Source: Pirellulales bacterium
GTDB taxonomy: Bacteria > Planctomycetota > Planctomycetia > Pirellulales > Lacipirellulaceae
Direction: 5' to 3'
NCBI GenBank assembly: GCA_019636345.1
Contig: JAHBXQ010000001.1
Location: forward strand, 62,001-126,000
Length of the DNA stretch: 64,000 nucleotides
Part shown: piece after piece, positions 1 through 64,000 of the stretch
How positions within the stretch are numbered: position 1 is the first letter of the stretch
Layout of the letters: the number at the start of each line of letters is the position of its first letter
Position numbers and translations under genes: made by a program
The notes under the pieces: generated by a model
Told to the model about the DNA's origin: nothing
Seen by the model: only the letters and a program-made list of their open reading frames with translations
The model's database searches: none

Positions 1-128
1 GAGACTTCGCCTCATGAGACTTTGCCGGTTATGCCGATGAGGACAAGGACGCGCATTCTCGCCGCACGCGGCGCGGTGCATTGCGCGGCGACGCCTGAAA
101 GGGGGGCTCCTTTCACGCGGACGACATC

Positions 129-1346
129 GTGGCGCCTCGGGCCCGACTCATCGTGCTTCTCTTGCTGGCGACGTGGCTCTCCGCCGCGTCGGGGTGCAGT
201 CTCGTGCTGCCCCAGACCGCCCAAAAGCCGGTCATTCGCAACCCGTTCCCGCAATTGAGCCGCGTGGCGGTCGCCCCGTTCTTCAACCAAAGCGACGAGC
301 CGACCCTCGACGGCCGCGAAGTCGCCATGGCGTATTACGCCGAGTTGCAGGGGGTCCGCGGGTTCGAGGTCGTTCCGGTCGGGGTCGTCGAGGAAGCGAT
401 TATCGCCCACAGGATTGATCTGCGCAGCCCGGGCGAAGCTCGACGGTTGGCCGCAGAATTGGGGGTCGACGCAGTCGTCGTCGGCTCGGTGACCGACTAC
501 ACCCCCTACTATCCGCCGCGAATCGGCCTGCGGGTCGAGTGGTACGCCGCGAACCCCGCATTCCACGAGATCCCCGCGGGTTACGGATTGCCCTTTGGCA
601 CGCCCGAAGAGGAGTTCATCCCTGACGACTTGGCCTACGAGGCCGAACTCGCCGCGGCGAAATCGGAGATGGCGGCGCTCACTCCGGGCCTCGAAGCCGT
701 TTGCATTCCGCTGCCGAAACCGCCGAGATCCTCCGACGACGATGACGTCGACCAAGGGCGCGAACTCCCGGGCATTCCTGGGGAGGAGGGCTCGTCGGGG
801 CGGTTCATCGATCCCGCGATGCGCTCGGCTCGTCGCGATTCGAGCGAGCTTGAGCCTTTCGCCCCCAGCACGTCCGGCGAGCAGGTTGCCGGCGACGTCC
901 GGTGGGTGCAGGCACAGGAGGAACTGCCGACGCCGGCAGGAGGACGAAATTCGAGCGCCGCGCAGCCGTGGACCGGCGCGGGGCCGCTAGCGGGTCCTCC
1001 GATCGGCACAGACGGTGCGACGCCGCCCCCGGGCGCAATCGGAACAAACGGCGCGTGTTTCCCAGCGGCGCAGGTCGGGACGCGCCAACCGACGTGCGGA
1101 CCCCACTTCGGACCCGTGCTGGCGCACACCAGAATCTACCGCGGCGACGACGGCGACGTGACGCAAGCCCTGCAGGGATACGCCTTTTTCCGCGACGACC
1201 GCCGCATCGGCGGGTGGGAATCGTACCTCCGGCGGAGCGACGACTTCACTCGCTTCTGCTGTCACATGCACATCTCCGAGATGCTCTCGGCCCGCGGCGG
1301 CAGTCGCAAAACGCAGTTGGTGTCTCGCTGGCCAGGCGACCGATAA
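129..1346 (+). CDS. Planctomycete-type lipoprotein with CsgG/LpoB-like N-terminal fold
   Basis: The 405-residue product begins at a GTG codon. It opens with a hydrophobic signal ending in a lipobox (LSAASGC, Cys23), so it should be lipid-anchored on the periplasmic side. Residues 40-130 (RVAVAPFFNQSDEP, then a strand-helix pattern ending in ELGVDAVVVGSVTDY) resemble the CsgG/TolB-N/LpoB group of outer-membrane lipoprotein folds; this is pattern recognition, not an alignment. A conserved-looking block with tyrosines and prolines follows (about 135-175). Residues 210-330 are low-complexity, rich in Gly, Pro and acidic residues. A structured tail at about 340-395 (HTRIYRGDDGDVTQALQGYAF) returns to a folded pattern. 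A short conserved protein follows on the same strand. The specific role is unknown. Confidence is high that it is a gene and moderate on the fold. Confidence 0.8.
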   Translation: MAPRARLIVLLLLATWLSAASGCSLVLPQTAQKPVIRNPFPQLSRVAVAPFFNQSDEPTLDGREVAMAYYAELQGVRGFEVVPVGVVEEAIIAHRIDLRSPGEARRLAAELGVDAVVVGSVTDYTPYYPPRIGLRVEWYAANPAFHEIPAGYGLPFGTPEEEFIPDDLAYEAELAAAKSEMAALTPGLEAVCIPLPKPPRSSDDDDVDQGRELPGIPGEEGSSGRFIDPAMRSARRDSSELEPFAPSTSGEQVAGDVRWVQAQEELPTPAGGRNSSAAQPWTGAGPLAGPPIGTDGATPPPGAIGTNGACFPAAQVGTRQPTCGPHFGPVLAHTRIYRGDDGDVTQALQGYAFFRDDRRIGGWESYLRRSDDFTRFCCHMHISEMLSARGGSRKTQLVSRWPGDR

Positions 1347-1502
1347 CGCACAGTAGGCAAGGTCCCCGACGCGCACGGATGCGCAAGCGTCGCCCTTGCC
1401 TGCGACGACCCCGGCCCGTCGTCGCGAGTGCCTGCCCGTGAGCCCGCCCCCCTGGCGCGACCGCCGACTCGCCTGCGCCCTTGCCGCGTGGAGTCCCCTT
1501 TC

Positions 1503-1739
1503 GTGAACGATGACATCAACGTCTTGGCCCTGGTGAAGGGGAAAGAACGGTACGTCTTCCTGTTTGAAGATTCGCAACGGGCCGAGGCGCTGCGCACGCT
1601 TGGGCGGTTCGCCTCGAATCCCGAGCTCAGCTTCAACTGGTACGACGCCGCGGTGCTGAGCCAAAAGATTCGCACCGGCGCCGAAGCTGCCAGCGACCCC
1701 CTCCCGCGCCGCGTCAACCTGACGCCCTCGGAGGAGTGA
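1503..1739 (+). CDS. Small conserved hypothetical protein
   Basis: This is a 78-residue protein starting at GTG 1503. A longer frame upstream (from 1428) reads as Arg/Pro-rich non-coding sequence, so the later start is preferred. The body ([17 protein letters not shown], then [27 protein letters not shown]) has a clean beta-alpha pattern and ordinary composition, with a basic, flexible tail. No catalytic motif is visible. It lies between the lipoprotein and the Xer recombinase on the same strand and has no signal peptide, so it should be cytoplasmic. I do not recognise a named family. Confidence 0.7.
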
Positions 1740-1857
1740 AGAAGGGCGCGAGGCGCGAGTCTTGAGGGGGAGCACGCGGGCGAGAGATTGTTGCTCCGTC
1801 CCCCAAGTCTCGCTTCTGCAAGCGTCCTCCTGGCCCCTCAAGACTCGCGCCCGTTCC

Positions 1858-2757
1858 ATGCACCGCAAGATTGCTCAGTTTCTACGGCACTTGCATGTCG
1901 AACGGGGCGCTTCGCCGCTGACGATCAAAAGCTACCGCGAGGACCTCGAGGCGTTCGCGGAGTACTTCGCCGACGAACAGGGGGCGACTCCCGAACCCGA
2001 GACCGTGACGGCCGTGGAGCTGCGAGGATTTCTCTCGGCCTTGCATGACGCAGGGTACGCCAAGACCTCGATCGCGCGCAAGTTGGCGTCGCTCCGCAGC
2101 TTTTATCGGTTCGGGCAACGCCAGGGGTGGATCGACACGAATCCCGCCCGGGCGCTTCGCAACCCGCGCAAGAGTCGGTCGCTGCCCCACTTCCTGACGA
2201 CCGAGGAGGTCGGCAAGCTGCTGGCCGCTCCGCCAGCCCAAGGGGATGCCGGACTCCGCGATCGGGCGATCCTCGAAACGATCTACTCGGCGGGCCTGCG
2301 CGTGAGCGAACTGGTTGGGCTCAACGACGGCGACGTCGATCTCGACCAGGGGGTGCTGCGGGTCCGCGGCAAGGGGCGCCGCGAGCGGCTCTCGCCGCTC
2401 GGGTCGTACGCGGTCCGGGCGCTCCAAAAGTGGTTGGCCGCCCGCGAACTCGCGCCGAGCGAGAAGGGGGGCCGCGAGGCGCCGGTCTTCACGAACCGGT
2501 TCGGCACACGGCTCACGACGCGCAGCGTGGGACGTATGCTTGAGAAGTATCTCCGCGAGACGGGGCTCGACCAGCGGACCAGTCCCCACACGCTGCGGCA
2601 CAGTTTCGCCACCCACCTGCTCGACCGCGGCGCCGACATCCGCAGCGTCCAGGAGCTTCTTGGCCACAAGAGCCTGGTGACGACGCAAATCTACACCCAC
2701 GTCAGCACCGCGACCCTCCGCGAAGCGTACGAGAAAGCTCACCCCCGGGCGCACTGA
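1858..2757 (+). CDS. xerC: Tyrosine recombinase XerC/XerD
   Basis: The product is a site-specific recombinase that resolves chromosome dimers at dif during cell division. The chosen ATG (1858) gives 299 residues, the usual Xer length; the frame is open further upstream but without Xer-like sequence. The SAM-like N-terminal DNA-binding domain covers about 1-95 and the catalytic domain about 108-295. All six catalytic residues are present: Arg148 (SAGLRVSEL), Lys172 (RGKGRRE), His244 and Arg247 ([12 protein letters not shown]), His270 (LLGHKSL) and the nucleophile Tyr279 (TQIYTHV). The ending (VQELLGH, AHPRAH) looks more like XerC than XerD, but the assignment between the two is uncertain. No phage or integron genes are adjacent, which supports a housekeeping role. 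Confidence 0.93.
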
Positions 2758-3577
2758 CCCGGCGGATTGTCGCGGATTGAGCGGATCGATGCGGAGGAGC
2801 CTGGCAGCGTGCGTCCGCCCGCCGCACCCGCGTCTCATTCTGGTCGTGATACCATTTGCGCCCTTGGAAGGGTGGCTGGGGTCGCAGCGCAGCGGAGCCC
2901 CCAGAGAATCCGCTGGGGGCTCACTTCGTTCGACCCCAGGCACCCTCAAATTGGCAAATGGCATCACTACCCTCATTCTTCTCTCGCCCCGGCGGCGCCG
3001 CCACGATTCCTTGTAACGTTTGCAGCTGGGCGCCGCTCGTGAGGGAGACGAGGCAATCATCGGCCCCGGCGAGTGCCGGCGGGCCGTCGTGACGACCAAC
3101 CGACGAGCGGGCGCGGTCGAAAGTTTCGAGCAGGCAACTCGGCGTCCGATGGCGCCGGCCGCGCCTTGCTCGGCCGGTTGGACAATCGAACTCTCTCCCC
3201 CACGGCGTCCCGGCGACACTCTCTCCCGCCGGGGCGCCGTGTTTCCTGCGCCTCGTTCGCAGAAACTTGCTCATTGCGAAGCGGCCTGAGTTGCTTCCTG
3301 GCGGATGCAACCGGACGCTGACGCGTCCCGCTCGCCTCAAGGAACGGCTGTGCGAGTCGTAGGGGCAGAGAGGGTTTGATCGGAATATCCGGCCCCAGGC
3401 GGTACTCCCTCGACGCGGGGCGTTTGTTGACCGGTCGCCACCTGCGACGTATCTGTTTGGCATCAGGTTCGCGCGTCATCGCTCCCCAACTGTCGCGCGG
3501 CGTCAACATCGCCGTATTGCCACCGCCGTCGGCGGGCGCCTCCCGCGTCCCCGCGGCCGCCGGGAGCGTCACGCGCC
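2758..3577. other. Intergenic region with palindromic repeat
   Basis: The region between xerC and the response regulator is 820 bases long. It holds repeat copy A (2842-2972). The remainder is GC-rich with several short frames on both strands, none with a convincing protein composition or ribosome-binding site. No tRNA or other RNA gene was recognised. Confidence 0.6.
2842..2972 (+). repeat. Palindromic interspersed repeat, copy A
   Basis: This imperfect palindrome of about 130 bp has termini GTGATACCATTTGC and GCAAATGGCATCAC. Inside lie two abutting hairpins. The left is TGGGGTC...GAGCCCCCA around GCAGCGCAGCG and the right is TGGGGGCTC...GACCCCAG around ACTTCGTTCG. The two hairpin loops differ, which gives the element an orientation. 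Further copies lie at 9771-9904 (inverted) and 12365-12499 (same orientation). All three are intergenic. No transposase is present, so it behaves like a non-autonomous MITE or REP-type element. Confidence 0.85.
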
Positions 3578-4957
3578 ATGATCCAGGGATCCTTGCTCGT
3601 CGTCGACGACGATCGTCACATTCGCGAATCGATGACCGAGTGGCTCGCCAGCCACGGGCTCGAGGTCGAGGCCGTCCCCGGCTCCGGCGATGCGCTCGAA
3701 CAACTCAGCCGCCGGGCCTACGACCTGTTGCTCGTCGACGTGCGGCTCAAGGACGGCGACGGGTTCAGCCTGCTCGAACAGGTTCGCCGCAACCGTCCCG
3801 AGAGTCAGGTCGTGCTGATGACCGGCTACGGCGAGCCGGAGCAGGCCGTCGAAGCGATGCGGGCCGGCGCCATCGACTACCTCACCAAGCCGCTCATCGG
3901 CGAAGAACTGCTGATGAGCCTCGAAAAGGCCCTCGCTCAGCGGCAGGTGATCGAGGAGAACACTCAGCTCCGCCGCGAGCTTGACAAGCGCACCGGGCTC
4001 GACCACGTCGTCGGGACCCACCCCCGGATGGAGCGACTGTTCGAGGTCATCGACAGCGTCGCCGACACCCGGGCCACCGTGCTCGTGACCGGCGAAAGCG
4101 GCACCGGCAAGAGCATGATCGCCCGGGCGATCCATCGCCGCAGCAGTCGCGCCGGCAAGCCGTTCATCGAGGTCGCCTGCGGGGCGCTCCCGGAGAATCT
4201 GCTGGAAAGCGAGTTGTTCGGCCATGTCGTCGGGGCGTTCACCGGCGCGACGACGGACAAGATCGGCAAGTTCAAGCAGGCGGACGGGGGGACGATCTTC
4301 CTCGACGAGATCGGCACGGCCAGCCCCGCGATGCAGGTGAAACTGCTCCGCGTGCTGCAGGAGCTGCAATTCGAGCAGGTCGGCGGCAACAAGACCTTTA
4401 AGGTCGACGTGCGGGTCATCCTCGCCACGAACGAGGACCTCGCTCAAGCGGTCGCCGAGGGGAAGTTTCGGCAGGATCTGTACTACCGCGTCAACGTGAT
4501 TAACCTGGAACTGCCCCCTCTGCGGGAACGGCGGAGCGACGTGGCGCCGCTGGCTCAGCGGTTTCTGGAACAGTTGCTCGAGGACACGAGCCGCAAGGTC
4601 GTCGGCTTCAGCGACGAGGCTCTCGCCGCGCTGGAATCCTACCAGTGGCCCGGCAACATCCGCGAACTGCAGAACGTCGTCGAGCGGGCCGTCCTGCTGG
4701 GCAAGGGCGAGTTGATCATGCCCGGCGACTTGCCGCGCGAGATTGCCGGGGCCGCGACCTTTCGGCCGCAGCGAGTCGGTCACCGGACGCTCAAGGAGGC
4801 CCTTGAGGAGCCGGAGCGAGCGATCATTCTCGAGGTGCTCGAGGCCCACGCGTGGAACCGCAACGCCACGGCCGACGCCCTGGGGGTGAACCGCACGACG
4901 CTGTACAAGAAGATGAAGCGGCTGGGCCTGGAAGACCGCGAGGAAGCGGGCCGCTAG
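3578..4957 (+). CDS. Sigma-54-dependent response regulator, NtrC family
   Basis: This 459-residue activator of sigma-54 promoters is controlled by phosphorylation. The receiver domain (about 4-120) has the acidic pocket Asp10-Asp12, phospho-acceptor Asp54 (LLLVDVRL), Thr82 and Lys104. The AAA+ domain (about 143-375) has Walker A GESGTGKS (172-179), the sigma-54 contact loop GAFTGA (219-224) and Walker B IFLDE (240-244). The C-terminus carries a Fis-type helix-turn-helix (NRNATADALGVNRTTLYKKM). The order is REC-AAA-HTH at normal family length. No histidine kinase gene adjoins it, so its partner is encoded elsewhere. The closest relatives are probably the NtrC/ZraR/AtoC-like regulators, and the target genes are not evident here. 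Confidence 0.93.
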   Translation: MIQGSLLVVDDDRHIRESMTEWLASHGLEVEAVPGSGDALEQLSRRAYDLLLVDVRLKDGDGFSLLEQVRRNRPESQVVLMTGYGEPEQAVEAMRAGAIDYLTKPLIGEELLMSLEKALAQRQVIEENTQLRRELDKRTGLDHVVGTHPRMERLFEVIDSVADTRATVLVTGESGTGKSMIARAIHRRSSRAGKPFIEVACGALPENLLESELFGHVVGAFTGATTDKIGKFKQADGGTIFLDEIGTASPAMQVKLLRVLQELQFEQVGGNKTFKVDVRVILATNEDLAQAVAEGKFRQDLYYRVNVINLELPPLRERRSDVAPLAQRFLEQLLEDTSRKVVGFSDEALAALESYQWPGNIRELQNVVERAVLLGKGELIMPGDLPREIAGAATFRPQRVGHRTLKEALEEPERAIILEVLEAHAWNRNATADALGVNRTTLYKKMKRLGLEDREEAGR

Positions 4958-5084
4958 CGGCCGGGAAAGTCGACGCCTTGCGGCCGCCGCAAGCCCGTCT
5001 AAACTTCTCGTACGCATTCCGCATGACAGGCACGGGGCCGAGTCCTCATCTGTCGTCTCCCACCGCATTCCCCCTTCGACAGCG

Positions 5085-5648
5085 ATGCTCGCCAAAGACC
5101 TTAAGCCCGGTTCGATCTTCAAACAAAACGACGCCCCGTACATTATCGAGACCGTCCAGGTGCAGTCTCCCTCGGCCCGCGGCGGCAGCACGCTGTACAA
5201 GTTCCGCGCCCGGCACTTGGTGACCAAGCAGAAGACGGACCTCGTCTGCAAGGGAACCGACAACCTGGCGGACGCCGACTTTGCAAAGCGGGTCGTGTCG
5301 CTGATGTATCAGGACGCCGAAAGCGTCCATTTTCTCGACGTCGAGAATTACGAGCAGTACAGCATCGCCGCGGCCGACGTTGCCGACGAAATGGGGTACG
5401 TCACCGAGGGACTCGAGGGGTTGTACGCCCTGATCTACGAAGGAGAGTGCGTGGGGCTGCAAGTCCCCGCCGCCGTGGCGTTGGAGATTGTCGAGTGCGA
5501 CCCCGGCATCAAGGGGAACAGCGCCACCAGCCGCACCAAGCCCGCCAAGCTGTCGACGGGTCGCATCGTGCAGGTGCCCGAGTACCTGAAGCAAGGCGAA
5601 GTGATTAAAGTCGATACCCGCACGGGCGATTTTCTCAGCCGCGCGTAA
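5085..5648 (+). CDS. efpL: Elongation factor P-like protein (EfpL/YeiP type)
   Basis: This 187-residue ribosome-binding factor has the three-domain EF-P layout. It helps the ribosome form peptide bonds at difficult sequences such as polyprolines. The tip loop of domain I reads SPSARGGSTLYKFR, matching the EfpL/YeiP form (SPTARG...TLYK in E. coli YeiP) rather than canonical EF-P, where a modified Lys sits in a PGKG loop. Here Arg32 occupies the tip, which in EfpL is used unmodified. Domain III carries the family block GIKGNSATSRTKPAKLSTG and ends VPEYLKQGEVIKVDTRTGDFLSRA, like other EF-P proteins. It follows the sigma-54 regulator by 127 bases and no modification enzyme gene is adjacent. It could be annotated simply as efp; the tip loop is the reason for efpL. 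Confidence 0.85.
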   Translation: MLAKDLKPGSIFKQNDAPYIIETVQVQSPSARGGSTLYKFRARHLVTKQKTDLVCKGTDNLADADFAKRVVSLMYQDAESVHFLDVENYEQYSIAAADVADEMGYVTEGLEGLYALIYEGECVGLQVPAAVALEIVECDPGIKGNSATSRTKPAKLSTGRIVQVPEYLKQGEVIKVDTRTGDFLSRA

Positions 5649-5735
5649 CGCACGACGCCGCGACGCTTCCCCGACCGGCGGCCAACGGCCAAAGTCGTCG
5701 GAGGGCGATTCGTCCTGGTTTCCACTGGTCTTAAA

Positions 5736-5755
5736 CCGGATCGCACGCAATCCGG
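5736..5755. terminator. Possible shared terminator hairpin between convergent genes
   Basis: CCGGAT and ATCCGG form a perfect 6-bp stem with an 8-base loop, directly after the stop codon of the minus-strand LRR gene and about 90 bases after efpL. On the minus strand it is followed by TTTAAG, only a weak T-tract. Its position between convergent genes suggests termination. Confidence 0.4.
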
Positions 5756-7369
5756 CTAGTCGGCCCCTTGCGGGGGCGGCGACTTTCGAAACTCGAGATC
5801 CGCGTCGGGGAGCGCATTTCGCAACTCCGCTTGCTCGGCGTCGGTGAACGTCGCGTCGCGAACCGTGACGGCGACGAGCGATTTGATTGCGGCCAGCGAT
5901 TTGAAGTCCTCGACCGTCAGTTCTCCCTGCCGCAGCGACAGCTCGCGCAGCAGCAGCGGCCGCAGTACGGCCAGTTCTCGGCCGGAGAGCGTCGCGTCCC
6001 CCGTGTCGAGTTCCTCCAGGTAGCGGCACCGGCCGATGATCGCCCAGTCATCGAGGGTCAGTTTCGTCGGGCCGAACCGCAGGCGCCGCACGTTTTCAAG
6101 AAGATACGGCGCAAACTTCTGCAGCGTCTTGTCGTCCATGTCGAGCGATGCGAGAGACAAGTATCGCGGGTCGACGTTCCCCGGCTCAGGGCCTTCCTGC
6201 TTGAGTCGCCGCCGCAGGCGCCGCAGGGCGACGTTGTCCGGCTGGACGAACGTCGACGCGGGGTCGAGTTCGATGCGTCCTTCCAAATTGTCTGCCAGGA
6301 ACTGCCGCACCTCCTCCTCCGTCGCGGCGATGCGGAGCTCAAGCCGCCGCAGCGTCGGCACGCGCGTCAGAGGCTGCAGGTCCTCGATGAGGCACTCGGG
6401 GGCGGCGATCCGCAGGGTTGACAAGTCGGAGGAGGCGGAAAGCTCGCGGGCGTCGGTTGCCGAACCTGCAAAACTGTAAGTCATGCGATTCGGCCGGCGG
6501 TCGATCGGCCGCAGTCGCCAGCAGTTCGAGAGCAACTCGCGGCTGCCGACGAGTCGGGCCAGCCACTGCGGCCCGACGAACTCCCACTCGCGCCACTGGG
6601 GACGCTCAAGAGGAGGGAGCGTTTCGTCGGGAGACGTCGCAGCGGTCGGGCCCCAGTACGCGAGTTGGAACAAGTAGCTCCTGCGAGCTTCCTCGGCGTT
6701 CCACCATGCTCCGGAGATTTCCTGGAACAATTCGTCGACGCGCTGGTTGGTCGCGTGATGCAACTGGTGATAGCGGGCCCACCCCATGACCCCCGCAGCC
6801 AGCGCCACAGCAGCCAGCAAGTCTGCCAGGCGCCAGCGAACGAGGCTTCCTCGCCGCCGCCGCCAACGCTCGACCGCCCAGGCGGCGAGGGAGACCAACA
6901 CGATGCAAACCGTCAAGTCGGCCGCCGCCGCGCCCCAGCGCCAACGGCGACTCTCGCCGCCGGCGAATCTCCACGCGACCGGCGCCGTCCACGCGATCGG
7001 TTCCCCGCGGAGGCGGACCGCCTCCAGCGGCAGCGTCCGATCGTGCTGCGGGTCGTAATCGAACTCGCCAGCGGCGGGCGGAGCGATGGCGAGGTTTTGC
7101 CAACTCGGACTGTATGCGTAGGGGACCTCCCTCGTCAGAAACGTCCACGGCCAGCCGTGCTCCCACGTTTGCACGAGCGTCCACGGCGCCGGCATCGGCA
7201 GGTCCGGACTCGGGGGGCGAAACTCCGGTCCCGCTTCGCTCGGCATCCCAGGCGGAACGACGACTCCTAGCGCCGCCGTCGCCGCAACGATCGCCAGCCA
7301 TGTGAGCCAGTGCAACCGCCGATGGCGCGGCTTCTGCGGGCGGTCGGCGGCGGACGGCGAGTCGCTCAT
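5756..7369 (-). CDS. Membrane protein with leucine-rich-repeat-like C-terminal region
   Basis: The product is about 537 residues from the preferred ATG at 7369 (MSDSPSAADRP); a frame extends 10 codons further upstream. A transmembrane helix lies near the N-terminus (LTWLAIVAATAALGVVV), followed by a proline-rich periplasmic loop. Two more helices follow at about 150-205 (LTVCIVLVSLAAWAV and LLAAVALAAGVMGWA). From about residue 300 onward the sequence contains irregular leucine-rich segments (LSTLRIAAPECLIEDLQPL, LRRLELRIAATEEEV, YLEELDTGDATLSGRELAVL) typical of planctomycete LRR proteins. It lies downstream of ettA and the histone-like gene on the same strand and could be cotranscribed. No catalytic motif is visible and its function is unknown. 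Confidence 0.75.
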   Translation of the reverse strand: MSDSPSAADRPQKPRHRRLHWLTWLAIVAATAALGVVVPPGMPSEAGPEFRPPSPDLPMPAPWTLVQTWEHGWPWTFLTREVPYAYSPSWQNLAIAPPAAGEFDYDPQHDRTLPLEAVRLRGEPIAWTAPVAWRFAGGESRRWRWGAAAADLTVCIVLVSLAAWAVERWRRRRGSLVRWRLADLLAAVALAAGVMGWARYHQLHHATNQRVDELFQEISGAWWNAEEARRSYLFQLAYWGPTAATSPDETLPPLERPQWREWEFVGPQWLARLVGSRELLSNCWRLRPIDRRPNRMTYSFAGSATDARELSASSDLSTLRIAAPECLIEDLQPLTRVPTLRRLELRIAATEEEVRQFLADNLEGRIELDPASTFVQPDNVALRRLRRRLKQEGPEPGNVDPRYLSLASLDMDDKTLQKFAPYLLENVRRLRFGPTKLTLDDWAIIGRCRYLEELDTGDATLSGRELAVLRPLLLRELSLRQGELTVEDFKSLAAIKSLVAVTVRDATFTDAEQAELRNALPDADLEFRKSPPPQGAD

Positions 7370-7465
7370 GCCGAGTTCCTGGCGGTCGGCGAAAACCAAC
7401 AGCGAGCAAGCGTGCGGCGTGAGTCGCGGCAGCAGTCGAACCGGGCTCCAACCCTGGAATTCGGT

Positions 7466-7894
7466 TCAGAACAATTCCAACTGCCGCAATTCCGGCTCGG
7501 CGACACTCTTGCGCGTACGCTTGACGACCGGCTTGGTCGCGGCCGGGGTCTTTTTTGCGGCCTTGGTCGTCGGCTTGGGATGCTTCCCGGCGAGCTTCTT
7601 CGCCGCCGGCGCGGCGCCCTTCGGCTTTGGCGCCGCCTGGTGGCGAGCGCTCGCCGAGCCCTTGTCCCCGCGGGCTGTCTTGGTCTTTGCGGGCTTCGCC
7701 GACTTCGCGACCTTGGCGTCTTTCTTGGCGGACGCCGGTTTGCCCGGCGAGGCCTTCTTTACGGCGGCTTTCTTCGCCGCCTTGCCCTTCGCTTTGGCGC
7801 CCTTGGACTTCTTCCCCTTGGCCTTCTTGTCGCCGAAGACGTTGTCCCAGTTGTCGGAATACTGGGCGTTCGAACCTACGCTGGTCGTGCTCAT
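7466..7894 (-). CDS. Lysine/alanine-rich histone H1-like protein
   Basis: This is a 142-residue, very basic protein. After an acidic-neutral front (about 1-22, with DNWDNVFGDKK) it is almost entirely Lys, Ala, Pro, Gly and Ser, in short irregular repeats such as KKAAVKKASPGKPASAKK. It ends in a hydrophobic patch, PELRQLELF. This composition matches bacterial histone H1-like DNA-binding proteins (Hc1/Hc2, AlgP C-terminus type), which bind DNA or RNA through disordered lysine-rich tails. There is no signal peptide. It lies 49 bases downstream of ettA and upstream of the LRR protein on the same strand. The repeats could also mark a ribosome- or RNA-associated protein. The start and stop are clear, but the function is inferred only from composition. 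Confidence 0.75.
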   Translation of the reverse strand: MSTTSVGSNAQYSDNWDNVFGDKKAKGKKSKGAKAKGKAAKKAAVKKASPGKPASAKKDAKVAKSAKPAKTKTARGDKGSASARHQAAPKPKGAAPAAKKLAGKHPKPTTKAAKKTPAATKPVVKRTRKSVAEPELRQLELF

Positions 7895-7943
7895 GGCGGA
7901 GGAGATTGTGGTCCGTTGTCTGTGGTCCGTTGGCGACGGACGA

Positions 7944-9623
<1,680 letters not shown>

Positions 9624-9770
9624 AGGGGGCTTCGCGATCGAGGGAGACGGCGGCAGGAAGGGTAAGCGGCGGGATTCGCGGTTGGGGGACGTTCAAGCTG
9701 GCCCCGAGCCGACCGCGCGATCCACCAGCCTACGCGCCCGGGGCGAGGGCTGGCAAGGCGCCCCAAAAGC

Positions 9771-9904
9771 GGGTCGTGGTACCATTTGCCAAATTGAAGG
9801 GCGCCTGGGGTCGAACGAAGTGAGCCCCCAGCGGATTCCCTGGGGGCTCCGCTGCGCTGCGACCCCGAGGCGCCCTTCCAAGGGCGCAAGTGGCATCACT
9901 ACCC
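9771..9904 (-). repeat. Palindromic interspersed repeat, copy B
   Basis: This is the same element as copies A (2842-2972) and C (12365-12499) but in the opposite orientation. The ACGAAGTGAGCCCCC hairpin comes first and the GCTGCGCTGCG hairpin second. The ends are GTGGTACCATTTGCC and GCAAGTGGCATCAC, and they have diverged slightly at the ends from A and C. It lies in the ettA/DUF456 intergenic region. Confidence 0.85.
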
Positions 9905-9942
9905 AAAAGAGCCTCCGGAGTCCAAGCCGCCCCGCGCGGGTG

Positions 9943-9982
9943 ATTCTCACTGAGAATGGCCGTCGATTCTCGGGGAGAATCG
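9943..9982. promoter_or_regulatory. Tandem operator-like palindromes upstream of the DUF456 gene
   Basis: Two dyads lie back to back: ATTCTCA-C-TGAGAAT (9943-9957) and CGATTCTC-GGG-GAGAATCG (9964-9982). They share the half-site ATTCTC/GAGAAT and their centres are 23 bases apart, roughly two helical turns. This spacing fits two dimers of a repressor or activator binding side by side. They end 61 bases before the DUF456 start codon. They could instead be small RNA hairpins in a leader. No cognate regulator is encoded nearby. Confidence 0.5.
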
Positions 9983-10043
9983 ACCACGGAACGCAACGCG
10001 GCCCGAGTAAGATCTGGGTGCGACAATTGCACGCGAGGCCGCG

Positions 10044-10592
10044 ATGAACCCTTGGCTTTACTACTTGCTTGCCGGAACGCTTGTCGTCGCCTGCACGCTT
10101 GCCTGGCTTGGCAACCTGTTCGGAGCGCCCGGCAACTGGCTCGTCGTCGGGTTGGCCGCCCTGTTCGCTTGGCTGGCGACGGACGCGTCGGGACGCGGAT
10201 TGAGTTGGGCCTGCGTCGGCTGGCTCGCGGCGCTGGCCCTGATCGGCGAGACGATGGAATTCGCCGCCGGCGCGACCGGGGCCGTCAAACAAGGCGCAAG
10301 TCGGCGCTCCATCGTCTACTCGCTTGTCGGAGGCTTCGGCGGCAGTCTGGCGGGGGCGGGCGTCGGCGTCCCGATCCCCGTGGTCGGTTCGCTCGTCGGC
10401 GCCCTGATCGGCGGTTCCCTCGGGGCGTTCGCCGGGGCGTACTACGGCGAGACGACCCTCATGCGTTCCCATGGCGAGAGCGTCGCCGTGGGCAAAGCCG
10501 TCTTCTGGGGACGATTGTGGGGAACCGTCGGCAAGTTCATCGTCGGAGCCGCGATGCTGGGCGTCGTCGCAGTCGATGCACTGATGCGATGA
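10044..10592 (+). CDS. DUF456 family integral membrane protein
   Basis: This 182-residue, very hydrophobic protein matches the DUF456 pattern. It starts with two helices around LGNLFGAPGNWLVVGLAALFAWL, followed by GWLAALALIGETMEFAAGATGA, and then a glycine-rich pair of segments (SLVGGFGGSLAGAGVGVPIPVVGSLVGALIGGSLGAFAGAYYGE). About five to six membrane spans are predicted by eye. The biochemical role of the family is not established. It stands alone between ettA (divergent) and guaA (convergent), with paired palindromes upstream that may control it. Confidence 0.88.
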   Translation: MNPWLYYLLAGTLVVACTLAWLGNLFGAPGNWLVVGLAALFAWLATDASGRGLSWACVGWLAALALIGETMEFAAGATGAVKQGASRRSIVYSLVGGFGGSLAGAGVGVPIPVVGSLVGALIGGSLGAFAGAYYGETTLMRSHGESVAVGKAVFWGRLWGTVGKFIVGAAMLGVVAVDALMR

Positions 10593-10636
10593 TCCGACTT
10601 CCCCGTCAATTCCTGCCTGTCAAATCCTGAACGGGA

Positions 10637-10658
10637 CCAGCTTCGTTTGCCAAGCTGG
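10637..10658. terminator. Hairpin between convergent DUF456 gene and guaA
   Basis: CCAGCTT and AAGCTGG form a 7-bp stem around CGTTTGCC in the short gap between two convergent stop codons (10592 and 10669). No T-tract follows on either strand, so it is a candidate terminator only by position and symmetry. Confidence 0.35.
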
Positions 10659-10668
10659 AATGCCGGAC

Positions 10669-12255
10669 CTACTCCCACTCAATCGTCGCAGGCGGTTTGC
10701 TCGAGATGTCGTACACGACGCGGTTGACCCCCTTCACCTCGTTGATGATCCGCGTGCTGATGCGGGCCAAGAGGTCGTACGGCAGGTGGCTCCAGTCGGC
10801 GGTCATGAAGTCGTCGGTGTTCACGCATCGTACGGCGAGGGCGTTGTCGTAGGTGCGGCTGTCCCCCATTACGCCGACGCTTTGCACGGGCAGCAGCACC
10901 GCGAACGCCTGCGACGTGGCTCGGTACAGTCCGGCCGCCTTGATCTCGCCGACGACGATCGCGTCGGCCTGTCGCAGCGTTTCGAGCTTGTCCTTGGTCA
11001 CTTCGCCCAAGCAGCGGACCGCCAACCCCGGGCCCGGGAACGGGTGACGCCACACAAGCTCCTCGGGGAGCCCCAATTGCAACCCCAGCCGTCGCACCTC
11101 GTCCTTGAACAGGTCGCGCAGCGGCTCGATCAGCTCGAACCCCAACTCCGCCGGAAGCCCGCCGACGTTGTGGTGGAGTTTGATCGTGTCGGCCGGCCCG
11201 TCGGGAGCGGCGCCGCTCTCGATGACGTCGGGGTACAGCGTTCCCTGTGCAAGGTACTTGGCCCCCTCGATCTTGCGGGCCTCGGCCGCGAAGCAATCAA
11301 TGAACGTGTGCCCGATCCGGCGCCGTTTTTCCTGCGGATCGACGACCCCGGCTAATACGCCCAGGAACTGCTCCTCGGCCTTGACGACGTGCAGGTCGGT
11401 CTTGAAGTGCTTCGTGAACTCGTCGACCACGAGCCGTTCTTCGTCGAGCCTTAGCAACCCGTTGTCGACCAGGATGCACGACAGCTGCGGCCCGATCGCT
11501 TGGTACAACAGCGCCGCGACGACCGACGAGTCGACCCCGCCGGACAGGCCGCAGATGACCCGGTCGTCGCCGACTCGCACGCGGATTCGCTCAATCGTTT
11601 CGGCGGCGAAGTCCCCTAGCTTCCATGCCCCCTCCGCGCCGCAGGAGGTCTTGAGGAAGTTCCGCAGGACCTTCGCTCCCTCGGGGGTATGGGTCACTTC
11701 GGGATGAAACTGCAGTCCGAAAATCGGTCGCGAGCGATGCCGGATCGCCGCGTAGGGGCAGGTCGCCGTGCGGGCGAGCGGTTCGAACTCCTCGGCGATC
11801 CCCGCGACTTGGTCGCCGTGACTCATCCAGACCTGGGTCTGGGGGCTCACGTCGGCGAACAGCCCGTCGCGCGCGGCCGTCACGTCACACTCGGCCCGGC
11901 CGTACTCGCGGGCCGGGGCGTTCTGCACGCTGCCCCCCAGCGCTTGGCAAATGAGTTGCATGCCGTAGCAAATCCCCAGCACCGGCACGCCCAGGTCGAA
12001 CAACCCCGGGTCGCACTGCGGGGCGCCGGGCTCGTAAACGCTGTTGGGGCCGCCGGACAGGATCAGCCCGATCGGGGCGAGCTCCCGGATGCGCGCCGCG
12101 GTGATGTCGTGCCGGACGATTTCGCAGTACACGTTTTGCTCGCGAACCCGCCGGGCAATGAGCTGGGCGTACTGCGAGCCGAAATCGAGCACGAGCACCC
12201 GCTCGGAGGCGGCGGCCGTCGGAGCAGGGGGGGGCGAGCCTGCCGGGGCGGTCAT
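10669..12255 (-). CDS. guaA: GMP synthase (glutamine-hydrolysing)
   Basis: The enzyme converts XMP to GMP using glutamine-derived ammonia and ATP, the last step of guanine nucleotide synthesis. It has 528 residues. The class-I glutamine amidotransferase domain (about 18-205) carries nucleophile Cys96 (GICYGMQ) with His184 and Glu186 ([10 protein letters not shown]). The ATP pyrophosphatase domain has the P-loop SGGVDSSV (238-245), and the C-terminal dimerisation domain ends in KPPATIEWE, the classic GuaA terminus. The first 17 residues are Ala/Pro-rich and probably disordered. It is a single gene, convergent with the DUF456 gene. The upstream region holds repeat copy C. Confidence 0.96.
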
Positions 12256-12691
12256 CGGCGGACATCCTGTTCACAGAGGCGGCCCCGTGCTGCGGGCCGC
12301 GACGCGGTGGGAAAACGGGCGATTGTAGCAGGCCCGGGTCGCCGCTGGGCAGGGGGAGCCGGGAGGGGTCGTGATACCATTTGCACCCTTGGAAGGGTGG
12401 CTGGGGTCGCAGCGCAGCGGAGCCCCCAGTGAATTCGCTGGGGGCTCACTTCGTTCGACCCCAGCCACCCGTCAATTTGGCAAATGGGATCACGACCCCG
12501 GGAGGGGGGAAGGCTGAAGGAGGGAGCGGGAGCGGAACTGCAGGCGGGGTTGCGAGCAAGGCCCGCCTCAGCAGGCGGCGTGCCGGGCGTTGCGGCTTCG
12601 CCACGGGCTCGTTGTTCTTTTGCCACGCTCACGGTTATGATGGTCGTAGCGGCATGATGACGGAACTCCTGCGGACAACGAGGTTTACGGC
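12256..12691. other. Intergenic region between divergent guaA and surE
   Basis: The region is 436 bases long. It contains repeat copy C (12365-12499) and otherwise shows no gene. Both guaA and surE must be transcribed outward from here. Confidence 0.6.
12365..12499 (+). repeat. Palindromic interspersed repeat, copy C
   Basis: This is the best-preserved of the three copies and has the same orientation as copy A. Its termini GGGGTCGTGATACCATTTGC and GCAAATGGGATCACGACCCC are near-perfect inverted repeats, which sets the element boundary at about 135 bp. Inside are the two hairpins with GCAGCGCAGCG and ACTTCGTTCG loops. It lies between divergent guaA and surE. Confidence 0.87.
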
Positions 12692-13495
12692 GTGCAAATC
12701 CTGCTCACCAACGACGACGGCATCCACGCTCCGGGGCTCGCGGCCCTGGAACGGCACTTGCAATTCTTGGGCGACGTGACCGTGGTGGCCCCCCTGCACG
12801 AACAGAGCGGCGTCGGCCACGCAATCACCTACCTGACCCCGCTGATGTGTCGCGAGGCGTTCGACGGCGAGCGCCGCCGCGGCTGGGCGGTCGAGGGGAG
12901 CCCGGCCGACTGCGTCAAACTCGCGGTCTCCGAGCTTTGCCCTCGTCGACCCGAACTGGTGGTCAGCGGCATCAACAGCGGGCAAAACGCCGGGATCAAC
13001 GTCCTGTACAGCGGCACGGTCGCCGCGGCGATCGAGGGAGCCTTTTTTGGAATCACGAGCATCGCGGTCTCGCTGGAATACGACGAGCACGCCCGATATG
13101 ACGAGGCGGCCGCGCTGGCCGCAGCGCTCATCCGGCAAATCCTTCAGCAGAAGGACCAGAGGCCGCAGCTCTTCAACCTGAACATCCCCACGGCCGCCCT
13201 CGACGGGCCGGCCGAGGTGGTCGTCGCCCCGATGTGCGTCGTGCCGTGGGGCGAGCAATACGAAACCCGCCGCGACCCGCGCGGCCGCAACTACTACTGG
13301 GCGACCGGCAAGCAGCCGACCCCGCCCGAAGACGAGGAAACCGACTTGTCGGCGCTCCGCGAGGGGAAGATCACGCTCACCCCGCTGGCGTTCGACATGA
13401 CCCGCCGCGACGTCCTGGCGACGATGCGCACCTGGACGCTGGACCCCCAAGCCGAGGGCAAGTCCGCTCCGCGTCCCCACGCGACGCTGCGGTAA
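12692..13495 (+). CDS. surE: 5'/3'-nucleotidase SurE
   Basis: The product is a 267-residue metal-dependent phosphatase acting on nucleoside monophosphates. It starts at GTG 12692, where the protein begins directly with the family motif MQILLTNDDGIHAPG. The metal-binding residues Asp8, Asp9, Ser39 (EQSGVGHAIT) and Asn95 (VVSGINSGQNAG) are all in place, as is the YSGTVAAA segment. The C-terminus (about 225-267) is charged and less conserved. The gene has no signal peptide. SurE often sits beside pcm or rpoS in other phyla; here its neighbours are a lipoprotein gene and guaA. Confidence 0.94.
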   Translation: MQILLTNDDGIHAPGLAALERHLQFLGDVTVVAPLHEQSGVGHAITYLTPLMCREAFDGERRRGWAVEGSPADCVKLAVSELCPRRPELVVSGINSGQNAGINVLYSGTVAAAIEGAFFGITSIAVSLEYDEHARYDEAAALAAALIRQILQQKDQRPQLFNLNIPTAALDGPAEVVVAPMCVVPWGEQYETRRDPRGRNYYWATGKQPTPPEDEETDLSALREGKITLTPLAFDMTRRDVLATMRTWTLDPQAEGKSAPRPHATLR

Positions 13496-13553
13496 TGACA
13501 TGGGCTGCTCAACTCCCCGCTCCCTTCCCGGTTCGGCAGAAGGAACACCGACC

Positions 13554-14078
13554 ATGACAACGCACGTTTCGCTCGGGTTGGTCGTCGCTGTGACGCTCGC
13601 GTCCTTGGGCTGCGAGGTCCCCGAACTCCCCGCCGACCAGGCGACCGCTCCGGCGGCGACGGCGCCCGCGGAGCCTGCCGGACCGGAACGAGGCACGGCC
13701 GCCGCGGCGACGGCCGACGGCAAGGCGCTTCCCGACCCGGGGGACGTCGCCCCGGTGACGGACGAGGGGCGGTCGTTTGACGCCAAGGACCCGGTCAAGG
13801 GCCGGCGCTCGCGGAGCGTCGGCGGATACTTGGGCGCCGTCGGCGGCGCCCGATTCTGGGCCGAGCACCAGATGACGCTCAACATGATCAAGTACAACAT
13901 GAACATTTATCAGTCGCAACACGATGGAAAGTACCCTCCGACTCACGAAGCTTTCATGAAGGACGTGATCGAGTTCGGGCAAATCACTCTGCCGGAACTA
14001 CCGGACGATCAGGAGTACCATTACGACCCCGAGCGAGCCGAAGAGGGCTTGCTTGTGCGGCTCAAGCAAGCAGAGTGA
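13554..14078 (+). CDS. Lipoprotein of unknown function
   Basis: This 174-residue protein starts at ATG 13554, preceded by AAGGA at a good distance. The signal peptide ends in a lipobox (TLASLGC), so it is probably lipid-anchored outside the inner membrane. Residues 25-90 are Ala/Pro/acidic linker. The C-terminal part (MIKYNMNIYQSQHDGKYPP, then HEAFMKDVIEF) recalls the soluble domain of type II pseudopilins (short helix then GKYPPTHEAF), but no prepilin leader is present. Such GspG-like tails on lipoproteins are seen in planctomycetes. It follows surE by 58 bases on the same strand. Function unknown. Confidence 0.75.
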   Translation: MTTHVSLGLVVAVTLASLGCEVPELPADQATAPAATAPAEPAGPERGTAAAATADGKALPDPGDVAPVTDEGRSFDAKDPVKGRRSRSVGGYLGAVGGARFWAEHQMTLNMIKYNMNIYQSQHDGKYPPTHEAFMKDVIEFGQITLPELPDDQEYHYDPERAEEGLLVRLKQAE

Positions 14079-14245
14079 AAGTTGGGCCGCCAGGCCCCGG
14101 CGACCAGCGCGGTCGCGGCTGCGGGCGGTCGTGCAGGGAACGACAAGGGAAGGTCGCGCTTGAACCTTCGCGTCGATCGCGCTGTGCGCCCCGACTTGCC
14201 TGAGACCCTCCTCCGCCATCCCGCCTCTCATCCCCCCCGCCGCCC

Positions 14246-14986
14246 ATGTCCCGCCCCGTACCCCCGCTGTTGGGTCTGCCGATGTTCGTCTGGCGACTGC
14301 TGTTCGCCGCGGCGCTGCTCGCGATGCTGCTGATCACGCGGCGCTCGTCGGCCGCTGAGGCGTCTTGCGATTGCGTCCAGCCGGCGACGTACCAACGCAC
14401 GGTCGTCGTTCAGCCGCAGCAGGATAGCTGGATCTTTCGCCCCGGGCGTTACACGCACGATCCCGAAACGGGCGCCCGCGTGGCGCAGTACGCGGCCAAG
14501 CCGGCAATCGAGCCGCTTGACGATCCGCGGCTGGTGAGCAGCGGATACACCCGCAGTCGCACCGTGCTCCGCGGCGCCGACGGCTCGGTCGACACGGTCT
14601 ATCGCGTGCAAAGCTACGGCAACGGTCGCGGCGGGATCGACGCCGAGTGGGAGCGGTTCCACGACGCGTGGCGCGGCTCGACGGTCGGCGGCGGAGCCTT
14701 CCAAGGCGGAGTCGGCTTTGGCGGCTTCGGTTACGGCTATCCCGGATTCGTCGGCGGCTTTCCCGGTGTGAACGGCGGCTTCGGCCCCTACGGTCATCGG
14801 CCGAGTCAGCCCCGATACTACGGTTACGGTCCCGGCTACGGTCAGCCCGATCCGGGACGGCTCGACCCCGACGGCGCCGACGGCTATCGCGAGGAGTTCC
14901 CCTACGTCCCCGACCGCGAGTTCTTCCCCCGCGGTTTCCCGCCGCGGCAAGAAGGCCCCGCGCCGGAACCGCCGGCAGGCGCCTGA
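14246..14986 (+). CDS. Secreted protein with Gly/Tyr-rich C-terminus
   Basis: The product is 246 residues long. A hydrophobic N-terminal segment (about 8-30, FVWRLLFAAALLAMLLI) followed by SSAAEA acts as a signal peptide or anchor. Residues 40-135 form a plausible folded domain (QRTVVVQPQQDSWIFRPGRY, RSRTVLRGADGSVDTVYRV). Residues 150-215 are a low-complexity run of Gly, Tyr, Phe and Pro (GFGGFGYGYPGFVGG). The tail is proline-rich. This layout is common in planctomycete envelope proteins of unknown role. The next two genes on the other strand are also small membrane proteins. Confidence 0.7.
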   Translation: MSRPVPPLLGLPMFVWRLLFAAALLAMLLITRRSSAAEASCDCVQPATYQRTVVVQPQQDSWIFRPGRYTHDPETGARVAQYAAKPAIEPLDDPRLVSSGYTRSRTVLRGADGSVDTVYRVQSYGNGRGGIDAEWERFHDAWRGSTVGGGAFQGGVGFGGFGYGYPGFVGGFPGVNGGFGPYGHRPSQPRYYGYGPGYGQPDPGRLDPDGADGYREEFPYVPDREFFPRGFPPRQEGPAPEPPAGA

Positions 14987-15018
14987 GAGTCGAACGAGCC
15001 GTGCCGGTGCGGTCGCCT

Positions 15019-15573
15019 TCAGCGCCGCGCGCGGCCGACGGCGTCGATCGGGCGGCCGTTGTCGAAGACGCGGTAGTCGTCGATGAGCCACGCTTCGCCG
15101 CGGCGGACCCAGTCGATCTCGACCTGATCGCGGAAGCCGACCGTCGCCCCGCCGCGCCGGGCGTTGCCGATCAGCAGGCCGCGAAACTTAGCCGTCGCGC
15201 GGGCCGGTTCGCCGCCGGGGGCGAATTCGATCTCGAGTCGCCCTTCGATCCCTGCGCGCTGAACGTCGATCTGCGGCATGGCGGCGCTCGCGTCGGCTTG
15301 CACGGCGGTCGCCGCGGGATCGATCAGGGCGAGCACCGCCGGCAGATCGTTCGCTTGGATCGCCCCGAGCGCCGCCGCGACCGCTCCCTCGACCTGCTCG
15401 CGCGGCGTGACGATCAGTCGTTCAACCGCCGCCGCCAGCAGCGTCAGCAGCACGACCCCGGCGAGCGTCGCCAGCGAGGCGAGATTCCGCCGTGCGAGAA
15501 ACACGATCCCCGCCAAGGTCGCCAGAACGGCGCCCCCCAGCCAGATCGGCAACGGATTCTCCAGCGGCGACAT
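15019..15573 (-). CDS. Membrane-anchored protein with NTF2-like domain
   Basis: The product has 184 residues. Two N-terminal transmembrane helices (PLPIWLGGAVLATLAGIVFLA and LATLAGVVLLTLLAAAV) are followed by a soluble domain (about 55-184) beginning with TPREQVEGAVAAALGAIQANDLPAVLALIDP. This is the start of SnoaL/NTF2-like folds, in which a helix pair precedes a curved sheet. The final strand pattern (QVEIDWVRRGEAWLIDDYRV) supports this. Such domains bind small ligands or act as scaffolds. It lies 128 bases downstream of a second small membrane protein on the same strand. Confidence 0.72.
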   Translation of the reverse strand: MSPLENPLPIWLGGAVLATLAGIVFLARRNLASLATLAGVVLLTLLAAAVERLIVTPREQVEGAVAAALGAIQANDLPAVLALIDPAATAVQADASAAMPQIDVQRAGIEGRLEIEFAPGGEPARATAKFRGLLIGNARRGGATVGFRDQVEIDWVRRGEAWLIDDYRVFDNGRPIDAVGRARR

Positions 15574-15701
15574 GGAAGCAGGTCTCCCGGACGACGGCGG
15601 CGCCGTCTCTCAAGCGTCGAACCGCCCAGCGACCGTTCGGATTGCGTGCAAGTCGCGACTTGTCGCCCCGCTCGCGATGTCCCGGGAAACGACAGCCTGA
15701 G

Positions 15702-16034
15702 TTACGGATCGGCAAACCGACTTCGTGCGAGCATCGCCGTCGAGCCGGCGCAAACGATTCCCAGCAGGATCTCCAGCGGCCACAGCGGGATCATCGTCGC
15801 CCCGGGGCTCGAGTACTCGGGGGCCTGCTTCACCCGCTTCGCGCCGGAGCCCTCGGTCTCGATCTCGAGCGTTCCCGCGGCTGCGGCGCTGCGGGCCTTG
15901 TACTTGTTCTCGATGTTCGCCTGCCGCTTGCCGAACTTCCCCCCCGTCGCCAACAGCGCCGACAATCCGACCGCCGAGAACAGCGCGAACCACAGCCAAG
16001 GCGAATCACTGATCGGCGGACGAAGACGCGACAT
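15702..16034 (-). CDS. Small two-helix membrane protein
   Basis: The product has 110 residues with hydrophobic segments at about 12-31 (WLWFALFSAVGLSALLATGG) and 82-101 (IPLWPLEILLGIVCAGSTAML). They are separated by a hydrophilic charged loop (GKRQANIENKYKARSAAAAG). No known motif is visible. The adjacent gene on the same strand also encodes a small membrane-anchored protein, so the two may work together or be cotranscribed. Confidence 0.65.
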   Translation of the reverse strand: MSRLRPPISDSPWLWFALFSAVGLSALLATGGKFGKRQANIENKYKARSAAAAGTLEIETEGSGAKRVKQAPEYSSPGATMIPLWPLEILLGIVCAGSTAMLARSRFADP

Positions 16035-16208
16035 CGCGGTCGATTATCCAAGGGAACGGGGTTACACCGCGATTCGTCAACGTGCTTCGACGGTCTCGTT
16101 TGCCCGAAGTCGCGGGAGATTCGATTCAGCTTCTTCCGGAGCGTTCGCTGCGTACGGGTGTTCTCTGGGTCTCGGCGTTCATTGCGGAGAGACTCGCCAT
16201 GCCGATCG

Positions 16209-17174
16209 TCAGGGGGTCGCCGCCGGCACGGCGTCGAGGAACTCGTCGACCGACTTGACGAACTGCGGCGCCAGGACGGCCGTCACGTGGTCGGCTTGGG
16301 GGATGACGACCAGCTTCGCGTCCGGCAACATCGCCACCGACCGGCGGACGCTGGGGGCCAACGGATCGGCGCCGCCGACGATTGCCAGCGTCGGCGCCGT
16401 GATTTGCCGCCAATGCTCCGGCGGCTCCTTCGCGTCGGCGGCCAGCATCGGCAAAAAACCGCGGACCATGGCGGCCAGCGCCCGCGAGTCGTTCATCCCC
16501 ATCATCACCATGTCGGCGCTGCGCACCTGGAAGTTGCTCGGCTGCGGCGCTCCGGGGGGGGTGAGCGCCCGCACGAGCGGGGCCATGCTCCCTTGCTTCT
16601 CGAGCGTCGTCGCCAGTTCGGTGAAGACGGCGGTGAACGCCGCGTCGGGCATCAATCCCGCGCCCCCCATCACCAGCGACCGGGTCCGCTGGGGATAGAG
16701 CATCGCGAAGCGCCCCGCGAGCCCGGCGCCCATCGAGTATCCCAGGACGTCGGCCTGTTCGATCTTCAAGTGCGCAAGCAACCGCTCGGCGTCCTTCACC
16801 ATGTTCAGTCCGTACGCCTCGGCATGGCGCGGCTTGTCGCTTTTGCCGTGGCCGCGGCAGTCGAAGGCGACGACCCGTCGCTCCTTCGTCAGAGTCGGCA
16901 AGATCGGTCCCCACTGGAACTCGATGTTCGCCGCGAAGCCGTGGATCAACAGCAGCGGCTCGCCGTCCCGCGGACCCTGGTCGACGTACCGGATCGTCAC
17001 GCCGTCGGAGTCGAAGAACTGATCGGCCGCGGGGGCGGCGGCGGCGCACGTGGCGAGCACCGACGCGAGCACCGACGTGAGCACCGACGTGAGCATCGAC
17101 GTGAGCATCGACGCGAGCAGCGCCAGGCACAGCCCCTCCGGGCGGGCGTTGATCCAGGAATCTCCCTTGGTCAC
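16209..17174 (-). CDS. Secreted alpha/beta hydrolase
   Basis: GTG 17174 is preferred because AGGAG lies 9 bases upstream; it gives 321 residues. A frame continues upstream to a TTG at 17240. The N-terminus holds an unusually repetitive signal peptide (LLASMLTSMLTSVLTSVLAS) encoded by 12-bp tandem repeats, ending near ATCAAAAPAADQ. The hydrolase fold then has the oxyanion HGFAAN, the nucleophile elbow GYSMGAG (Ser147), the acid GGADPL (Asp270) and the base QADHVTAV (His296), in numbering from GTG 17174. The triad is complete. Substrate is unknown; family members include esterases, lactonases and haloperoxidase-like enzymes. Adjacent downstream genes are small membrane proteins. Confidence 0.85.
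   Translation of the reverse strand: MTKGDSWINARPEGLCLALLASMLTSMLTSVLTSVLASVLATCAAAAPAADQFFDSDGVTIRYVDQGPRDGEPLLLIHGFAANIEFQWGPILPTLTKERRVVAFDCRGHGKSDKPRHAEAYGLNMVKDAERLLAHLKIEQADVLGYSMGAGLAGRFAMLYPQRTRSLVMGGAGLMPDAAFTAVFTELATTLEKQGSMAPLVRALTPPGAPQPSNFQVRSADMVMMGMNDSRALAAMVRGFLPMLAADAKEPPEHWRQITAPTLAIVGGADPLAPSVRRSVAMLPDAKLVVIPQADHVTAVLAPQFVKSVDEFLDAVPAATP
17053..17120. repeat. 12-bp tandem repeat inside a signal peptide
   Basis: About five and a half copies of G(C/T)GAGCA(C/T)CGAC run head to tail within the hydrolase gene. They encode a four-residue unit (ML/VL plus TS/AS) repeated through the hydrophobic core of the signal peptide. Because the unit is a multiple of three, copy-number change would lengthen or shorten the signal peptide without breaking the frame. 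Confidence 0.8.
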
Positions 17175-17959
17175 GATCGGCTGCTCCTGCAGAACGGCGA
17201 TTGGGTTTGCCGCGAAGGCGAGCCGGGGGCTCGAAGGCAAGTCGGGGAGACTCGCAGGCGAGCCGAGGGGTCTCGTCGCGGGCGCACCGCAGCGGATTCC
17301 CCGGAGGCAAGTCGCCGGGGGCGCCGGTAGATTCTACGCTCCCCGGCCCGCACGGCGAGAGCGACTTGCCCTCGCTGCCGCAGAACTGTCAAGTCCGAAC
17401 AGTCTCCCGCACCTACGCAGGCAGGCGCCTGCGGTCCCCCTAGGCCAGGACGTCCCGCCACGAGCATGTACGCCGTCCCCGGCATTTACGGGGCAATTCA
17501 CAGGGCGCCGGTGCGTCCGCCGGGAGGCGGCGGGAGATCCGCAAGGGAGACTGGCAGGGGGCTCGTTCACCGCCCGCGGGGGGGGTGAAACGAGAATCGG
17601 CTGAAGCTGGTCCAGATTCGGTTATATCCTATGACCAAAATCTGCGGTCGGTTATTGCAACCGACGTTCGCTTCGTTCGCGACGAAGGACACGCCCTCAT
17701 GACGCACTTCACGACCGTCGGCTTGGCCGCGCAGGAGTGTCGTTTCGACGCAGGTTCAGGAGTTGCATGGGCCTAAATAGGACTGAAGCTTCCCTTAAGT
17801 TCTGACCGAGGCATCAGCCCGCTTCGCACTGTCAAGCCTTCCCCCGGCTCGGCTAAGATCGGATTTCTGCGAAACGTGCCCATAAGCTCAGCTCTCTACC
17901 AATGAACTCCGCAATTCCGTTATCAGCATCATCACGTCACAGGCGCCTGGGGGTCCCCA
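17175..17959. other. Intergenic transition into the low-GC insert
   Basis: The region is 785 bases long. The first ~400 bases are GC-rich like the flanking chromosome. From about 17610 the sequence becomes visibly AT-richer and remains so through the large gene that follows, so the left boundary of the acquired segment is probably near 17600-17800. No integrase, direct repeat or intact tRNA was recognised. Short open frames here lack protein-like composition. Confidence 0.55.
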
Positions 17960-20900
17960 ATGTCAACTATCCATGACACATCAGGCCAGGCGCATCCGTA
18001 TTGGTACGAGTGGTTCGTGGGTCTGGTCGAAGTCGTGAAGCTTCTGAACCCAGACGAAGGCATAGAGAAGGTGGCCTTTCAGGTCGCGGCACTTCAAGGA
18101 TGGGACGATGTAGTAGTCGTACACTCCAACGGCAAGCGCTTTTTCCAGGTCAAACACACGCGCGAAGAACACAACCTAACCTTCGGTAGTTTGGTTGAGG
18201 TAGACGACTCCGGAAAGTCGCTCCTCGGCAGTCTCTTCGAGGGCGCCAGGAACGGCGGACTGCTCGCCCCCGCACACGAGTTGGTCCTCTATACCAATCG
18301 CGAAGACGGCTCACGTTGGTCAACACGTCAGAACGGCGATCGCCGCCCCCCTCTCCTGGAGTTCTGGCAGTGGCTTCAGCAGGAACTTGAGTCAAGCGAT
18401 CTCGCGGACATTTCCGTGCCGTCGGTCGATGACAAGCAATTGGATTACGCACCAGCATGGGGCGAGTGGATAGCCTGCTTTAGGGGGCATAATCACGACG
18501 CGACTGAGTTTCTGAAGCGGCTTCACATCCGAACAAAAGAGGATGACCTGGATGGACTGGAGTCCGACATTCGCACGTCGCTAGCGGATGCGTTTGGGAT
18601 AACCAATGAACAGGCCGCCCCGCTTTTCGATGCGTTGTGCCGGGAACTGCGTACATGGACTACGGGGCACGATGGTGTCACGGTTGAGGATCTTTGCAGC
18701 GCGTTGACCCTCGCGCCGGCGTCAAAAGACTTCGCTCCCGCCCCACCACCTCCATCTCCCTTCTTTCCAACTCGATTGCCCGTCGCCGAGCAGCTGCAAA
18801 GAGACTTGCTCGATGAAAATGTAGAGCCAGTAGTGTTCCTAACTGGAGAGCCCGGGGCTGGGAAAACAAGCGCGGTAAGTTGGCTGGCGAACCGCAGGAC
18901 AGATCAAGCCTTCCAAGGAATCATAGGGGTCAGGTTCTTTTGTTTCGAGCCGATCCGACCAGAGCAGCCGTTTATCTCCCCAGATTCTTCACGCGTCACA
19001 CCGGAAGAGCTGTGGTTATCCCTTTTAAATCAGCTAAGACGAGGGCTCACTGGTCGACTCAACGAATTAAAGGTCCCGTTACGCAACGAGTTCCTTTCGT
19101 GGCAAGAGGCGAGAGAACATGTGTTAAGGCTTGCTGACACCCTCGGACAGGAACTCGGTAGACGATTCGTAATCGCGATTGATGGAATCGACCACGCAGC
19201 ACGTGCCTCGCAGATTCTGCCCGATCAAGTTGGCAAGTTCTTCTCTTCTCTGCCATCGCCGGACGAAACACATTCAAGGCAGATTCGGCTGCTGATAGCC
19301 GGTCAGCCGTCCCAGTACTACATGGACCGGTACCCGACGTGGCTCACGATAGAACATCCGAAAGTCCGTTGCATTGACTTGCCTGTACTTGAGCAGGTTG
19401 ACATCAAGTGCCTCCTCCAGGAGTCGTCTGCACCTCTTAATCGGTCACAAACGGACGACGTAGCGCGCCTAATCAACAGGTACTCGTTAGGTAACACACT
19501 GTCCGTGGTATTTGCTGTTGCAGAAGCCGAGCTGTGCAATACGCTCGAGGAACTCGAGTCACGGCTGGACGCTCGCTCCCTCAAAGATGGGTTGTCCCAG
19601 TACTATGATTCCATATGGACCGATGCGTTAGGCGATGCAAAGGACCTGAGTTGCCCCCTTGCAGGAGCTATCTCACTGGCTCGAACACCGATCACATCGC
19701 AGCAACTATCCAGAATCTTCGGTGTGTGGGAGAAGCCCGTCCCGTGGTGGGAGCAGGTGCTGAATGATCTAGGTCCGCTACTGCGAAGAGAAGGCGACCG
19801 GTACCTCATCAGGCACAACGACGTCCGAGTGTTTCTCGCATCACGGTTCAACGCATTCAATGCGGAAGAGCGGCGAACTGTCGCATCTCAGATCGTTGAC
19901 TACTACGCTGATAGTGCGTCTGATCGCCTTGGCGCACACCTTCAGCTGTTCTCACTTCTAAGGCTCTCCGGTCGCATAGTTGAGGCCGCGACTCTTTTTG
20001 ACGTAGATTGGGTATTGGAAGGTGCAGTGCTCGGAATAGAAGCGAATCAGCTGCATCAAGAAGGGGAAGCAGCGGTAGCCTCACTGCCCTTCGCCAAAGA
20101 CTGGTGTAAGGTGGTCTCAGTGTCTTGCGCACTCGATACTCTTGATCGGGTCAATGAGTTTTCTGAACACTATTTGCAGATCGAGCCATTGCAAAATGAG
20201 TTACCGCCCTTCCTTCCAGCAGAGGCGGGAGTACGTCCACTCGACCAATGGCAGCAAGCGGACTTTCACCAGTTAGTTTGGGATGCCCATGAACTAGTCG
20301 CAGGCGGCGACGACGATCGAGCACTCGGACTCCTGTCCCGTTGGTTGGGCGATTTGCGAATTGACGATGTCGTCAGGGCGATACCAGATCTCTCATCCGA
20401 TGTCACTGGCCGCATTCGTCAAAACGATGAGCCTCGGCTCAGCGACATGGCTGTTAGTGATTTTGAGGTACTCGGGTCACTCTCCGCCAAGTTGAAGTGG
20501 GAGTTCGGGGGGGATTTGCCTCAAGAAGCGCCTGCGATCGAGGAAGATGCCTTCCATGCGTTCGAAAGAGGTTTCGTTGATGAAGTCACTGCGTTGCCAT
20601 CCGTTGGTTCCGCAACTGAGCTCTTTGCTCAACACGAACCACTTTTCTTCACGAATTTCGAGTTAGCCATCCGGAACCTCGCGAAAGCCGAGGCCTGGGA
20701 CATGGTCGCCGAAACCTGCGCCATGATTGAAGACCACATTGGATCACTCAGCAACGAGTTCCTCCTTGAGGCCTCCTGGTACGCATTAAGGGCAGGCGTT
20801 GCGTCGGGATCCGATTGGATTCTGAACGCTGAGCACGCCTGCGAAAAGCTGCCCAGGGTACCGAAGCACCATGCCGGAAGCGACCTCAACCTAGCACAAT

Positions 20901-23698
20901 ACGTGAACACCGCCAGATCGCTCGGATGGAGTAACACCAGCTTGGACACGGGAGACATTGCCGACTTGGTCTACAAGGCCTTTGAGCCACCAGACAAAGA
21001 AGCAGTAATCAACGCGTGGCGGCTGCTTTTTCGTGCAGCTGCGGTCGTAGGGAGGCTAGACCGCTATTCTGCTCAAGCTGATTGGGAATCAGCGTCCGCC
21101 CTGTTTGCACCAGACTATATCCAACAGCTCTTGCAAGCCTTGTGGGGCGACGTCATTTACATGGCGCCATATGAGTTTGTGGGTAGGAAAGAAGCGGCCA
21201 CGCTCGCAGAAGCGCTGGCCGAGTATTGCGGCAAGCTCGGAGGCAGTCATGATCATGCAGCATTCGATGCGGCATTGCCCTTTGCTATGGATGTTGTTCG
21301 TGGTTCGCGGGTTAGGGCAATCTGGGATGTAGTGAACCGACATGGAAGGCTCGATGTGCTCCGAGAGTGGGTTAGGGTGTACATAGGGGACACCGGGAGG
21401 GCATGGGAATGGGCGACGCAGGAAGCAAGAGAAGCCGTCAGGGAGTTTTCACCGCTAGCCCGGTCGATTGGAATGCACGAGGTGGCCGATTATGCCGAGA
21501 GCCGTGCAAGCAACTTGATAGTCGGCTACGTCGAACGAAAAGAGTATTCGTTTTCTAGAACGCAAGACTGGTTTGCGGATGCTGCGCAGAATGCCCCAGA
21601 AATCTGGTCTAGTGAAGGATGGAGGCTTTGGGAGCTGTGTCGCATCTGTGATGAAAAAGGTGGGGATAATCGAGTAGAGTCGGAGATTCTCACGAGCATC
21701 AGCGCCGCTGCAATTCGCTCGGGTAAAATCACTGCTTGGTGGCGTTTGGCTTCGACGACATTCCCAAGAAAGTGCGAGCGAGATTGGCACTATCAGCTGC
21801 GACAGCAATTTGTTGAAGGATTCACGTTAGCTTTAGCGCAAGGTCTGTCCATCAGTGACGACGAGATTCTGCAGACTTGGAGTGTCGCCTTATCGCTGAG
21901 CTACTGGCATGAAAATGGCGATACGTCCGCGCTAATGGCGCTACGAGATGCCTTACTCAAATACGCATCACTTGAGCGAAGAGGCGAGTTCAAAGAGGCA
22001 ATGGGATCGGTAAGTCCGGTCGTATTGAGAAAGAGCGATGAGGAGGATCGTGAGCATTCGACGACTGAAGACCAGGGGTTACCACCCGTTGGGCCGCGGA
22101 GTGAGAGTGAATGGTGGAAAGAACTTGAAGACTTTCTCAAAGACCAGGATGACGAGAGTCGGTATTGGAGGCACGCCAGCGGACTCCTGGCGATCGCGCA
22201 TCGGCGAGCTCAGCAGCACGGCAACGACGCGTTGATCGAAGGACTTCGTGTTCAGCTTGATATGCACATGCGCTGGGCTTTCGGCGGAGAACGGGGAGGC
22301 AAGGTGTCAGCACTCCCCGATGCGCAGCTGGAATCAGCCGATGAGGTCTTCGTAGAGCTTAGCAAGGTACTGCTGGACACATTCAGCGTTGAGGTTACGG
22401 TGGCGGCACTGGAAGGGATCCACAGCTATGTCGCTCAGCGGCCGACCATTATCTCGCGGCTCTTCGACGAAGTTGCTGGTGAATGGCCGCGAAGATGGTT
22501 GCTCAGCGCTGCTGAGTCGTGGGCAGTTCTTTACCCGGATAGTCTTTCAGAGGCCTCGGCAAAGATTGAGAGTTTGCTCCAGGCTGGCGATTTTGTCTGT
22601 CGCCTGCAGGCGTGGATTGTCTTGACCCGAAACGCTCAGGCCTTGGGCGTAGATGGCCCCGCATTCTCGGTGCCTGATAAACCGGAGCGATCTGTGCAAG
22701 AGAGCGACAATTTAGATGGACAATTGCTTGAGATCCCACCCACAGAGCTGGGCTCGGTTAGTCTTGCAAACAAGTTTTCATCAGTTCACATGCTCTTGCG
22801 TTTCTGCGGGCTGTTCGGGTTCCGATTCGAGAAGCTCGAAGGTCTCATTGCCAAGGAGTTGATCGACCAAGTCGACCGCAGCAGTCACGACCGGAAACAA
22901 CACGGACCACACCGCCATGGTGACTTTACGTACGTGACCGCGCAGGCGGAGAAGGCATTCGGGAACGCAGTTAGTTCCATCCTGAGCGCGGACTGGTGCG
23001 GCAATACACAGATAGCGAAGTTGTGCCAAGCGATCCTTCCCAATGAAGACGCCTGGATTCAGCGGAGACGTCCTGGCGCGATCAGGCTCATAGACGACTG
23101 GCCAGCAGAATCTGAGTACGGTGGGCAGGACGTTGATTTGGAAACGCGATGTAAGCGTATGCTGGAAGCAACCAAGGGGGCCTGTGTTGAAGATCGGTGG
23201 AGGGTCATTGCCGCGCGAACGAGGGACTTCACCTGGAAGGAAGACTATGATCTACACTACTGGTTTGAAGAAGCCGAGGATTCCTTTCTCATCACTGTGC
23301 CGAAAGTGCCGACATGCCCCGGCGGAAGATCCTTCGTCTGGTGGATCGGAGAGCCGCTAGAAATTGATCGGGGTCGGTTTGTTTCGGGGCTTTTTGTCGG
23401 CGGGCACCAGAGGTTATCGCACTGTCACTTTGAAATCCGGCCACCGTTGGAGTGGCGCGACGGACTTGGCTGGTTGCCTAACCCTCAAAACCCTCTTGAG
23501 TGGTTTCTTGACGGCGAGGTGGTTGCACGATACGAACGGATACACGGAGCGTTGCGAAGCAACCCACACGGACCGAAATATCGCCAGCCAATCATAGATC
23601 GGTGGATCGTTACGCACTCCGCATTCGATGCAATGCTGAATAGGTACCCGCATCTCCGCGAGAGGCACACATTTGACAGTTGTCAGTTCAAGGATTGA
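17960..23698 (+). CDS. Avs-like STAND NTPase with N-terminal nuclease (predicted anti-phage defence)
   Basis: This is a 1912-residue protein. Residues 12-220 resemble the Cap4/DUF4297 dsDNA nuclease family, a PD-(D/E)xK fold: acidic helix (Glu17, Glu24), Asp49/Asp50 on a strand (WDDVVVV), then the Q-x-K signature FFQVKH (Gln63, Lys65). Residues 270-630 form a STAND-type P-loop NTPase: Walker A GEPGAGKTS (296-304, Lys302), Walker B FVIAIDGIDHA (Asp408, Asp411), sensor strand RLLIAGQPS (443-451) and a winged-helix-like segment ending in IRHNDVRVFLASRF (about 615-631). The remaining ~1280 residues are helical and repeat-like without a recognised motif. This order (nuclease, STAND NTPase, long sensor) is that of antiviral Avs proteins, which bind a phage protein, oligomerise and cut DNA. 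Base composition is clearly lower in GC than the neighbours, which suggests transfer. It stands alone. Defence role is inference. Confidence 0.8.
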   Translation: MSTIHDTSGQAHPYWYEWFVGLVEVVKLLNPDEGIEKVAFQVAALQGWDDVVVVHSNGKRFFQVKHTREEHNLTFGSLVEVDDSGKSLLGSLFEGARNGGLLAPAHELVLYTNREDGSRWSTRQNGDRRPPLLEFWQWLQQELESSDLADISVPSVDDKQLDYAPAWGEWIACFRGHNHDATEFLKRLHIRTKEDDLDGLESDIRTSLADAFGITNEQAAPLFDALCRELRTWTTGHDGVTVEDLCSALTLAPASKDFAPAPPPPSPFFPTRLPVAEQLQRDLLDENVEPVVFLTGEPGAGKTSAVSWLANRRTDQAFQGIIGVRFFCFEPIRPEQPFISPDSSRVTPEELWLSLLNQLRRGLTGRLNELKVPLRNEFLSWQEAREHVLRLADTLGQELGRRFVIAIDGIDHAARASQILPDQVGKFFSSLPSPDETHSRQIRLLIAGQPSQYYMDRYPTWLTIEHPKVRCIDLPVLEQVDIKCLLQESSAPLNRSQTDDVARLINRYSLGNTLSVVFAVAEAELCNTLEELESRLDARSLKDGLSQYYDSIWTDALGDAKDLSCPLAGAISLARTPITSQQLSRIFGVWEKPVPWWEQVLNDLGPLLRREGDRYLIRHNDVRVFLASRFNAFNAEERRTVASQIVDYYADSASDRLGAHLQLFSLLRLSGRIVEAATLFDVDWVLEGAVLGIEANQLHQEGEAAVASLPFAKDWCKVVSVSCALDTLDRVNEFSEHYLQIEPLQNELPPFLPAEAGVRPLDQWQQADFHQLVWDAHELVAGGDDDRALGLLSRWLGDLRIDDVVRAIPDLSSDVTGRIRQNDEPRLSDMAVSDFEVLGSLSAKLKWEFGGDLPQEAPAIEEDAFHAFERGFVDEVTALPSVGSATELFAQHEPLFFTNFELAIRNLAKAEAWDMVAETCAMIEDHIGSLSNEFLLEASWYALRAGVASGSDWILNAEHACEKLPRVPKHHAGSDLNLAQYVNTARSLGWSNTSLDTGDIADLVYKAFEPPDKEAVINAWRLLFRAAAVVGRLDRYSAQADWESASALFAPDYIQQLLQALWGDVIYMAPYEFVGRKEAATLAEALAEYCGKLGGSHDHAAFDAALPFAMDVVRGSRVRAIWDVVNRHGRLDVLREWVRVYIGDTGRAWEWATQEAREAVREFSPLARSIGMHEVADYAESRASNLIVGYVERKEYSFSRTQDWFADAAQNAPEIWSSEGWRLWELCRICDEKGGDNRVESEILTSISAAAIRSGKITAWWRLASTTFPRKCERDWHYQLRQQFVEGFTLALAQGLSISDDEILQTWSVALSLSYWHENGDTSALMALRDALLKYASLERRGEFKEAMGSVSPVVLRKSDEEDREHSTTEDQGLPPVGPRSESEWWKELEDFLKDQDDESRYWRHASGLLAIAHRRAQQHGNDALIEGLRVQLDMHMRWAFGGERGGKVSALPDAQLESADEVFVELSKVLLDTFSVEVTVAALEGIHSYVAQRPTIISRLFDEVAGEWPRRWLLSAAESWAVLYPDSLSEASAKIESLLQAGDFVCRLQAWIVLTRNAQALGVDGPAFSVPDKPERSVQESDNLDGQLLEIPPTELGSVSLANKFSSVHMLLRFCGLFGFRFEKLEGLIAKELIDQVDRSSHDRKQHGPHRHGDFTYVTAQAEKAFGNAVSSILSADWCGNTQIAKLCQAILPNEDAWIQRRRPGAIRLIDDWPAESEYGGQDVDLETRCKRMLEATKGACVEDRWRVIAARTRDFTWKEDYDLHYWFEEAEDSFLITVPKVPTCPGGRSFVWWIGEPLEIDRGRFVSGLFVGGHQRLSHCHFEIRPPLEWRDGLGWLPNPQNPLEWFLDGEVVARYERIHGALRSNPHGPKYRQPIIDRWIVTHSAFDAMLNRYPHLRERHTFDSCQFKD

Positions 23699-24118
23699 TG
23701 CCGTGTTAAAAGGCGTTTAGGCATTATCAACGCCCGACACTTGGCATGCTTGGCCCTTCTGAGACGACGTACATCCTCTTCAGTGAAATTTGATTTCTCA
23801 ATCGCTAACTCTCTCCGTTTTTTCGCGCCACTCCGTTTGTCGTCGATCGTGATTTAGACTGCGTCGGCCGTAAACGCCGAAGGCAGCTATGGAGAGCCGG
23901 AAGAGCGCCAAGGACGAACCGTCCTGGGGTGCATGTGGGCAACTCAAGACTCTGCGTTCGATGGCCTGGGCCGTCGCGAGCTTCTCACACTTGCGCCATG
24001 ACAGCGGTCGCATCGCCCCGCCAGCTTCTGAGAACCAGCCTTAGCCGCAGCGGGGGACTCCGCCGCCGGGGTTTGGGTGCAACAAGCGGAGGAGACGCGT
24101 CGATTCCCCCGGAGGCCT
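23699..24118. other. Intergenic region at the right edge of the insert
   Basis: The region is 420 bases long between convergent genes. The first ~150 bases keep the lower GC of the Avs-like gene and GC rises again after about 23900, so the right boundary of the insert probably lies here. No gene, direct repeat or transposase was recognised. Confidence 0.5.
23712..23734 (+). terminator. Hairpin just after the Avs-like gene
   Basis: GGCGTT and AACGCC form a 6-bp stem around an 11-base AT-rich loop, starting 14 bases after the stop codon. No clean T-tract follows, so termination is plausible from position but not assured. Confidence 0.3.
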
Positions 24119-25789
24119 TCACTCAGCCGGCTTGTCGATTTCGGTCACCAGGACTTTGAATTCGTACACCGCCGGGCGGCCGGTCGGCATGTCGCGCGAC
24201 ATGACCCGGCCGACGTAGATCGCCCCCGGTTGGGCGTCGAGGACGGTCGTCCCCGGCGGCCGTGACGGCGAGCCTTGGCTCGGTTTCACGATTTCCGCGT
24301 CGGACTTCAGCGCGTCGAGTTTCGTCAGGTCCAAGTGCTCGAACTGTTTCTTCCAAACTTGCGGCGCATTGGGGCCGGCGGATTCCGACGCTTCGTCGGT
24401 CGTCGTGCGGGTCGGCTTCCATCGCCCGACCCAGCCGGTTCCCGATCCAGGGAAGTACATCTGCTCCGTCACGTGCAGTTCGAGCGCGGGGCCTGTCTGC
24501 GTGAACCGCAGCCACGGGACCCCCGGGCCGTACGGGCCGTAGGAGGGTCGGCCGCCTTGGGGGCTGACCAATTCGGCCTCGCCGGAGGTGACGCTCTCGG
24601 ACGTCGCTTCGGGGCTGCCGGGATAACCCACGACCTTGACCCGCCAAGCGACGAGGGCTTTTCCTGTGAGCTGCCGGTGCAGCGTCAGCTTGGCGCCCAG
24701 CCCGACGACGCCGGGGGCGACCTCGAGCGGTTCGAACGCCTGGTTGTATCCCTCGCGCGTCCCGACGAGGCGGTAGTTGCCGGGAAACAACTGGAATTCG
24801 GCGTTTCCTTGGGCGGAGGTCTTCTGGGGCGCCGCCGGTTCGTCGCCGCGGCCGTCGACGTCTTGGACCGCGATCATCGTCTCGGCCAGGGGTTCGCCGC
24901 TGGCGTCGACCACGTCGACCCGCGCCACGACCCGGTCGGCGTCATCGTACCGCTCGACACGGAACCGGCCGGCATCCTCGGCGCCGAGCGTCGTGGCGCG
25001 GAACTCGAACTGCGCGCTCTTGAGCCCCGGGGCCGCGACGTTCAGCCGACACGGATCGTCTCTCGAGGAGCGATTCCGCAGGAACGTGAACAGCACGTAC
25101 CCGTCGGCGAACGATTCGAGCTTCTCGCGGTTGCCGTTGCAGGAAATGCGCAGCGCCGTGGAGGGGATCCCCGCGTCGTGTTGATCGACGACTCGGAAAT
25201 ACGCCGCGTGCAGTTCGCCGTCCTCGAAGAACGAAGCCCCGCCGGCCGCCGCGGCGACCTGATCGAGCCGCTTGATCAACTTGGGGGGCAGCAACTCGGT
25301 GCGGATGCGCTGCTCGATCTGTGCCGCCAACTGATCGACCAATCCGGGATAGACCCCGGCGATCGCCGCCCGGCGAGACTGGAACACGTCCCGAGCGCCC
25401 TTGCCGTACCCGGCGTCGACCAGACTGCGCGCGTACCAATAGGCGACGCGCGGATCGTCGGGGGCGAGGCGATACGCCTCGGACAGCAACCCCGCCGCAT
25501 GCCCGTCGGCGCCGTGGGTCAGCCGGGTTTCAAGCGCCTTGAGCAGCAGCCGATCGGCTTGCCCCGCTTCCTTCACGGCGGAGTCGGTCACCATGGCGAC
25601 CTCCTTGAAGGGGACCCGCAGCTTGGCTCCCCCGACGTCGATCACCAGTTCGGCGCCGTCCATCGCGACTTCGCCGACGATCACGGCGCCCGACTGCAGC
25701 GTGACCTGCTGGCCGGCGGGAGCGACCCGCGGCAGCGCCGTAACGAGCATGCCGACGAGCATCGTCGTCCGCCGAATCGAGGCGTTCAT
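24119..25789 (-). CDS. Secreted protein with TPR-like and carboxypeptidase-regulatory-like parts
   Basis: The product has 556 residues from ATG 25789, which has GGAG at proper spacing; the frame is open 18 codons further up. A signal peptide (MLVGMLVTALPRVAPAG) is followed by a beta-rich part (QQVTLQSGAVIVGEVAMDGAEL) that resembles exported FxxT/SH3-like sequences of planctomycetes. A TPR-like helical stretch (LLSEAYRLAPDDPRVAYWYARSLVDAGY) comes next. The middle contains a carboxypeptidase regulatory-like beta sandwich (ARVDVVDASGEPLAETMIAVQDV, then FQLFPGNYRLVGTREGY). No catalytic residues are visible. It is convergent with the Avs-like gene. It is probably periplasmic or cell-surface; function unknown. 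Confidence 0.75.
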   Translation of the reverse strand: MNASIRRTTMLVGMLVTALPRVAPAGQQVTLQSGAVIVGEVAMDGAELVIDVGGAKLRVPFKEVAMVTDSAVKEAGQADRLLLKALETRLTHGADGHAAGLLSEAYRLAPDDPRVAYWYARSLVDAGYGKGARDVFQSRRAAIAGVYPGLVDQLAAQIEQRIRTELLPPKLIKRLDQVAAAAGGASFFEDGELHAAYFRVVDQHDAGIPSTALRISCNGNREKLESFADGYVLFTFLRNRSSRDDPCRLNVAAPGLKSAQFEFRATTLGAEDAGRFRVERYDDADRVVARVDVVDASGEPLAETMIAVQDVDGRGDEPAAPQKTSAQGNAEFQLFPGNYRLVGTREGYNQAFEPLEVAPGVVGLGAKLTLHRQLTGKALVAWRVKVVGYPGSPEATSESVTSGEAELVSPQGGRPSYGPYGPGVPWLRFTQTGPALELHVTEQMYFPGSGTGWVGRWKPTRTTTDEASESAGPNAPQVWKKQFEHLDLTKLDALKSDAEIVKPSQGSPSRPPGTTVLDAQPGAIYVGRVMSRDMPTGRPAVYEFKVLVTEIDKPAE

Positions 25790-25967
25790 CGCAACATCTC
25801 CGTGACTTCGCGTGACGAGAGGAGCGCCGAACTGCCGGCGCAAACAACGCGGCGCCGCCGGGATCGACCCCGTCGACGCCGCGTCCGTATTATGCCAAGC
25901 CGTGCGGCAAATTGCGCCGGGAACTTGTCACAAGTTTGTCACAGGGCCGCGGCCATGCCGGCAACGG

Positions 25968-27629
<1,662 letters not shown>

Positions 27630-28373
27630 ATGGTTCGAGCCCTAATTGTCTTCGCGCTGCTGTCTTTGAGTTGGCAATCGCGAGCCAAAGAACCCCTACG
27701 CCAACCTGTCGTCAAGGAACCCGAACTGCAACAAGAACTCCTGCGCCGCATGGACCTCGACCAGAAGGCCCGCGGGGCACTGGTCGAATGGGAAAGAAAA
27801 CAAGGGACGCCGGTGCATGTCCATGCCGCCGACGCCGACAAGACGGCTGCCGAGATGGCCGCCGTGGCGAAGAAGCTGCTGCAAACGATGTCCCCGGAGT
27901 TTCAGAAACTTGCGCGGCAGGCGCAAGAGATCGATGTCGACAACACGGCGTGGATGAAGCAAGTGATCGAAAATCACGGTTGGCCCACCGCCGGGTTGGT
28001 CGGCAAGGAAGGCGCCAAGGCGGCGTGGCTCCTTGTCCAGCACGCCGATCAGGACGTCAGCTTCCAACGGCAGTGCCTGGACCTGATGACCGCGCTCCCC
28101 AAGGAATCGGTCTCCCAACAAGAACTCGCCTACTTGACCGATCGCGTGCTACTGGCCGAAGGGAAGAAGCAGCGCTACGGCACTCAGTTCGTGCCCGTTG
28201 GGGGCAAGTTCAAGCTGCGGCCGACTGAGGATGAAGCGACCCTCGACGACCGACGGCGCGAGGCCGGTTTGCCTCCGATCGCCGAGTACCTCCGAAGCGC
28301 CGAGCAGTTCTACGGCAACTCGAAAAACAAGGGAGGGGAAGCCGCGTCAGCTAAGGCGCCGCATCGCGAGTAG
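27630..28373 (+). CDS. Exported DUF6624 family protein
   Basis: The product has 247 residues from ATG 27630, preceded by AAGGGAG; upstream extension of the frame is not coding. A short signal peptide (MVRALIVFALLSLSWQSRA) leads into the mature protein. The body matches the DUF6624 pattern: LLRRMDLDQKAR near the front, then MKQVIENHGWPTAGLVGKEGAKAAWLLVQHAD, LAYLTDRVLLAEGKKQRYGTQF and a final DDRRREAGLPPIAEYL. The function of this family is unknown; it is found in many Bacteroidetes and planctomycetes. It ends just before the convergent beta-propeller gene. Confidence 0.85.
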   Translation: MVRALIVFALLSLSWQSRAKEPLRQPVVKEPELQQELLRRMDLDQKARGALVEWERKQGTPVHVHAADADKTAAEMAAVAKKLLQTMSPEFQKLARQAQEIDVDNTAWMKQVIENHGWPTAGLVGKEGAKAAWLLVQHADQDVSFQRQCLDLMTALPKESVSQQELAYLTDRVLLAEGKKQRYGTQFVPVGGKFKLRPTEDEATLDDRRREAGLPPIAEYLRSAEQFYGNSKNKGGEAASAKAPHRE

Positions 28374-28385
28374 ATTCGCCACGGC

Positions 28386-29516
28386 TCAATCGATCCGCGT
28401 CAGCTTCGTCACGCGCCCGGTCTGCACCCACTCGACCACGTAGATGTTCCCGTCGGCGTCGAAGCATGCGTCGTGCGGGTGGACGAACTTGCCTGGGCGC
28501 CATTGCGACTCGTCGCCGCGGATCGTCCAGTTCGGCTTTTCGCGGCCGTCCGGTTTGTCGCCGAGGATCCGCTCGCTGTCGTCCCCCAAGTGGCCGAGCA
28601 CTTGGTTCTGTGCGCCGAGCAACGTCACTCGGCCGAACAGGTCAGGGACCAGCAGCAGGTCCTCGCGCACATCAAGATTCGCCGGCAGATAGAAATCGTC
28701 TTGCGTGCGGCGATGTTCGCCGGCGAGCGTGAACCACTGCAACCGCCCATTCGCGCGGTCGGCGACGACCGCCAACGGCTCGGCGCCGCGGTCGTCGATC
28801 CAAATCCCGTGCGGCGTATCGAACGTTCCTGCGGCCTTCGCCTGATCCGAGGGCCCGCCGAAGCACGAGACCCAATTCGCGTCGTCGTCGTACCGATGGA
28901 TGCGGAACGATCCGTACCCGTCGGCGAGCAGGAACCCGCCCGCGGGCAAAAAGGCGAAGTTGGTCGGCTGGAATCGATTGCGTCCCCACGGGTCGTCGGT
29001 TCGCGGGACCAAGTCCTCTCCCGCGGCATAGAGCCCCGATTCCATCGGGGCGTACTTGCGCCAGACGAGTTCGCCGACGGCGGTGAATTTGGCGATCGAC
29101 CGTTGCTGCTTGTAGGCGGTGGCGTAGACGAACTCCTCGCTCCCTTCGCGGCGGACCTCCAGCCCGTGGCCGCCCCCTTGCAGCATCTGGCCGAACGAGC
29201 GGACGTACGTGCCGGCGGCGTCGAACACGAAGATCGCCGGGTGCTCGGGTTGGTCGAGCCGGCCCTCGTGAATGACGTACACCAGCCCGTCGCCGCCGAC
29301 CGCCGCATTGTGGGTCGTTTGCCAGGCGAACTTCGCCGGGAGCTTCGCCCAGTGATGATTCGCGACGAACGTCATGTCGCCGACCGTGAGAATCGGGTCT
29401 GCCGAGTCGGTCTTTCGGGCGAGCGCGATTCCCGGTGCGGCACACGCCGCCGCGAGCGCCACGGCGCCGCGATGAAACTCGCGGCGCGAAACACGAGGGG
29501 AATCGGAACGAGACAT
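28386..29516 (-). CDS. Tat-exported NHL/six-bladed beta-propeller protein
   Basis: The product has 376 residues from ATG 29516. The N-terminus has a twin-arginine motif (SRREFHRGAVALAAA, Arg11-Arg12) and a hydrophobic stretch ending in a cleavage-like region, so it should be exported folded. The rest has repeating blade-like sequence (GDGLVYVIHEGRLDQPEHPAIFVFDA, TYVRSFGQML, FDTPHGIWIDDRG, FVHPHDACFDADGNIYVVEW). This is the NHL or peptidyl-amidating-lyase-like propeller pattern common in planctomycetes. No lyase activity can be claimed. It could bind a ligand or act on polysaccharide or peptide substrates. Confidence 0.83.
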   Translation of the reverse strand: MSRSDSPRVSRREFHRGAVALAAACAAPGIALARKTDSADPILTVGDMTFVANHHWAKLPAKFAWQTTHNAAVGGDGLVYVIHEGRLDQPEHPAIFVFDAAGTYVRSFGQMLQGGGHGLEVRREGSEEFVYATAYKQQRSIAKFTAVGELVWRKYAPMESGLYAAGEDLVPRTDDPWGRNRFQPTNFAFLPAGGFLLADGYGSFRIHRYDDDANWVSCFGGPSDQAKAAGTFDTPHGIWIDDRGAEPLAVVADRANGRLQWFTLAGEHRRTQDDFYLPANLDVREDLLLVPDLFGRVTLLGAQNQVLGHLGDDSERILGDKPDGREKPNWTIRGDESQWRPGKFVHPHDACFDADGNIYVVEWVQTGRVTKLTRID

Positions 29517-29831
29517 GGCAAGATCCTGAGCGAGTCGCGACCAGCGGCCAGTGCAAGCGAGGAGTGCAGCGGCTCGCATTATCGGAGATTCGCTGGCCGA
29601 AGCAACGCGCACGTCTCGGCGGACGGCCGGGGGGCGTAGCGCAGCGAAGCCCGAAAAAAGTGCCTGGGGGCTCGCCGCGAGCGACTCCCGCCGCACTTTC
29701 TTGCACGAAAGCGGCCGCTCGGCTCAACGCGACTCTGAATTGTCGGTTCCAGCCCCCCCCCGTATACTGGACGGTTTGTCTGCGCCGAACCAAGCCTATT
29801 CCCCGTCGTTGCGTCCTGGCGACTCGTCCCT
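29517..29831. other. Intergenic region with a divergent repeat copy
   Basis: The region is 315 bases long between divergent genes. It contains a degenerate relative of the palindromic repeat (29627-29713) and otherwise no gene. Confidence 0.55.
29627..29713. repeat. Degenerate copy of the palindromic repeat family
   Basis: GGGCGTAGCGCAGCGAAGCCC (as two short pieces, GGGC and GCCC around a GTAGCGCAGCG loop) is followed by CTGGGGGCTCGCC and GAGCGACTCCC. This echoes both inner hairpins of copies A to C. Outer arms AAAGTGC and GCACTTT (29657-29663 and 29693-29699) replace the CCATTTGC ends. It is treated as a divergent or different subfamily member; the similarity is to the core only. Confidence 0.4.
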
Positions 29832-30866
29832 ATGTCCGCCCTTCCCGCCACCCTGACTCGCGCGGCCGATTCGCTTTACGCGGGGATCGACGTCGGGGGT
29901 ACGAACATCAAGATCGGGCTGGTCGACGACATGGGCCGCACCGTCGCGTTCCAGTCGCTCGCCACCGAGTCCGACCGTGGACCGACCGACGCCGCCGCGC
30001 GGATGGGCGCCACGATCAAGTCGCTCTGTACGCAGTGCGACGTCGCCCCGGGCCGCGTCGCACGAGTCGGTTTGGCGACGCCGGGGCCGCTGGACGTCGC
30101 CGCGGGGCTGATCCTGTGTCCCGGCAACTTGCCGGCGTGGCACGATGCGCCGATCCGCGACCTCGTGGCCGAGGCATGCGGTCGGCCGGTCACGTTCGCC
30201 AACGACGCCAACGCCGCCGCCTACGGCGAGTACTGGCGCGGCACGGGGCAAGCGGCCCGCTGCATGGTCATGCTGACCATGGGGACCGGCATCGGCGGCG
30301 GGATTGTCGTCGACGACCTGCTCGTCGAGGGTCGCCACGGTTGCGGCGCCGAGTTGGGGCATGTCGTCATCGACTGCCGCAACGACGCCCCGCTCAACTC
30401 GCTGGGGATCCGCGGCACGCTCGAAGGCTATTGCGGCGCGTACGGCACGACCGCGCGGGCCGTCGCGGCGGTTGAACTGGGAGCGAACACGACGCTCGGC
30501 CAGCGCTTCGCGCAGGGCGAGGAGTTGACTCCGCTGGTCGTCGCCCAAGAGGCCGAGGCCGGCGACGCGACCGCGCTCGAGATCGTCATGGACACGGCCC
30601 GTTACATGGCTCTGGGGGTCGTCACGGCGATCCACGCGATCGATCCCGATTGCGTCGTGATCGGCGGGGCGGCGACCTTCGGCGGGGCGGGCCACCCGCT
30701 GGGCGAACGATTCCTGGCGCGCCTGCGCGAGGAGACCGAGCGACGGCTGATCCCCTCGCTCCGCGGTCAGATCGAGATCAGCTTCGCCCGTCTCGGCAGC
30801 GACGCCGGCTACATTGGCGCTGCGGGGCTCGCCCGCCGCGACGCCCTCGCCGCGGGCGACCGCTAA
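29832..30866 (+). CDS. ROK family sugar kinase (glucokinase-like)
   Basis: This 344-residue kinase is predicted to phosphorylate glucose or another hexose using ATP. It has the phosphate-binding loop GIDVGGTNIKIGL, the sugar-binding and catalytic motif FANDANAAAYGEYW, a glycine-rich MGTGIGGGIVV and the conserved AELGH. The usual ROK zinc site (CxCGxxGCxE) is absent: the corresponding stretch reads LNSLGIRGTLEGYCGAYG, with the first cysteines replaced. Zinc-free ROK kinases exist, so activity is still likely, but substrate is uncertain. It stands 197 bases upstream of lepA on the same strand. Confidence 0.85.
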   Translation: MSALPATLTRAADSLYAGIDVGGTNIKIGLVDDMGRTVAFQSLATESDRGPTDAAARMGATIKSLCTQCDVAPGRVARVGLATPGPLDVAAGLILCPGNLPAWHDAPIRDLVAEACGRPVTFANDANAAAYGEYWRGTGQAARCMVMLTMGTGIGGGIVVDDLLVEGRHGCGAELGHVVIDCRNDAPLNSLGIRGTLEGYCGAYGTTARAVAAVELGANTTLGQRFAQGEELTPLVVAQEAEAGDATALEIVMDTARYMALGVVTAIHAIDPDCVVIGGAATFGGAGHPLGERFLARLREETERRLIPSLRGQIEISFARLGSDAGYIGAAGLARRDALAAGDR

Positions 30867-31063
30867 GCCGCCTGACATCGACAGCGTATTCACCACAGCA
30901 AACACAGAGGGCAAGGGAGCGACGGAAAGGGGGAAAGTCCAAAGGCCGAGGGGGCGATGCCATCCCGAGCGTCTTGCACCGGTTCGCCTCCACGCTCCCG
31001 ATTTCGCCTTCCGCCGCCCGCCTTCCCCTTTCGTCCCACCGCCTTCTCCCTTCATCTCCCCCC

Positions 31064-32878
31064 ATGCCTGCTCCCAAGTACATCCGCAACTTCTCGATCA
31101 TCGCCCACATCGACCACGGCAAGAGCACGTTGGCCGATCGGCTGCTGGAGTTGACCGGCACCGTCTCGAAGCGGGAGATGAAGGAGCAACTGCTCGACGC
31201 GATGGACCTGGAGCGCGAGCGGGGGATCACGATCAAGGCCCACCCGGTCTCGATGCTCTATCGACACGGCGGACAGGAGTACGAGCTGAACCTGATCGAC
31301 ACGCCGGGGCACGTCGATTTTCACTACGAGGTGTCGCGCTCGCTGGCGTGCTGCGAGGGGGCGGTGCTGTTGGTCGACGCGTTTCAGGGAGTCGAGGCCC
31401 AGACGGTCGCCAACGCCTACGCGGCCATGGAGCACGACTTGGCGATCGTCGCGGTGATGAACAAGATCGACCTCACCCACGCCCGACCCGAGGAGGTCAA
31501 GGACGAGATCGAGCAGACCCTGGCGATCGATCGCGACGAGGTCGTCGGAGTGAGCGCCAAGACGGGGCAGAACTGCGAGGAGTTGCTCGCCGCGATCATC
31601 GAGCGCGTCCCCCCGCCGACCGGCGATCCCGAGGCGCCGCTGCAAGCGATGGTGTTCGACTCGGTCTACGACGAATACCGCGGCGCAGTCACGTACGTGC
31701 GCGTCATGAACGGCGTCGTGAAGAAGGGGCAGAAGATTCGCTTCATTCAGGCGGCGACCGTCCATGAAGTCGTCGAACTGGGCCAATTCAACCCGGGCCG
31801 CGTGCCGCGCGACCAACTTGCGGCAGGGCAGGTGGGCTACATCGTCTGCAACATCAAGTCGCTGGGGCAGGTGCACATCGGCGATACGGTCGCCAACGCA
31901 ACCGGCGCCCAGGCCGAGCCGCTCCCCGGGTACCACGAGCCGCAGCGGATGGTGTTCTGCGGACTGTACCCCAGCGACGGCCAGGACTTCGAGGACCTGC
32001 GCGACGCCCTCTCGAAACTCGCGGTGAACGACCCCAGTTTCGAGTTCGAGCCCGAGAGCTCCGACGCCCTGGGGTTCGGCTTCCGCTGCGGGTTCTTGGG
32101 CCTGTTGCACATGGAGATCATCCAGCAGCGGCTCGAAGGCGAGGCGGACATCGACCTCGTCCAGACCGCCCCCAACGTCACCTACCGCATCAAGAAGGCC
32201 GACGGCGAGTGGATCGAGGTCCACACTCCCACGCGCGTCCCCGATCTGGGGGACATCGAGGAGTTCCAGCAGCCCATCGTGCAGGTCAGCTTCGTCATTC
32301 CCACCGAATACGTCGGCGGGATCATGAAGCTGTGCGCCGATCGCCGCGGAATCTTCGTTCGGCAGGAGTATCTCTCGCCGACCCGCGTGATGCTGGTCTA
32401 CGATCTCGCGCTGGCCGAGGTGGTGTACGACATGCATGACAAGCTCAAGAGCATCACCCGCGGCTTCGGCACGATGGATTACGAGTTGAAAGGGTACGAA
32501 CCTGGGGACCTCGTGCGGATGGACATCCTGGTCAAGGGGGAGCGGGTCGATGCGCTGTCGATCGTCTGCGACCGCCGCGACGCCGACCCCCGCGGTCGGG
32601 CGATCATCAAGAAACTCAAGCAGGAAATCCCCCGGCACATGTTCGAGGTGAGCCTGCAAGCCGCCATTGGCAGCCGGATCGTCGCTCGCGAAACGATCTC
32701 CGCCATGCGTAAGAACGTGACCGCCAAGTGCTACGGCGGCGATATCAGCCGCAAGCGGAAACTGTGGGAGAAGCAAAAGGAAGGCAAGAAACGGATGAAG
32801 TCGATCGGCCAAGTCGACATCCCGCAGAAGGCGTTCCTTGCGGTGCTCGAGACGGGGGAAGAGGACAAGAAGAAGTAG
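31064..32878 (+). CDS. lepA: Elongation factor 4 (LepA)
   Basis: The product is a 604-residue ribosomal GTPase that acts on stalled or misassembled ribosomes. The ATG at 31064 gives the family start; the frame remains open for 138 codons upstream but with no LepA-like sequence. G1 is AHIDHGKST (14-22), followed by DTPGHVDF (G3) and NKIDL (G4). The EF-G-like domains end in the LepA C-terminal domain (GGDISRKRKLWEKQKEGKKRMKSIG). The length is normal. It is the third ribosome-rescue-type factor in this window besides ettA and efpL, but the three are not in one operon. Confidence 0.96.
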   Translation: MPAPKYIRNFSIIAHIDHGKSTLADRLLELTGTVSKREMKEQLLDAMDLERERGITIKAHPVSMLYRHGGQEYELNLIDTPGHVDFHYEVSRSLACCEGAVLLVDAFQGVEAQTVANAYAAMEHDLAIVAVMNKIDLTHARPEEVKDEIEQTLAIDRDEVVGVSAKTGQNCEELLAAIIERVPPPTGDPEAPLQAMVFDSVYDEYRGAVTYVRVMNGVVKKGQKIRFIQAATVHEVVELGQFNPGRVPRDQLAAGQVGYIVCNIKSLGQVHIGDTVANATGAQAEPLPGYHEPQRMVFCGLYPSDGQDFEDLRDALSKLAVNDPSFEFEPESSDALGFGFRCGFLGLLHMEIIQQRLEGEADIDLVQTAPNVTYRIKKADGEWIEVHTPTRVPDLGDIEEFQQPIVQVSFVIPTEYVGGIMKLCADRRGIFVRQEYLSPTRVMLVYDLALAEVVYDMHDKLKSITRGFGTMDYELKGYEPGDLVRMDILVKGERVDALSIVCDRRDADPRGRAIIKKLKQEIPRHMFEVSLQAAIGSRIVARETISAMRKNVTAKCYGGDISRKRKLWEKQKEGKKRMKSIGQVDIPQKAFLAVLETGEEDKKK

Positions 32879-32911
32879 CGAGGCTTGCCGCCTGCGTCTC
32901 TCGGCCGGTCG

Positions 32912-33847
32912 TCACGCCTCGGCATGCAGCCCGCGCAGGATGCAGTCGATCGCTCCCGCCGCGTCGATTTCAATCACGACGTCGACGTTCGGCTGCGACT
33001 CCGGGCGACGGCGGCGGTCGATTACCGTCGCCCCATGGGTCAACCGGCCGCCGGTTTCCGTTTCGCAGTGATACGGCTCGGTGACGACCAGTTCGGGGTG
33101 CATCGCCACGGCCACGGCGATCGCCTCCGGGGCGTTGAGCCCTTCGATCCCCAGCTTCTGCCGCGACGCCTGAAAAGCCCCCGGCATGATGGACTGAAGG
33201 AAACGCCCCAACGGCCGATCGGCCGTGGGCAAATGCCCGAGCACCGCGAAGGTTAGCATCGCCTGATCGGTCGCGTCCAGCGGCAGCAGCGTCTTGGTGG
33301 CCGGGGAGCGGAACACGAAGTCGGCCGCCTCGGCGTTGCAGTACATGTTGAACTCGGCTGCGGCAGTGACGTCGCCCGGGCCCGCGAACGTCCCGCCGAC
33401 GATCAGCAGGTGGCCGATCTTGGTCGCCAGTTCGGGCTCGCGCTGCAACGCCGCGGCCACGTTCGTCAGCGGTCCCCCGGCGATGATCGTCACCTCGCCG
33501 GGCGCTGAACGAACTTCGTCGGCCAGCAGCTTGACCGCCGGGTGCTGCTGGTGCAGTTCGGCGACGCGCAGGGGTGCGCCGCAGAATCCGTCGGCGCCCC
33601 ACAAGTGTCGATTGTCGGTCGACAGCGGCTGGTCCTCGTCGGCCATCCCGATCCGCGGCAACCGAGCGGGGTCGACCTGCTCGACGATCGCCTGCACGTT
33701 ACGGCTCGCTTGCCGGGGGCTCACGTTCCCGCCGGTCGCGGTGACGGCCACGACTTCAAGCTCCGGCGCGTTCAGCGCCAAGCAGACGGCCAAAGCGTCG
33801 GCCGCCCCGGGATCGACGTCGAGGATGACTTTCCGAGGTCGGGACAT
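32912..33847 (-). CDS. Nucleoside hydrolase family protein with altered metal site
   Basis: The product has 311 residues from the preferred ATG 33847. It belongs to the inosine/uridine-preferring nucleoside hydrolase family, which cleaves N-glycosidic bonds using a calcium ion. The front reads VILDVDPGAADALAV, whereas the family has DxDPGxDDA. The first Asp of the DD pair (the Asp14 position of the Crithidia enzyme) is Ala here. Near the end the expected HD motif is replaced (LNAPEAIAVAVAM), and the last strand ETGGRLTHGATVIDRR is normal. Two ligand positions are therefore altered, so hydrolase activity is doubtful and the protein may have a new substrate. No pathway genes adjoin it. Confidence 0.8.
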   Translation of the reverse strand: MSRPRKVILDVDPGAADALAVCLALNAPELEVVAVTATGGNVSPRQASRNVQAIVEQVDPARLPRIGMADEDQPLSTDNRHLWGADGFCGAPLRVAELHQQHPAVKLLADEVRSAPGEVTIIAGGPLTNVAAALQREPELATKIGHLLIVGGTFAGPGDVTAAAEFNMYCNAEAADFVFRSPATKTLLPLDATDQAMLTFAVLGHLPTADRPLGRFLQSIMPGAFQASRQKLGIEGLNAPEAIAVAVAMHPELVVTEPYHCETETGGRLTHGATVIDRRRRPESQPNVDVVIEIDAAGAIDCILRGLHAEA

Positions 33848-34032
33848 GACACGGCGTTCCATCGGGCGGAAAAGAGCGGCTCCTCGGCCGGGGGCATTCT
33901 AGCGCCGAGGCAGGCGCAACTCAAGCTCGGCCGGCGCCGAATCCCGTCGCTCGCGCCGGTTGCGCGGGGCTCGACTCCGGAGTAGAATGCCTCGGTCCTT
34001 GCCGCATTTCTCCCCGGGCCGCTGGTTCGCCC

Positions 34033-35055
34033 ATGTCTTCGGATTTTGAATCGCTGTTGGCTCAAGTCGCTGCGGGGCGCGATCTGTCGCGGGACGAGGC
34101 GACTGCGGCGCTGGACGCCATGATGGCCGGCCGCGTGGCCGAGGAGTTGATCGCGACGTTCCTCCTCGCCCTGCGCGACAAGGGAGAGTGCGTCGCCGAA
34201 ATCGCCGGCGCCGCCGCCGCCATGCGGCGCCACATGACCCCGATTCGCAGTCGGTACGAGCGGTTGCTCGATACGTGCGGCACCGGCGGCGGGGGAAGCC
34301 AGACCTTCAACATCAGCACTGCCGCGGCGTTGGTGATCGCCGCCGCGGGCGTGCCGGTCGCCAAGCACGGCAATCGCAGCGTCACCAGTCGCAGCGGATC
34401 GGCCGACGTGCTGGCGGCCCTCGGGGTGAACATCGAGGCGGACCTCGCGCAGGTCGAGCGGTGTCTCGACGAGTTCGGGATATGCTTCTGCTTCGCCCCG
34501 CTCATGCACCCGGCCATGCGGCATGTCGCGGCGGTGCGCAAGCGGCTGGGGGTGCGGACGATCTTCAACATTTTGGGGCCGTTGGCCAACCCGGCCCGCG
34601 CGACCCACCAACTGCTCGGCGCCGGCCGACCCGAATTGCGCGAGCCCTTGGCCGCGGCGCTCGTGGAACTGGGGATCGAGCGTGCCCTGGTCGTCAGCGG
34701 CGCGGACGGACTGGGCGAGGTGACGCTGGCCGCCGACACGAGCGTCACCGAGGTCGCCCAAGGCGCATTGAGCCATCGCGTGTTCGCTCCCGAGCAATTC
34801 GGCCTGACGCGACAGTCGCTCGAAGCGATCACCGTCGCCGATGCTGCGGAAAGCGCCGCGATCGTCCGCGGCGTGCTGACTGGCGAGCCGGGACCGGCGC
34901 GCGACATAGTCGTCGTCAACGCCGCCGCAGGGTTGCTCGCCTTCAGCGCCTGCATCGACCCCTTAGAAGCTGCCGCCCGCGCCGTCGAGGCGATCGACTC
35001 CGGCGCGGCATCCCAGTTGCTTGAACGCCTGATCGCCGCGTCCCACGCCGCGTGA
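34033..35055 (+). CDS. trpD: Anthranilate phosphoribosyltransferase
   Basis: This 340-residue enzyme of tryptophan synthesis joins anthranilate to PRPP. It has the N-terminal helical domain, then the PRPP loop TCGTGGGGSQTFNIST (81-96), the anthranilate motif KHGNRSVTSRSGSADVL (111-127) and the late motif ADGLGEVTLA (224-233). In most TrpD enzymes the loop is GTGGDG and the late motif is GLDE. Here two aspartates are glycine (positions 87 and 228). The rest is well conserved. No other trp gene is near. It may be an active variant or a TrpD-like paralogue such as those related to YbiB; the anthranilate-site residues favour TrpD. Confidence 0.88.
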   Translation: MSSDFESLLAQVAAGRDLSRDEATAALDAMMAGRVAEELIATFLLALRDKGECVAEIAGAAAAMRRHMTPIRSRYERLLDTCGTGGGGSQTFNISTAAALVIAAAGVPVAKHGNRSVTSRSGSADVLAALGVNIEADLAQVERCLDEFGICFCFAPLMHPAMRHVAAVRKRLGVRTIFNILGPLANPARATHQLLGAGRPELREPLAAALVELGIERALVVSGADGLGEVTLAADTSVTEVAQGALSHRVFAPEQFGLTRQSLEAITVADAAESAAIVRGVLTGEPGPARDIVVVNAAAGLLAFSACIDPLEAAARAVEAIDSGAASQLLERLIAASHAA

Positions 35056-35107
35056 ACCGTCCCGCCTGCCCCGACCCGCCGCGCCCGTCCGTCGCCGAAA
35101 GCCCGCC

Positions 35108-35917
35108 GTGTCCGCCCCCGTCAGTCGCAACATCGCCGGCAAGCTGGTGTTCCTCGGCACGGGGACCAGCGTCGGAGTCCCTGCAATCGGCTGCGGCTGC
35201 TCCGTCTGCACGAGCGGCGACCCGCGCGACAGCCGCACGCGCTGCGGCTTGGTCTTGGGATTGCCCGAGGGGAACCTCCTGGTCGACACCCCGCCCGACC
35301 TGCGGCAGCAACTCTTGCGCGAGCAGATTGGCATCGTCCACGCGGTCGTCTACACGCACGAGCACGCCGATCACATCTTCGGGCTCGACGACCTGCGGCT
35401 CATGCAGTTTTACTTGCGCGGGCCCGTGCCGCTGTACTGCGAAGAGGTCGTCGAACAGCGCATTCGCAAATCGTTCGACTACGCGTTTCAGGACGCCGCC
35501 GCGCTGCATCGCGGAGCCGTGCCGCAGTTGGAGTTTCGCCGCATCGGGCTCGAACCGTTTTGCGTGCTGGGCGCCGAGGCGCTCCCCGTGCGGCTGCAGC
35601 ACGGTCCGCGGTTCGAGGTGCTGGGTTTCCGTTTCGGCGACGTCGCGTATTGCACCGACGTCAACGCGATTCCGCTGGAGAGCATGGAGCGTTTGCGCGA
35701 TCTCGACGTCCTCGTCCTCGACTGCTTGCGCCGCGAGCCGCACGCGACCCACTTCGGCCTGGAGGAGGCGCTCGATATCGTCCAGCAGCTGCGCCCGCGC
35801 CGCACGTTGTTGACCCACGCCTCGCATGACCTGGGGTACGCCGAAACCAACGCGGCCTTGCCTCCCGGCGTGGAGATGGCCTACGACGGGCTCGAAGTTC
35901 CCATCGTGGGCCTCTGA
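35108..35917 (+). CDS. PhnP-like metallo-beta-lactamase-fold phosphodiesterase
   Basis: This 269-residue metallohydrolase starts at GTG 35108, 53 bases after trpD. The opening LGTGTSVGVPAIGCGCSVC with paired cysteines (GCGCSVCTSGD) is the PhnP-type zinc-binding front. It is followed by the metal motif THEHADHIFGLDDLR and the last histidine LLTHASHD. PhnP of the C-P lyase pathway cleaves cyclic ribose phosphates, but no phn genes are nearby and many homologues have other substrates. It is probably cotranscribed with trpD by position, but with no functional link. Confidence 0.88.
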   Translation: MSAPVSRNIAGKLVFLGTGTSVGVPAIGCGCSVCTSGDPRDSRTRCGLVLGLPEGNLLVDTPPDLRQQLLREQIGIVHAVVYTHEHADHIFGLDDLRLMQFYLRGPVPLYCEEVVEQRIRKSFDYAFQDAAALHRGAVPQLEFRRIGLEPFCVLGAEALPVRLQHGPRFEVLGFRFGDVAYCTDVNAIPLESMERLRDLDVLVLDCLRREPHATHFGLEEALDIVQQLRPRRTLLTHASHDLGYAETNAALPPGVEMAYDGLEVPIVGL

Positions 35918-35981
35918 CCGCCGAAGGGAGCAGTTTAAGGATCGTCCTGGATCGGACGTACGCGGCGCTGCCGAATTGGCA

Positions 35982-38219
35982 CTACTTCTGCGCCAGCCGC
36001 TGCTCGTTGAGCAGTTGCAGGTAATCGACGGCGATCGCCAGGACCTCCTCGTTGTAGGGGGTCTCGGGGAAGATCTTGCGTTCTTTCGCCTGGATCTCGT
36101 CGAACACCTTCTCCTGGTCTTTTTCGGTGTTGAGTTCCTCGACCTCGGCCAGGAACTTCTCGCGATTAAGCGTCACCGACGGGTCTTCCTTCCGGGAGAG
36201 GTAGCGTTCGATCGCCTTCTTCTCCTTCTGGAAGTGCTCCGACGCGGTCACGCGCGCTTCCGAGCGAATCTTGAGCTGCTGGATGATCTGAGGCGTCGCG
36301 AACCGGTAGTTGTCGTGCGGCAACGGATTCACGCGATCGAACTTCATGGCGTACTTCAAGTCCGACTCGCCCACGTCCCAATGGGTCGTCCGGCTGGGAA
36401 GTTCGACGTCGGAGACCACGCCGCGGTTCTGCGTGCTGTCGCCCCCGGGGCGATAGAACTGCTGGATCGTCATCTTCAGCGCGCCGTAGTTCGGCGGATT
36501 CAGCGGCGCCACCACGCGGCCCAATTCGTCGAGCTGCTGGACCGTCCCTTTGCCGTGGGTCGCGCGGTCGCCGACGACGATTCCGCGCGCGTAGTCCTGA
36601 ATCGCTCCCGCGAAGATCTCGCTGGCGCTGGCGCTGAACTTGTTGATCACCACCACCAGCGGTCCCGACCACAACGCGCCCGACTTGTCGTCGCGGTACG
36701 GCACAATGCGGCCGTCGGTTCCCTTGACCTGCACGACCGGCCCCTTGTCGATAAACAACCCCGTGGCGTCGACCGACTCAGGCAGCGATCCGCCGCCGTT
36801 GAACCGCAAGTCGACGATCACCAGATCGACCCCTTGCTCCTTGAACTCCCGCAACAGCCGCTCCATGTCGCGCGCCGTGCTCTTGTAGTCGTCCTTGCCG
36901 TCGCGGCGGCCGTCCATGTCCATGTAGAAGCTCGGCAGGTCGATGACGCCGATCTTGATCACGCTGCCGTCGGCCCGTTCCTGGCCGATGATCTGCGCCG
37001 TGGGACGCTTGTTCGAATCGGCGATTTCGTCGCCCGGCTGAGCGATCACGGCGCCGTCGGGCCCGCGCTCGATAATCCGGCTGCGGGCTTCGCTGTCTTT
37101 CAGTTCGATCCGGGCCCGCTTGATGTCGTAGGTCTTCAGTTCGCTGGTTGCGGCGGTCTTGACCTCCAACCGGACGATCGAGTCCGGCTTGCCGCGGATC
37201 ATCATCACCACGTCGTTGAGCTTCATGTCGGTGATGTCGACCAACTGGCCGTCGGTCCCTTGGCCGACGCCGGTGATGACGTCGTCGATCTGCAACCGGC
37301 CGTCCTTGTCGGCGGCGCCGCCGGGGACCAGGCTCCGTACGATCGTTTCGCCGTATTTCGATTCGAGCGACGCGCCGATGCCGTCCAGCTCGAGCCGCAT
37401 CATGATCATGAAATTGTCGAGATTGCTGGGCGACATGTAGCTTGAGTGCGGATCGAAGCTGGTCGTCACCGCCGTGAGGAACATCTCCAAGAGCTCGTCG
37501 TTGTCGGTTTGTTCCCACCGTTTGGCGATGCTGCGATAGCGCTTGTGGAGCCGGTCGCGGGCCTCGGCTTCGGTGATGGTCTTCGGTTCCTGCTCCGCGC
37601 CTGGCGTTTGCTCCTCGGGGGCGCCTTCGCCTTGCCGCGGCTTGGTCTTCCGGGGGTTGGGTTTGTCGGTCGTTTGCAGCAGCAGGTCGAACTTCACCCG
37701 TTGCCGCCACCGCTCGTCGGCTTCGCCGTCGGTTTTGACCCAGTCGAGCTTCTCGGGGTCACGGACCATCGACTCGTCGATGGTGAAGTCGTGCGCAAAG
37801 TCGACCCACTCGTGGGCTCGGGCAGTCCGCTGCGTGACGCGCTTCAAAAACACGTCGAAGATGCGATTCGCGACGCTCACGTCGCCGCTGCGGATCTGAT
37901 CGTCGATTTTCGTCCGCTCGGCGGCGAACTGGTCGACGTCGGCCTGCGTGAGGTACAGCTTGAACGGGTCGAGCGTCTCCAGGAAGATCGTCAGGGCCCG
38001 TTCCGAGGTCTTGTCGTTGACCCCCAGCCCCGAGAGGTGTTGGCGGTCCATCTTCGAGGAAACCAACAGCGCGATGTACCGATCCTGTTGGCGAGATTGA
38101 CCCGGGCGAGCCCACGCCTGCGGAGCCGTCAGCGACGCCGCGACCGCGGTCAGGAGCAGCCCGAGGATCCAGAAGCGGGCGTTCCGACCGGTTCCCAATG
38201 CGGCGAGTCGATTCATCAT
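35982..38219 (-). CDS. prc: C-terminal processing protease (Prc/Tsp, S41 family)
   Basis: This 745-residue periplasmic protease degrades or trims envelope proteins from their C-terminus. A signal-type hydrophobic N-terminus (FWILGLLLTAVAASLTAPQAWA) precedes the N-terminal domain. A PDZ domain lies at about 245-340 (IGASLESKYGETIVRSLVPGGAA). The catalytic core has the Ser-Lys dyad in SASASEIFAGAIQDYARG and THGKGTVQQ, as in E. coli Tsp. A C-terminal helical domain follows. The length matches the Tsp type rather than the short CtpA type. It is a single gene, convergent with the PhnP-like gene. Confidence 0.93.
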   Translation of the reverse strand: MMNRLAALGTGRNARFWILGLLLTAVAASLTAPQAWARPGQSRQQDRYIALLVSSKMDRQHLSGLGVNDKTSERALTIFLETLDPFKLYLTQADVDQFAAERTKIDDQIRSGDVSVANRIFDVFLKRVTQRTARAHEWVDFAHDFTIDESMVRDPEKLDWVKTDGEADERWRQRVKFDLLLQTTDKPNPRKTKPRQGEGAPEEQTPGAEQEPKTITEAEARDRLHKRYRSIAKRWEQTDNDELLEMFLTAVTTSFDPHSSYMSPSNLDNFMIMMRLELDGIGASLESKYGETIVRSLVPGGAADKDGRLQIDDVITGVGQGTDGQLVDITDMKLNDVVMMIRGKPDSIVRLEVKTAATSELKTYDIKRARIELKDSEARSRIIERGPDGAVIAQPGDEIADSNKRPTAQIIGQERADGSVIKIGVIDLPSFYMDMDGRRDGKDDYKSTARDMERLLREFKEQGVDLVIVDLRFNGGGSLPESVDATGLFIDKGPVVQVKGTDGRIVPYRDDKSGALWSGPLVVVINKFSASASEIFAGAIQDYARGIVVGDRATHGKGTVQQLDELGRVVAPLNPPNYGALKMTIQQFYRPGGDSTQNRGVVSDVELPSRTTHWDVGESDLKYAMKFDRVNPLPHDNYRFATPQIIQQLKIRSEARVTASEHFQKEKKAIERYLSRKEDPSVTLNREKFLAEVEELNTEKDQEKVFDEIQAKERKIFPETPYNEEVLAIAVDYLQLLNEQRLAQK

Positions 38220-38737
38220 GTCTCTCCAGAATTGCTCAAAATTCGCGATTGCGCGCCCGTCGCCGAAAAAGCCCCGATACCGCTACGTTCGTCACGCCCC
38301 GTGGGTTCGATCGACGCTCTGCCGGATCGGCTCTCGATCGTGCGGGACCAACAGGAAAGAGAATGGAACGCCCCCGGCCGCGCAGGCTGCGACCAGAACG
38401 CGCGCGAAGTCCCGGCATCCGCCAGGGGGCACTTCGTCAGGCGACGACGAGAGACTCCTGCAACCTCGGGCGACGCGTGAATCGTAGACGACCTCTCCAA
38501 ACGCGGCAAGGTCGACGAAATCGGCTCAAATCCCCGAAAGTGCGGCATCAAACGGACTTGCGCCGCGGGGCTCGGGGGGACGAGCGGACCATGGGGCCCC
38601 GGCACGATGCGATCACAGGACAAGGGACGAGGTCGCTTCAGCGACGGCGTGCACAACGCGAGGCAACGCATCTCGAAGCCCCCAAGCTCCATGGCCATGA
38701 AGTTTGCCGGTCTCGCAGTCCCCCCGTCCCTTGAACC
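38220..38737. other. Intergenic region upstream of prc
   Basis: The region is 518 bases long between prc and the next minus-strand gene. Small open frames occur on both strands but have no start signals or plausible protein composition. No repeat or structured element was seen. Confidence 0.55.
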
Positions 38738-39718
38738 CTACCGCTCCCGCCGCTGCTGACGGCGCAGCGCCCGGCGATTCGGGGATTCCTCCTCCGCGTC
38801 GTCCTCCGGAGCGGCGACGCCGTACTCGACCGTCGACATCACGGTCGAGCTGATGCGGCGATTGTTCGCATCCCAATCGGTCGACCACGCGGCGACCTTG
38901 CCGCCGGGGGCCTCGGCGCTGACGAGCGAGGCCTCGACAGTCCGCCCTTTGGGCCCCTGGCGAACGGTGCGAACGTAGGCGCAGTGAAGCGTCTTCCCCG
39001 CAATGCGGTGCGGCAACTCGTCGGCGAACGCTTCGATCGTCTCGACTTCGTCGCTTGCCGTGCCCGACGAGCTAGCTGTCGTCCGCTGGCGTTTCAGCAC
39101 GTAAGGGAACTGCTCGGCGGAAAACCACACGCGATCGCTCAACCGACGCCCCTCGAGGTCGTACTCAATCCGCCACACGCTGCAGGCCACGGGGCGACAG
39201 CTCAGAATCACCGTCTCGTTCGGCAATCGCTCGCAGGCGACGATCTCGCCGGGACCGTCCAACTCGGCCCAGTAGGCGGCTTCGATCCACTGCCCTTCGA
39301 GCGAGCGTCCCAGAGTCCTCACCGTGGCGCGACGCCGCAAGCCGAACCGGCGGACGTCGACCTTGGCGAGCACTTCATCTTGGGTCGTCGTCGACTGCGA
39401 AGTCGCCTCGCCCGCGTCGTCGAACGACTCGGTCGTGATCGTGTAGCGGCGCCACGCGCCGGGGCGAAATCGCAACCACGGATGTAGCGGCGCGGGGATC
39501 TGAAACTCAGCCGGCGGATCCTTGCGCAACTCCGCGGGCCCTGGCAACATGCCCGGCGCGGCGAGGACGCTTGCCGGGGCGGGACTCGCATCGGCGAGTT
39601 GCGACGAATCGATCGCCGGCGCTTGCGTGGCTGCGAGCCAACTGCTCGCCGTCAGCAGCCCGAGGGCGAGCCGCGCGCGTCTCCGTGCCGCGAGATTGAG
39701 GAGTTGATCGACGTGCAT
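38738..39718 (-). CDS. Exported planctomycete hypothetical protein
   Basis: The product has 326 residues from ATG 39718; the frame remains open 61 codons further without protein-like sequence. The signal peptide (RLALGLLTASSWLAATQAPA) is followed by a beta-rich domain starting HPWLRFRPGAWRRYTITTESFDDAG. This opening, with repeated Ser/Thr and a V-type strand pattern (QDEVLAKVDVRRFGLRRRATVRTLG), is a type seen repeatedly in planctomycete envelope proteins. The C-terminal tail is highly charged (RRALRRQQRRER). No enzymatic motif is visible. It lies downstream of the SelA-like gene on the same strand. Confidence 0.72.
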   Translation of the reverse strand: MHVDQLLNLAARRRARLALGLLTASSWLAATQAPAIDSSQLADASPAPASVLAAPGMLPGPAELRKDPPAEFQIPAPLHPWLRFRPGAWRRYTITTESFDDAGEATSQSTTTQDEVLAKVDVRRFGLRRRATVRTLGRSLEGQWIEAAYWAELDGPGEIVACERLPNETVILSCRPVACSVWRIEYDLEGRRLSDRVWFSAEQFPYVLKRQRTTASSSGTASDEVETIEAFADELPHRIAGKTLHCAYVRTVRQGPKGRTVEASLVSAEAPGGKVAAWSTDWDANNRRISSTVMSTVEYGVAAPEDDAEEESPNRRALRRQQRRER

Positions 39719-39910
39719 GGACTGACGGAGGGGATCTGGGCGAGGAGCAGAGGCGCCGGTCGACAGGGCGCCGCGGATCGCCCATTTTACCTCCGCCGCC
39801 GCCCGCGCGACAGGCGCCCGCAGTTGGAGGGCGTGCTTCGCTCTTGGTGCACCCCGCAAGGGGGCTGGGATCGTCGTGCAGCCGTGCTTCCGGAAGATCA
39901 ACGGGGCGTC

Positions 39911-41227
39911 TCAACTGCCCAGGGCTTCGACCGCTGCCACGAGATCTTGGTCCCAGCGGGGGAACACGGTTCGCATGTCAAGCACGACCGCCTCGCCGTC
40001 GCGGCGGGACGCGATCGGGCGGGCGCCGCCGGCCAGGGCCGCCGCCAACCGATTGCCGTCGCCGTCGTGCGGCGCGAGGGCGATCTCCAGGGTCGTCGCC
40101 GTCAGGGGACGGGCGCCGCAAAAACCCCACGGGCGAGATTCCTCGCGGCATGTCGCCGAGGCGATCCCCGGCGTCGCGGCCAGGATTGTCGCCAGCCGGG
40201 CGCCCCGCTGTCGCAAGTTGTCGAGCGGAGCCGACAGCAACTGCCACGCCGGCAACGCGAGCCGACACGCATCGGTGTCGTGACGACGGGTCGCATACAC
40301 GCGCAGCGTCGCTGCGAGCATCGCCGCGACGAGCCCGTCGGCCCGCACGATTTCGGCCAGAGGATGCGCAGCGATCTTCGCCACGATCGCCGGCTTGCCG
40401 ACGATCACCCCGCATGCCGGCCCCGCCAGCAGCCCCGACCCGTCGACGATCACGACGTCGGCCCCGGCCGTGAGCCGCGCCGCGATCGGCGCCACAGTCG
40501 CAAGCCCGATGTCCGCCGGGTCGAGAATCCCCGCCAGCGGCGCCACGTCGACGCGCACCGCGTCCCCGCCGGTTGACGGCCATGGTTCGCCGGGCGGGTC
40601 GGTCGCTTCCGGCGCACGAAACGCGACTGCCGCGGCGCAGTCGGTCAGCGGCTGGCCAAGCGGTTGCACCTTGAGCACGGCCCCGGAGCGGGCGCCAAGT
40701 TTGGCCCAGTCGACGGCGCCCGCTTCGTCGCGGGCGGTCAGCACCGTCGCCGTCCGGCCGCCGGCCAGCGCCGAGGCTGCAAGCACAAGCGCCGCGTCGA
40801 CGCTTCCCGTGATCACCGCGTCGGTCCCTGGGATGAGCTCGCCGAACAGACTCGTCGCCTCGGCTCGCAGGGCTGCGGCGTCGGGATGGTAGTCGCCCGC
40901 CAATTGCACCGCGGCATGAACGGCGCCGTCGGCCAGCGCGGGACTCAGCCCCTCGGCGCCGAACACGACCCCCGTCGCGTTGATCCACGGCCCCGGCGCT
41001 GCGGGATCGCTCAACAGCCGCCGGGCGAAGCGCTCGGCGAGGTTTGCCAACGAAGGGGGCTCGAACTGCTCAGCCCGCTTGGCGACCGTCTCGCGGAGAT
41101 CGTCCAGGTAACTGCCGGCGCGCTGGACGAGCGTCGAGCGATTGATCCGTTCGACCACGCCGCGCACCCGCGGATGATCGAGCAGTTCCTGCACCGAGGG
41201 GAGTTTCGGCAGATGAGGCGAGTTCAT
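39911..41227 (-). CDS. SelA-like protein lacking the PLP lysine
   Basis: This 438-residue homologue of L-seryl-tRNA(Sec) selenium transferase matches SelA through its N-terminus (LPSVQELLDHPRVRGVVER) and the block WINATGVVFGAEGLSPALA, where SelA has the INATGVVLHTNLGRAPL type. It also matches late (GPACGVIVGKPAIVAKIAAHPLAEIVRADGLVAAMLAATLRVY). In active SelA the pyridoxal phosphate lysine lies in a segment like SGDKLLGGPQ. Here the aligned segment is DGSGLLAGPA, and the lysine is Gly265. The catalytic role is therefore probably lost. No selB, selC or selD is nearby. It may be a structural or regulatory derivative of SelA, or a PLP-independent enzyme. Confidence 0.8.
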   Translation of the reverse strand: MNSPHLPKLPSVQELLDHPRVRGVVERINRSTLVQRAGSYLDDLRETVAKRAEQFEPPSLANLAERFARRLLSDPAAPGPWINATGVVFGAEGLSPALADGAVHAAVQLAGDYHPDAAALRAEATSLFGELIPGTDAVITGSVDAALVLAASALAGGRTATVLTARDEAGAVDWAKLGARSGAVLKVQPLGQPLTDCAAAVAFRAPEATDPPGEPWPSTGGDAVRVDVAPLAGILDPADIGLATVAPIAARLTAGADVVIVDGSGLLAGPACGVIVGKPAIVAKIAAHPLAEIVRADGLVAAMLAATLRVYATRRHDTDACRLALPAWQLLSAPLDNLRQRGARLATILAATPGIASATCREESRPWGFCGARPLTATTLEIALAPHDGDGNRLAAALAGGARPIASRRDGEAVVLDMRTVFPRWDQDLVAAVEALGS

Positions 41228-41502
41228 GGCGTCCTCGGCGGCGGGGGGAGCGAGAGAATCTGCTCTCGATTATGCTCCTCGCTCGCAAGCCGCGCCAATG
41301 AGCGGCCGCGATGCAACAGCATCTAGCGGCACTTTCCCGACCTCGGGAGCGCGGCCCGAGTCAACTCCCGCACAGACGCAAAGGCAGGTACGGCGACGGG
41401 TTGGCTTGCCCAAGGCTTCCGAACTTGGCAGCCTTCTTTGTGCGCAATCCATTCGAATCAGGGAGCCTTCTTGCGGACTCGCACCATGAGAGACAAACGC
41501 GT

Positions 41503-41730
41503 CTACTTGACCCCGGCCTGCTCGGGGGTCGGGAAGGGATCGTTTGCGGCGAGGCGTTTCGCCTCGTGCGCTTGCCCTGCCGTGCTCGCTCGTCCCGCGA
41601 CGCCGCTGGGGCCGAACGAGCCGCAGCCGACGCTCATGAGAATGACGCCGAGCAGTCCCGCCGTTGCGACGCCTTCAAGCGACGGTCGCGAATCTCGTGC
41701 TGCGCGACGGGAAGAATCGTACTTGCTCAT
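41503..41730 (-). CDS. Small predicted lipoprotein
   Basis: The product has 75 residues. A charged N-terminus is followed by a hydrophobic stretch (VATAGLLGVILMSVGCG) containing a cysteine in lipobox-like context. The tail AANDPFPTPEQAGVK looks like the conserved endings of small planctomycete proteins. It has no clear ribosome-binding site. The next minus-strand gene upstream (41821-42234) also encodes a small exported protein. Confidence 0.55.
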   Translation of the reverse strand: MSKYDSSRRAARDSRPSLEGVATAGLLGVILMSVGCGSFGPSGVAGRASTAGQAHEAKRLAANDPFPTPEQAGVK

Positions 41731-41820
41731 CGCGACGCGTTGCTGCGGTTCTGGAAACAGTCAGAAAGTCCGCCCGGGCGCTTACGCGAGTCGAACGCCA
41801 GCGCCCCGGAGCGAGCCGAA

Positions 41821-42234
41821 TCAGTCGGGTCGCTTCTGCGACATCCACTCTGACATCGTCTGCGGCGCTTCGCGCGAGGCGATCCGCTCTTCGCGACCTT
41901 GGCCGAAGGTGAATATCTCCTTGGTCCCCTCCCAGGCCTTTCTGGCGCCGTCTTTCACCTTCTGGGCGCTCGATTTCACCGGGGCCAGCGGGTCGGCCGG
42001 CATCTTCGGCATCTCGAGCTTGGGCATCGTGATCTTCGGCATCGTCACATTGGGAACCATCCAGGCGAACGGGTTGGTTCCCTTGGGATTGTCGTCGGGA
42101 TCCGTTTGACGCGCGGCTCCCGGTTGCGTCGCGCCGCTCCCCGAGAGACCCTCGTTGATAATCTGTCCGCGGGCCGACGCAGCCACGGCCAACGCCGCGG
42201 CGGCGACCAACCCCAGCCCATATTTGTGCGTCAC
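41821..42234 (-). CDS. Small exported protein with MPK repeats
   Basis: The product has 137 residues. The GTG start at 42234 is preceded by GGAGG at 8-base spacing; a frame continues upstream without a better start. A signal peptide (LGLVAAAALAVAASARG) precedes a mature region with the short repeat MPKITMPKLEMPKMP. A predicted helix follows (VKSSAQKVKDGARKAWEGTKEIF), and it ends in a hydrophilic tail. No known domain was seen. It is divergent from proC. Function unknown. Confidence 0.7.
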   Translation of the reverse strand: MTHKYGLGLVAAAALAVAASARGQIINEGLSGSGATQPGAARQTDPDDNPKGTNPFAWMVPNVTMPKITMPKLEMPKMPADPLAPVKSSAQKVKDGARKAWEGTKEIFTFGQGREERIASREAPQTMSEWMSQKRPD

Positions 42235-42477
42235 AGGTCGAACCTCCGCATACGGAAAACCGTCGCCTGCCGCCCCCATGGCGGCCGCAAGGCGGGGCGG
42301 AGTGTTTCAAAACCCCCTGAGCGGGTAAAGGCCGTTTCGTCGGCACGAGCAATTCGGGGTCCCAGCCGGCGGCGCACCCGCCGCCGGTGTTCCGCTGGCG
42401 CCCGCCCTGCTACCATGCCCCACAGACGCGGCCGGACCATCGGCCGTGGCGTTCTCCTTTGCACCTGTCCTGCCGAT

Positions 42478-43299
42478 ATGTCTGCTTCCGTTGCTCGCTT
42501 GGGTTTCATCGGGTCCGGCCGCATGGCGACCGCTCTGGCTCGCGGATGCGTCGCGGCCGGGCTGACGTCTGCCGAGCAAATCCACGCGAGCGACCCGGTC
42601 GAGGGCGCTCGTATCAGCTTTGCCGCGGCGGTCACCGGCGCCAGCGTGGGCGACGACAACGCCGCAGTTCTGGCGGCGTGCGACACGATCGTGCTGGCGG
42701 TGAAGCCGCAGATGATGGCCGACGTGCTGGCCGGCGTTCGCACTCAGGCGGCGTCCCGGCATCTGTTCGTCTCGATCGCCGCGGGAAAAACGCTCGCTTG
42801 GCTGGCAGAGCAGCTCCCCCCCGAGACGCGGCTGGTGCGCGTCATGCCCAACACCCCTTGTCTGATTGGCGAGGGTGCGAGCTGCTTCAGTCGCGGCGCC
42901 GCGGCGACCGACGCCGATGCGTCGCTCGTGGAGCAACTCCTTGGCAGCGTCGGCCTGGCCCGCGAAGTGGACGAGTCGCTCCTCGACGCCGTGACGGGGC
43001 TCAGCGGATCGGGTCCGGCGTTCGTCTACACGGCGATTGAGGCGATGGCCGCCGGGGCTGTCGCGAAGGGCATGTCCCCCGAACTGGCCCTGGAACTGGC
43101 CGCCGCCACGGCCCGGGGCGCCGCGGGGATGATTCGCGAAACGGGCCTTTCGCCTGCGGAGCTGCGGGCCCAAGTGACGAGCCCCGGGGGGACGACCCTC
43201 GCAGGGCTGCAGACCCTGGAGAACATGGCCGGCGCCGCGGCCTTCCAGGCGGCCGTCGAAGCGGCCGCAAAGCGGTCGATCGAGTTGGGCGAATCGTGA
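42478..43299 (+). CDS. proC: Pyrroline-5-carboxylate reductase
   Basis: This 273-residue enzyme performs the last step of proline synthesis, reducing pyrroline-5-carboxylate with NAD(P)H. ATG 42478 gives the family start (the frame is open further upstream without sense). The Rossmann motif GFIGSGRMA (9-17) is intact, followed by LAVKPQMM and the substrate signature VTGLSGSGPAFVY. A helical dimer domain ends in the TSPGGTTLAGLQTLE block. Length is normal. Two small conserved genes follow on the same strand. Confidence 0.95.
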   Translation: MSASVARLGFIGSGRMATALARGCVAAGLTSAEQIHASDPVEGARISFAAAVTGASVGDDNAAVLAACDTIVLAVKPQMMADVLAGVRTQAASRHLFVSIAAGKTLAWLAEQLPPETRLVRVMPNTPCLIGEGASCFSRGAAATDADASLVEQLLGSVGLAREVDESLLDAVTGLSGSGPAFVYTAIEAMAAGAVAKGMSPELALELAAATARGAAGMIRETGLSPAELRAQVTSPGGTTLAGLQTLENMAGAAAFQAAVEAAAKRSIELGES

Positions 43300-43385
43300 T
43301 AGAATGAACGCCGACTCAAACGGCACGGCGTCGCCGGGCTCGCGTCGCCATTCCCCTTGAGAATTCGCGGTTGCACTTGGAACCC

Positions 43386-43640
43386 ATGTTCGCCATTGTC
43401 GACGACAAGTACATCCCGCTGTACCGCATCATGTGGGTCGCGGCGACGCCCCACTTCTGCGGGGACGAGGAGTGCCAACGCGAGGGTTTCTACGAGGTGC
43501 GACTCGAACAGGGCGAATCGGTCTGGGGCACTGCGGCCGAACGGGACGACGTCCTCCGTAAGCTGGAGGAGTGGCATGACGGCGACGATCTCCCCCCGGG
43601 GGGCGAGGGGGACTACCGCGGCGCCGACGGAAGTTGGTGA
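43386..43640 (+). CDS. Small conserved hypothetical protein
   Basis: The product is 84 residues long. ATG 43386 is preferred over an upstream TTG (43371), which would add five residues. It has a well-formed body (MFAIVDDKYIPLYRIMWVAATPHFCGDEEC) with a CxxxxC pair, and an acidic C-terminal half (DDVLRKLEEWHDGDD). No named domain was recognised. It lies between proC and the next small gene on the same strand, with little spacing, so cotranscription is plausible. Confidence 0.65.
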   Translation: MFAIVDDKYIPLYRIMWVAATPHFCGDEECQREGFYEVRLEQGESVWGTAAERDDVLRKLEEWHDGDDLPPGGEGDYRGADGSW

Positions 43641-43723
43641 CCGACCCGGCTTGCGGCGGCCCGATTGGCGCCCGAACTGATTCTTGCGGACTCGCCGGAG
43701 CCCGCGACGACGGAGCGAACGAC

Positions 43724-44269
43724 ATGGCCGACGCGTCATCCGACGAACTGTTCTGGCGCGAGACGTACTTCATCGTCTTCCCCAGCAACCGGCGCCCGAC
43801 CCTCAAGGCGGTCGAGCAGGCCCTGGCCCGCGCCGACGAGCGGCTGCAACTGGAGAATCCCGCGGCCGACGACAGGGGGGGGTTCGCGTCGCTCTTGGTC
43901 GAATCGCCCGAGGATCACGCCGCGGTCGAGATCAGCTACGAAACGGGCGATGCCATTCTGGAGCAGAATCTCGCCTGGGCGAAGAAGCTGCAGCGACAGC
44001 TCGGGCCCCGGCAGTTGCAGCAATTGATGCTGGCCGACGCCCGGATCGACGTCGCCCACTTCGAGCGAATGCCTGCGGGCGATGCGCCTCGCCCCGAGGA
44101 CGAGTTCGACATGGCCGAAGACCCCTGGGGCGACGGCGACGGAGAGGACGAGTACGGCGAACCGCCGCTGGAGATGCTCGACCCCACGTGCTTGCTGACC
44201 GTGGTCGAGGCGCTGGCCGGCCTCACCGACGGGCTGACGATCGACGCCGCCGCAGGCGAGGTCGTCTGA
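43724..44269 (+). CDS. Conserved planctomycete hypothetical protein
   Basis: The product has 181 residues from ATG 43724. The N-terminal part (FWRETYFIVFPSNRRPTLKAVEQALARADERLQL) and middle (SLLVESPEDHAAVEISYETGDAILEQNLAWAKKL) look like a folded alpha/beta domain. The C-terminus is strongly acidic (EDPWGDGDGEDEYGEPP), and the end (CLLTVVEALAGLTDGLTIDAAAGEVV) is hydrophobic. No signal peptide is present. The stop lies 5 bases before the convergent HtrA-like gene. Function unknown. Confidence 0.7.
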   Translation: MADASSDELFWRETYFIVFPSNRRPTLKAVEQALARADERLQLENPAADDRGGFASLLVESPEDHAAVEISYETGDAILEQNLAWAKKLQRQLGPRQLQQLMLADARIDVAHFERMPAGDAPRPEDEFDMAEDPWGDGDGEDEYGEPPLEMLDPTCLLTVVEALAGLTDGLTIDAAAGEVV

Positions 44270-44274
44270 GACGC

Positions 44275-45456
44275 TTAGCGGGGCTGGTCAGTCGCGGCCC
44301 CATCGACGAGCTTCTGGAAATCGCCCGCCCGGCCGATCGCCGTGCGGCGGCTCAGTAATTCGCCGTCGCGCAAGACGAGCAAGTCCACTTCGCGCCCCAC
44401 CTCGGCGAGCTTGACGAGACTGACCAAGTGGTCGTCGTTCTCGATGGCTGCGCCGTTGAAGCGGAGGATCACGTCGTTTTCACGGAGGTCGGCCCGAGCC
44501 GCGGGCGAACCGCCGGCCACCTTGGTGACGCGCGCCCCGGCCAGCCGCGGCAGGCCGATGAACTGGGCCGCCTGGGCGTCGAACCGCGAGTCGAGCGTCA
44601 CCCCCAGGAACCCGCGTTCCACGTGACCGCGCTCGGCAAGCTGCCGGGCGACGCTCATGACGATGTTGACGGGGATCGAGAATCCGATCCCGTCGTTGCC
44701 CCCCGAGTTGCTGGCGATGGCCGTGTTGAGCCCGATGATCTCGCCCCGCAGGTTCACCAGCGGGCCGCCGCTGTTGCCGGGGTTGATCGCGGCGTCGGTC
44801 TGCATGAAATTTTGGTACTCGACCTCCCCCTCGCCGAGATCGAGGTTCGACCGTCCCTTGGCGCTGATGATCCCCCGCGAAGCGCTCTGCCGAAGGTTGA
44901 ACGGGCTGCCGAACGCCATCACCTGATCGCCGATTTCCATCGAGTCGCTGTCGCCGATTCGCGCGGGGACGAGATCCGGTTCCTCGACCTCCAGAGCCGC
45001 GACGTCGGTCTCGCGGTCGGTCCAAATCCGCTTCGGCCGGAATTGCCGCCCGTCGACGAGTTCCAGCTTGACGTTCTCTTCGTCGGAGTGCTTGATGACG
45101 TGCCGGTTGGTGAGCACGAAATCGCGCTCGCCGATCCGCACGATCACCCCCGAGCCCGCCTCTTCGACGTCGCGACGGAACCGGTACTGGGGCAGCGGGC
45201 GGGCCTCGACGTGGACGACCGAGGGGCTCACCAGTCGCACGACCCGCTTGTAGATGCTCAACTCGCGATCGTACTCGGCGACGTCGCGGTGCAACTCGGC
45301 GAACTCTTGGTCCCGGCGGGCCGCGTCGTTGGCGGAGTCGGCCGCCAGGGCGAACTGGGCCGGTGCTTGGGGGACGCCGCCGAGGATCCCGACGGCGATC
45401 CCTCCGCAGAACGCCGCGGCATTGCGCAATCCCGATCGCGACGAGGAACGCATCAA
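44275..45456 (-). CDS. Trypsin-like S1C serine protease with PDZ domain (HtrA/DegP-like)
   Basis: The product is a 393-residue envelope protease or chaperone. The N-terminal hydrophobic segment (AAAFCGGIAVGILGG) is a signal or anchor, followed by a short coiled-coil-like helix (about 42-70). The catalytic triad is His119 (LTNRHVI), Asp151 (ETDVAALEVE) and Ser229 (PGNSGGPLVN). A single PDZ domain follows (about 290-375, GFLGVTLDSRFDAQAAQ and PAARADLRENDVILRF). This is one PDZ domain, as in DegS or short HtrA proteins. It is convergent with the preceding hypothetical gene. Confidence 0.93.
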   Translation of the reverse strand: MMRSSSRSGLRNAAAFCGGIAVGILGGVPQAPAQFALAADSANDAARRDQEFAELHRDVAEYDRELSIYKRVVRLVSPSVVHVEARPLPQYRFRRDVEEAGSGVIVRIGERDFVLTNRHVIKHSDEENVKLELVDGRQFRPKRIWTDRETDVAALEVEEPDLVPARIGDSDSMEIGDQVMAFGSPFNLRQSASRGIISAKGRSNLDLGEGEVEYQNFMQTDAAINPGNSGGPLVNLRGEIIGLNTAIASNSGGNDGIGFSIPVNIVMSVARQLAERGHVERGFLGVTLDSRFDAQAAQFIGLPRLAGARVTKVAGGSPAARADLRENDVILRFNGAAIENDDHLVSLVKLAEVGREVDLLVLRDGELLSRRTAIGRAGDFQKLVDGAATDQPR

Positions 45457-45585
45457 GCAAAGCTCCGTAGCAGCGAGGCCAGAAACTCGGCCGGGCGACA
45501 GATCCGCGCCCCAATGTCAGCCGACTACGGCAATTCTAGCAGCGAATTCCCTGGCCGTTCGAGAAACCTCGCGGAGCGACGAAGC

Positions 45586-46026
45586 TCAGGTCGCTTCGAG
45601 GTCGCGGAACGAGACGTCGAGGTCGGCCCCGCCATCGAGGACGCGGCTCCAGTCGCCGCCATGGCCGCCGCCCTGGGCGCCCGATTCGGCCGCCCGCTGG
45701 CAGTCGATGCAGGAGGTGGCGTAGGGAAGGGCGCTCAGTCGGGCCATGGGGATCTTGCCGTTGCAGACCTCGCACAGGCCGTAATTGCCGGACCGCATCC
45801 GCTCGAGAGCCGTCTCGATGTTCGCCAGTTCGCGGCTTTCCACCTCGGCCAGCTTCGAGCTGATTTCGTCCTGGGTCGAGTCGAGGGCGGCGTCGACGAC
45901 GTCCCCGCCGAACTGATCGCGGAGCGACTTGAGCATGCTCAGGTCGCCGGCCAGGGCCTTGCGCAACGCATCGCGCCGGTTGACGAGCGTCGTGCGAAGT
46001 TTCAATAGGGCGTCGTTGCGGGCCAT
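45586..46026 (-). CDS. DksA/TraR-type transcription regulator
   Basis: The product has 146 residues from ATG 46026, with AAGAGGT upstream. It has the DksA layout: an N-terminal coiled coil (about 5-80) with a tip motif DxxDxA (Asp42, Asp45, Ala47), then a zinc finger with Cys85, Cys88, Cys106 and Cys109 (LCEVCNGKIP and SCIDCQ). DksA binds the secondary channel of RNA polymerase and, with ppGpp, changes rRNA and stress-gene transcription. The C-terminal tail is glycine-rich and acidic. Preservation of the DxxDxA tip suggests an active regulator rather than a decayed TraR. It is 130 bases from the HtrA-like gene on the same strand. Confidence 0.88.
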   Translation of the reverse strand: MARNDALLKLRTTLVNRRDALRKALAGDLSMLKSLRDQFGGDVVDAALDSTQDEISSKLAEVESRELANIETALERMRSGNYGLCEVCNGKIPMARLSALPYATSCIDCQRAAESGAQGGGHGGDWSRVLDGGADLDVSFRDLEAT

Positions 46027-46786
46027 GGCGGTACCTCTTCTGGTGCTCGGGCCGCTGCTGGACCGGCGATCGCCGTGGGCGGCGCGCAGATCGGAAAGCG
46101 GCGATGCTGCTGCGGACTTGGGGTCTCTTGTTCCGTGATTGCCGGCGATCGTTCGCGATTGTGCCCGTCGGCCGGGAAGGCGCCCGATCCTGGCTCGTCG
46201 CCAGGACTTGCGCCGACCGGCAAAATGCTGCAATCGCGAACGCACCGTAACTATAGTACGCAACTCCCGAAAAAAGGGTCGCGCGGCCTGCCACGACTTG
46301 CGAATGGTGCGAAACGCCCTGCGGGGCGGGCTCCCCTTGGGAGCGCAAACCGCTGTTGGGTTTCGACTTAGATTCGCAGCAGATCGCTCGACGAAGCCCG
46401 TCCCTCGGCGGTACGCCAACGCCTGGACAGTTCGTTTTCTCTGGCTGGCGCGCATGTCTCCGAGCTTTCGCCCGGAGCTGCGCGTTTTTCGGCATCTCTG
46501 TTATCGGCGGAGGGTCCGGGGCTCTTGATCCGAACCGGCGGATTCCAGCGAGATTGACGGTCTTGCGACCTGCGCTGCGGGAGACCGGCGCCTGATCGCG
46601 ATGTCGATACCGAAAGTCGCTCCGCCGAAAATCAGGGGAATGCAACGACGCGGGCGTAACCTAGCCTTTCGTGTCGCAGACCACGCGTCGCGGGCCGAGC
46701 TTGCGCCTGGAGCCCCCCGGGCATACGGCCGTTATCGACCGCCGGCATGCTTCGCCCGTTACTACTCGCCCTGCACTGTTCGCGTT
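46027..46786. other. Intergenic region between divergent dksA-like and FHA genes
   Basis: The region is 760 bases long. It must carry promoters for both flanking genes. A frame joined to the FHA gene is open from 46601 but has no protein-like sequence before 46787. An AT-richer patch at about 46240-46275 (TATAGT) is a possible promoter for the dksA-like gene, with low certainty. No repeat or RNA gene was recognised. Confidence 0.5.
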
Positions 46787-49237
46787 GTGAGCACGACTCT
46801 TTGCCAACCTGAGCACCGCACGACGACCGCCGAGGGCGGCTTGGCGCTCGAAGTGCGCCTCGTCGGCAAGCCCGGCGAACGATATCTCCTGCGACCGGGC
46901 AAGAACACGTTCGGATCGAGCCCGCGCTGCGACCTGCGGCTGACCGGTCCTGAGATGCGACCGCTCCACGGACTTGTGACTTGCGACGGCGAGGCCGTAC
47001 GGGTCAACCGCTGGGCGCCCGGGCTGCAACTCAACGGCGCCGACTTCGTCGAAAGCGCCCTCGAAGTGGGCGATCGCCTGACCATCGGCTCGGCGGCCCT
47101 GGAATTGGTCGCCGCAAACGCCCCAGTTCGGCCTGAGCGTGCGCCCGCTCCGGGGCCGGCTCGGTTGCGATCCGCGGCGCCGAAGCAGTCCGCGCGGGCC
47201 GTCGCCGAGACGGCCTCGCCGAACCAGCCGATCGCCCCGGCGACGACGGAAGCGCCAAAGCCGAATTGCTCGGCCAGTCAGGCGTTCACCGATGCGCTGC
47301 TGGCCCGGACTTGGACCCGGCAGTCGCGGCGCGGGGAGTTGGCTCGCCGGTTGGTCGACACGCTGCGCGAGACGCGCCGCCGCGTCGATTCGTTGTCGAC
47401 CAAATCCGCCGAATTGGAGCAGCAACTCGCCGCCGCGCTGAACGAGCGGACCCGGACGCTCGAACAGCAGGGAGAACTGCAGCAACGGCTGGTCGCGGCT
47501 CAAGCTAGCGTCGCCGAAGCGATTGCCTGGCGCCAACAGGTGCAGGCCGACCTTGCTGCTCAACAGAGCCAGGCCGCTGAAGCCGCGGCCCGCAGCGCCG
47601 AGCGGATCGCCGCGTTGGAGTCGGAACTTGCCGACGAGGCGACATCCCGCGACGCCGAGGCCGCGGAACGGCACGCGACCGAGCTGGCCGCCGCCCGCCG
47701 ACAACTTGCCGACAGCGAGACTCGCGTCGCCGACCTGACGGCCGAACTGGCGGCCTGCCGCGATGCGCTGACAAACGCCGAACAGTCCGTCCAGACCTTG
47801 ACGTCGTCGGTCGCCAAGCTCGAAGGCGAGCTGATCGCTTCGGCCGAGGAAACCAGTCGGCTGGTCGCGACCGTCGCCGCGGCGAAGTCGCAGGGCGCCG
47901 AAGCCGCGGACGCTCGGATCACGGAAGCCGAATCCGCGCTGGCGGAGGTGCGGCACGATCTGGCGAAATCGTGCGAGGAGAACGCCCGCTTGGCCGACGA
48001 AGTCGCCTCGCTCCGCGAGGTGCTCGAATCGTCGCAGGTTGCGCTGGCTGTCGCGAAGAGCGAAGCCGTCGCGAGCGAAGCCAAACTGCATGCGGTGCTT
48101 GTCGAACGCGACCAGCACTCCGTCGAGCGGCAGCAGGCCGAGGCCCGCGCCGCCGCGGCAGAGCAGCGCGAATGGCAACTGGGGGAAAAGGTCGAACAAT
48201 TGCGGACTCGGCTCGATGCGATCGTCTCGCCGCCGGCGCCGCTGGAGGCCGCTGCCGAGTCCTCAGCGCCCTCGACGATCAGCGAGTCGACGGCAGGGGC
48301 GGACGAGACCGACGCAACTTCTGCCGCAATCGCGCGGTTGCGCGCCGCCTCGTTGCGGCAGGAGAAGGAACTCGACGCAGATGAAGTCGTTCGCGAATCG
48401 GCCGAGCCGGCTTCGGATCCCCGCGACGCACAACCGGCGGCGGGCGAAGTCTTATCCGCTGAAGTCAGGGGTCACGAATCCCCTTCGTTCATCGATCGGT
48501 ATCGCCATCTGCTGGAGGACGAGGATCAGGAACTTGGCGGAGCCGCGACGAGATCGCCGTTATCGCTTCCGTCCCAGTCTGCGCCGACCGAACCGCCGGC
48601 GAGCGAGGACGTCCCTTCGGACGACGATGCGGCCTTGCAGGCTTACATGGAGCAAATGATGCGTCGCGTCCGCGGCGAATCGTCGATCGAGGTCGCCGAG
48701 CGTTCACGGATCGCCGGCGCGGGGCTGCAAACCGAGGGTCTGCTCGACGAAGATATCGAGTGCGCTCCCTCGGTTCGGGAGCAGGGGAACGCCGTTGCTG
48801 CGATCCACGACGAGCAGTCGCCGCAAGTTCCGCTTGACCTCGAGTCGATTGGTCGTTCGACGAGCAAACCGTCGTTGCCCACCGACCTCAACGCTCTTCG
48901 CGAACTGGCCAACAGTTCGGCTCGCAATGCGATTGCCAAGCATCGCAAAGAGCGGCTTGCCGAATTGGTCGTCGGGAAGGTGATTATCGCCAGCCTCGCC
49001 TTGGGATTGGCGGCTTGGCTGATCGTGACGAGCGAGTCGATCGACAGCATGAGTTTCTTGGGCGGTTGTGAAATCGCCGTTCTGGGGGCCTGGGCCTTGT
49101 GGCGACTGCTCATGAACATCCTCTCCGCCGCGGCCGACCAAGTGCGCCCGGCGCACAAAGCGAATCGCACCGAACGACTCGTCGAGCCCGCCGGCGACTC
49201 CGGCGCGGCTGCGGCGCTTCCCGACGAGCGCGGGTAG
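46787..49237 (+). CDS. FHA-domain coiled-coil membrane protein
   Basis: The product has 816 residues from GTG 46787 (MSTTLCQPEH). An FHA domain at about 20-105 (LLRPGKNTFGSSPRCDLRL, RPLHGLV) should bind phosphothreonine peptides. A long coiled coil covers about 165-490, rich in Ala, Glu and Leu. An acidic, Ser/Pro-rich linker follows. Residues 720-780 include two hydrophobic helices (KVIIASLALGLAAWLIV and CEIAVLGAWALWRLL), which put the protein in the membrane with a cytoplasmic FHA head. Such FHA/coiled-coil proteins could organise cell structure under Ser/Thr kinase control, which planctomycetes have in abundance. Function is inferred from layout only. Confidence 0.8.
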   Translation: MSTTLCQPEHRTTTAEGGLALEVRLVGKPGERYLLRPGKNTFGSSPRCDLRLTGPEMRPLHGLVTCDGEAVRVNRWAPGLQLNGADFVESALEVGDRLTIGSAALELVAANAPVRPERAPAPGPARLRSAAPKQSARAVAETASPNQPIAPATTEAPKPNCSASQAFTDALLARTWTRQSRRGELARRLVDTLRETRRRVDSLSTKSAELEQQLAAALNERTRTLEQQGELQQRLVAAQASVAEAIAWRQQVQADLAAQQSQAAEAAARSAERIAALESELADEATSRDAEAAERHATELAAARRQLADSETRVADLTAELAACRDALTNAEQSVQTLTSSVAKLEGELIASAEETSRLVATVAAAKSQGAEAADARITEAESALAEVRHDLAKSCEENARLADEVASLREVLESSQVALAVAKSEAVASEAKLHAVLVERDQHSVERQQAEARAAAAEQREWQLGEKVEQLRTRLDAIVSPPAPLEAAAESSAPSTISESTAGADETDATSAAIARLRAASLRQEKELDADEVVRESAEPASDPRDAQPAAGEVLSAEVRGHESPSFIDRYRHLLEDEDQELGGAATRSPLSLPSQSAPTEPPASEDVPSDDDAALQAYMEQMMRRVRGESSIEVAERSRIAGAGLQTEGLLDEDIECAPSVREQGNAVAAIHDEQSPQVPLDLESIGRSTSKPSLPTDLNALRELANSSARNAIAKHRKERLAELVVGKVIIASLALGLAAWLIVTSESIDSMSFLGGCEIAVLGAWALWRLLMNILSAAADQVRPAHKANRTERLVEPAGDSGAAAALPDERG

Positions 49238-49417
49238 CATGGCGGCGCTGCGCGAGGACCGCCGATAACGCGGATCGCCAGGGATCCTGTCGGAGTCACC
49301 TGGTCTCCGACGCAGGCAGAGCATGTCCCCCACGAGTCGCAGCCTGTAGACGGCATCGATGCGCGGCGAACCTCGTGCGATCCGCGGCAGTCCGGAATAT
49401 CAATCAGCGCTGAATCG

Positions 49418-50431
49418 CTAGAATCCCCGCGCCGCTTTGACGTCGTCGAAGTCGCGCAGGTGGTAGTCGATGCCGACGAAGTCGAGCACGCGCGTCAGGC
49501 CTCGCAGTGCGACGCTCATGCCGTCGGGGCCGCTGAACCCGCCGTACTGCCCGCCCCCTTTGAGGTGCGGCTCCAGGTCGAGAATCACGCCGGGAATGCC
49601 GCGCTTCTTGAGCCGCTTCTCCAGCTTGGGGATCTCCAGCTTGAAGTCGGCGAGGATCTGGGCGTGCCCGCTGTCGCCGGCGTCGGCCGGGACAAAGTGC
49701 GACAGGGCGTCCTCGTCGACGTGCCCAATCGGGCGATCGACCTTCGGCGCCAAATAGTCCTTGATATGCATCCAGCCGACGCTTGGCTTCATCACGCGGT
49801 ACTGCTCGAACGTCTGCTGGGTGTCGTAACCCTGACAGACGATGTTGGCGCCGTCGAAGATCGTCACCATCGCCGGGTGGTTCACCTTGCGATGCAACTC
49901 GGCCATGAGCTGGCCGTTTTGCCCGACGAGATTCGCCTCGACCTCGAGACCGAAAGTGAGGTCGCTCTTGTGGCAGATTTCGGCGATCTGCCCGAGTTGG
50001 TCGACCGTTTGGGAGAGATGCTCCCACGGGTCGGCCCCGCGCGGGTGGTAGAACGAGAACCCGCGGATGAGCTTCGTCTCGAACGCATGGGCCAGTTCAC
50101 AGGCCTTCTTCACTTCGCCGGCGAGGTACTTCTTGAACGGGACGAAGCGGTTCTTCGTGCCGTCCTCGACGTCGAGGAGTTTGACCTTGCCGATCGGCGA
50201 ACCGATCGAGGCGACGTTCATGCCGAACTCGTCCTCCTCGTGTCGCAGCTTGGTGATCTCGGACTTGGTGAGGTCCATGACGTTCTTGACGCCGCTCCCC
50301 ACGTCGACAAACCGCAGGCTGTAGTACTGCAGCCCCAGCGCCGCCAGCGCGGCGAACTGCTCGGCCGCGGTCTTGTGAATCGCCGCTTCGTCGCCGAAGG
50401 CCGAGAGGATGACGCTAGGGTTGGTCGACAT
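49418..50431 (-). CDS. Sugar phosphate isomerase/epimerase-like TIM barrel
   Basis: The product has 337 residues of the xylose-isomerase-like TIM barrel family (AP endonuclease 2 superfamily). The N-terminus MSTNPSVILSAFGDEA and the metal-site segments GLEVEANLVG, DGANIVCQGYD and WMHIKDYLAP are visible. Metal-binding Glu, Asp and His appear in these blocks. Members interconvert sugars or cut inositol or glucarate derivatives. Planctomycetes carry many of these and substrate cannot be told from sequence. The gene stands alone between the FHA gene and queF. Confidence 0.82.
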   Translation of the reverse strand: MSTNPSVILSAFGDEAAIHKTAAEQFAALAALGLQYYSLRFVDVGSGVKNVMDLTKSEITKLRHEEDEFGMNVASIGSPIGKVKLLDVEDGTKNRFVPFKKYLAGEVKKACELAHAFETKLIRGFSFYHPRGADPWEHLSQTVDQLGQIAEICHKSDLTFGLEVEANLVGQNGQLMAELHRKVNHPAMVTIFDGANIVCQGYDTQQTFEQYRVMKPSVGWMHIKDYLAPKVDRPIGHVDEDALSHFVPADAGDSGHAQILADFKLEIPKLEKRLKKRGIPGVILDLEPHLKGGGQYGGFSGPDGMSVALRGLTRVLDFVGIDYHLRDFDDVKAARGF

Positions 50432-50513
50432 GAGGAATCGCTTTCGATAGGAGCGAGCCGAACGCGGCGTCGGGCGTTTTGCTTCGGGTGAAGCCTGACG
50501 CAGCGAGTTCGGA

Positions 50514-50897
50514 TCATTTCATGGGAATGCCTGGGGCGGATTCAATCGACGCCGCGTATTGGGCCGTGACGGTCTCGGTGATGCCGCCGCGGGCGTTGAA
50601 TCGCGCCTCGACCTTCATCCGTCGCGGTTCGAGCGTCGAAGCGAGATCTTCGAGGATGACATTGGCGACGTTCTCGTAGAAGATCCCTTCGTTCCGGAAG
50701 CTCTGCAGGTAAAACTTCAGGCTCTTCAATTCGACGCACTTCGCGTCCGGCGTGTAGGCGATCGTCACCGTGCCGAAATCGGGCTGACCCGTCTTGGGGC
50801 AGACCGACGTGAACTCGGGGGCCACGATTTCGATCTCGTAGTCCCGATGGGGGAACCGATTGTCAAAGGTTTCCAGCAGGCTGCGGGAGTCGCTCAT
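50514..50897 (-). CDS. queF: NADPH-dependent 7-cyano-7-deazaguanine reductase QueF
   Basis: The product is a 127-residue type I QueF enzyme that reduces preQ0 to preQ1 in queuosine synthesis. It has the thioimide nucleophile Cys33 ([11 protein letters not shown]), Asp40 and the QueF motif [20 protein letters not shown]. The conserved Glu75 is present, while the residue before it is Tyr rather than His, as also seen in other bacteria. ATG 50897 gives the normal length. It is divergent from queC across about 165 bases. Confidence 0.93.
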
Positions 50898-51062
50898 GGT
50901 CGTCGGTCGGGGCAGGGCGGGGAAGGGACGGACAGGCAAAGCGAGGCCGCTGTCGCGGAACGGCCCATTGTGGCATGATAGAGCCGGCCCCGAAAGCCGT
51001 CCCGCTTCCGCGAGCGGGTGCGTCGCTCGGCCCCAGGGGGGATAATTCGCTGGACCGGACGA

Positions 51063-51785
51063 ATGCCCGAGAATCCTCAACGCTCCGAACCGCGCCGAGC
51101 GGTGATCCTGCTCTCCGGCGGGCTCGACTCGGCCACCGTGGGCGCAATCGCCCGGCGCGAGGGGTACGCGCTCTACGCTCTTAGCGTCGACTACGGGCAA
51201 CGACATCGGTTCGAGTTGGACAGCGCCGCCCGCGTCGCCGCCGCGCTCGGGGTCGTCGAGCGCCGCGTGCTGACGATCGACTTGGCGGCCCTGGGAGGAA
51301 GCGCTTTGACCGCCGACATCGCCGTGCCGCAGGGGCGCAGCGACGACGAAATCGCTCACGGCATCCCAGTGACCTACGTGCCGGCGCGGAACACCGTGAT
51401 GCTGTCGCTGGCCCTGGGCTACGCCGAAGTCGTCGGCGCCGCGGACTTGTTCATCGGGGTCAACGCGGTCGACTACAGCGGCTACCCCGACTGCCGGCCG
51501 GAGTTCATCGCTGCGTTCGAGCGGGTGGCGAACCTGGCGACCAAGGCGGGGGTCGAGGGGGAACTGGCGTTTCGAATCCACACGCCGCTGATCAATTTGA
51601 CCAAGGCCGAGATCATCCGTCGCGGCGCCGAGTTGGGGGTCGACTACGCCCTGACTCACACCTGCTACGCTCCGAACGACCTCGGCCAACCCTGCGGCCG
51701 CTGCGACGCCTGTCAACTGCGGCTCAAAGGTTTTGCCGAGGCGGGACTCAACGATCCGGTGCAGTATGCGGGATGTACAAGCTAA
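51063..51785 (+). CDS. queC: 7-cyano-7-deazaguanine synthase QueC
   Basis: The product is a 240-residue enzyme that makes preQ0 from 7-carboxy-7-deazaguanine and ammonia with ATP. It has the PP-loop SGGLDSAT (18-25) and the conserved YGQRH. The zinc site is formed by Cys201, Cys211, Cys214 and Cys217 (CYAPN, then PCGRCDACQ). ATG 51063 is preferred over an upstream GTG at 51018. It is the first gene of a queC-queE pair and lies back to back with queF. Confidence 0.94.
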
Positions 51786-51998
51786 CTATGCAGGCGCGCA
51801 GTGAGCGACGCGAACACAGTTGGCCACGAACTCGCAGCAATAAGAAAAGAACAATACGCTTGTGGCTGGCATGATGACAACCGAAGGCGGACAGCTTCAG
51901 GCCAGGGGCAAGGCCTTGCAAGGATCACTCGGACATGACTGTATCAGAGCAACCGGCGCCTGCTCGCACTTTGTGACTTGGCGGCAAGGATCCTCTCG

Positions 51999-52685
51999 AT
52001 GAAGATCGCTGAGATCTACAAATCGATTCAAGGCGAAGGCCGGCTCACGGGGACGGTCAGCGTGTTCGTGCGCGCCAGCGGGTGCAACTTGCGGTGCTGG
52101 TTTTGCGATACGCCGTTCGCCTCGTGGGCGCCCGAAGGACAGGACTTCGCCGTCGACGAGATCGTCGCCGAGGTCGAGGAGTGGGACGCCTCGCACGTGG
52201 TCCTCACAGGGGGCGAGCCGATGCTGTTCGCCGAACTGATCCCGCTTTGTCAGCGGCTGCGGGCGCGGGGTCGGCACGTGACGATCGAGACGGCCGGCAC
52301 GCTTTATCTGCCGGTCGAGTGCGATTTGATGTCGATCAGCCCCAAGTTGTCGGGGAGCGCCCCCCGCGGCCGCGAGCATGCAAGTTGGGCTCGGCGCCAC
52401 GAACGCGAGCGGATGAAGCCGGCGGTGCTGACGCGGCTGATCTCGCAATACGAACACCAACTCAAATTCGTGATCGATTCCCCCGAGGAGATCGAGGAGG
52501 TTCGCGCGCTGCTGGCGTCGCTTCCGCCGATCGACCCGTGCCGCGTCTTGCTCATGCCTCAAGCCCGTACCGCGGAGGAAGCGCAGCAGCACGCCGCGTG
52601 GCTCGAACCGCTCTGCGACGCGGAAGGCTGGAGCTATTGTCCGCGAATGCAGTTGGAATGGTTCGGCGCCGTCCGCGGAACGTGA
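51999..52685 (+). CDS. queE: 7-carboxy-7-deazaguanine synthase QueE
   Basis: The product is a 228-residue radical SAM enzyme that forms the 7-deazaguanine ring from 6-carboxytetrahydropterin. The [4Fe-4S] motif is CNLRCWFC (Cys29, Cys33, Cys36), preceded by the QueE front EIYKSIQGEG. The SAM-binding GGE appears as LTGGEPMLF. ATG 51999 has AAGGA at 10-base spacing. It lies 213 bases after queC on the same strand. The queD partner, which supplies the substrate, is absent from the window. Confidence 0.94.
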   Translation: MKIAEIYKSIQGEGRLTGTVSVFVRASGCNLRCWFCDTPFASWAPEGQDFAVDEIVAEVEEWDASHVVLTGGEPMLFAELIPLCQRLRARGRHVTIETAGTLYLPVECDLMSISPKLSGSAPRGREHASWARRHERERMKPAVLTRLISQYEHQLKFVIDSPEEIEEVRALLASLPPIDPCRVLLMPQARTAEEAQQHAAWLEPLCDAEGWSYCPRMQLEWFGAVRGT

Positions 52686-52794
52686 ACGTGAAGACAGCCG
52701 GAAGCCGTCTCGGGGCGCCCCTCTCGGCAATGGAGAGGGCTGGCAATCAGCGCTCAACATTGCCTTTTCCAAGACTTCTCGCTGCGAGGTCGTC

Positions 52795-53898
52795 ATGCCG
52801 CCGCTTGTCCGCTTTGCGCTGGCCTTGTTCGTCTGCTGCGTTTCGCTCGATCGCGCCGCCGTTGCGCAGCGACGCGCGAGCCCCGTTCGATCGCCGACCG
52901 CCAAGGCCTTTGACCACATGACGCGCCTGGCCGACGGCGAGCTTCCACCCGCGGGCGCGGAAGGGGATTTCATACTCGGCCCGACCCACCCGGCGGCGCC
53001 TGAAATGAAGCCGCAGCCAGGCGTGCCGCGGGGACGCATCGTGCGGTTCACGATGGACTCGGCCGAGAGCAAGATTTACCAGGGGATCGCCCGCGATCCA
53101 GGGACGTTCGGCACGCCCGATCCAGACGATCCCGCGAAGCTGATCGTGACGACCAGCCGCCCGGCCCCGTACACGCGCAAGGTGGCCGTCTACGTGCCGC
53201 ACGGATATCAACCGGGGACGAAAGCTCCGCTCTTGGTCGGGGCCGACGGGCCGGACGAAGCCCTCTTCACGGCGCTCGACAACCTGATCGCCGCGGGGCG
53301 CCTGCCTCCGCTGGTGGCCGTGTCGATCGGCAACGGGGGCGGCGATGCGCAGGGAAGCCAGCGCGGCCTCGAGTACGACACGATGAGCGGCCTGTACGCC
53401 GAATTCGTCGAGACCGAGGTGCTGCCGCAGGCGAGGCAGCGCTGCGGCGTCGAACTGACCGCCGATCCCGACGGGCGGGCGACGATGGGGTGCAGCTCGG
53501 GCGCTTCCTGTGCGCTGGCGATGGCGTGGTACAGGCCCGACCTGTATCGCCGCGTCCTCTCCTACTCCGGCACGTTCGTCAACCAGCAATGGCCTCCCAG
53601 TCCGGAGACTCCGCACGGAGCGTGGGAATTCCACGAACGGCTGATTCCCGAGAGCCCCGCCAAGCCGCTGCGGATCTGGCTCGAGGCGAGCGACCGCGAT
53701 CTCCTCAACCCCAATGTGATGAACGACGGCATGCACGATTGGGTGGAGGCGAATCTGCGCATGGCCTCCGCGCTGGCGGCGAAGAAGTACCGCTACCAGT
53801 TCGTTTTCGCTCAGAACGCCGGGCACTGCGACTGGCCGGTCAAGCAGCAGACGTTGCCGGCCGCGCTGGAGTGGGTATGGCTCGGATACGAACCTTAA
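52795..53898 (+). CDS. Secreted esterase (enterochelin-esterase/Esterase D-like)
   Basis: The product has 367 residues with an N-terminal signal peptide ending around AAVAQ. The alpha/beta hydrolase core (about 125-360) has the nucleophile in GCSSGAS (Ser234), acid Asp300 (LEASDRD) and base His344 (NAGHCDW). The sequence around PLLVGADGP and the strand VAVYVPHGYQ is typical of the Esterase D/Fes group, which cut siderophores, acetylated sugars or feruloyl esters. It stands alone. Substrate is unknown; in planctomycetes such enzymes are often linked to polysaccharide use. Confidence 0.87.
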   Translation: MPPLVRFALALFVCCVSLDRAAVAQRRASPVRSPTAKAFDHMTRLADGELPPAGAEGDFILGPTHPAAPEMKPQPGVPRGRIVRFTMDSAESKIYQGIARDPGTFGTPDPDDPAKLIVTTSRPAPYTRKVAVYVPHGYQPGTKAPLLVGADGPDEALFTALDNLIAAGRLPPLVAVSIGNGGGDAQGSQRGLEYDTMSGLYAEFVETEVLPQARQRCGVELTADPDGRATMGCSSGASCALAMAWYRPDLYRRVLSYSGTFVNQQWPPSPETPHGAWEFHERLIPESPAKPLRIWLEASDRDLLNPNVMNDGMHDWVEANLRMASALAAKKYRYQFVFAQNAGHCDWPVKQQTLPAALEWVWLGYEP

Positions 53899-54018
53899 AC
53901 TCTCGTGCTTTGAACCAGGCTAGATTTTGGGTGGGGAACGGCGCTACATCTCTCTCTGTCAACAGGTTGCGTCGTCCGCAGCCCAAAAGACTCGAACTGA
54001 CGCAGCGCAAGGGTTTGA

Positions 54019-55143
54019 TCAGCCGTTTCCAGCCTCTGCGGGAGAGGCCGGGGGAGCCGGCGGGGTCGGCGCTTTCTCGACCAACTTCGGGGGCGGGCCT
54101 CCCTTGGGGGCGAACACCAGCACGATCGCCGCCCCGGCCACGACCAGGATCAGCCCGGCCAGAAAGATCGGGTGCACCTCGCCCCACAGTCCCCCGACGA
54201 GCGTCGTGGTCATGGTGTTGACGACCGGCGCCCCGCCGAACACCAGCGGCATCACATACACTGGCTTGCCGCCGAAATTGAACGCGAGGATGATTCCCAG
54301 GGCCCCGAACGCCCCCGCGGCGCCGGCCAGCAAGCTCCACAGCGTGCCGCTGAAGTTCCACGTGCTCGCCTCGCCCGTGGGACTGGCGGCGAGCATCAGA
54401 TTGGGCAAGATCACGGCGATCAGAAAGTAGGCCAGCCCCACGCAAATCAGCGGCCGCAGCCGGCTGTGGTGCATGGCGGCTTGCCCTCTGTGGAGCACCG
54501 GTCCATAAGCGCCCCAGCAGACGACCGCCGTGGCGATCGACAAGATCTGCAGGACGAACTGCGATGCGCCTCGTTCGGCCCGCTCGACGACGGTCGGCTT
54601 CTTCGCGTCCGCGCCGGCTTCGTCGGCTGTGGCGCCGGCGGTCGCGGGCTGCGCGGGCTTGTCCGACTTCTGCGGGGCGAAGACCAGCACCGTCACTGCG
54701 CCCAACAGCACCATCACCAGCCCGGCGAGAAACAGCGGGCCGACTTCTTTCAGTTTGCGGGCGAGGTAGATCGTCAAGAACGAATTGACGACTGGCGCCC
54801 CGCCGAACACCAGCGGCATGACGTAGATCGGCTTGCCGCCGAAGTTGAACGCCATGATGATTCCCAGCGCCCCCAGGGCCCCGAGTGCGCCGCCGGCGAG
54901 ACTCCAGACGATCCCCGTCACCGACCAATCGCCCGCCTCGCCTCGCAGCCGTAGCCAGACGCTCGGCACAAGCACGCCGATCAGAAAGTAAGCCAGCCCG
55001 ACGCAGATGAACGGCCGCAGTCGCGCCAGCTGCGCCGGGTCGGTCGACATGCCGTGTTGCCCCGCATGGAGCACCGGCCCGTAGACCCCCCAGCAGAAGA
55101 TCGTCACGCCGAACGAGAGGATGATCAGCAGGAGGCTACGCAT
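54019..55143 (-). CDS. Membrane protein with internal duplication (DMT/EamA-like)
   Basis: The product has 374 residues. It is built of two homologous halves in the same orientation: residues 1-166 and about 190-350. Both contain CWG(V/A)YGPVLH, RP(F/L)ICVGLAYFLI and MAFNFGGKPIYVMPLVFGGAPVVN or its twin, LAFNFGGKPVYVMPLVFGGAPVVN. About five membrane helices lie in each half. The duplication is close enough to see at DNA level. The fold is of the EamA/drug-metabolite transporter type, which carries two such repeats. The linker (APQKSDKPAQPATAGATADE) is hydrophilic. Substrate unknown. Confidence 0.82.
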   Translation of the reverse strand: MRSLLLIILSFGVTIFCWGVYGPVLHAGQHGMSTDPAQLARLRPFICVGLAYFLIGVLVPSVWLRLRGEAGDWSVTGIVWSLAGGALGALGALGIIMAFNFGGKPIYVMPLVFGGAPVVNSFLTIYLARKLKEVGPLFLAGLVMVLLGAVTVLVFAPQKSDKPAQPATAGATADEAGADAKKPTVVERAERGASQFVLQILSIATAVVCWGAYGPVLHRGQAAMHHSRLRPLICVGLAYFLIAVILPNLMLAASPTGEASTWNFSGTLWSLLAGAAGAFGALGIILAFNFGGKPVYVMPLVFGGAPVVNTMTTTLVGGLWGEVHPIFLAGLILVVAGAAIVLVFAPKGGPPPKLVEKAPTPPAPPASPAEAGNG

Positions 55144-55249
55144 GACGATTCCTGGGGATTTGCGCTTCGCGGGGACCGGCCGAACGGCGATCCGACCTCA
55201 ACTGTAAGGGGGCGTGGTCGATCCCGCCAGCGGCGACTTGTGCGAGGGT

Positions 55250-58200
55250 TCACTCCCCGCGAAGGGCCGGTAACAACGGCACGCGCAGCGCCTTTCGCGT
55301 GGCGACCCACCCCGCGGCGGTCCCGGCGACGGCGACTCCGGCGAGGAGCTTTGCCAGCAGCTGCCAGGGGACGCTTGCCCCCTGCGACCAAGCGTGGGGC
55401 AGGACCGCCGCCAGCGCGGCAAGGCAGCCGATCGCCAGCCCGCCGGCGAGCAACAGCACGTTCTCGCGGAGGACCATTTGCACCAGCCGGCGGCGCGAGA
55501 ACCCCGCGGCCCGCATCAACGCCAGTTCGCCGCGGCGCTCGAGCATGCTGCGCAACTGCACGACCGCCAGCCCCGCGACACCCAACAGCAGCCCCAAGCC
55601 GCCGAGGCTTTGAAAGGTCGACAGGTACGTGTTCTGCACCGCCATGAGATCGGCCAGCCGCAGGCGGGCGTCCGTCGCGTCGAAGCCGAAGTCGTCGAGC
55701 TGCGATTCCAGGAACGCGGCGAGTTCCGCCGGATCGCGGTCGTCGTCGGAGGGCTCGGCGATCAGAAAGTAGCGACTCCCCGCCGCGCCAGGGTAGAGAT
55801 CCAGGAATCGAGCTTCGCCCACGAGCACTTCCCCTTGCAGCACGCTGTTGGCGAGCATCGCGACGAGCTGGAACGTGCGCGTCTTGTCGCGTTCGTCGCG
55901 CAGCTCAAGCCGATCGCCGACGGCGTACAGTTTGAGGCTGTACATCGCCGTGTTGCGATCGAGGATCATCGGCACGACGGGAAGCCCGGCGTCGTCGACG
56001 CCTAGGTCAGCCTGAAGCAACTCCCAAGGCGAGACGCCGTCGGCAATCGCGGCGAAGTCCTTGGGGTCGGCGACAGGCCCCCAGGCGAACAAATCGTTCT
56101 CGGCGATCGACGGCGGCACGCCGATCACGCGGGGCTGGGCGGTTTGGAACAGGTTGAGGCAACTGGCATCCTCGCCGTCCCGGGCGCGGCAGCTCACGAT
56201 GCGCACGCTTTTCAGACTCGCATCGTCCCGCGTGCTGAAGCCCAGTTGTCGCCGCCCTGCGCTGGTCCCCAGGTCGTACGGCAGCGGCAGGTCGGCCGTG
56301 GCCAGCAGACCGAACCCCCCCGTGCCCCGTTCGGTGGGGGCGAGGCGGAAGGCGCTCAGCGCAACGATCAAAAAGCTCGCCACAGCCGCCAGTCCAAGCG
56401 ACAGTTGCGTGCGGCTCGGATTGCGTCGAGCGTTGCGGGCTGCGAGCCCGGCGAGCGACAGCGCCGTGAGCCGTTGGGCCGACGGGCGCCGCAGCACCCG
56501 CCGCACGGCTGCCAGGGCTGCGGTCAGGGCGAGCGCTCCGCTGCCGAAGAACGCGCCGGCTTGGGCTTCCCCTTCGAGACTTCGTCCGGCGTAGCTTAAC
56601 CCCGCGGCGGCCAGTGCGGCGACGACGGCAGCCCACGGTCGAGCCCCCGCGGTCGGCACGCGTTCGTCGCGGGGCTGCGCGTCGCCGGCCAGCAGTTGCC
56701 GCGGCGGCAACTTGACCAGCTTGCGCAGGGACCAAGCCATCGCCGCCAGGGCGACGAGGATCGCCAGCCCGCCGCCGAGCGCCACGCTGCGACCCGTCCA
56801 GTGGAGCCGCAAGAACGGCGCGTTCGCCGCCGCGGCCCACCAGTGGTTGAGGCCGTAGATCATGAGCCGGGCGTAGCCGATTCCCCCCCCGGCGCCGATC
56901 GCCGCCCCGAGCGCCGCACCGAAGGCGCCCTCGGCGAGCGTCAACCGTCGCAAGGCGGCCGGGGCGAACCCCGCGGCGAGCAAGAGCCCCGACTCGGAGG
57001 CCCGCTGCTCGATCCCCAAACGAAACAAAAGCGCGATCAGCATCACGGCCGAGGCGACCAAGAACATGCTGAATCCCAAGAACAACCCGTCGAACGGCGT
57101 CGTTCCGCTTGCGGCGCGGAGCGCCGCTTCCTTTGCCGGCAGCAGCGTCATCCCCAGCGAGGGCGGATCAAGCCGCGCTTCCAATTCGGATTGCAGTTTG
57201 CCTGCCGTTGCGGTTGGATCTTCCTCAGCGGCGAGCGGGATCCGCACCACGCTGTCGGTCCCCCACCGCGATCCCCACAACCGCGCCGCCAGCGCGTGCG
57301 AGACAAACGCCTTGGGGGTCGTGCGGCGGGCGTCCCAGTACGCCTCGTCCGCGTCGCCGACCTTCTCGACGAGTTCGAAGGGCAGGTCCCAGTCGTCGAT
57401 CGAGGCCTGATCGGTCACGCCGGGCAACTCGGGGGCGAACGCCGGGTCGGCCGCCGCCGTCGGGCGGCCCTCCGCGTCGGTCAGGGGCACGATCGCCCGC
57501 AGCGTGAGCGCCGCCGGAGGCGCCTCGCGCAACTCGCCGTGGGTCGTCTCGGGCAGGTAGTAGGTCACGGTCACCACGTCGCCGACCTTCGCCCCCAAGG
57601 CTTCCGCGGCCCAGTCGTTCAGCGCGATTTCGTCGTCGGCCAGCACGATCGGCTCCCCCGTGGCGTCCAGCAGCGGGCCGAGCGCTTCGGTCGAGTCGAC
57701 CCCCGTGATCGTCGAGTAGGGGATCTTGCGCTCGCCGACGGCGATCGTGTTGGCCAAGTAGGTGACGGCGGGTTGCGCCCCGGCGTTGGCGAAGAGTTGC
57801 AGCGCCGTTTTTGCCGCTTCCGGAGGGAGCACCAGTCGTTCCGCCGCGAGCCGCATCGTCCCGCCCCGGGCGTTCTCGCCCCCGGCGATCGGCACGAGTG
57901 CAAGACCGTAGTCGTTCAGCGTCGGCCGGAGCGCGGATGCGACGGCGTCGCGCGCGGCCGCGTCGGCCAGCCGCCCGCGGGACGTGGCGAACAGCGCGAC
58001 GTTCGCCCGCTGGGGAAGTTTGAGCAGAATCTGCAAACGCGCAAGCGGCACGAACGCGTTCCGCGGTTCCTGCTGCATCGGGCGGAGCGCGAACCGCATC
58101 ATCGGTTCGTCCGCGGGGTCGACGACCGCAATGCGAAACCGCTGCGCGACGATCGCATCGTCCTTCTCCCCAAGAACGCTGTCGGAAGGCATCCCGTCGA

Positions 58201-58723
58201 GCGTGGGCAGTCGCAGGACCGCGACGTCGCCGTCGTTGGCGCCCAACTCCGCCGCGATTGCCGGCGACAGTGCGAGCTCCGCGCCGTCGGGAACGCCACG
58301 TCGAATTTCGCCAAGCGAATTCTGGCGATCGTCGTCGGACAATCGCCAGAATTCGCGTGGCACGCCGTAGACGACGAGTCCCGTGGCGCGACGAGCGGTT
58401 CGGCCCGCGCCGGCGACGAGCGTTCCGCGCGCGGTGAGCAGCGGGACGGTTTCCGAGAAGGCCACGGGCTGAGTGCCGTGACGTTGGGCCCGTTTGAGCG
58501 TCTCAGCCGCGAGTTGTTGACGGAACGGCTGTTCGGCGGTCAGCGCCGCATCGACCCGCCCCAAGCCGGCGAGAGCTCGGTCGCGCAGGCTCCCCCGGAC
58601 CGAGTCCCCCACGACCAGCGCTCCGGTGATCACCGCTGCCGCAATCGCCACCCCGACCGCCACGGCCGCATGCGTGCGCCAGTAGTGACGCAGACTGGCC
58701 AACAGGAGGGAAAGCGAGGACAT
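55250..58723 (-). CDS. Giant FtsX-type ABC transporter permease
   Basis: The product has 1157 residues from ATG 58723 (MSSLSLLLASLRHYWRTH). It has the long MacB/FtsX-type layout: an N-terminal transmembrane helix (AVAVGVAIAAAVITGALVVGDSV), a large periplasmic domain (about 60-440), a group of helices and a second periplasmic region. It ends with helices (LGLLLGVAGLAVVQLRSML, LLAGGLAIGCLAALAAVLPHAW). Such permeases move lipoproteins, peptides or other cargo with an ATPase partner. No ABC ATPase is adjacent. Substrate unknown. The preceding genes on the same strand are metal-related. Confidence 0.85.
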   Translation of the reverse strand: MSSLSLLLASLRHYWRTHAAVAVGVAIAAAVITGALVVGDSVRGSLRDRALAGLGRVDAALTAEQPFRQQLAAETLKRAQRHGTQPVAFSETVPLLTARGTLVAGAGRTARRATGLVVYGVPREFWRLSDDDRQNSLGEIRRGVPDGAELALSPAIAAELGANDGDVAVLRLPTLDGMPSDSVLGEKDDAIVAQRFRIAVVDPADEPMMRFALRPMQQEPRNAFVPLARLQILLKLPQRANVALFATSRGRLADAAARDAVASALRPTLNDYGLALVPIAGGENARGGTMRLAAERLVLPPEAAKTALQLFANAGAQPAVTYLANTIAVGERKIPYSTITGVDSTEALGPLLDATGEPIVLADDEIALNDWAAEALGAKVGDVVTVTYYLPETTHGELREAPPAALTLRAIVPLTDAEGRPTAAADPAFAPELPGVTDQASIDDWDLPFELVEKVGDADEAYWDARRTTPKAFVSHALAARLWGSRWGTDSVVRIPLAAEEDPTATAGKLQSELEARLDPPSLGMTLLPAKEAALRAASGTTPFDGLFLGFSMFLVASAVMLIALLFRLGIEQRASESGLLLAAGFAPAALRRLTLAEGAFGAALGAAIGAGGGIGYARLMIYGLNHWWAAAANAPFLRLHWTGRSVALGGGLAILVALAAMAWSLRKLVKLPPRQLLAGDAQPRDERVPTAGARPWAAVVAALAAAGLSYAGRSLEGEAQAGAFFGSGALALTAALAAVRRVLRRPSAQRLTALSLAGLAARNARRNPSRTQLSLGLAAVASFLIVALSAFRLAPTERGTGGFGLLATADLPLPYDLGTSAGRRQLGFSTRDDASLKSVRIVSCRARDGEDASCLNLFQTAQPRVIGVPPSIAENDLFAWGPVADPKDFAAIADGVSPWELLQADLGVDDAGLPVVPMILDRNTAMYSLKLYAVGDRLELRDERDKTRTFQLVAMLANSVLQGEVLVGEARFLDLYPGAAGSRYFLIAEPSDDDRDPAELAAFLESQLDDFGFDATDARLRLADLMAVQNTYLSTFQSLGGLGLLLGVAGLAVVQLRSMLERRGELALMRAAGFSRRRLVQMVLRENVLLLAGGLAIGCLAALAAVLPHAWSQGASVPWQLLAKLLAGVAVAGTAAGWVATRKALRVPLLPALRGE

Positions 58724-58851
58724 GGGAAGGGGCAGGCGGGGGAGGGAAGGGCGTGCGGCACGCGCAACTGGCCATGGACAACGGACCACGGACGACAGGC
58801 CGATAGCCCCGAGTCTCGCCCTTCGGCGTTCGTCGCTCAACCCGTTTCATG

Positions 58852-58885
58852 AAAAAACCCCGCGGTTGCCGGAGCAACCGCGGGG
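58852..58885 (-). terminator. Rho-independent terminator of the cysteine-rich gene
   Basis: On the minus strand a 12-bp GC-rich stem (CCCCGCGGTTGC with GCAACCGCGGGG, arms 58858-58869 and 58874-58885) is followed by TTTTTT (58852-58857). The stem and T-run are perfect. It lies 45 bases after the stop of the metallothionein-like gene, so it ends that transcript before the permease gene. Confidence 0.92.
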
Positions 58886-58929
58886 CTTCGTTGAGGGTGG
58901 CGATAGTTTCCCTGCGTCGAACGCGCCCG

Positions 58930-59316
58930 TTAGGCGACGTCCTTCTGGCAGCAGGCCGAACCGCAACCGCCGCCGCACTCGCAGCCGGTGCAATTGCAGG
59001 CTTCGCAGTTGCAGTCGGTGCATGTGCCGCTCGAGCAGCCGCACTCTTCGCACTTGCAGTCGGCTCCGCAGCAGCAAGCGGCGCTCGCGGCGAGGGTCGC
59101 TTGCCGGGCTTGATTGGCGCAGCACGTCGAGGACTTGCCGCACTGGCAATCCTCGCACTTGCAGTCGTCGCCGCAGTTGCCGTTGCAATCGCACGACGTG
59201 CACGAGCAGTCGCCCGCGGCGGTCTTGCCGGCGTTCTTGTCGGCCGACGCGGCGACCGCGAAGACGCCGACGGCCAGCAAGCCGAAACAGAGGCTCAAGA
59301 ATTGAAACCTGGACAT
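58930..59316 (-). CDS. Exported cysteine-rich metallothionein-like protein
   Basis: The product has 128 residues. A signal peptide (MSRFQFLSLCFGLLAVGVFAVAASA) is followed by a mature part with 28 cysteines in about 100 residues. They fall into two clusters rich in CxC and CxxC (CSCTSCDCNGNC, then CKCEECGCSSGTCTDC and CNCEACNCTGCECG). The short middle stretch (ANQARQATLAASAA) separates the clusters as in two-domain metallothioneins. Unlike typical metallothioneins it has an export signal, so it may bind metals or form disulfides outside the cytoplasm. It has an excellent terminator. The upstream gene also encodes a cysteine-rich exported protein. Name by composition only. Confidence 0.8.
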   Translation of the reverse strand: MSRFQFLSLCFGLLAVGVFAVAASADKNAGKTAAGDCSCTSCDCNGNCGDDCKCEDCQCGKSSTCCANQARQATLAASAACCCGADCKCEECGCSSGTCTDCNCEACNCTGCECGGGCGSACCQKDVA

Positions 59317-59503
59317 GGTAGATAACCTTTCTCTCATGGAACCGACGCCGCGCTCGGAGCAAATCCTTCGTAGCGCAGCACGGCAGGAATCGGATCGGAA
59401 AGTCACAGCGACGCAGCACGCGACGCCGGACGCACGCAATCGCTTCGAGCCCGCAGAAGGTTTGCGGGCTCGCAGATCGCCAGAGAGGCGATTCCTGCGC
59501 GCA

Positions 59504-60028
59504 TTAATTCCGCCACACCGAGAGATAGGCGTGCCACCGCAACTGGCCCCCAGGCGGCTCGGCGCACAGGACGGCAGTGTCCAAAAGAGAGCTGTCGACC
59601 GCCACGGGCGACACGACCAGCGTCGTCGCCGGCGCTGCGTCGTGCCTTGGCAGGACGCGGGTTTCAACCGGTTCGTTTCCTTCGCGGAGGGGCGCCGGGC
59701 GATCGGAACTGATTCGGCACGGACATTCCCCGCTGCAGCCGCCGAGCAAGCAACCCAGCTTGCGGTCGGGCACACGCGAGTCGGCCCGAGCGGTGCCGAG
59801 GTTGTGCCGCGACTCGCAATCGCAGGCGCCTCGGCAGCACGACCCGGTGCTGGCCACGCGGCCCTGCGACGAACCGCAACACCCCGACTCCTTGGCAGCC
59901 GATCCCGCCGCGCTGGCGCACCCGAAGCATGTCCGCCCGGCCAAGGCCGTCAGCGGCGCGAGCAACACCGCTGACGTCGCGAAGACGATCAGCGTACGCA
60001 AGGCCAGCGATCGGCGGATGGTTTGCAT
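59504..60028 (-). CDS. Exported cysteine-containing hypothetical protein
   Basis: The product has 174 residues from ATG 60028. A signal peptide (LIVFATSAVLLAPLTALAG) leads to a mature N-terminal half with many cysteines (CFGCASAAG, GCCGSSQGR, SCCRGACDCES, CLLGGCSGECPCR). The second half has none until near the end and looks like a folded domain (VVSPVAVDSSLLDTAVLCAEPPGG). It lies upstream of the metallothionein-like gene on the same strand (188-base gap), which suggests a shared metal- or redox-related role. No named family was seen. Confidence 0.68.
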   Translation of the reverse strand: MQTIRRSLALRTLIVFATSAVLLAPLTALAGRTCFGCASAAGSAAKESGCCGSSQGRVASTGSCCRGACDCESRHNLGTARADSRVPDRKLGCLLGGCSGECPCRISSDRPAPLREGNEPVETRVLPRHDAAPATTLVVSPVAVDSSLLDTAVLCAEPPGGQLRWHAYLSVWRN

Positions 60029-60184
60029 AATCCGTGATACGGAGCGTGCAGGACGAGAGTTCGCGGCGAAGCGGTCATTGCCGGGAGCGATTCCCCGGCC
60101 TATTTCAACTGTAGGACTTCCCGCGAGACGAAGCAATGGAATTTGGCGGCCGTATCGGCTGCGCGGGTATGCCAGCGTACAGGC

Positions 60185-61459
60185 TCACGCCAAAGCCTTG
60201 TCGGCAATGTCCTTGCGGCACCAAGCCCCCTCCCAGCGGATGCATTTTACCGCGGAGTAGGCGGCCAGTTTCGCCTTGGCGATCGAATCGCCGATTCCCG
60301 TCACCCCCAGCACGCGCCCGCCGCTGGTCACCGGCTGGCCGTCCCGCAGCGTCGTGCCGGCGTGGAACACCTTCACGTCGGGGACCTCGGCCGCTTGCTC
60401 GAGGCCGCGGATCGGGCGTCCCTTTTCGTAGCTGCCGGGGTACCCCTCGCTGGCCATCACGACGCACACGGCAGGGCGCGGGTCCCAGTCGATCCGGCCC
60501 GCCTGCTCGAGCTTTCCCTCGGCGCATGCCAGGAGCAGAGGCAACAGGTCGCTGCGCATCCGCATCATCAGCGGCTGGCACTCAGGGTCGCCGAAGCGGA
60601 CGTTGTACTCGAGCACCTTGATGCCCGAATTGGTGAGCATGAGTCCCGCGTAGAGCACTCCGCGAAACGGGCGCCGTGAACGCTTCATTTGGTGGACCGT
60701 CGGCACCAGCACGCGTTCTTCGATTGTGCGCAACAACTCGTCGGTAATGAGCGGCGTGGGGGAGAAGGCGCCCATCCCGCCGGTGTTGGGACCCCTGTCG
60801 CCGTCGTAGGCCGGCTTGTGATCCTGCGCGGCGGGGAGCGTGACGATCGTCCGTCCGTCGGTCAGCGCGAGCACGCTCGCCTCCTGGCCGATCAGTCGCT
60901 CCTCGATGACAAGCTGCCGGCCCGCGGCGCCAAACTCCCGATCCGCCGCGATCCTCCGCACGGCTTCGAGCGACTCCTTCGTGTTGTTGCAGACGATCAC
61001 CCCTTTGCCGGCGGCGAGCCCGTCGGCCTTGACGACCACGGGCAGATCGTCGCGGGTCTGCAGATAGCGCTCGGCGCTCGCCGCATCAGCGAACGTGCGG
61101 TAATCGGCGGTCGGCACGTCGGCGGCGCGGAGCAGGTTCTTGCAGAACACCTTGCTCGCTTCCAACTCGGCGGCCTGCTTGCTCGGGCCGAACGCCAGGA
61201 TTCCTGCGGCGGTGAACGCGTCGACGACCCCCGCAGCGAGCGGCGACTCGGGGCCGACGACGACGAGGCCGATGCGGTTCTCGCGGGCGAATTTCACCAG
61301 GGCGGGAACGTCGTCGTCGTCGATCGGCACGTTCTCGGCGTCCACCGCCGTGCCGGCGTTGCCGGGGGCGACGAACACGCGGTCCGCCAGCGGACTCTGT
61401 CCGAGCTTCCAGGCGAGGGAGTGCTCGCGCCCCCCGCCGCCGATGACCAACACGTTCAT
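60185..61459 (-). CDS. purD: Phosphoribosylamine-glycine ligase
   Basis: The product is a 424-residue ATP-grasp enzyme of de novo purine synthesis, joining glycine to phosphoribosylamine. It has the opening MNVLVIGGGGREHSLAWKL, the ATP-grasp region (VVKADGLAAGKGVIVCNN) and the PurD signature RFGDPECQPLM. Length and C-terminus are normal (GVTGIGDSIAKAKLAAYSAV). It is a single gene, followed on the minus strand by the two cysteine-rich exported protein genes. Confidence 0.96.
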   Translation of the reverse strand: MNVLVIGGGGREHSLAWKLGQSPLADRVFVAPGNAGTAVDAENVPIDDDDVPALVKFARENRIGLVVVGPESPLAAGVVDAFTAAGILAFGPSKQAAELEASKVFCKNLLRAADVPTADYRTFADAASAERYLQTRDDLPVVVKADGLAAGKGVIVCNNTKESLEAVRRIAADREFGAAGRQLVIEERLIGQEASVLALTDGRTIVTLPAAQDHKPAYDGDRGPNTGGMGAFSPTPLITDELLRTIEERVLVPTVHQMKRSRRPFRGVLYAGLMLTNSGIKVLEYNVRFGDPECQPLMMRMRSDLLPLLLACAEGKLEQAGRIDWDPRPAVCVVMASEGYPGSYEKGRPIRGLEQAAEVPDVKVFHAGTTLRDGQPVTSGGRVLGVTGIGDSIAKAKLAAYSAVKCIRWEGAWCRKDIADKALA

Positions 61460-62298
61460 CCGTCGTCCCTTGTCGTGCGTCTCTTCTCACGCCTGCAAAT
61501 TGCCGGGACCCGATTTTACGGGCCGACGCTGCGGGCAGGTAGCAGTCATTCACCGCGGGGAGTGACAAACCCGCAAGACATGCGGGCGGGAGAGCCAGCA
61601 GACCTGCAATATCTCATACTCCCGGGAATTGCCACAGAGGCACGGAAGACGCGGCCCTCGGCGCACGGATTCATTCGGGTCTTGCGCTTTGCGGAACCGC
61701 GACGGGACGCGAACAAGCCGGTCGGGCTCGGCGAACCTGTGCGTGAGAACGCGAGTCGCGTCACCATGTCGCACGGTTCGGCACGCTTGGGCCAGAGTGC
61801 AATCGTGTTGGCCGAGCCCTTCGCTTCGCGCAGTTCGCGGTTTCCTAAGCGGACCACAGTCACGCTCCGCTCCTGCTGCGCCGCGCCTCCGGTGGCGTCG
61901 TTTCGATTCACAATTTGAAGAGTCGGCGAAGGGATCAGCGTGGGAGAAGCTGCGCCGGTTGAATCGCTCGCCGCGAAATCGGTTCAACTGGTGCAGGGCA
62001 CACTTCGCCCGTTCCGGCAGTTGGTGTAGACTGCCGCGACCGATAGGAAGGCCAGTCGCCCCATGGGCGGAAGATCGTCCACGGCGAGCGAAACCGCCCG
62101 CTGCGGCGCCAGCAGAGGTTGACAACCAAGCTCAGGAAGCTTACATCTTAACAGGATACATTGTGAAAAATGTCACAATGTGTCCTTAAGTGACTTACTG
62201 GCTTGGGTTTAGCTGCTTCGCCTCCCGGCGGCGGAGCGGGCCTGGTCGTTTTGTATCCTGCCCCAGCGAGGGTCGCCCCGTCAGTACGGGTCTCGACG
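61460..62298. other. Intergenic region between divergent purD and Rieske genes
   Basis: The region is 839 bases long. It contains a hairpin CCCGCA-AGACA-TGCGGG (61570-61586), a CRP/FNR-like palindrome (62160-62179) and the presumed promoters for purD and the bc operon. A long frame on the minus strand (61546-61911) and others are open, but with no ribosome-binding site and an unlikely composition, so no gene is called. Confidence 0.55.
62160..62179. promoter_or_regulatory. CRP/FNR-like palindrome upstream of the Rieske gene
   Basis: ATTGTGA-AAAATG-TCACAAT is a perfect 7-base dyad with a 6-base spacer. Its core TGTGA-N6-TCACA is the consensus of the CRP/FNR superfamily. It lies 119 bases upstream of the Rieske start codon in an AT-rich patch within otherwise GC-rich DNA. 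Control of a respiratory operon by an FNR/CRP-type regulator would make sense; which family member binds is inference. Confidence 0.55.
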
Positions 62299-63330
62299 AT
62301 GGCTGATAAGAAAAAGATGTCGGTAGCGGACATGCTGGCTGCGGCTCGCAAGGCCGACGGCGGCGGATCGTCGTCGGCCGACTCGGCCGCAGACGCGACT
62401 CCTGCGCCGCCGGCTCCGGCCGAAACGGCCCCTGCGAGTGCGAGCCCGGCTAAGCCGATCCCCAAGCCGGGGGCTGCGGGGCGACCAAGTGCGGCCGACA
62501 TTTTGGCGATGGCTCGCGCCGGCAAGGCCGCGGGCGCCGCGCCGGCTGCCGAGGCCCCGAAACCGGCTCCCAAGCCGGCCGCGGCTGACAAACCTGCGCC
62601 CGCTGCGAAGCCCAAGCCGGCCGCCGCGGCCACTTCCGAGCCCCGCGACACCGCGAGCATTCTCGCCGCGGCTCGGAAAAAAGAGCGTCCCGGCCCGGTC
62701 TCGAAGGCCGAGGCCGCCGGCGCTGCGAAGCCATCGCTGGCCGCCGCCGCCGCGAAGGCCAAACTGGCCGTCCCCCCGATGCCGCAGAAGCCGGACTACG
62801 CCAAGCCGAAGCCGGCCGGCAAAGCGGCGGTCGCCGCTGCGGGGCAAGACCGTCGCGGGTTTTTGGCGACGGGCTTCTGGGCCCTGGGGGGCGTCTCGGC
62901 CCTGTGGTCGCTTCTGGCGGTCCGATTCCTGTTCCCCAACGTCCTGCGCGAGCCCCCAAGCCGCTTCAAGGTCGGCTTCCCCGACGAGTACCCCACGGGT
63001 CTGGTCACCGAGAAGTTCAAGGCCCAGTACGGCGTGTGGATGGTCAACACCGAGTACAACGGCCAGCCGCAGATCGTGGCCCTGAAGACCGTGTGCACGC
63101 ACCTGGGCTGCACGCCGAACTGGCTCGAAGCGGAGCAGAAGTACAAGTGCCCGTGCCACGGCAGCGGGTTCTACAAGGACGGGATCAACTTCGAGGGTCC
63201 CGCTCCTCGGCCGTTGGAGCGCTACGCGATTCGCGTCGCTGACGACGGCCAGATCGAAGTCGACAAGAGCCGCACCTTCCAGGAAGAAATGGGGCAGTGG
63301 AGCGATCCTGCCTGTTTCATTCCCGCCTGA
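62299..63330 (+). CDS. Rieske iron-sulfur protein of a cytochrome bc complex, with Ala/Pro-rich N-terminus
   Basis: The product has 343 residues from ATG 62299. Residues 1-180 are an Ala/Pro/Lys-rich extension with three copies of a short motif: SVADMLAAAR (8-17), SAADILAMAR (64-73) and DTASILAAAR (117-126). A twin-arginine-like motif (DRRGFLATGF, 184-193) and a transmembrane helix (ALWSLLAVRFLFPN) anchor it. The Rieske domain holds the [2Fe-2S] cluster: Cys266, His268, Cys284 and His287, with the disulfide pair Cys271/Cys286 (CTHLGC and CPCHGS). It transfers electrons from quinol to cytochrome. The gene is followed 106 bases later by cytochrome b. Confidence 0.93.
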   Translation: MADKKKMSVADMLAAARKADGGGSSSADSAADATPAPPAPAETAPASASPAKPIPKPGAAGRPSAADILAMARAGKAAGAAPAAEAPKPAPKPAAADKPAPAAKPKPAAAATSEPRDTASILAAARKKERPGPVSKAEAAGAAKPSLAAAAAKAKLAVPPMPQKPDYAKPKPAGKAAVAAAGQDRRGFLATGFWALGGVSALWSLLAVRFLFPNVLREPPSRFKVGFPDEYPTGLVTEKFKAQYGVWMVNTEYNGQPQIVALKTVCTHLGCTPNWLEAEQKYKCPCHGSGFYKDGINFEGPAPRPLERYAIRVADDGQIEVDKSRTFQEEMGQWSDPACFIPA

Positions 63331-63435
63331 TTCGATCGTCGTCCCCTGCCGCCGGGCGTCGGTCGCCGTACCGCACCATCTCTTTTTAGCCAAGTTTTCC
63401 GCCTCTTGCCGGCGGACTAGCCACGCACAACGACT

Positions 63436-64000
63436 ATGCCGGGTTTAGGCGAAACGATTCGCGAGTCGCAGATCTGGAAAAGCATTTTCCGCCACCCGAT
63501 GCCCGTCGACCGACGGAATCGCATCGTGGTGATGCTGACCAACTTCTTCCTGCACCTTCATCCGGTGTCGATCAAGAAGCAAGGGATCGCCCTGTCGTAC
63601 ACTTGGTGCATGGGGGGAGTGACCTTCTTCCTGTTCCTGGTCGAGACCGTCACGGGCGTGCTGTTGATGTTCTACTACCGTCCCACGGTGCAGTGGGCGT
63701 ACACCGACATCCAGATGCTGCGCGACGTCCACTCGCTAGGGATCTTGCGCGAGATCCATCGCTGGGGCGCCCATGCGATGGTCATCACGGTGTGGTTGCA
63801 CATGTACCGGGTGTTTCTCACCGGCAGTTACAAGCCGCCGCGCGAGTTCAACTGGGTCGTCGGGGTGCTGCTCCTGCTGTTGACGCTGCTGTTGTCCTTC
63901 ACCGGCTATCTGCTGCCGTGGGACCAGTTGGCGGTGTGGGCGATCACGGTGGGGTCGAACATGGCCCGCGCCCATCCTTTCCTGGGACATGAAGGCCCGG
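63436..64000 (+). CDS. Cytochrome b (N-terminal part, cut by the window end)
   Basis: The frame is open from ATG 63436 to the end of the window (188 residues so far). The sequence is of the cytochrome b/b6 family: helix A ([21 protein letters not shown]) and helix B with haem histidines His108 and His122 spaced 14 apart ([20 protein letters not shown]). Helix C follows, and the motif [13 protein letters not shown] is the quinol-site segment. It is the membrane core of the bc complex, receiving electrons through the Rieske protein encoded just upstream. The missing C-terminal part presumably continues beyond the window. Confidence 0.92.

Follow-up and report, generated by a model that had tools for sequence, protein, structure and literature searches.

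Avs3 and Avs4 act as tetramers, and proteins of the Avs class carry an N-terminal effector, a central STAND NTPase and a long C-terminal sensor in one polypeptide. Cap4 of CBASS, LmuA and the HerA-associated DUF4297 nuclease belong to systems with other sensor or partner modules in place of the STAND domain and superhelix; in Lamassu, for example, the LmuA gene adjoins a gene for the SMC-like protein LmuB. Avs1-4 are described as effectors with nuclease activity: once they have recognised terminase, portal or Ksap1, they cleave the genomes of phage and host (PMC12931631). Avs1 is described as consisting of Avs1b with a fused protease and a partner nuclease (PMC12799240).

Here we analyze a gene of the Avs type found in a 64-kb stretch of DNA from a Pirellulales bacterium, hereafter the window. 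In our assessment, it quite probably encodes an NLR-like receptor against phages, a one-gene system of the Avs kind from a family without a name in the sequence libraries searched, and works in an Avs3-like manner, probably by sensing terminase and cutting DNA. At the level of sequence and prediction, the gene is intact, the residues of nuclease and ATPase are conserved, the predicted fold of nuclease, ATPase and sensor is Avs3-like, and the gene was acquired by insertion; further support comes from relatives that lie beside defence genes, on plasmids and on a prophage contig. The protein would represent a further branch of the bacterial NLR-like receptors, conserved and widely distributed, which lacks a name in the sequence models searched.

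The gene (positions 17960-23698, forward strand) is a single, uninterrupted open reading frame with an ATG start and 1912 codons for amino acids, and its neighbors in the window are ordinary genes, recognized by eye as guaA, surE, a hydrolase and enolase. It lies alone in a low-GC island at 17550-23950 (no strand assigned; edges approximate), which was delimited by GC in 150-bp steps and by an empty site in G001, a genome of the same genus. The GC content of the gene is 0.550 and its GC3 is 0.588, compared to a GC3 of 0.849-0.913 in four nearby genes, and just one of 117 overlapping 5.7-kb stretches of the window, namely the gene's own, has a GC content as low. In G001, the two flanking genes of the insert are direct neighbors on a single contig: the homologues of the hydrolase (66% identical, C307:3823-4683) and of the frame at 24119-25843 (53%, C307:2141-3721) have about 100 bp between their matched parts; further on, the contig carries a second homologue of 24119-25843 (43%) and the end of enolase. 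G001 is 72% complete; contig C307 nonetheless spans the insertion site. A search of the gene's own genome with the 1912-residue protein matched the gene itself and nothing else, and the same search gave no match in any of 96 other related genomes. Among 392 genomes of the phylum, it matched the gene's own genome and one other (L007 in G371), and because L007 resembles a helicase P-loop by eye, it was rejected as a relative and only the gene's own genome was counted. The more sensitive N-terminal profile A8 matched nine other genomes of the 392, in no case below profile residue 183, which leaves the nuclease core uncovered. The first-pass annotation had described a transferred gene of lower GC than its surroundings, and had named conservation at the same site in all related genomes as the observation that would speak against this; since GC3 is low, the site is empty in the congener and the gene is absent from the relatives searched, we conclude that it was acquired by insertion, as a recent arrival.

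An imperfect 21-nt direct repeat (76%) is located at 17288-17308 and 24096-24116, just outside the low-GC island, and is a possible trace of insertion; we do not claim it as a target-site duplication, because other repeats in the list are at least as good. Five tandem 24-nt copies with a 12-nt register occupy 17055-17126, at the start of the hydrolase frame on the opposite strand, and are not part of the match to the G001 hydrolase homologue, which begins at residue 57.

Sequence libraries identify the N-terminal half of the protein as a nuclease followed by a STAND NTPase. Pfam matched AAA_22 to residues 291-451 (E 4.8e-9, above the cut-off), together with AAA_16 and NPHP3_N on the same stretch, and Cap4_nuclease to residues 14-94 (E 8.7e-4, under the cut-off), while PADLOC matched its LmuA effector model to residues 16-245 (E 1.8e-9) and a model of a CBASS-type effector endonuclease with E 5.8e-4. 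No Avs model was among the PADLOC matches at E up to 1, NCBIfam, including Avs1b, gave zero matches at the same limit, and phmmer against the PDB returned a single chance match (E 1.1). The Cap4-type nuclease comprises approximately residues 13-249 (17996-18706), with E17 (18008-18010), D50 (18107-18109), Q63 (18146-18148) and K65 (18152-18154), and the STAND NTPase with the helical/winged-helix part that follows comprises approximately residues 255-650 (18722-19909), with the P-loop lysine K302 (18863-18865), the Walker B residue D408 (19181-19183) and HND at residues 619-621 (19814-19822), which we take to be the counterpart of the NLR MHD motif; all of these features are on the forward strand. 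These residues, as well as D49, G299, G301 and T303, are invariant throughout the 31 rows of the full-length alignment, which is composed of the window protein, L002, 28 loci with closed frames and L030, and the same nuclease and NTPase residues are invariant in 35 of 35 rows of the N-terminal alignment. The earlier reading of a 1912-residue protein with a Cap4/DUF4297-like nuclease (D50, Q63, K65) and a STAND domain (K302, D408) is therefore upheld, and the residues it named are not chance occurrences.

The predicted structure agrees with this domain assignment. In the model of residues 1-654 (mean pLDDT 89.6), E17 lies in the first helix and QxK ends the third strand, and over the first 112 residues helices and strands follow one another as in PD-(D/E)xK nucleases. 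The top match of this model in a Foldseek search of the PDB is 8dgc_A, Avs3 with terminase (E 2.5e-14), and Avs4 (8DGF) is 16th (E 1.6e-6). In the VIA list, 8dgc_A comes 7th (Z 14.6, 447 aligned, rmsd 10.4, model residues 3-536), being outranked on the NTPase part by six chains (MalT-type, Apaf-1, plant NLR and other STAND proteins), and the nuclease domain is matched by Cap4 (7yib, Z 14.5, 210 aligned, rmsd 3.5, model residues 7-247), the HerA-associated DUF4297 nuclease (9c1m, Z 12.6) and LmuA (9nxx, Z 12.4). The N-terminal likeness to Cap4-type nucleases, which had been set as a test beforehand, is thus found with Pfam, with PADLOC and in the model fold.

The C-terminal half contains a helical superhelix, the predicted sensor, at residues 713-1746 (20096-23197, forward strand), and a strand-rich part at residues 1747-1912 (23198-23695, forward strand), which is seen in the alignments and in the model; here at least 90% of the rows of the full-length alignment A5 keep R1881-W1882, as does every row of the sensor alignment A9. 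KEY at residues 1194-1196 likewise counts among the conserved residues of the sensor. The model of residues 713-1912 has a pLDDT of 82.2 and a pTM of 0.72 and is mostly helical, in keeping with the helical C-terminus of about 1280 residues in the first-pass annotation, except that the end is rich in strands from about residue 1747 onward. Foldseek places 8dgc_B (E 1.0e-9, TM by query 0.39) and 8dgc_A (E 1.9e-9, TM by query 0.38) far ahead of the next match (2.5e-3). The VIA comparison likewise gives 8dgc_A, with Z 10.0, 924 aligned and an rmsd of 7.5, pairing model residues 1-1199 with Avs3 677-2049, followed by a designed armadillo protein (Z 9.0, 261 aligned). Although a Z of 10.0 is below the VIA caution level for helical repeats (~13), the coverage and the gap in Foldseek E-values persuade us to accept an Avs3-like sensor fold. 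Avs4 is not among the 50 best Foldseek matches listed for the sensor, and such an absence excludes nothing, just as families missing from the VIA lists, including Avs4 for the sensor, are not excluded thereby. The C-terminus had initially been called unrecognized, with the suggestion that it could sense a phage protein different from those of the described Avs1-4; the former view has to be revised, because the region is recognizable by its predicted fold, for which the terminase-bound Avs3 is the top match over nearly the whole length.

As far as the predicted fold tells, the protein would work in an Avs3-like way. The C-terminal superhelix would bind a conserved phage protein, of which the large terminase subunit, as in Avs3, is the foremost candidate, with the fold pointing to it at roughly even chances. 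The STAND domains would then exchange nucleotide, the ATP-bound forms would assemble and thereby bring the N-terminal nucleases together, and these would cut the double-stranded DNA of host and phage, upon which the infection would abort. A like fold does not establish a like ligand, and the same machine might have another trigger, the Avs3-like sensor having been re-tuned from terminase to portal, capsid or an early protein. We regard this as a possible but rather doubtful alternative. It is consistent with a sensor sequence that is the family's own, without similarity to Avs3a, and with lower conservation than that of the N-terminal half (on average 34% column identity in A9 vs 45% in A8), as well as with the sensing of portal, Ksap1 or JADA by other Avs types (PMC12931631). 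On the other hand, terminase-bound Avs3 heads the Foldseek list for the sensor by a wide E-value gap, and no hypervariable stretch of the sensor was seen in the eight closest pairs except for the last residues. An Avs3-like receptor that probably senses terminase is the reading that we prefer. It is also conceivable, if somewhat unlikely, that the sensor keeps the Avs3 superhelix and reads a phage protein beyond those of Avs1-5, with the same nuclease across at least seven phyla. If this is true, one scaffold has been given a new target with its nuclease effector unchanged. The question has thereby become testable: is recognition carried by the fold, so that terminase is still read, or has the scaffold been re-aimed?

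Scanning 84,980 species genomes with the N-terminal alignment yielded 48 related loci. By our own reading of the frames, 28 of these are closed and encode 1944-2027 residues, four have frames of 1252-1766 residues, six run off the contig and ten show just 30-269 residues. Eight loci from gut and other genomes (L046, L049-L052 and L054-L056) have short frames with only the conserved N-terminal start and are perhaps decayed. Relatives were found neither in genome contigs scanned with the window protein alone nor in viral contigs, for which both this protein and alignment A2 served as queries, and the N-terminal alignment was therefore required to find them. A tblastn search of 72,556 plasmid records (E up to 1e-5) gave 12 matches, 11 from Leptospira and one, distant, from Pseudanabaena; the Leptospira interrogans protein in L002 is full length, with 1963 residues and 26% identity over a 1290-column alignment. 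Two Leptospira noguchii copies (L004:8037-13076 and L003:8004-9848) lack the nuclease; they were considered as effector swaps, which we rejected, reading them as truncated, with the N-terminus missing. In L. interrogans strain D64, the frame stops after about 614 residues, and a gene for an IS3-type transposase lies just downstream. Among 50,697 phage records, tblastn found no match to the window protein (E up to 1e-5) or to L026 (E up to 0.01). One copy, L042 from a Clostridium polynesiense genome, is cut by the end of its contig, which a catalogue lists as viral; this copy directly follows two frames that appear by eye to encode serine recombinases.

A quick tree of the N-terminal half was built from 39 rows (the window protein, 34 of the 48 loci and four plasmid proteins). 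The 34 placed loci span seven named phyla, including Bacillota, Planctomycetota and Verrucomicrobiota. Two Gemmataceae sequences are the partners of the window protein (SH-aLRT 100), and the clade around them is mixed, with members from Verrucomicrobiota and one from Desulfobacterales. Pairs with a support of 100 are also formed by L030 (Planctomycetota) and Salinicola and by L013 (Verrucomicrobiota) and L014 (Desulfobacterales), and the Bacillota rows mostly cluster (2 changes). Such mixed-phylum pairings fit horizontal spread, and contaminated bins could mimic the same pattern. A literature search of titles and the starts of abstracts, with most subscription papers outside its scope, found no description of the family. 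Judged by sequence, this is a widespread protein family without a name in the libraries searched.

The surroundings of the relatives were compared by calling 329 flanking frames within 6.5 kb at 35 loci, the window and L002 among them, and grouping them by BLAST (E 1e-5). The largest group of similar frames, ABC-type ATPases by eye, occurs in 4 of the 35 loci at most, so a fixed partner is absent, as far as crude frame calling and BLAST tell, and the gene does indeed appear to have no companions, as was first proposed. A set of 13 familiar-looking neighbor proteins from 12 loci was chosen by eye for scanning and carries neither a rate nor a control set. These hand-picked neighbors include pVip-kinase at L013 (E 7.6e-117), AbiEii beside L017 (E 4.3e-99), L037 (E 4.5e-119) and L034 (by Pfam), type III restriction at L024, type III methylation at L039, type I restriction at L032, a CBASS cyclase at L038, TIR at L045, the YhcG nuclease at L029 and, at L015, a weak STAND match only. 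At L013:6653-8206, a prokaryotic viperin carries a fused kinase-like domain; this gene lies upstream of the Verrucomicrobia copy, about 1.8 kb away. The Salimicrobium copy (L012) is flanked on both sides by genes with a TniQ domain (L012:6914-8425 and 16862-18202), an arrangement that would fit the cargo of a Tn7-like element.

Several relatives adjoin defence genes, then, in a hand-picked set without controls, which accords with the defence role originally assumed for the gene. Together with an effector nuclease of the kind in CBASS and Lamassu models and with the copy at the end of the contig catalogued as viral, this argues against a STAND-nuclease that guards against things other than phages, such as plasmids or DNA stress, or that regulates cell death. 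We consider such a role unlikely, even though STAND domains serve other signaling proteins too, MalT and Apaf-1 in the VIA list among them, and some copies are plasmid-borne. Least probable, to the point of being improbable indeed, is an acquired gene that is decaying or inactive and serves no function at present, since the 1912-residue frame is intact and keeps all invariant residues, even if the ten of 48 loci with frames of 30-269 residues only indicate that decay, or the misreading of poor contigs, occurs in the family.

The preferred reading, an Avs-type receptor with an Avs3-like way of working, can be set against the described systems. Two Avs2 models had no match in the window's genome, and the family profile aligned to an Avs2 protein over the P-loop only (25 columns, prob 3.7). 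The likeness to Cap4 of CBASS (7YIB), LmuA and the HerA-associated DUF4297 nuclease (9C1M) is confined to the nuclease domain. The gene differs from Lamassu in that the LmuA model ends at residue 245, whereas the frame continues as STAND domain and sensor, and in that no partner recurs among the 35 loci.

The likeness to Avs1b (NF041810, PDLC02159) and to the Avs1b-like plasmid proteins L083 and L084 lies in the NTPase. Avs1b models match 6 of 20 members of the family (best E 5.7e-12 in PADLOC and 1.3e-11 in NCBIfam); of four members tested singly, two match, over the NTPase and with scores far under the 1500-bit cut-off. NF041810 matches in 28 of 149 phylum genomes were not counted as Avs1b, all being under the cut-off. 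The family profile aligns to L084 over 661 columns (prob 99.6), to column 790, and to L083 over 1054 columns (prob 99.5), to column 1213, which is into the sensor region. In a local hmmsearch, the N-terminal profile detects L114, L115, L083, L084 and L006, while the sensor profile detects none of these and no Avs3a (best E 2.6). L114 (G116 contig 91) and L115 (G400 contig 42) were rejected as family members, because they have the NTPase in common (E 1.4e-45 and 1.4e-32) and do not match the sensor profile. All five are STAND proteins of about 1,700-2,060 residues with other N-termini and sensors, and L083 adjoins a gene annotated Dsr1. Because the N-terminal profile sees these STAND relatives and the sensor profile sees none, the NTPase belongs to a larger Avs1b-like group, present on plasmids and in the window's phylum; the sensor has a sequence peculiar to the family, perhaps weakly linked to L083, and a predicted shape like that of Avs3. 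Avs1 itself combines Avs1b, to which a trypsin-like protease is fused, with Avs1a, a nuclease of the MBL fold encoded upstream. The window protein is arranged differently, with a Cap4-type nuclease at its N-terminus, and no gene recurs next to its family.

Avs3 (SeAvs3, 8DGC) is the closest described system in architecture. No match to the Avs3a model PDLC02167 occurs in the window's genome, and 294 genomes of the phylum contain one, L102, whose identity as a genuine Avs3a is shown by phmmer (E 3.4e-52 to SeAvs3). The family profile gives a weak collinear match to L102 in the nuclease and NTPase (597 columns, E 7.9e-5, prob 61), the NTPase being remotely Avs3a-like, and the family sensor profile has no detectable similarity to it (40 columns, prob 2.5); a profile search of the PDB did not find 8DGC/Avs3. 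Because the Avs3 sequence model is unmatched, we do not file the window protein as Avs3 on sequence grounds. The two nevertheless resemble each other in being one protein of similar length (1912 residues in the window vs ~2,090 in Avs3) with the common order of nuclease, STAND domain and superhelix. The window protein has a Cap4/DUF4297-type nuclease at its N-terminus and a sensor that is predicted, at a modest Z, to have the Avs3-type fold, and Avs3 is the top Foldseek match of both of its halves.
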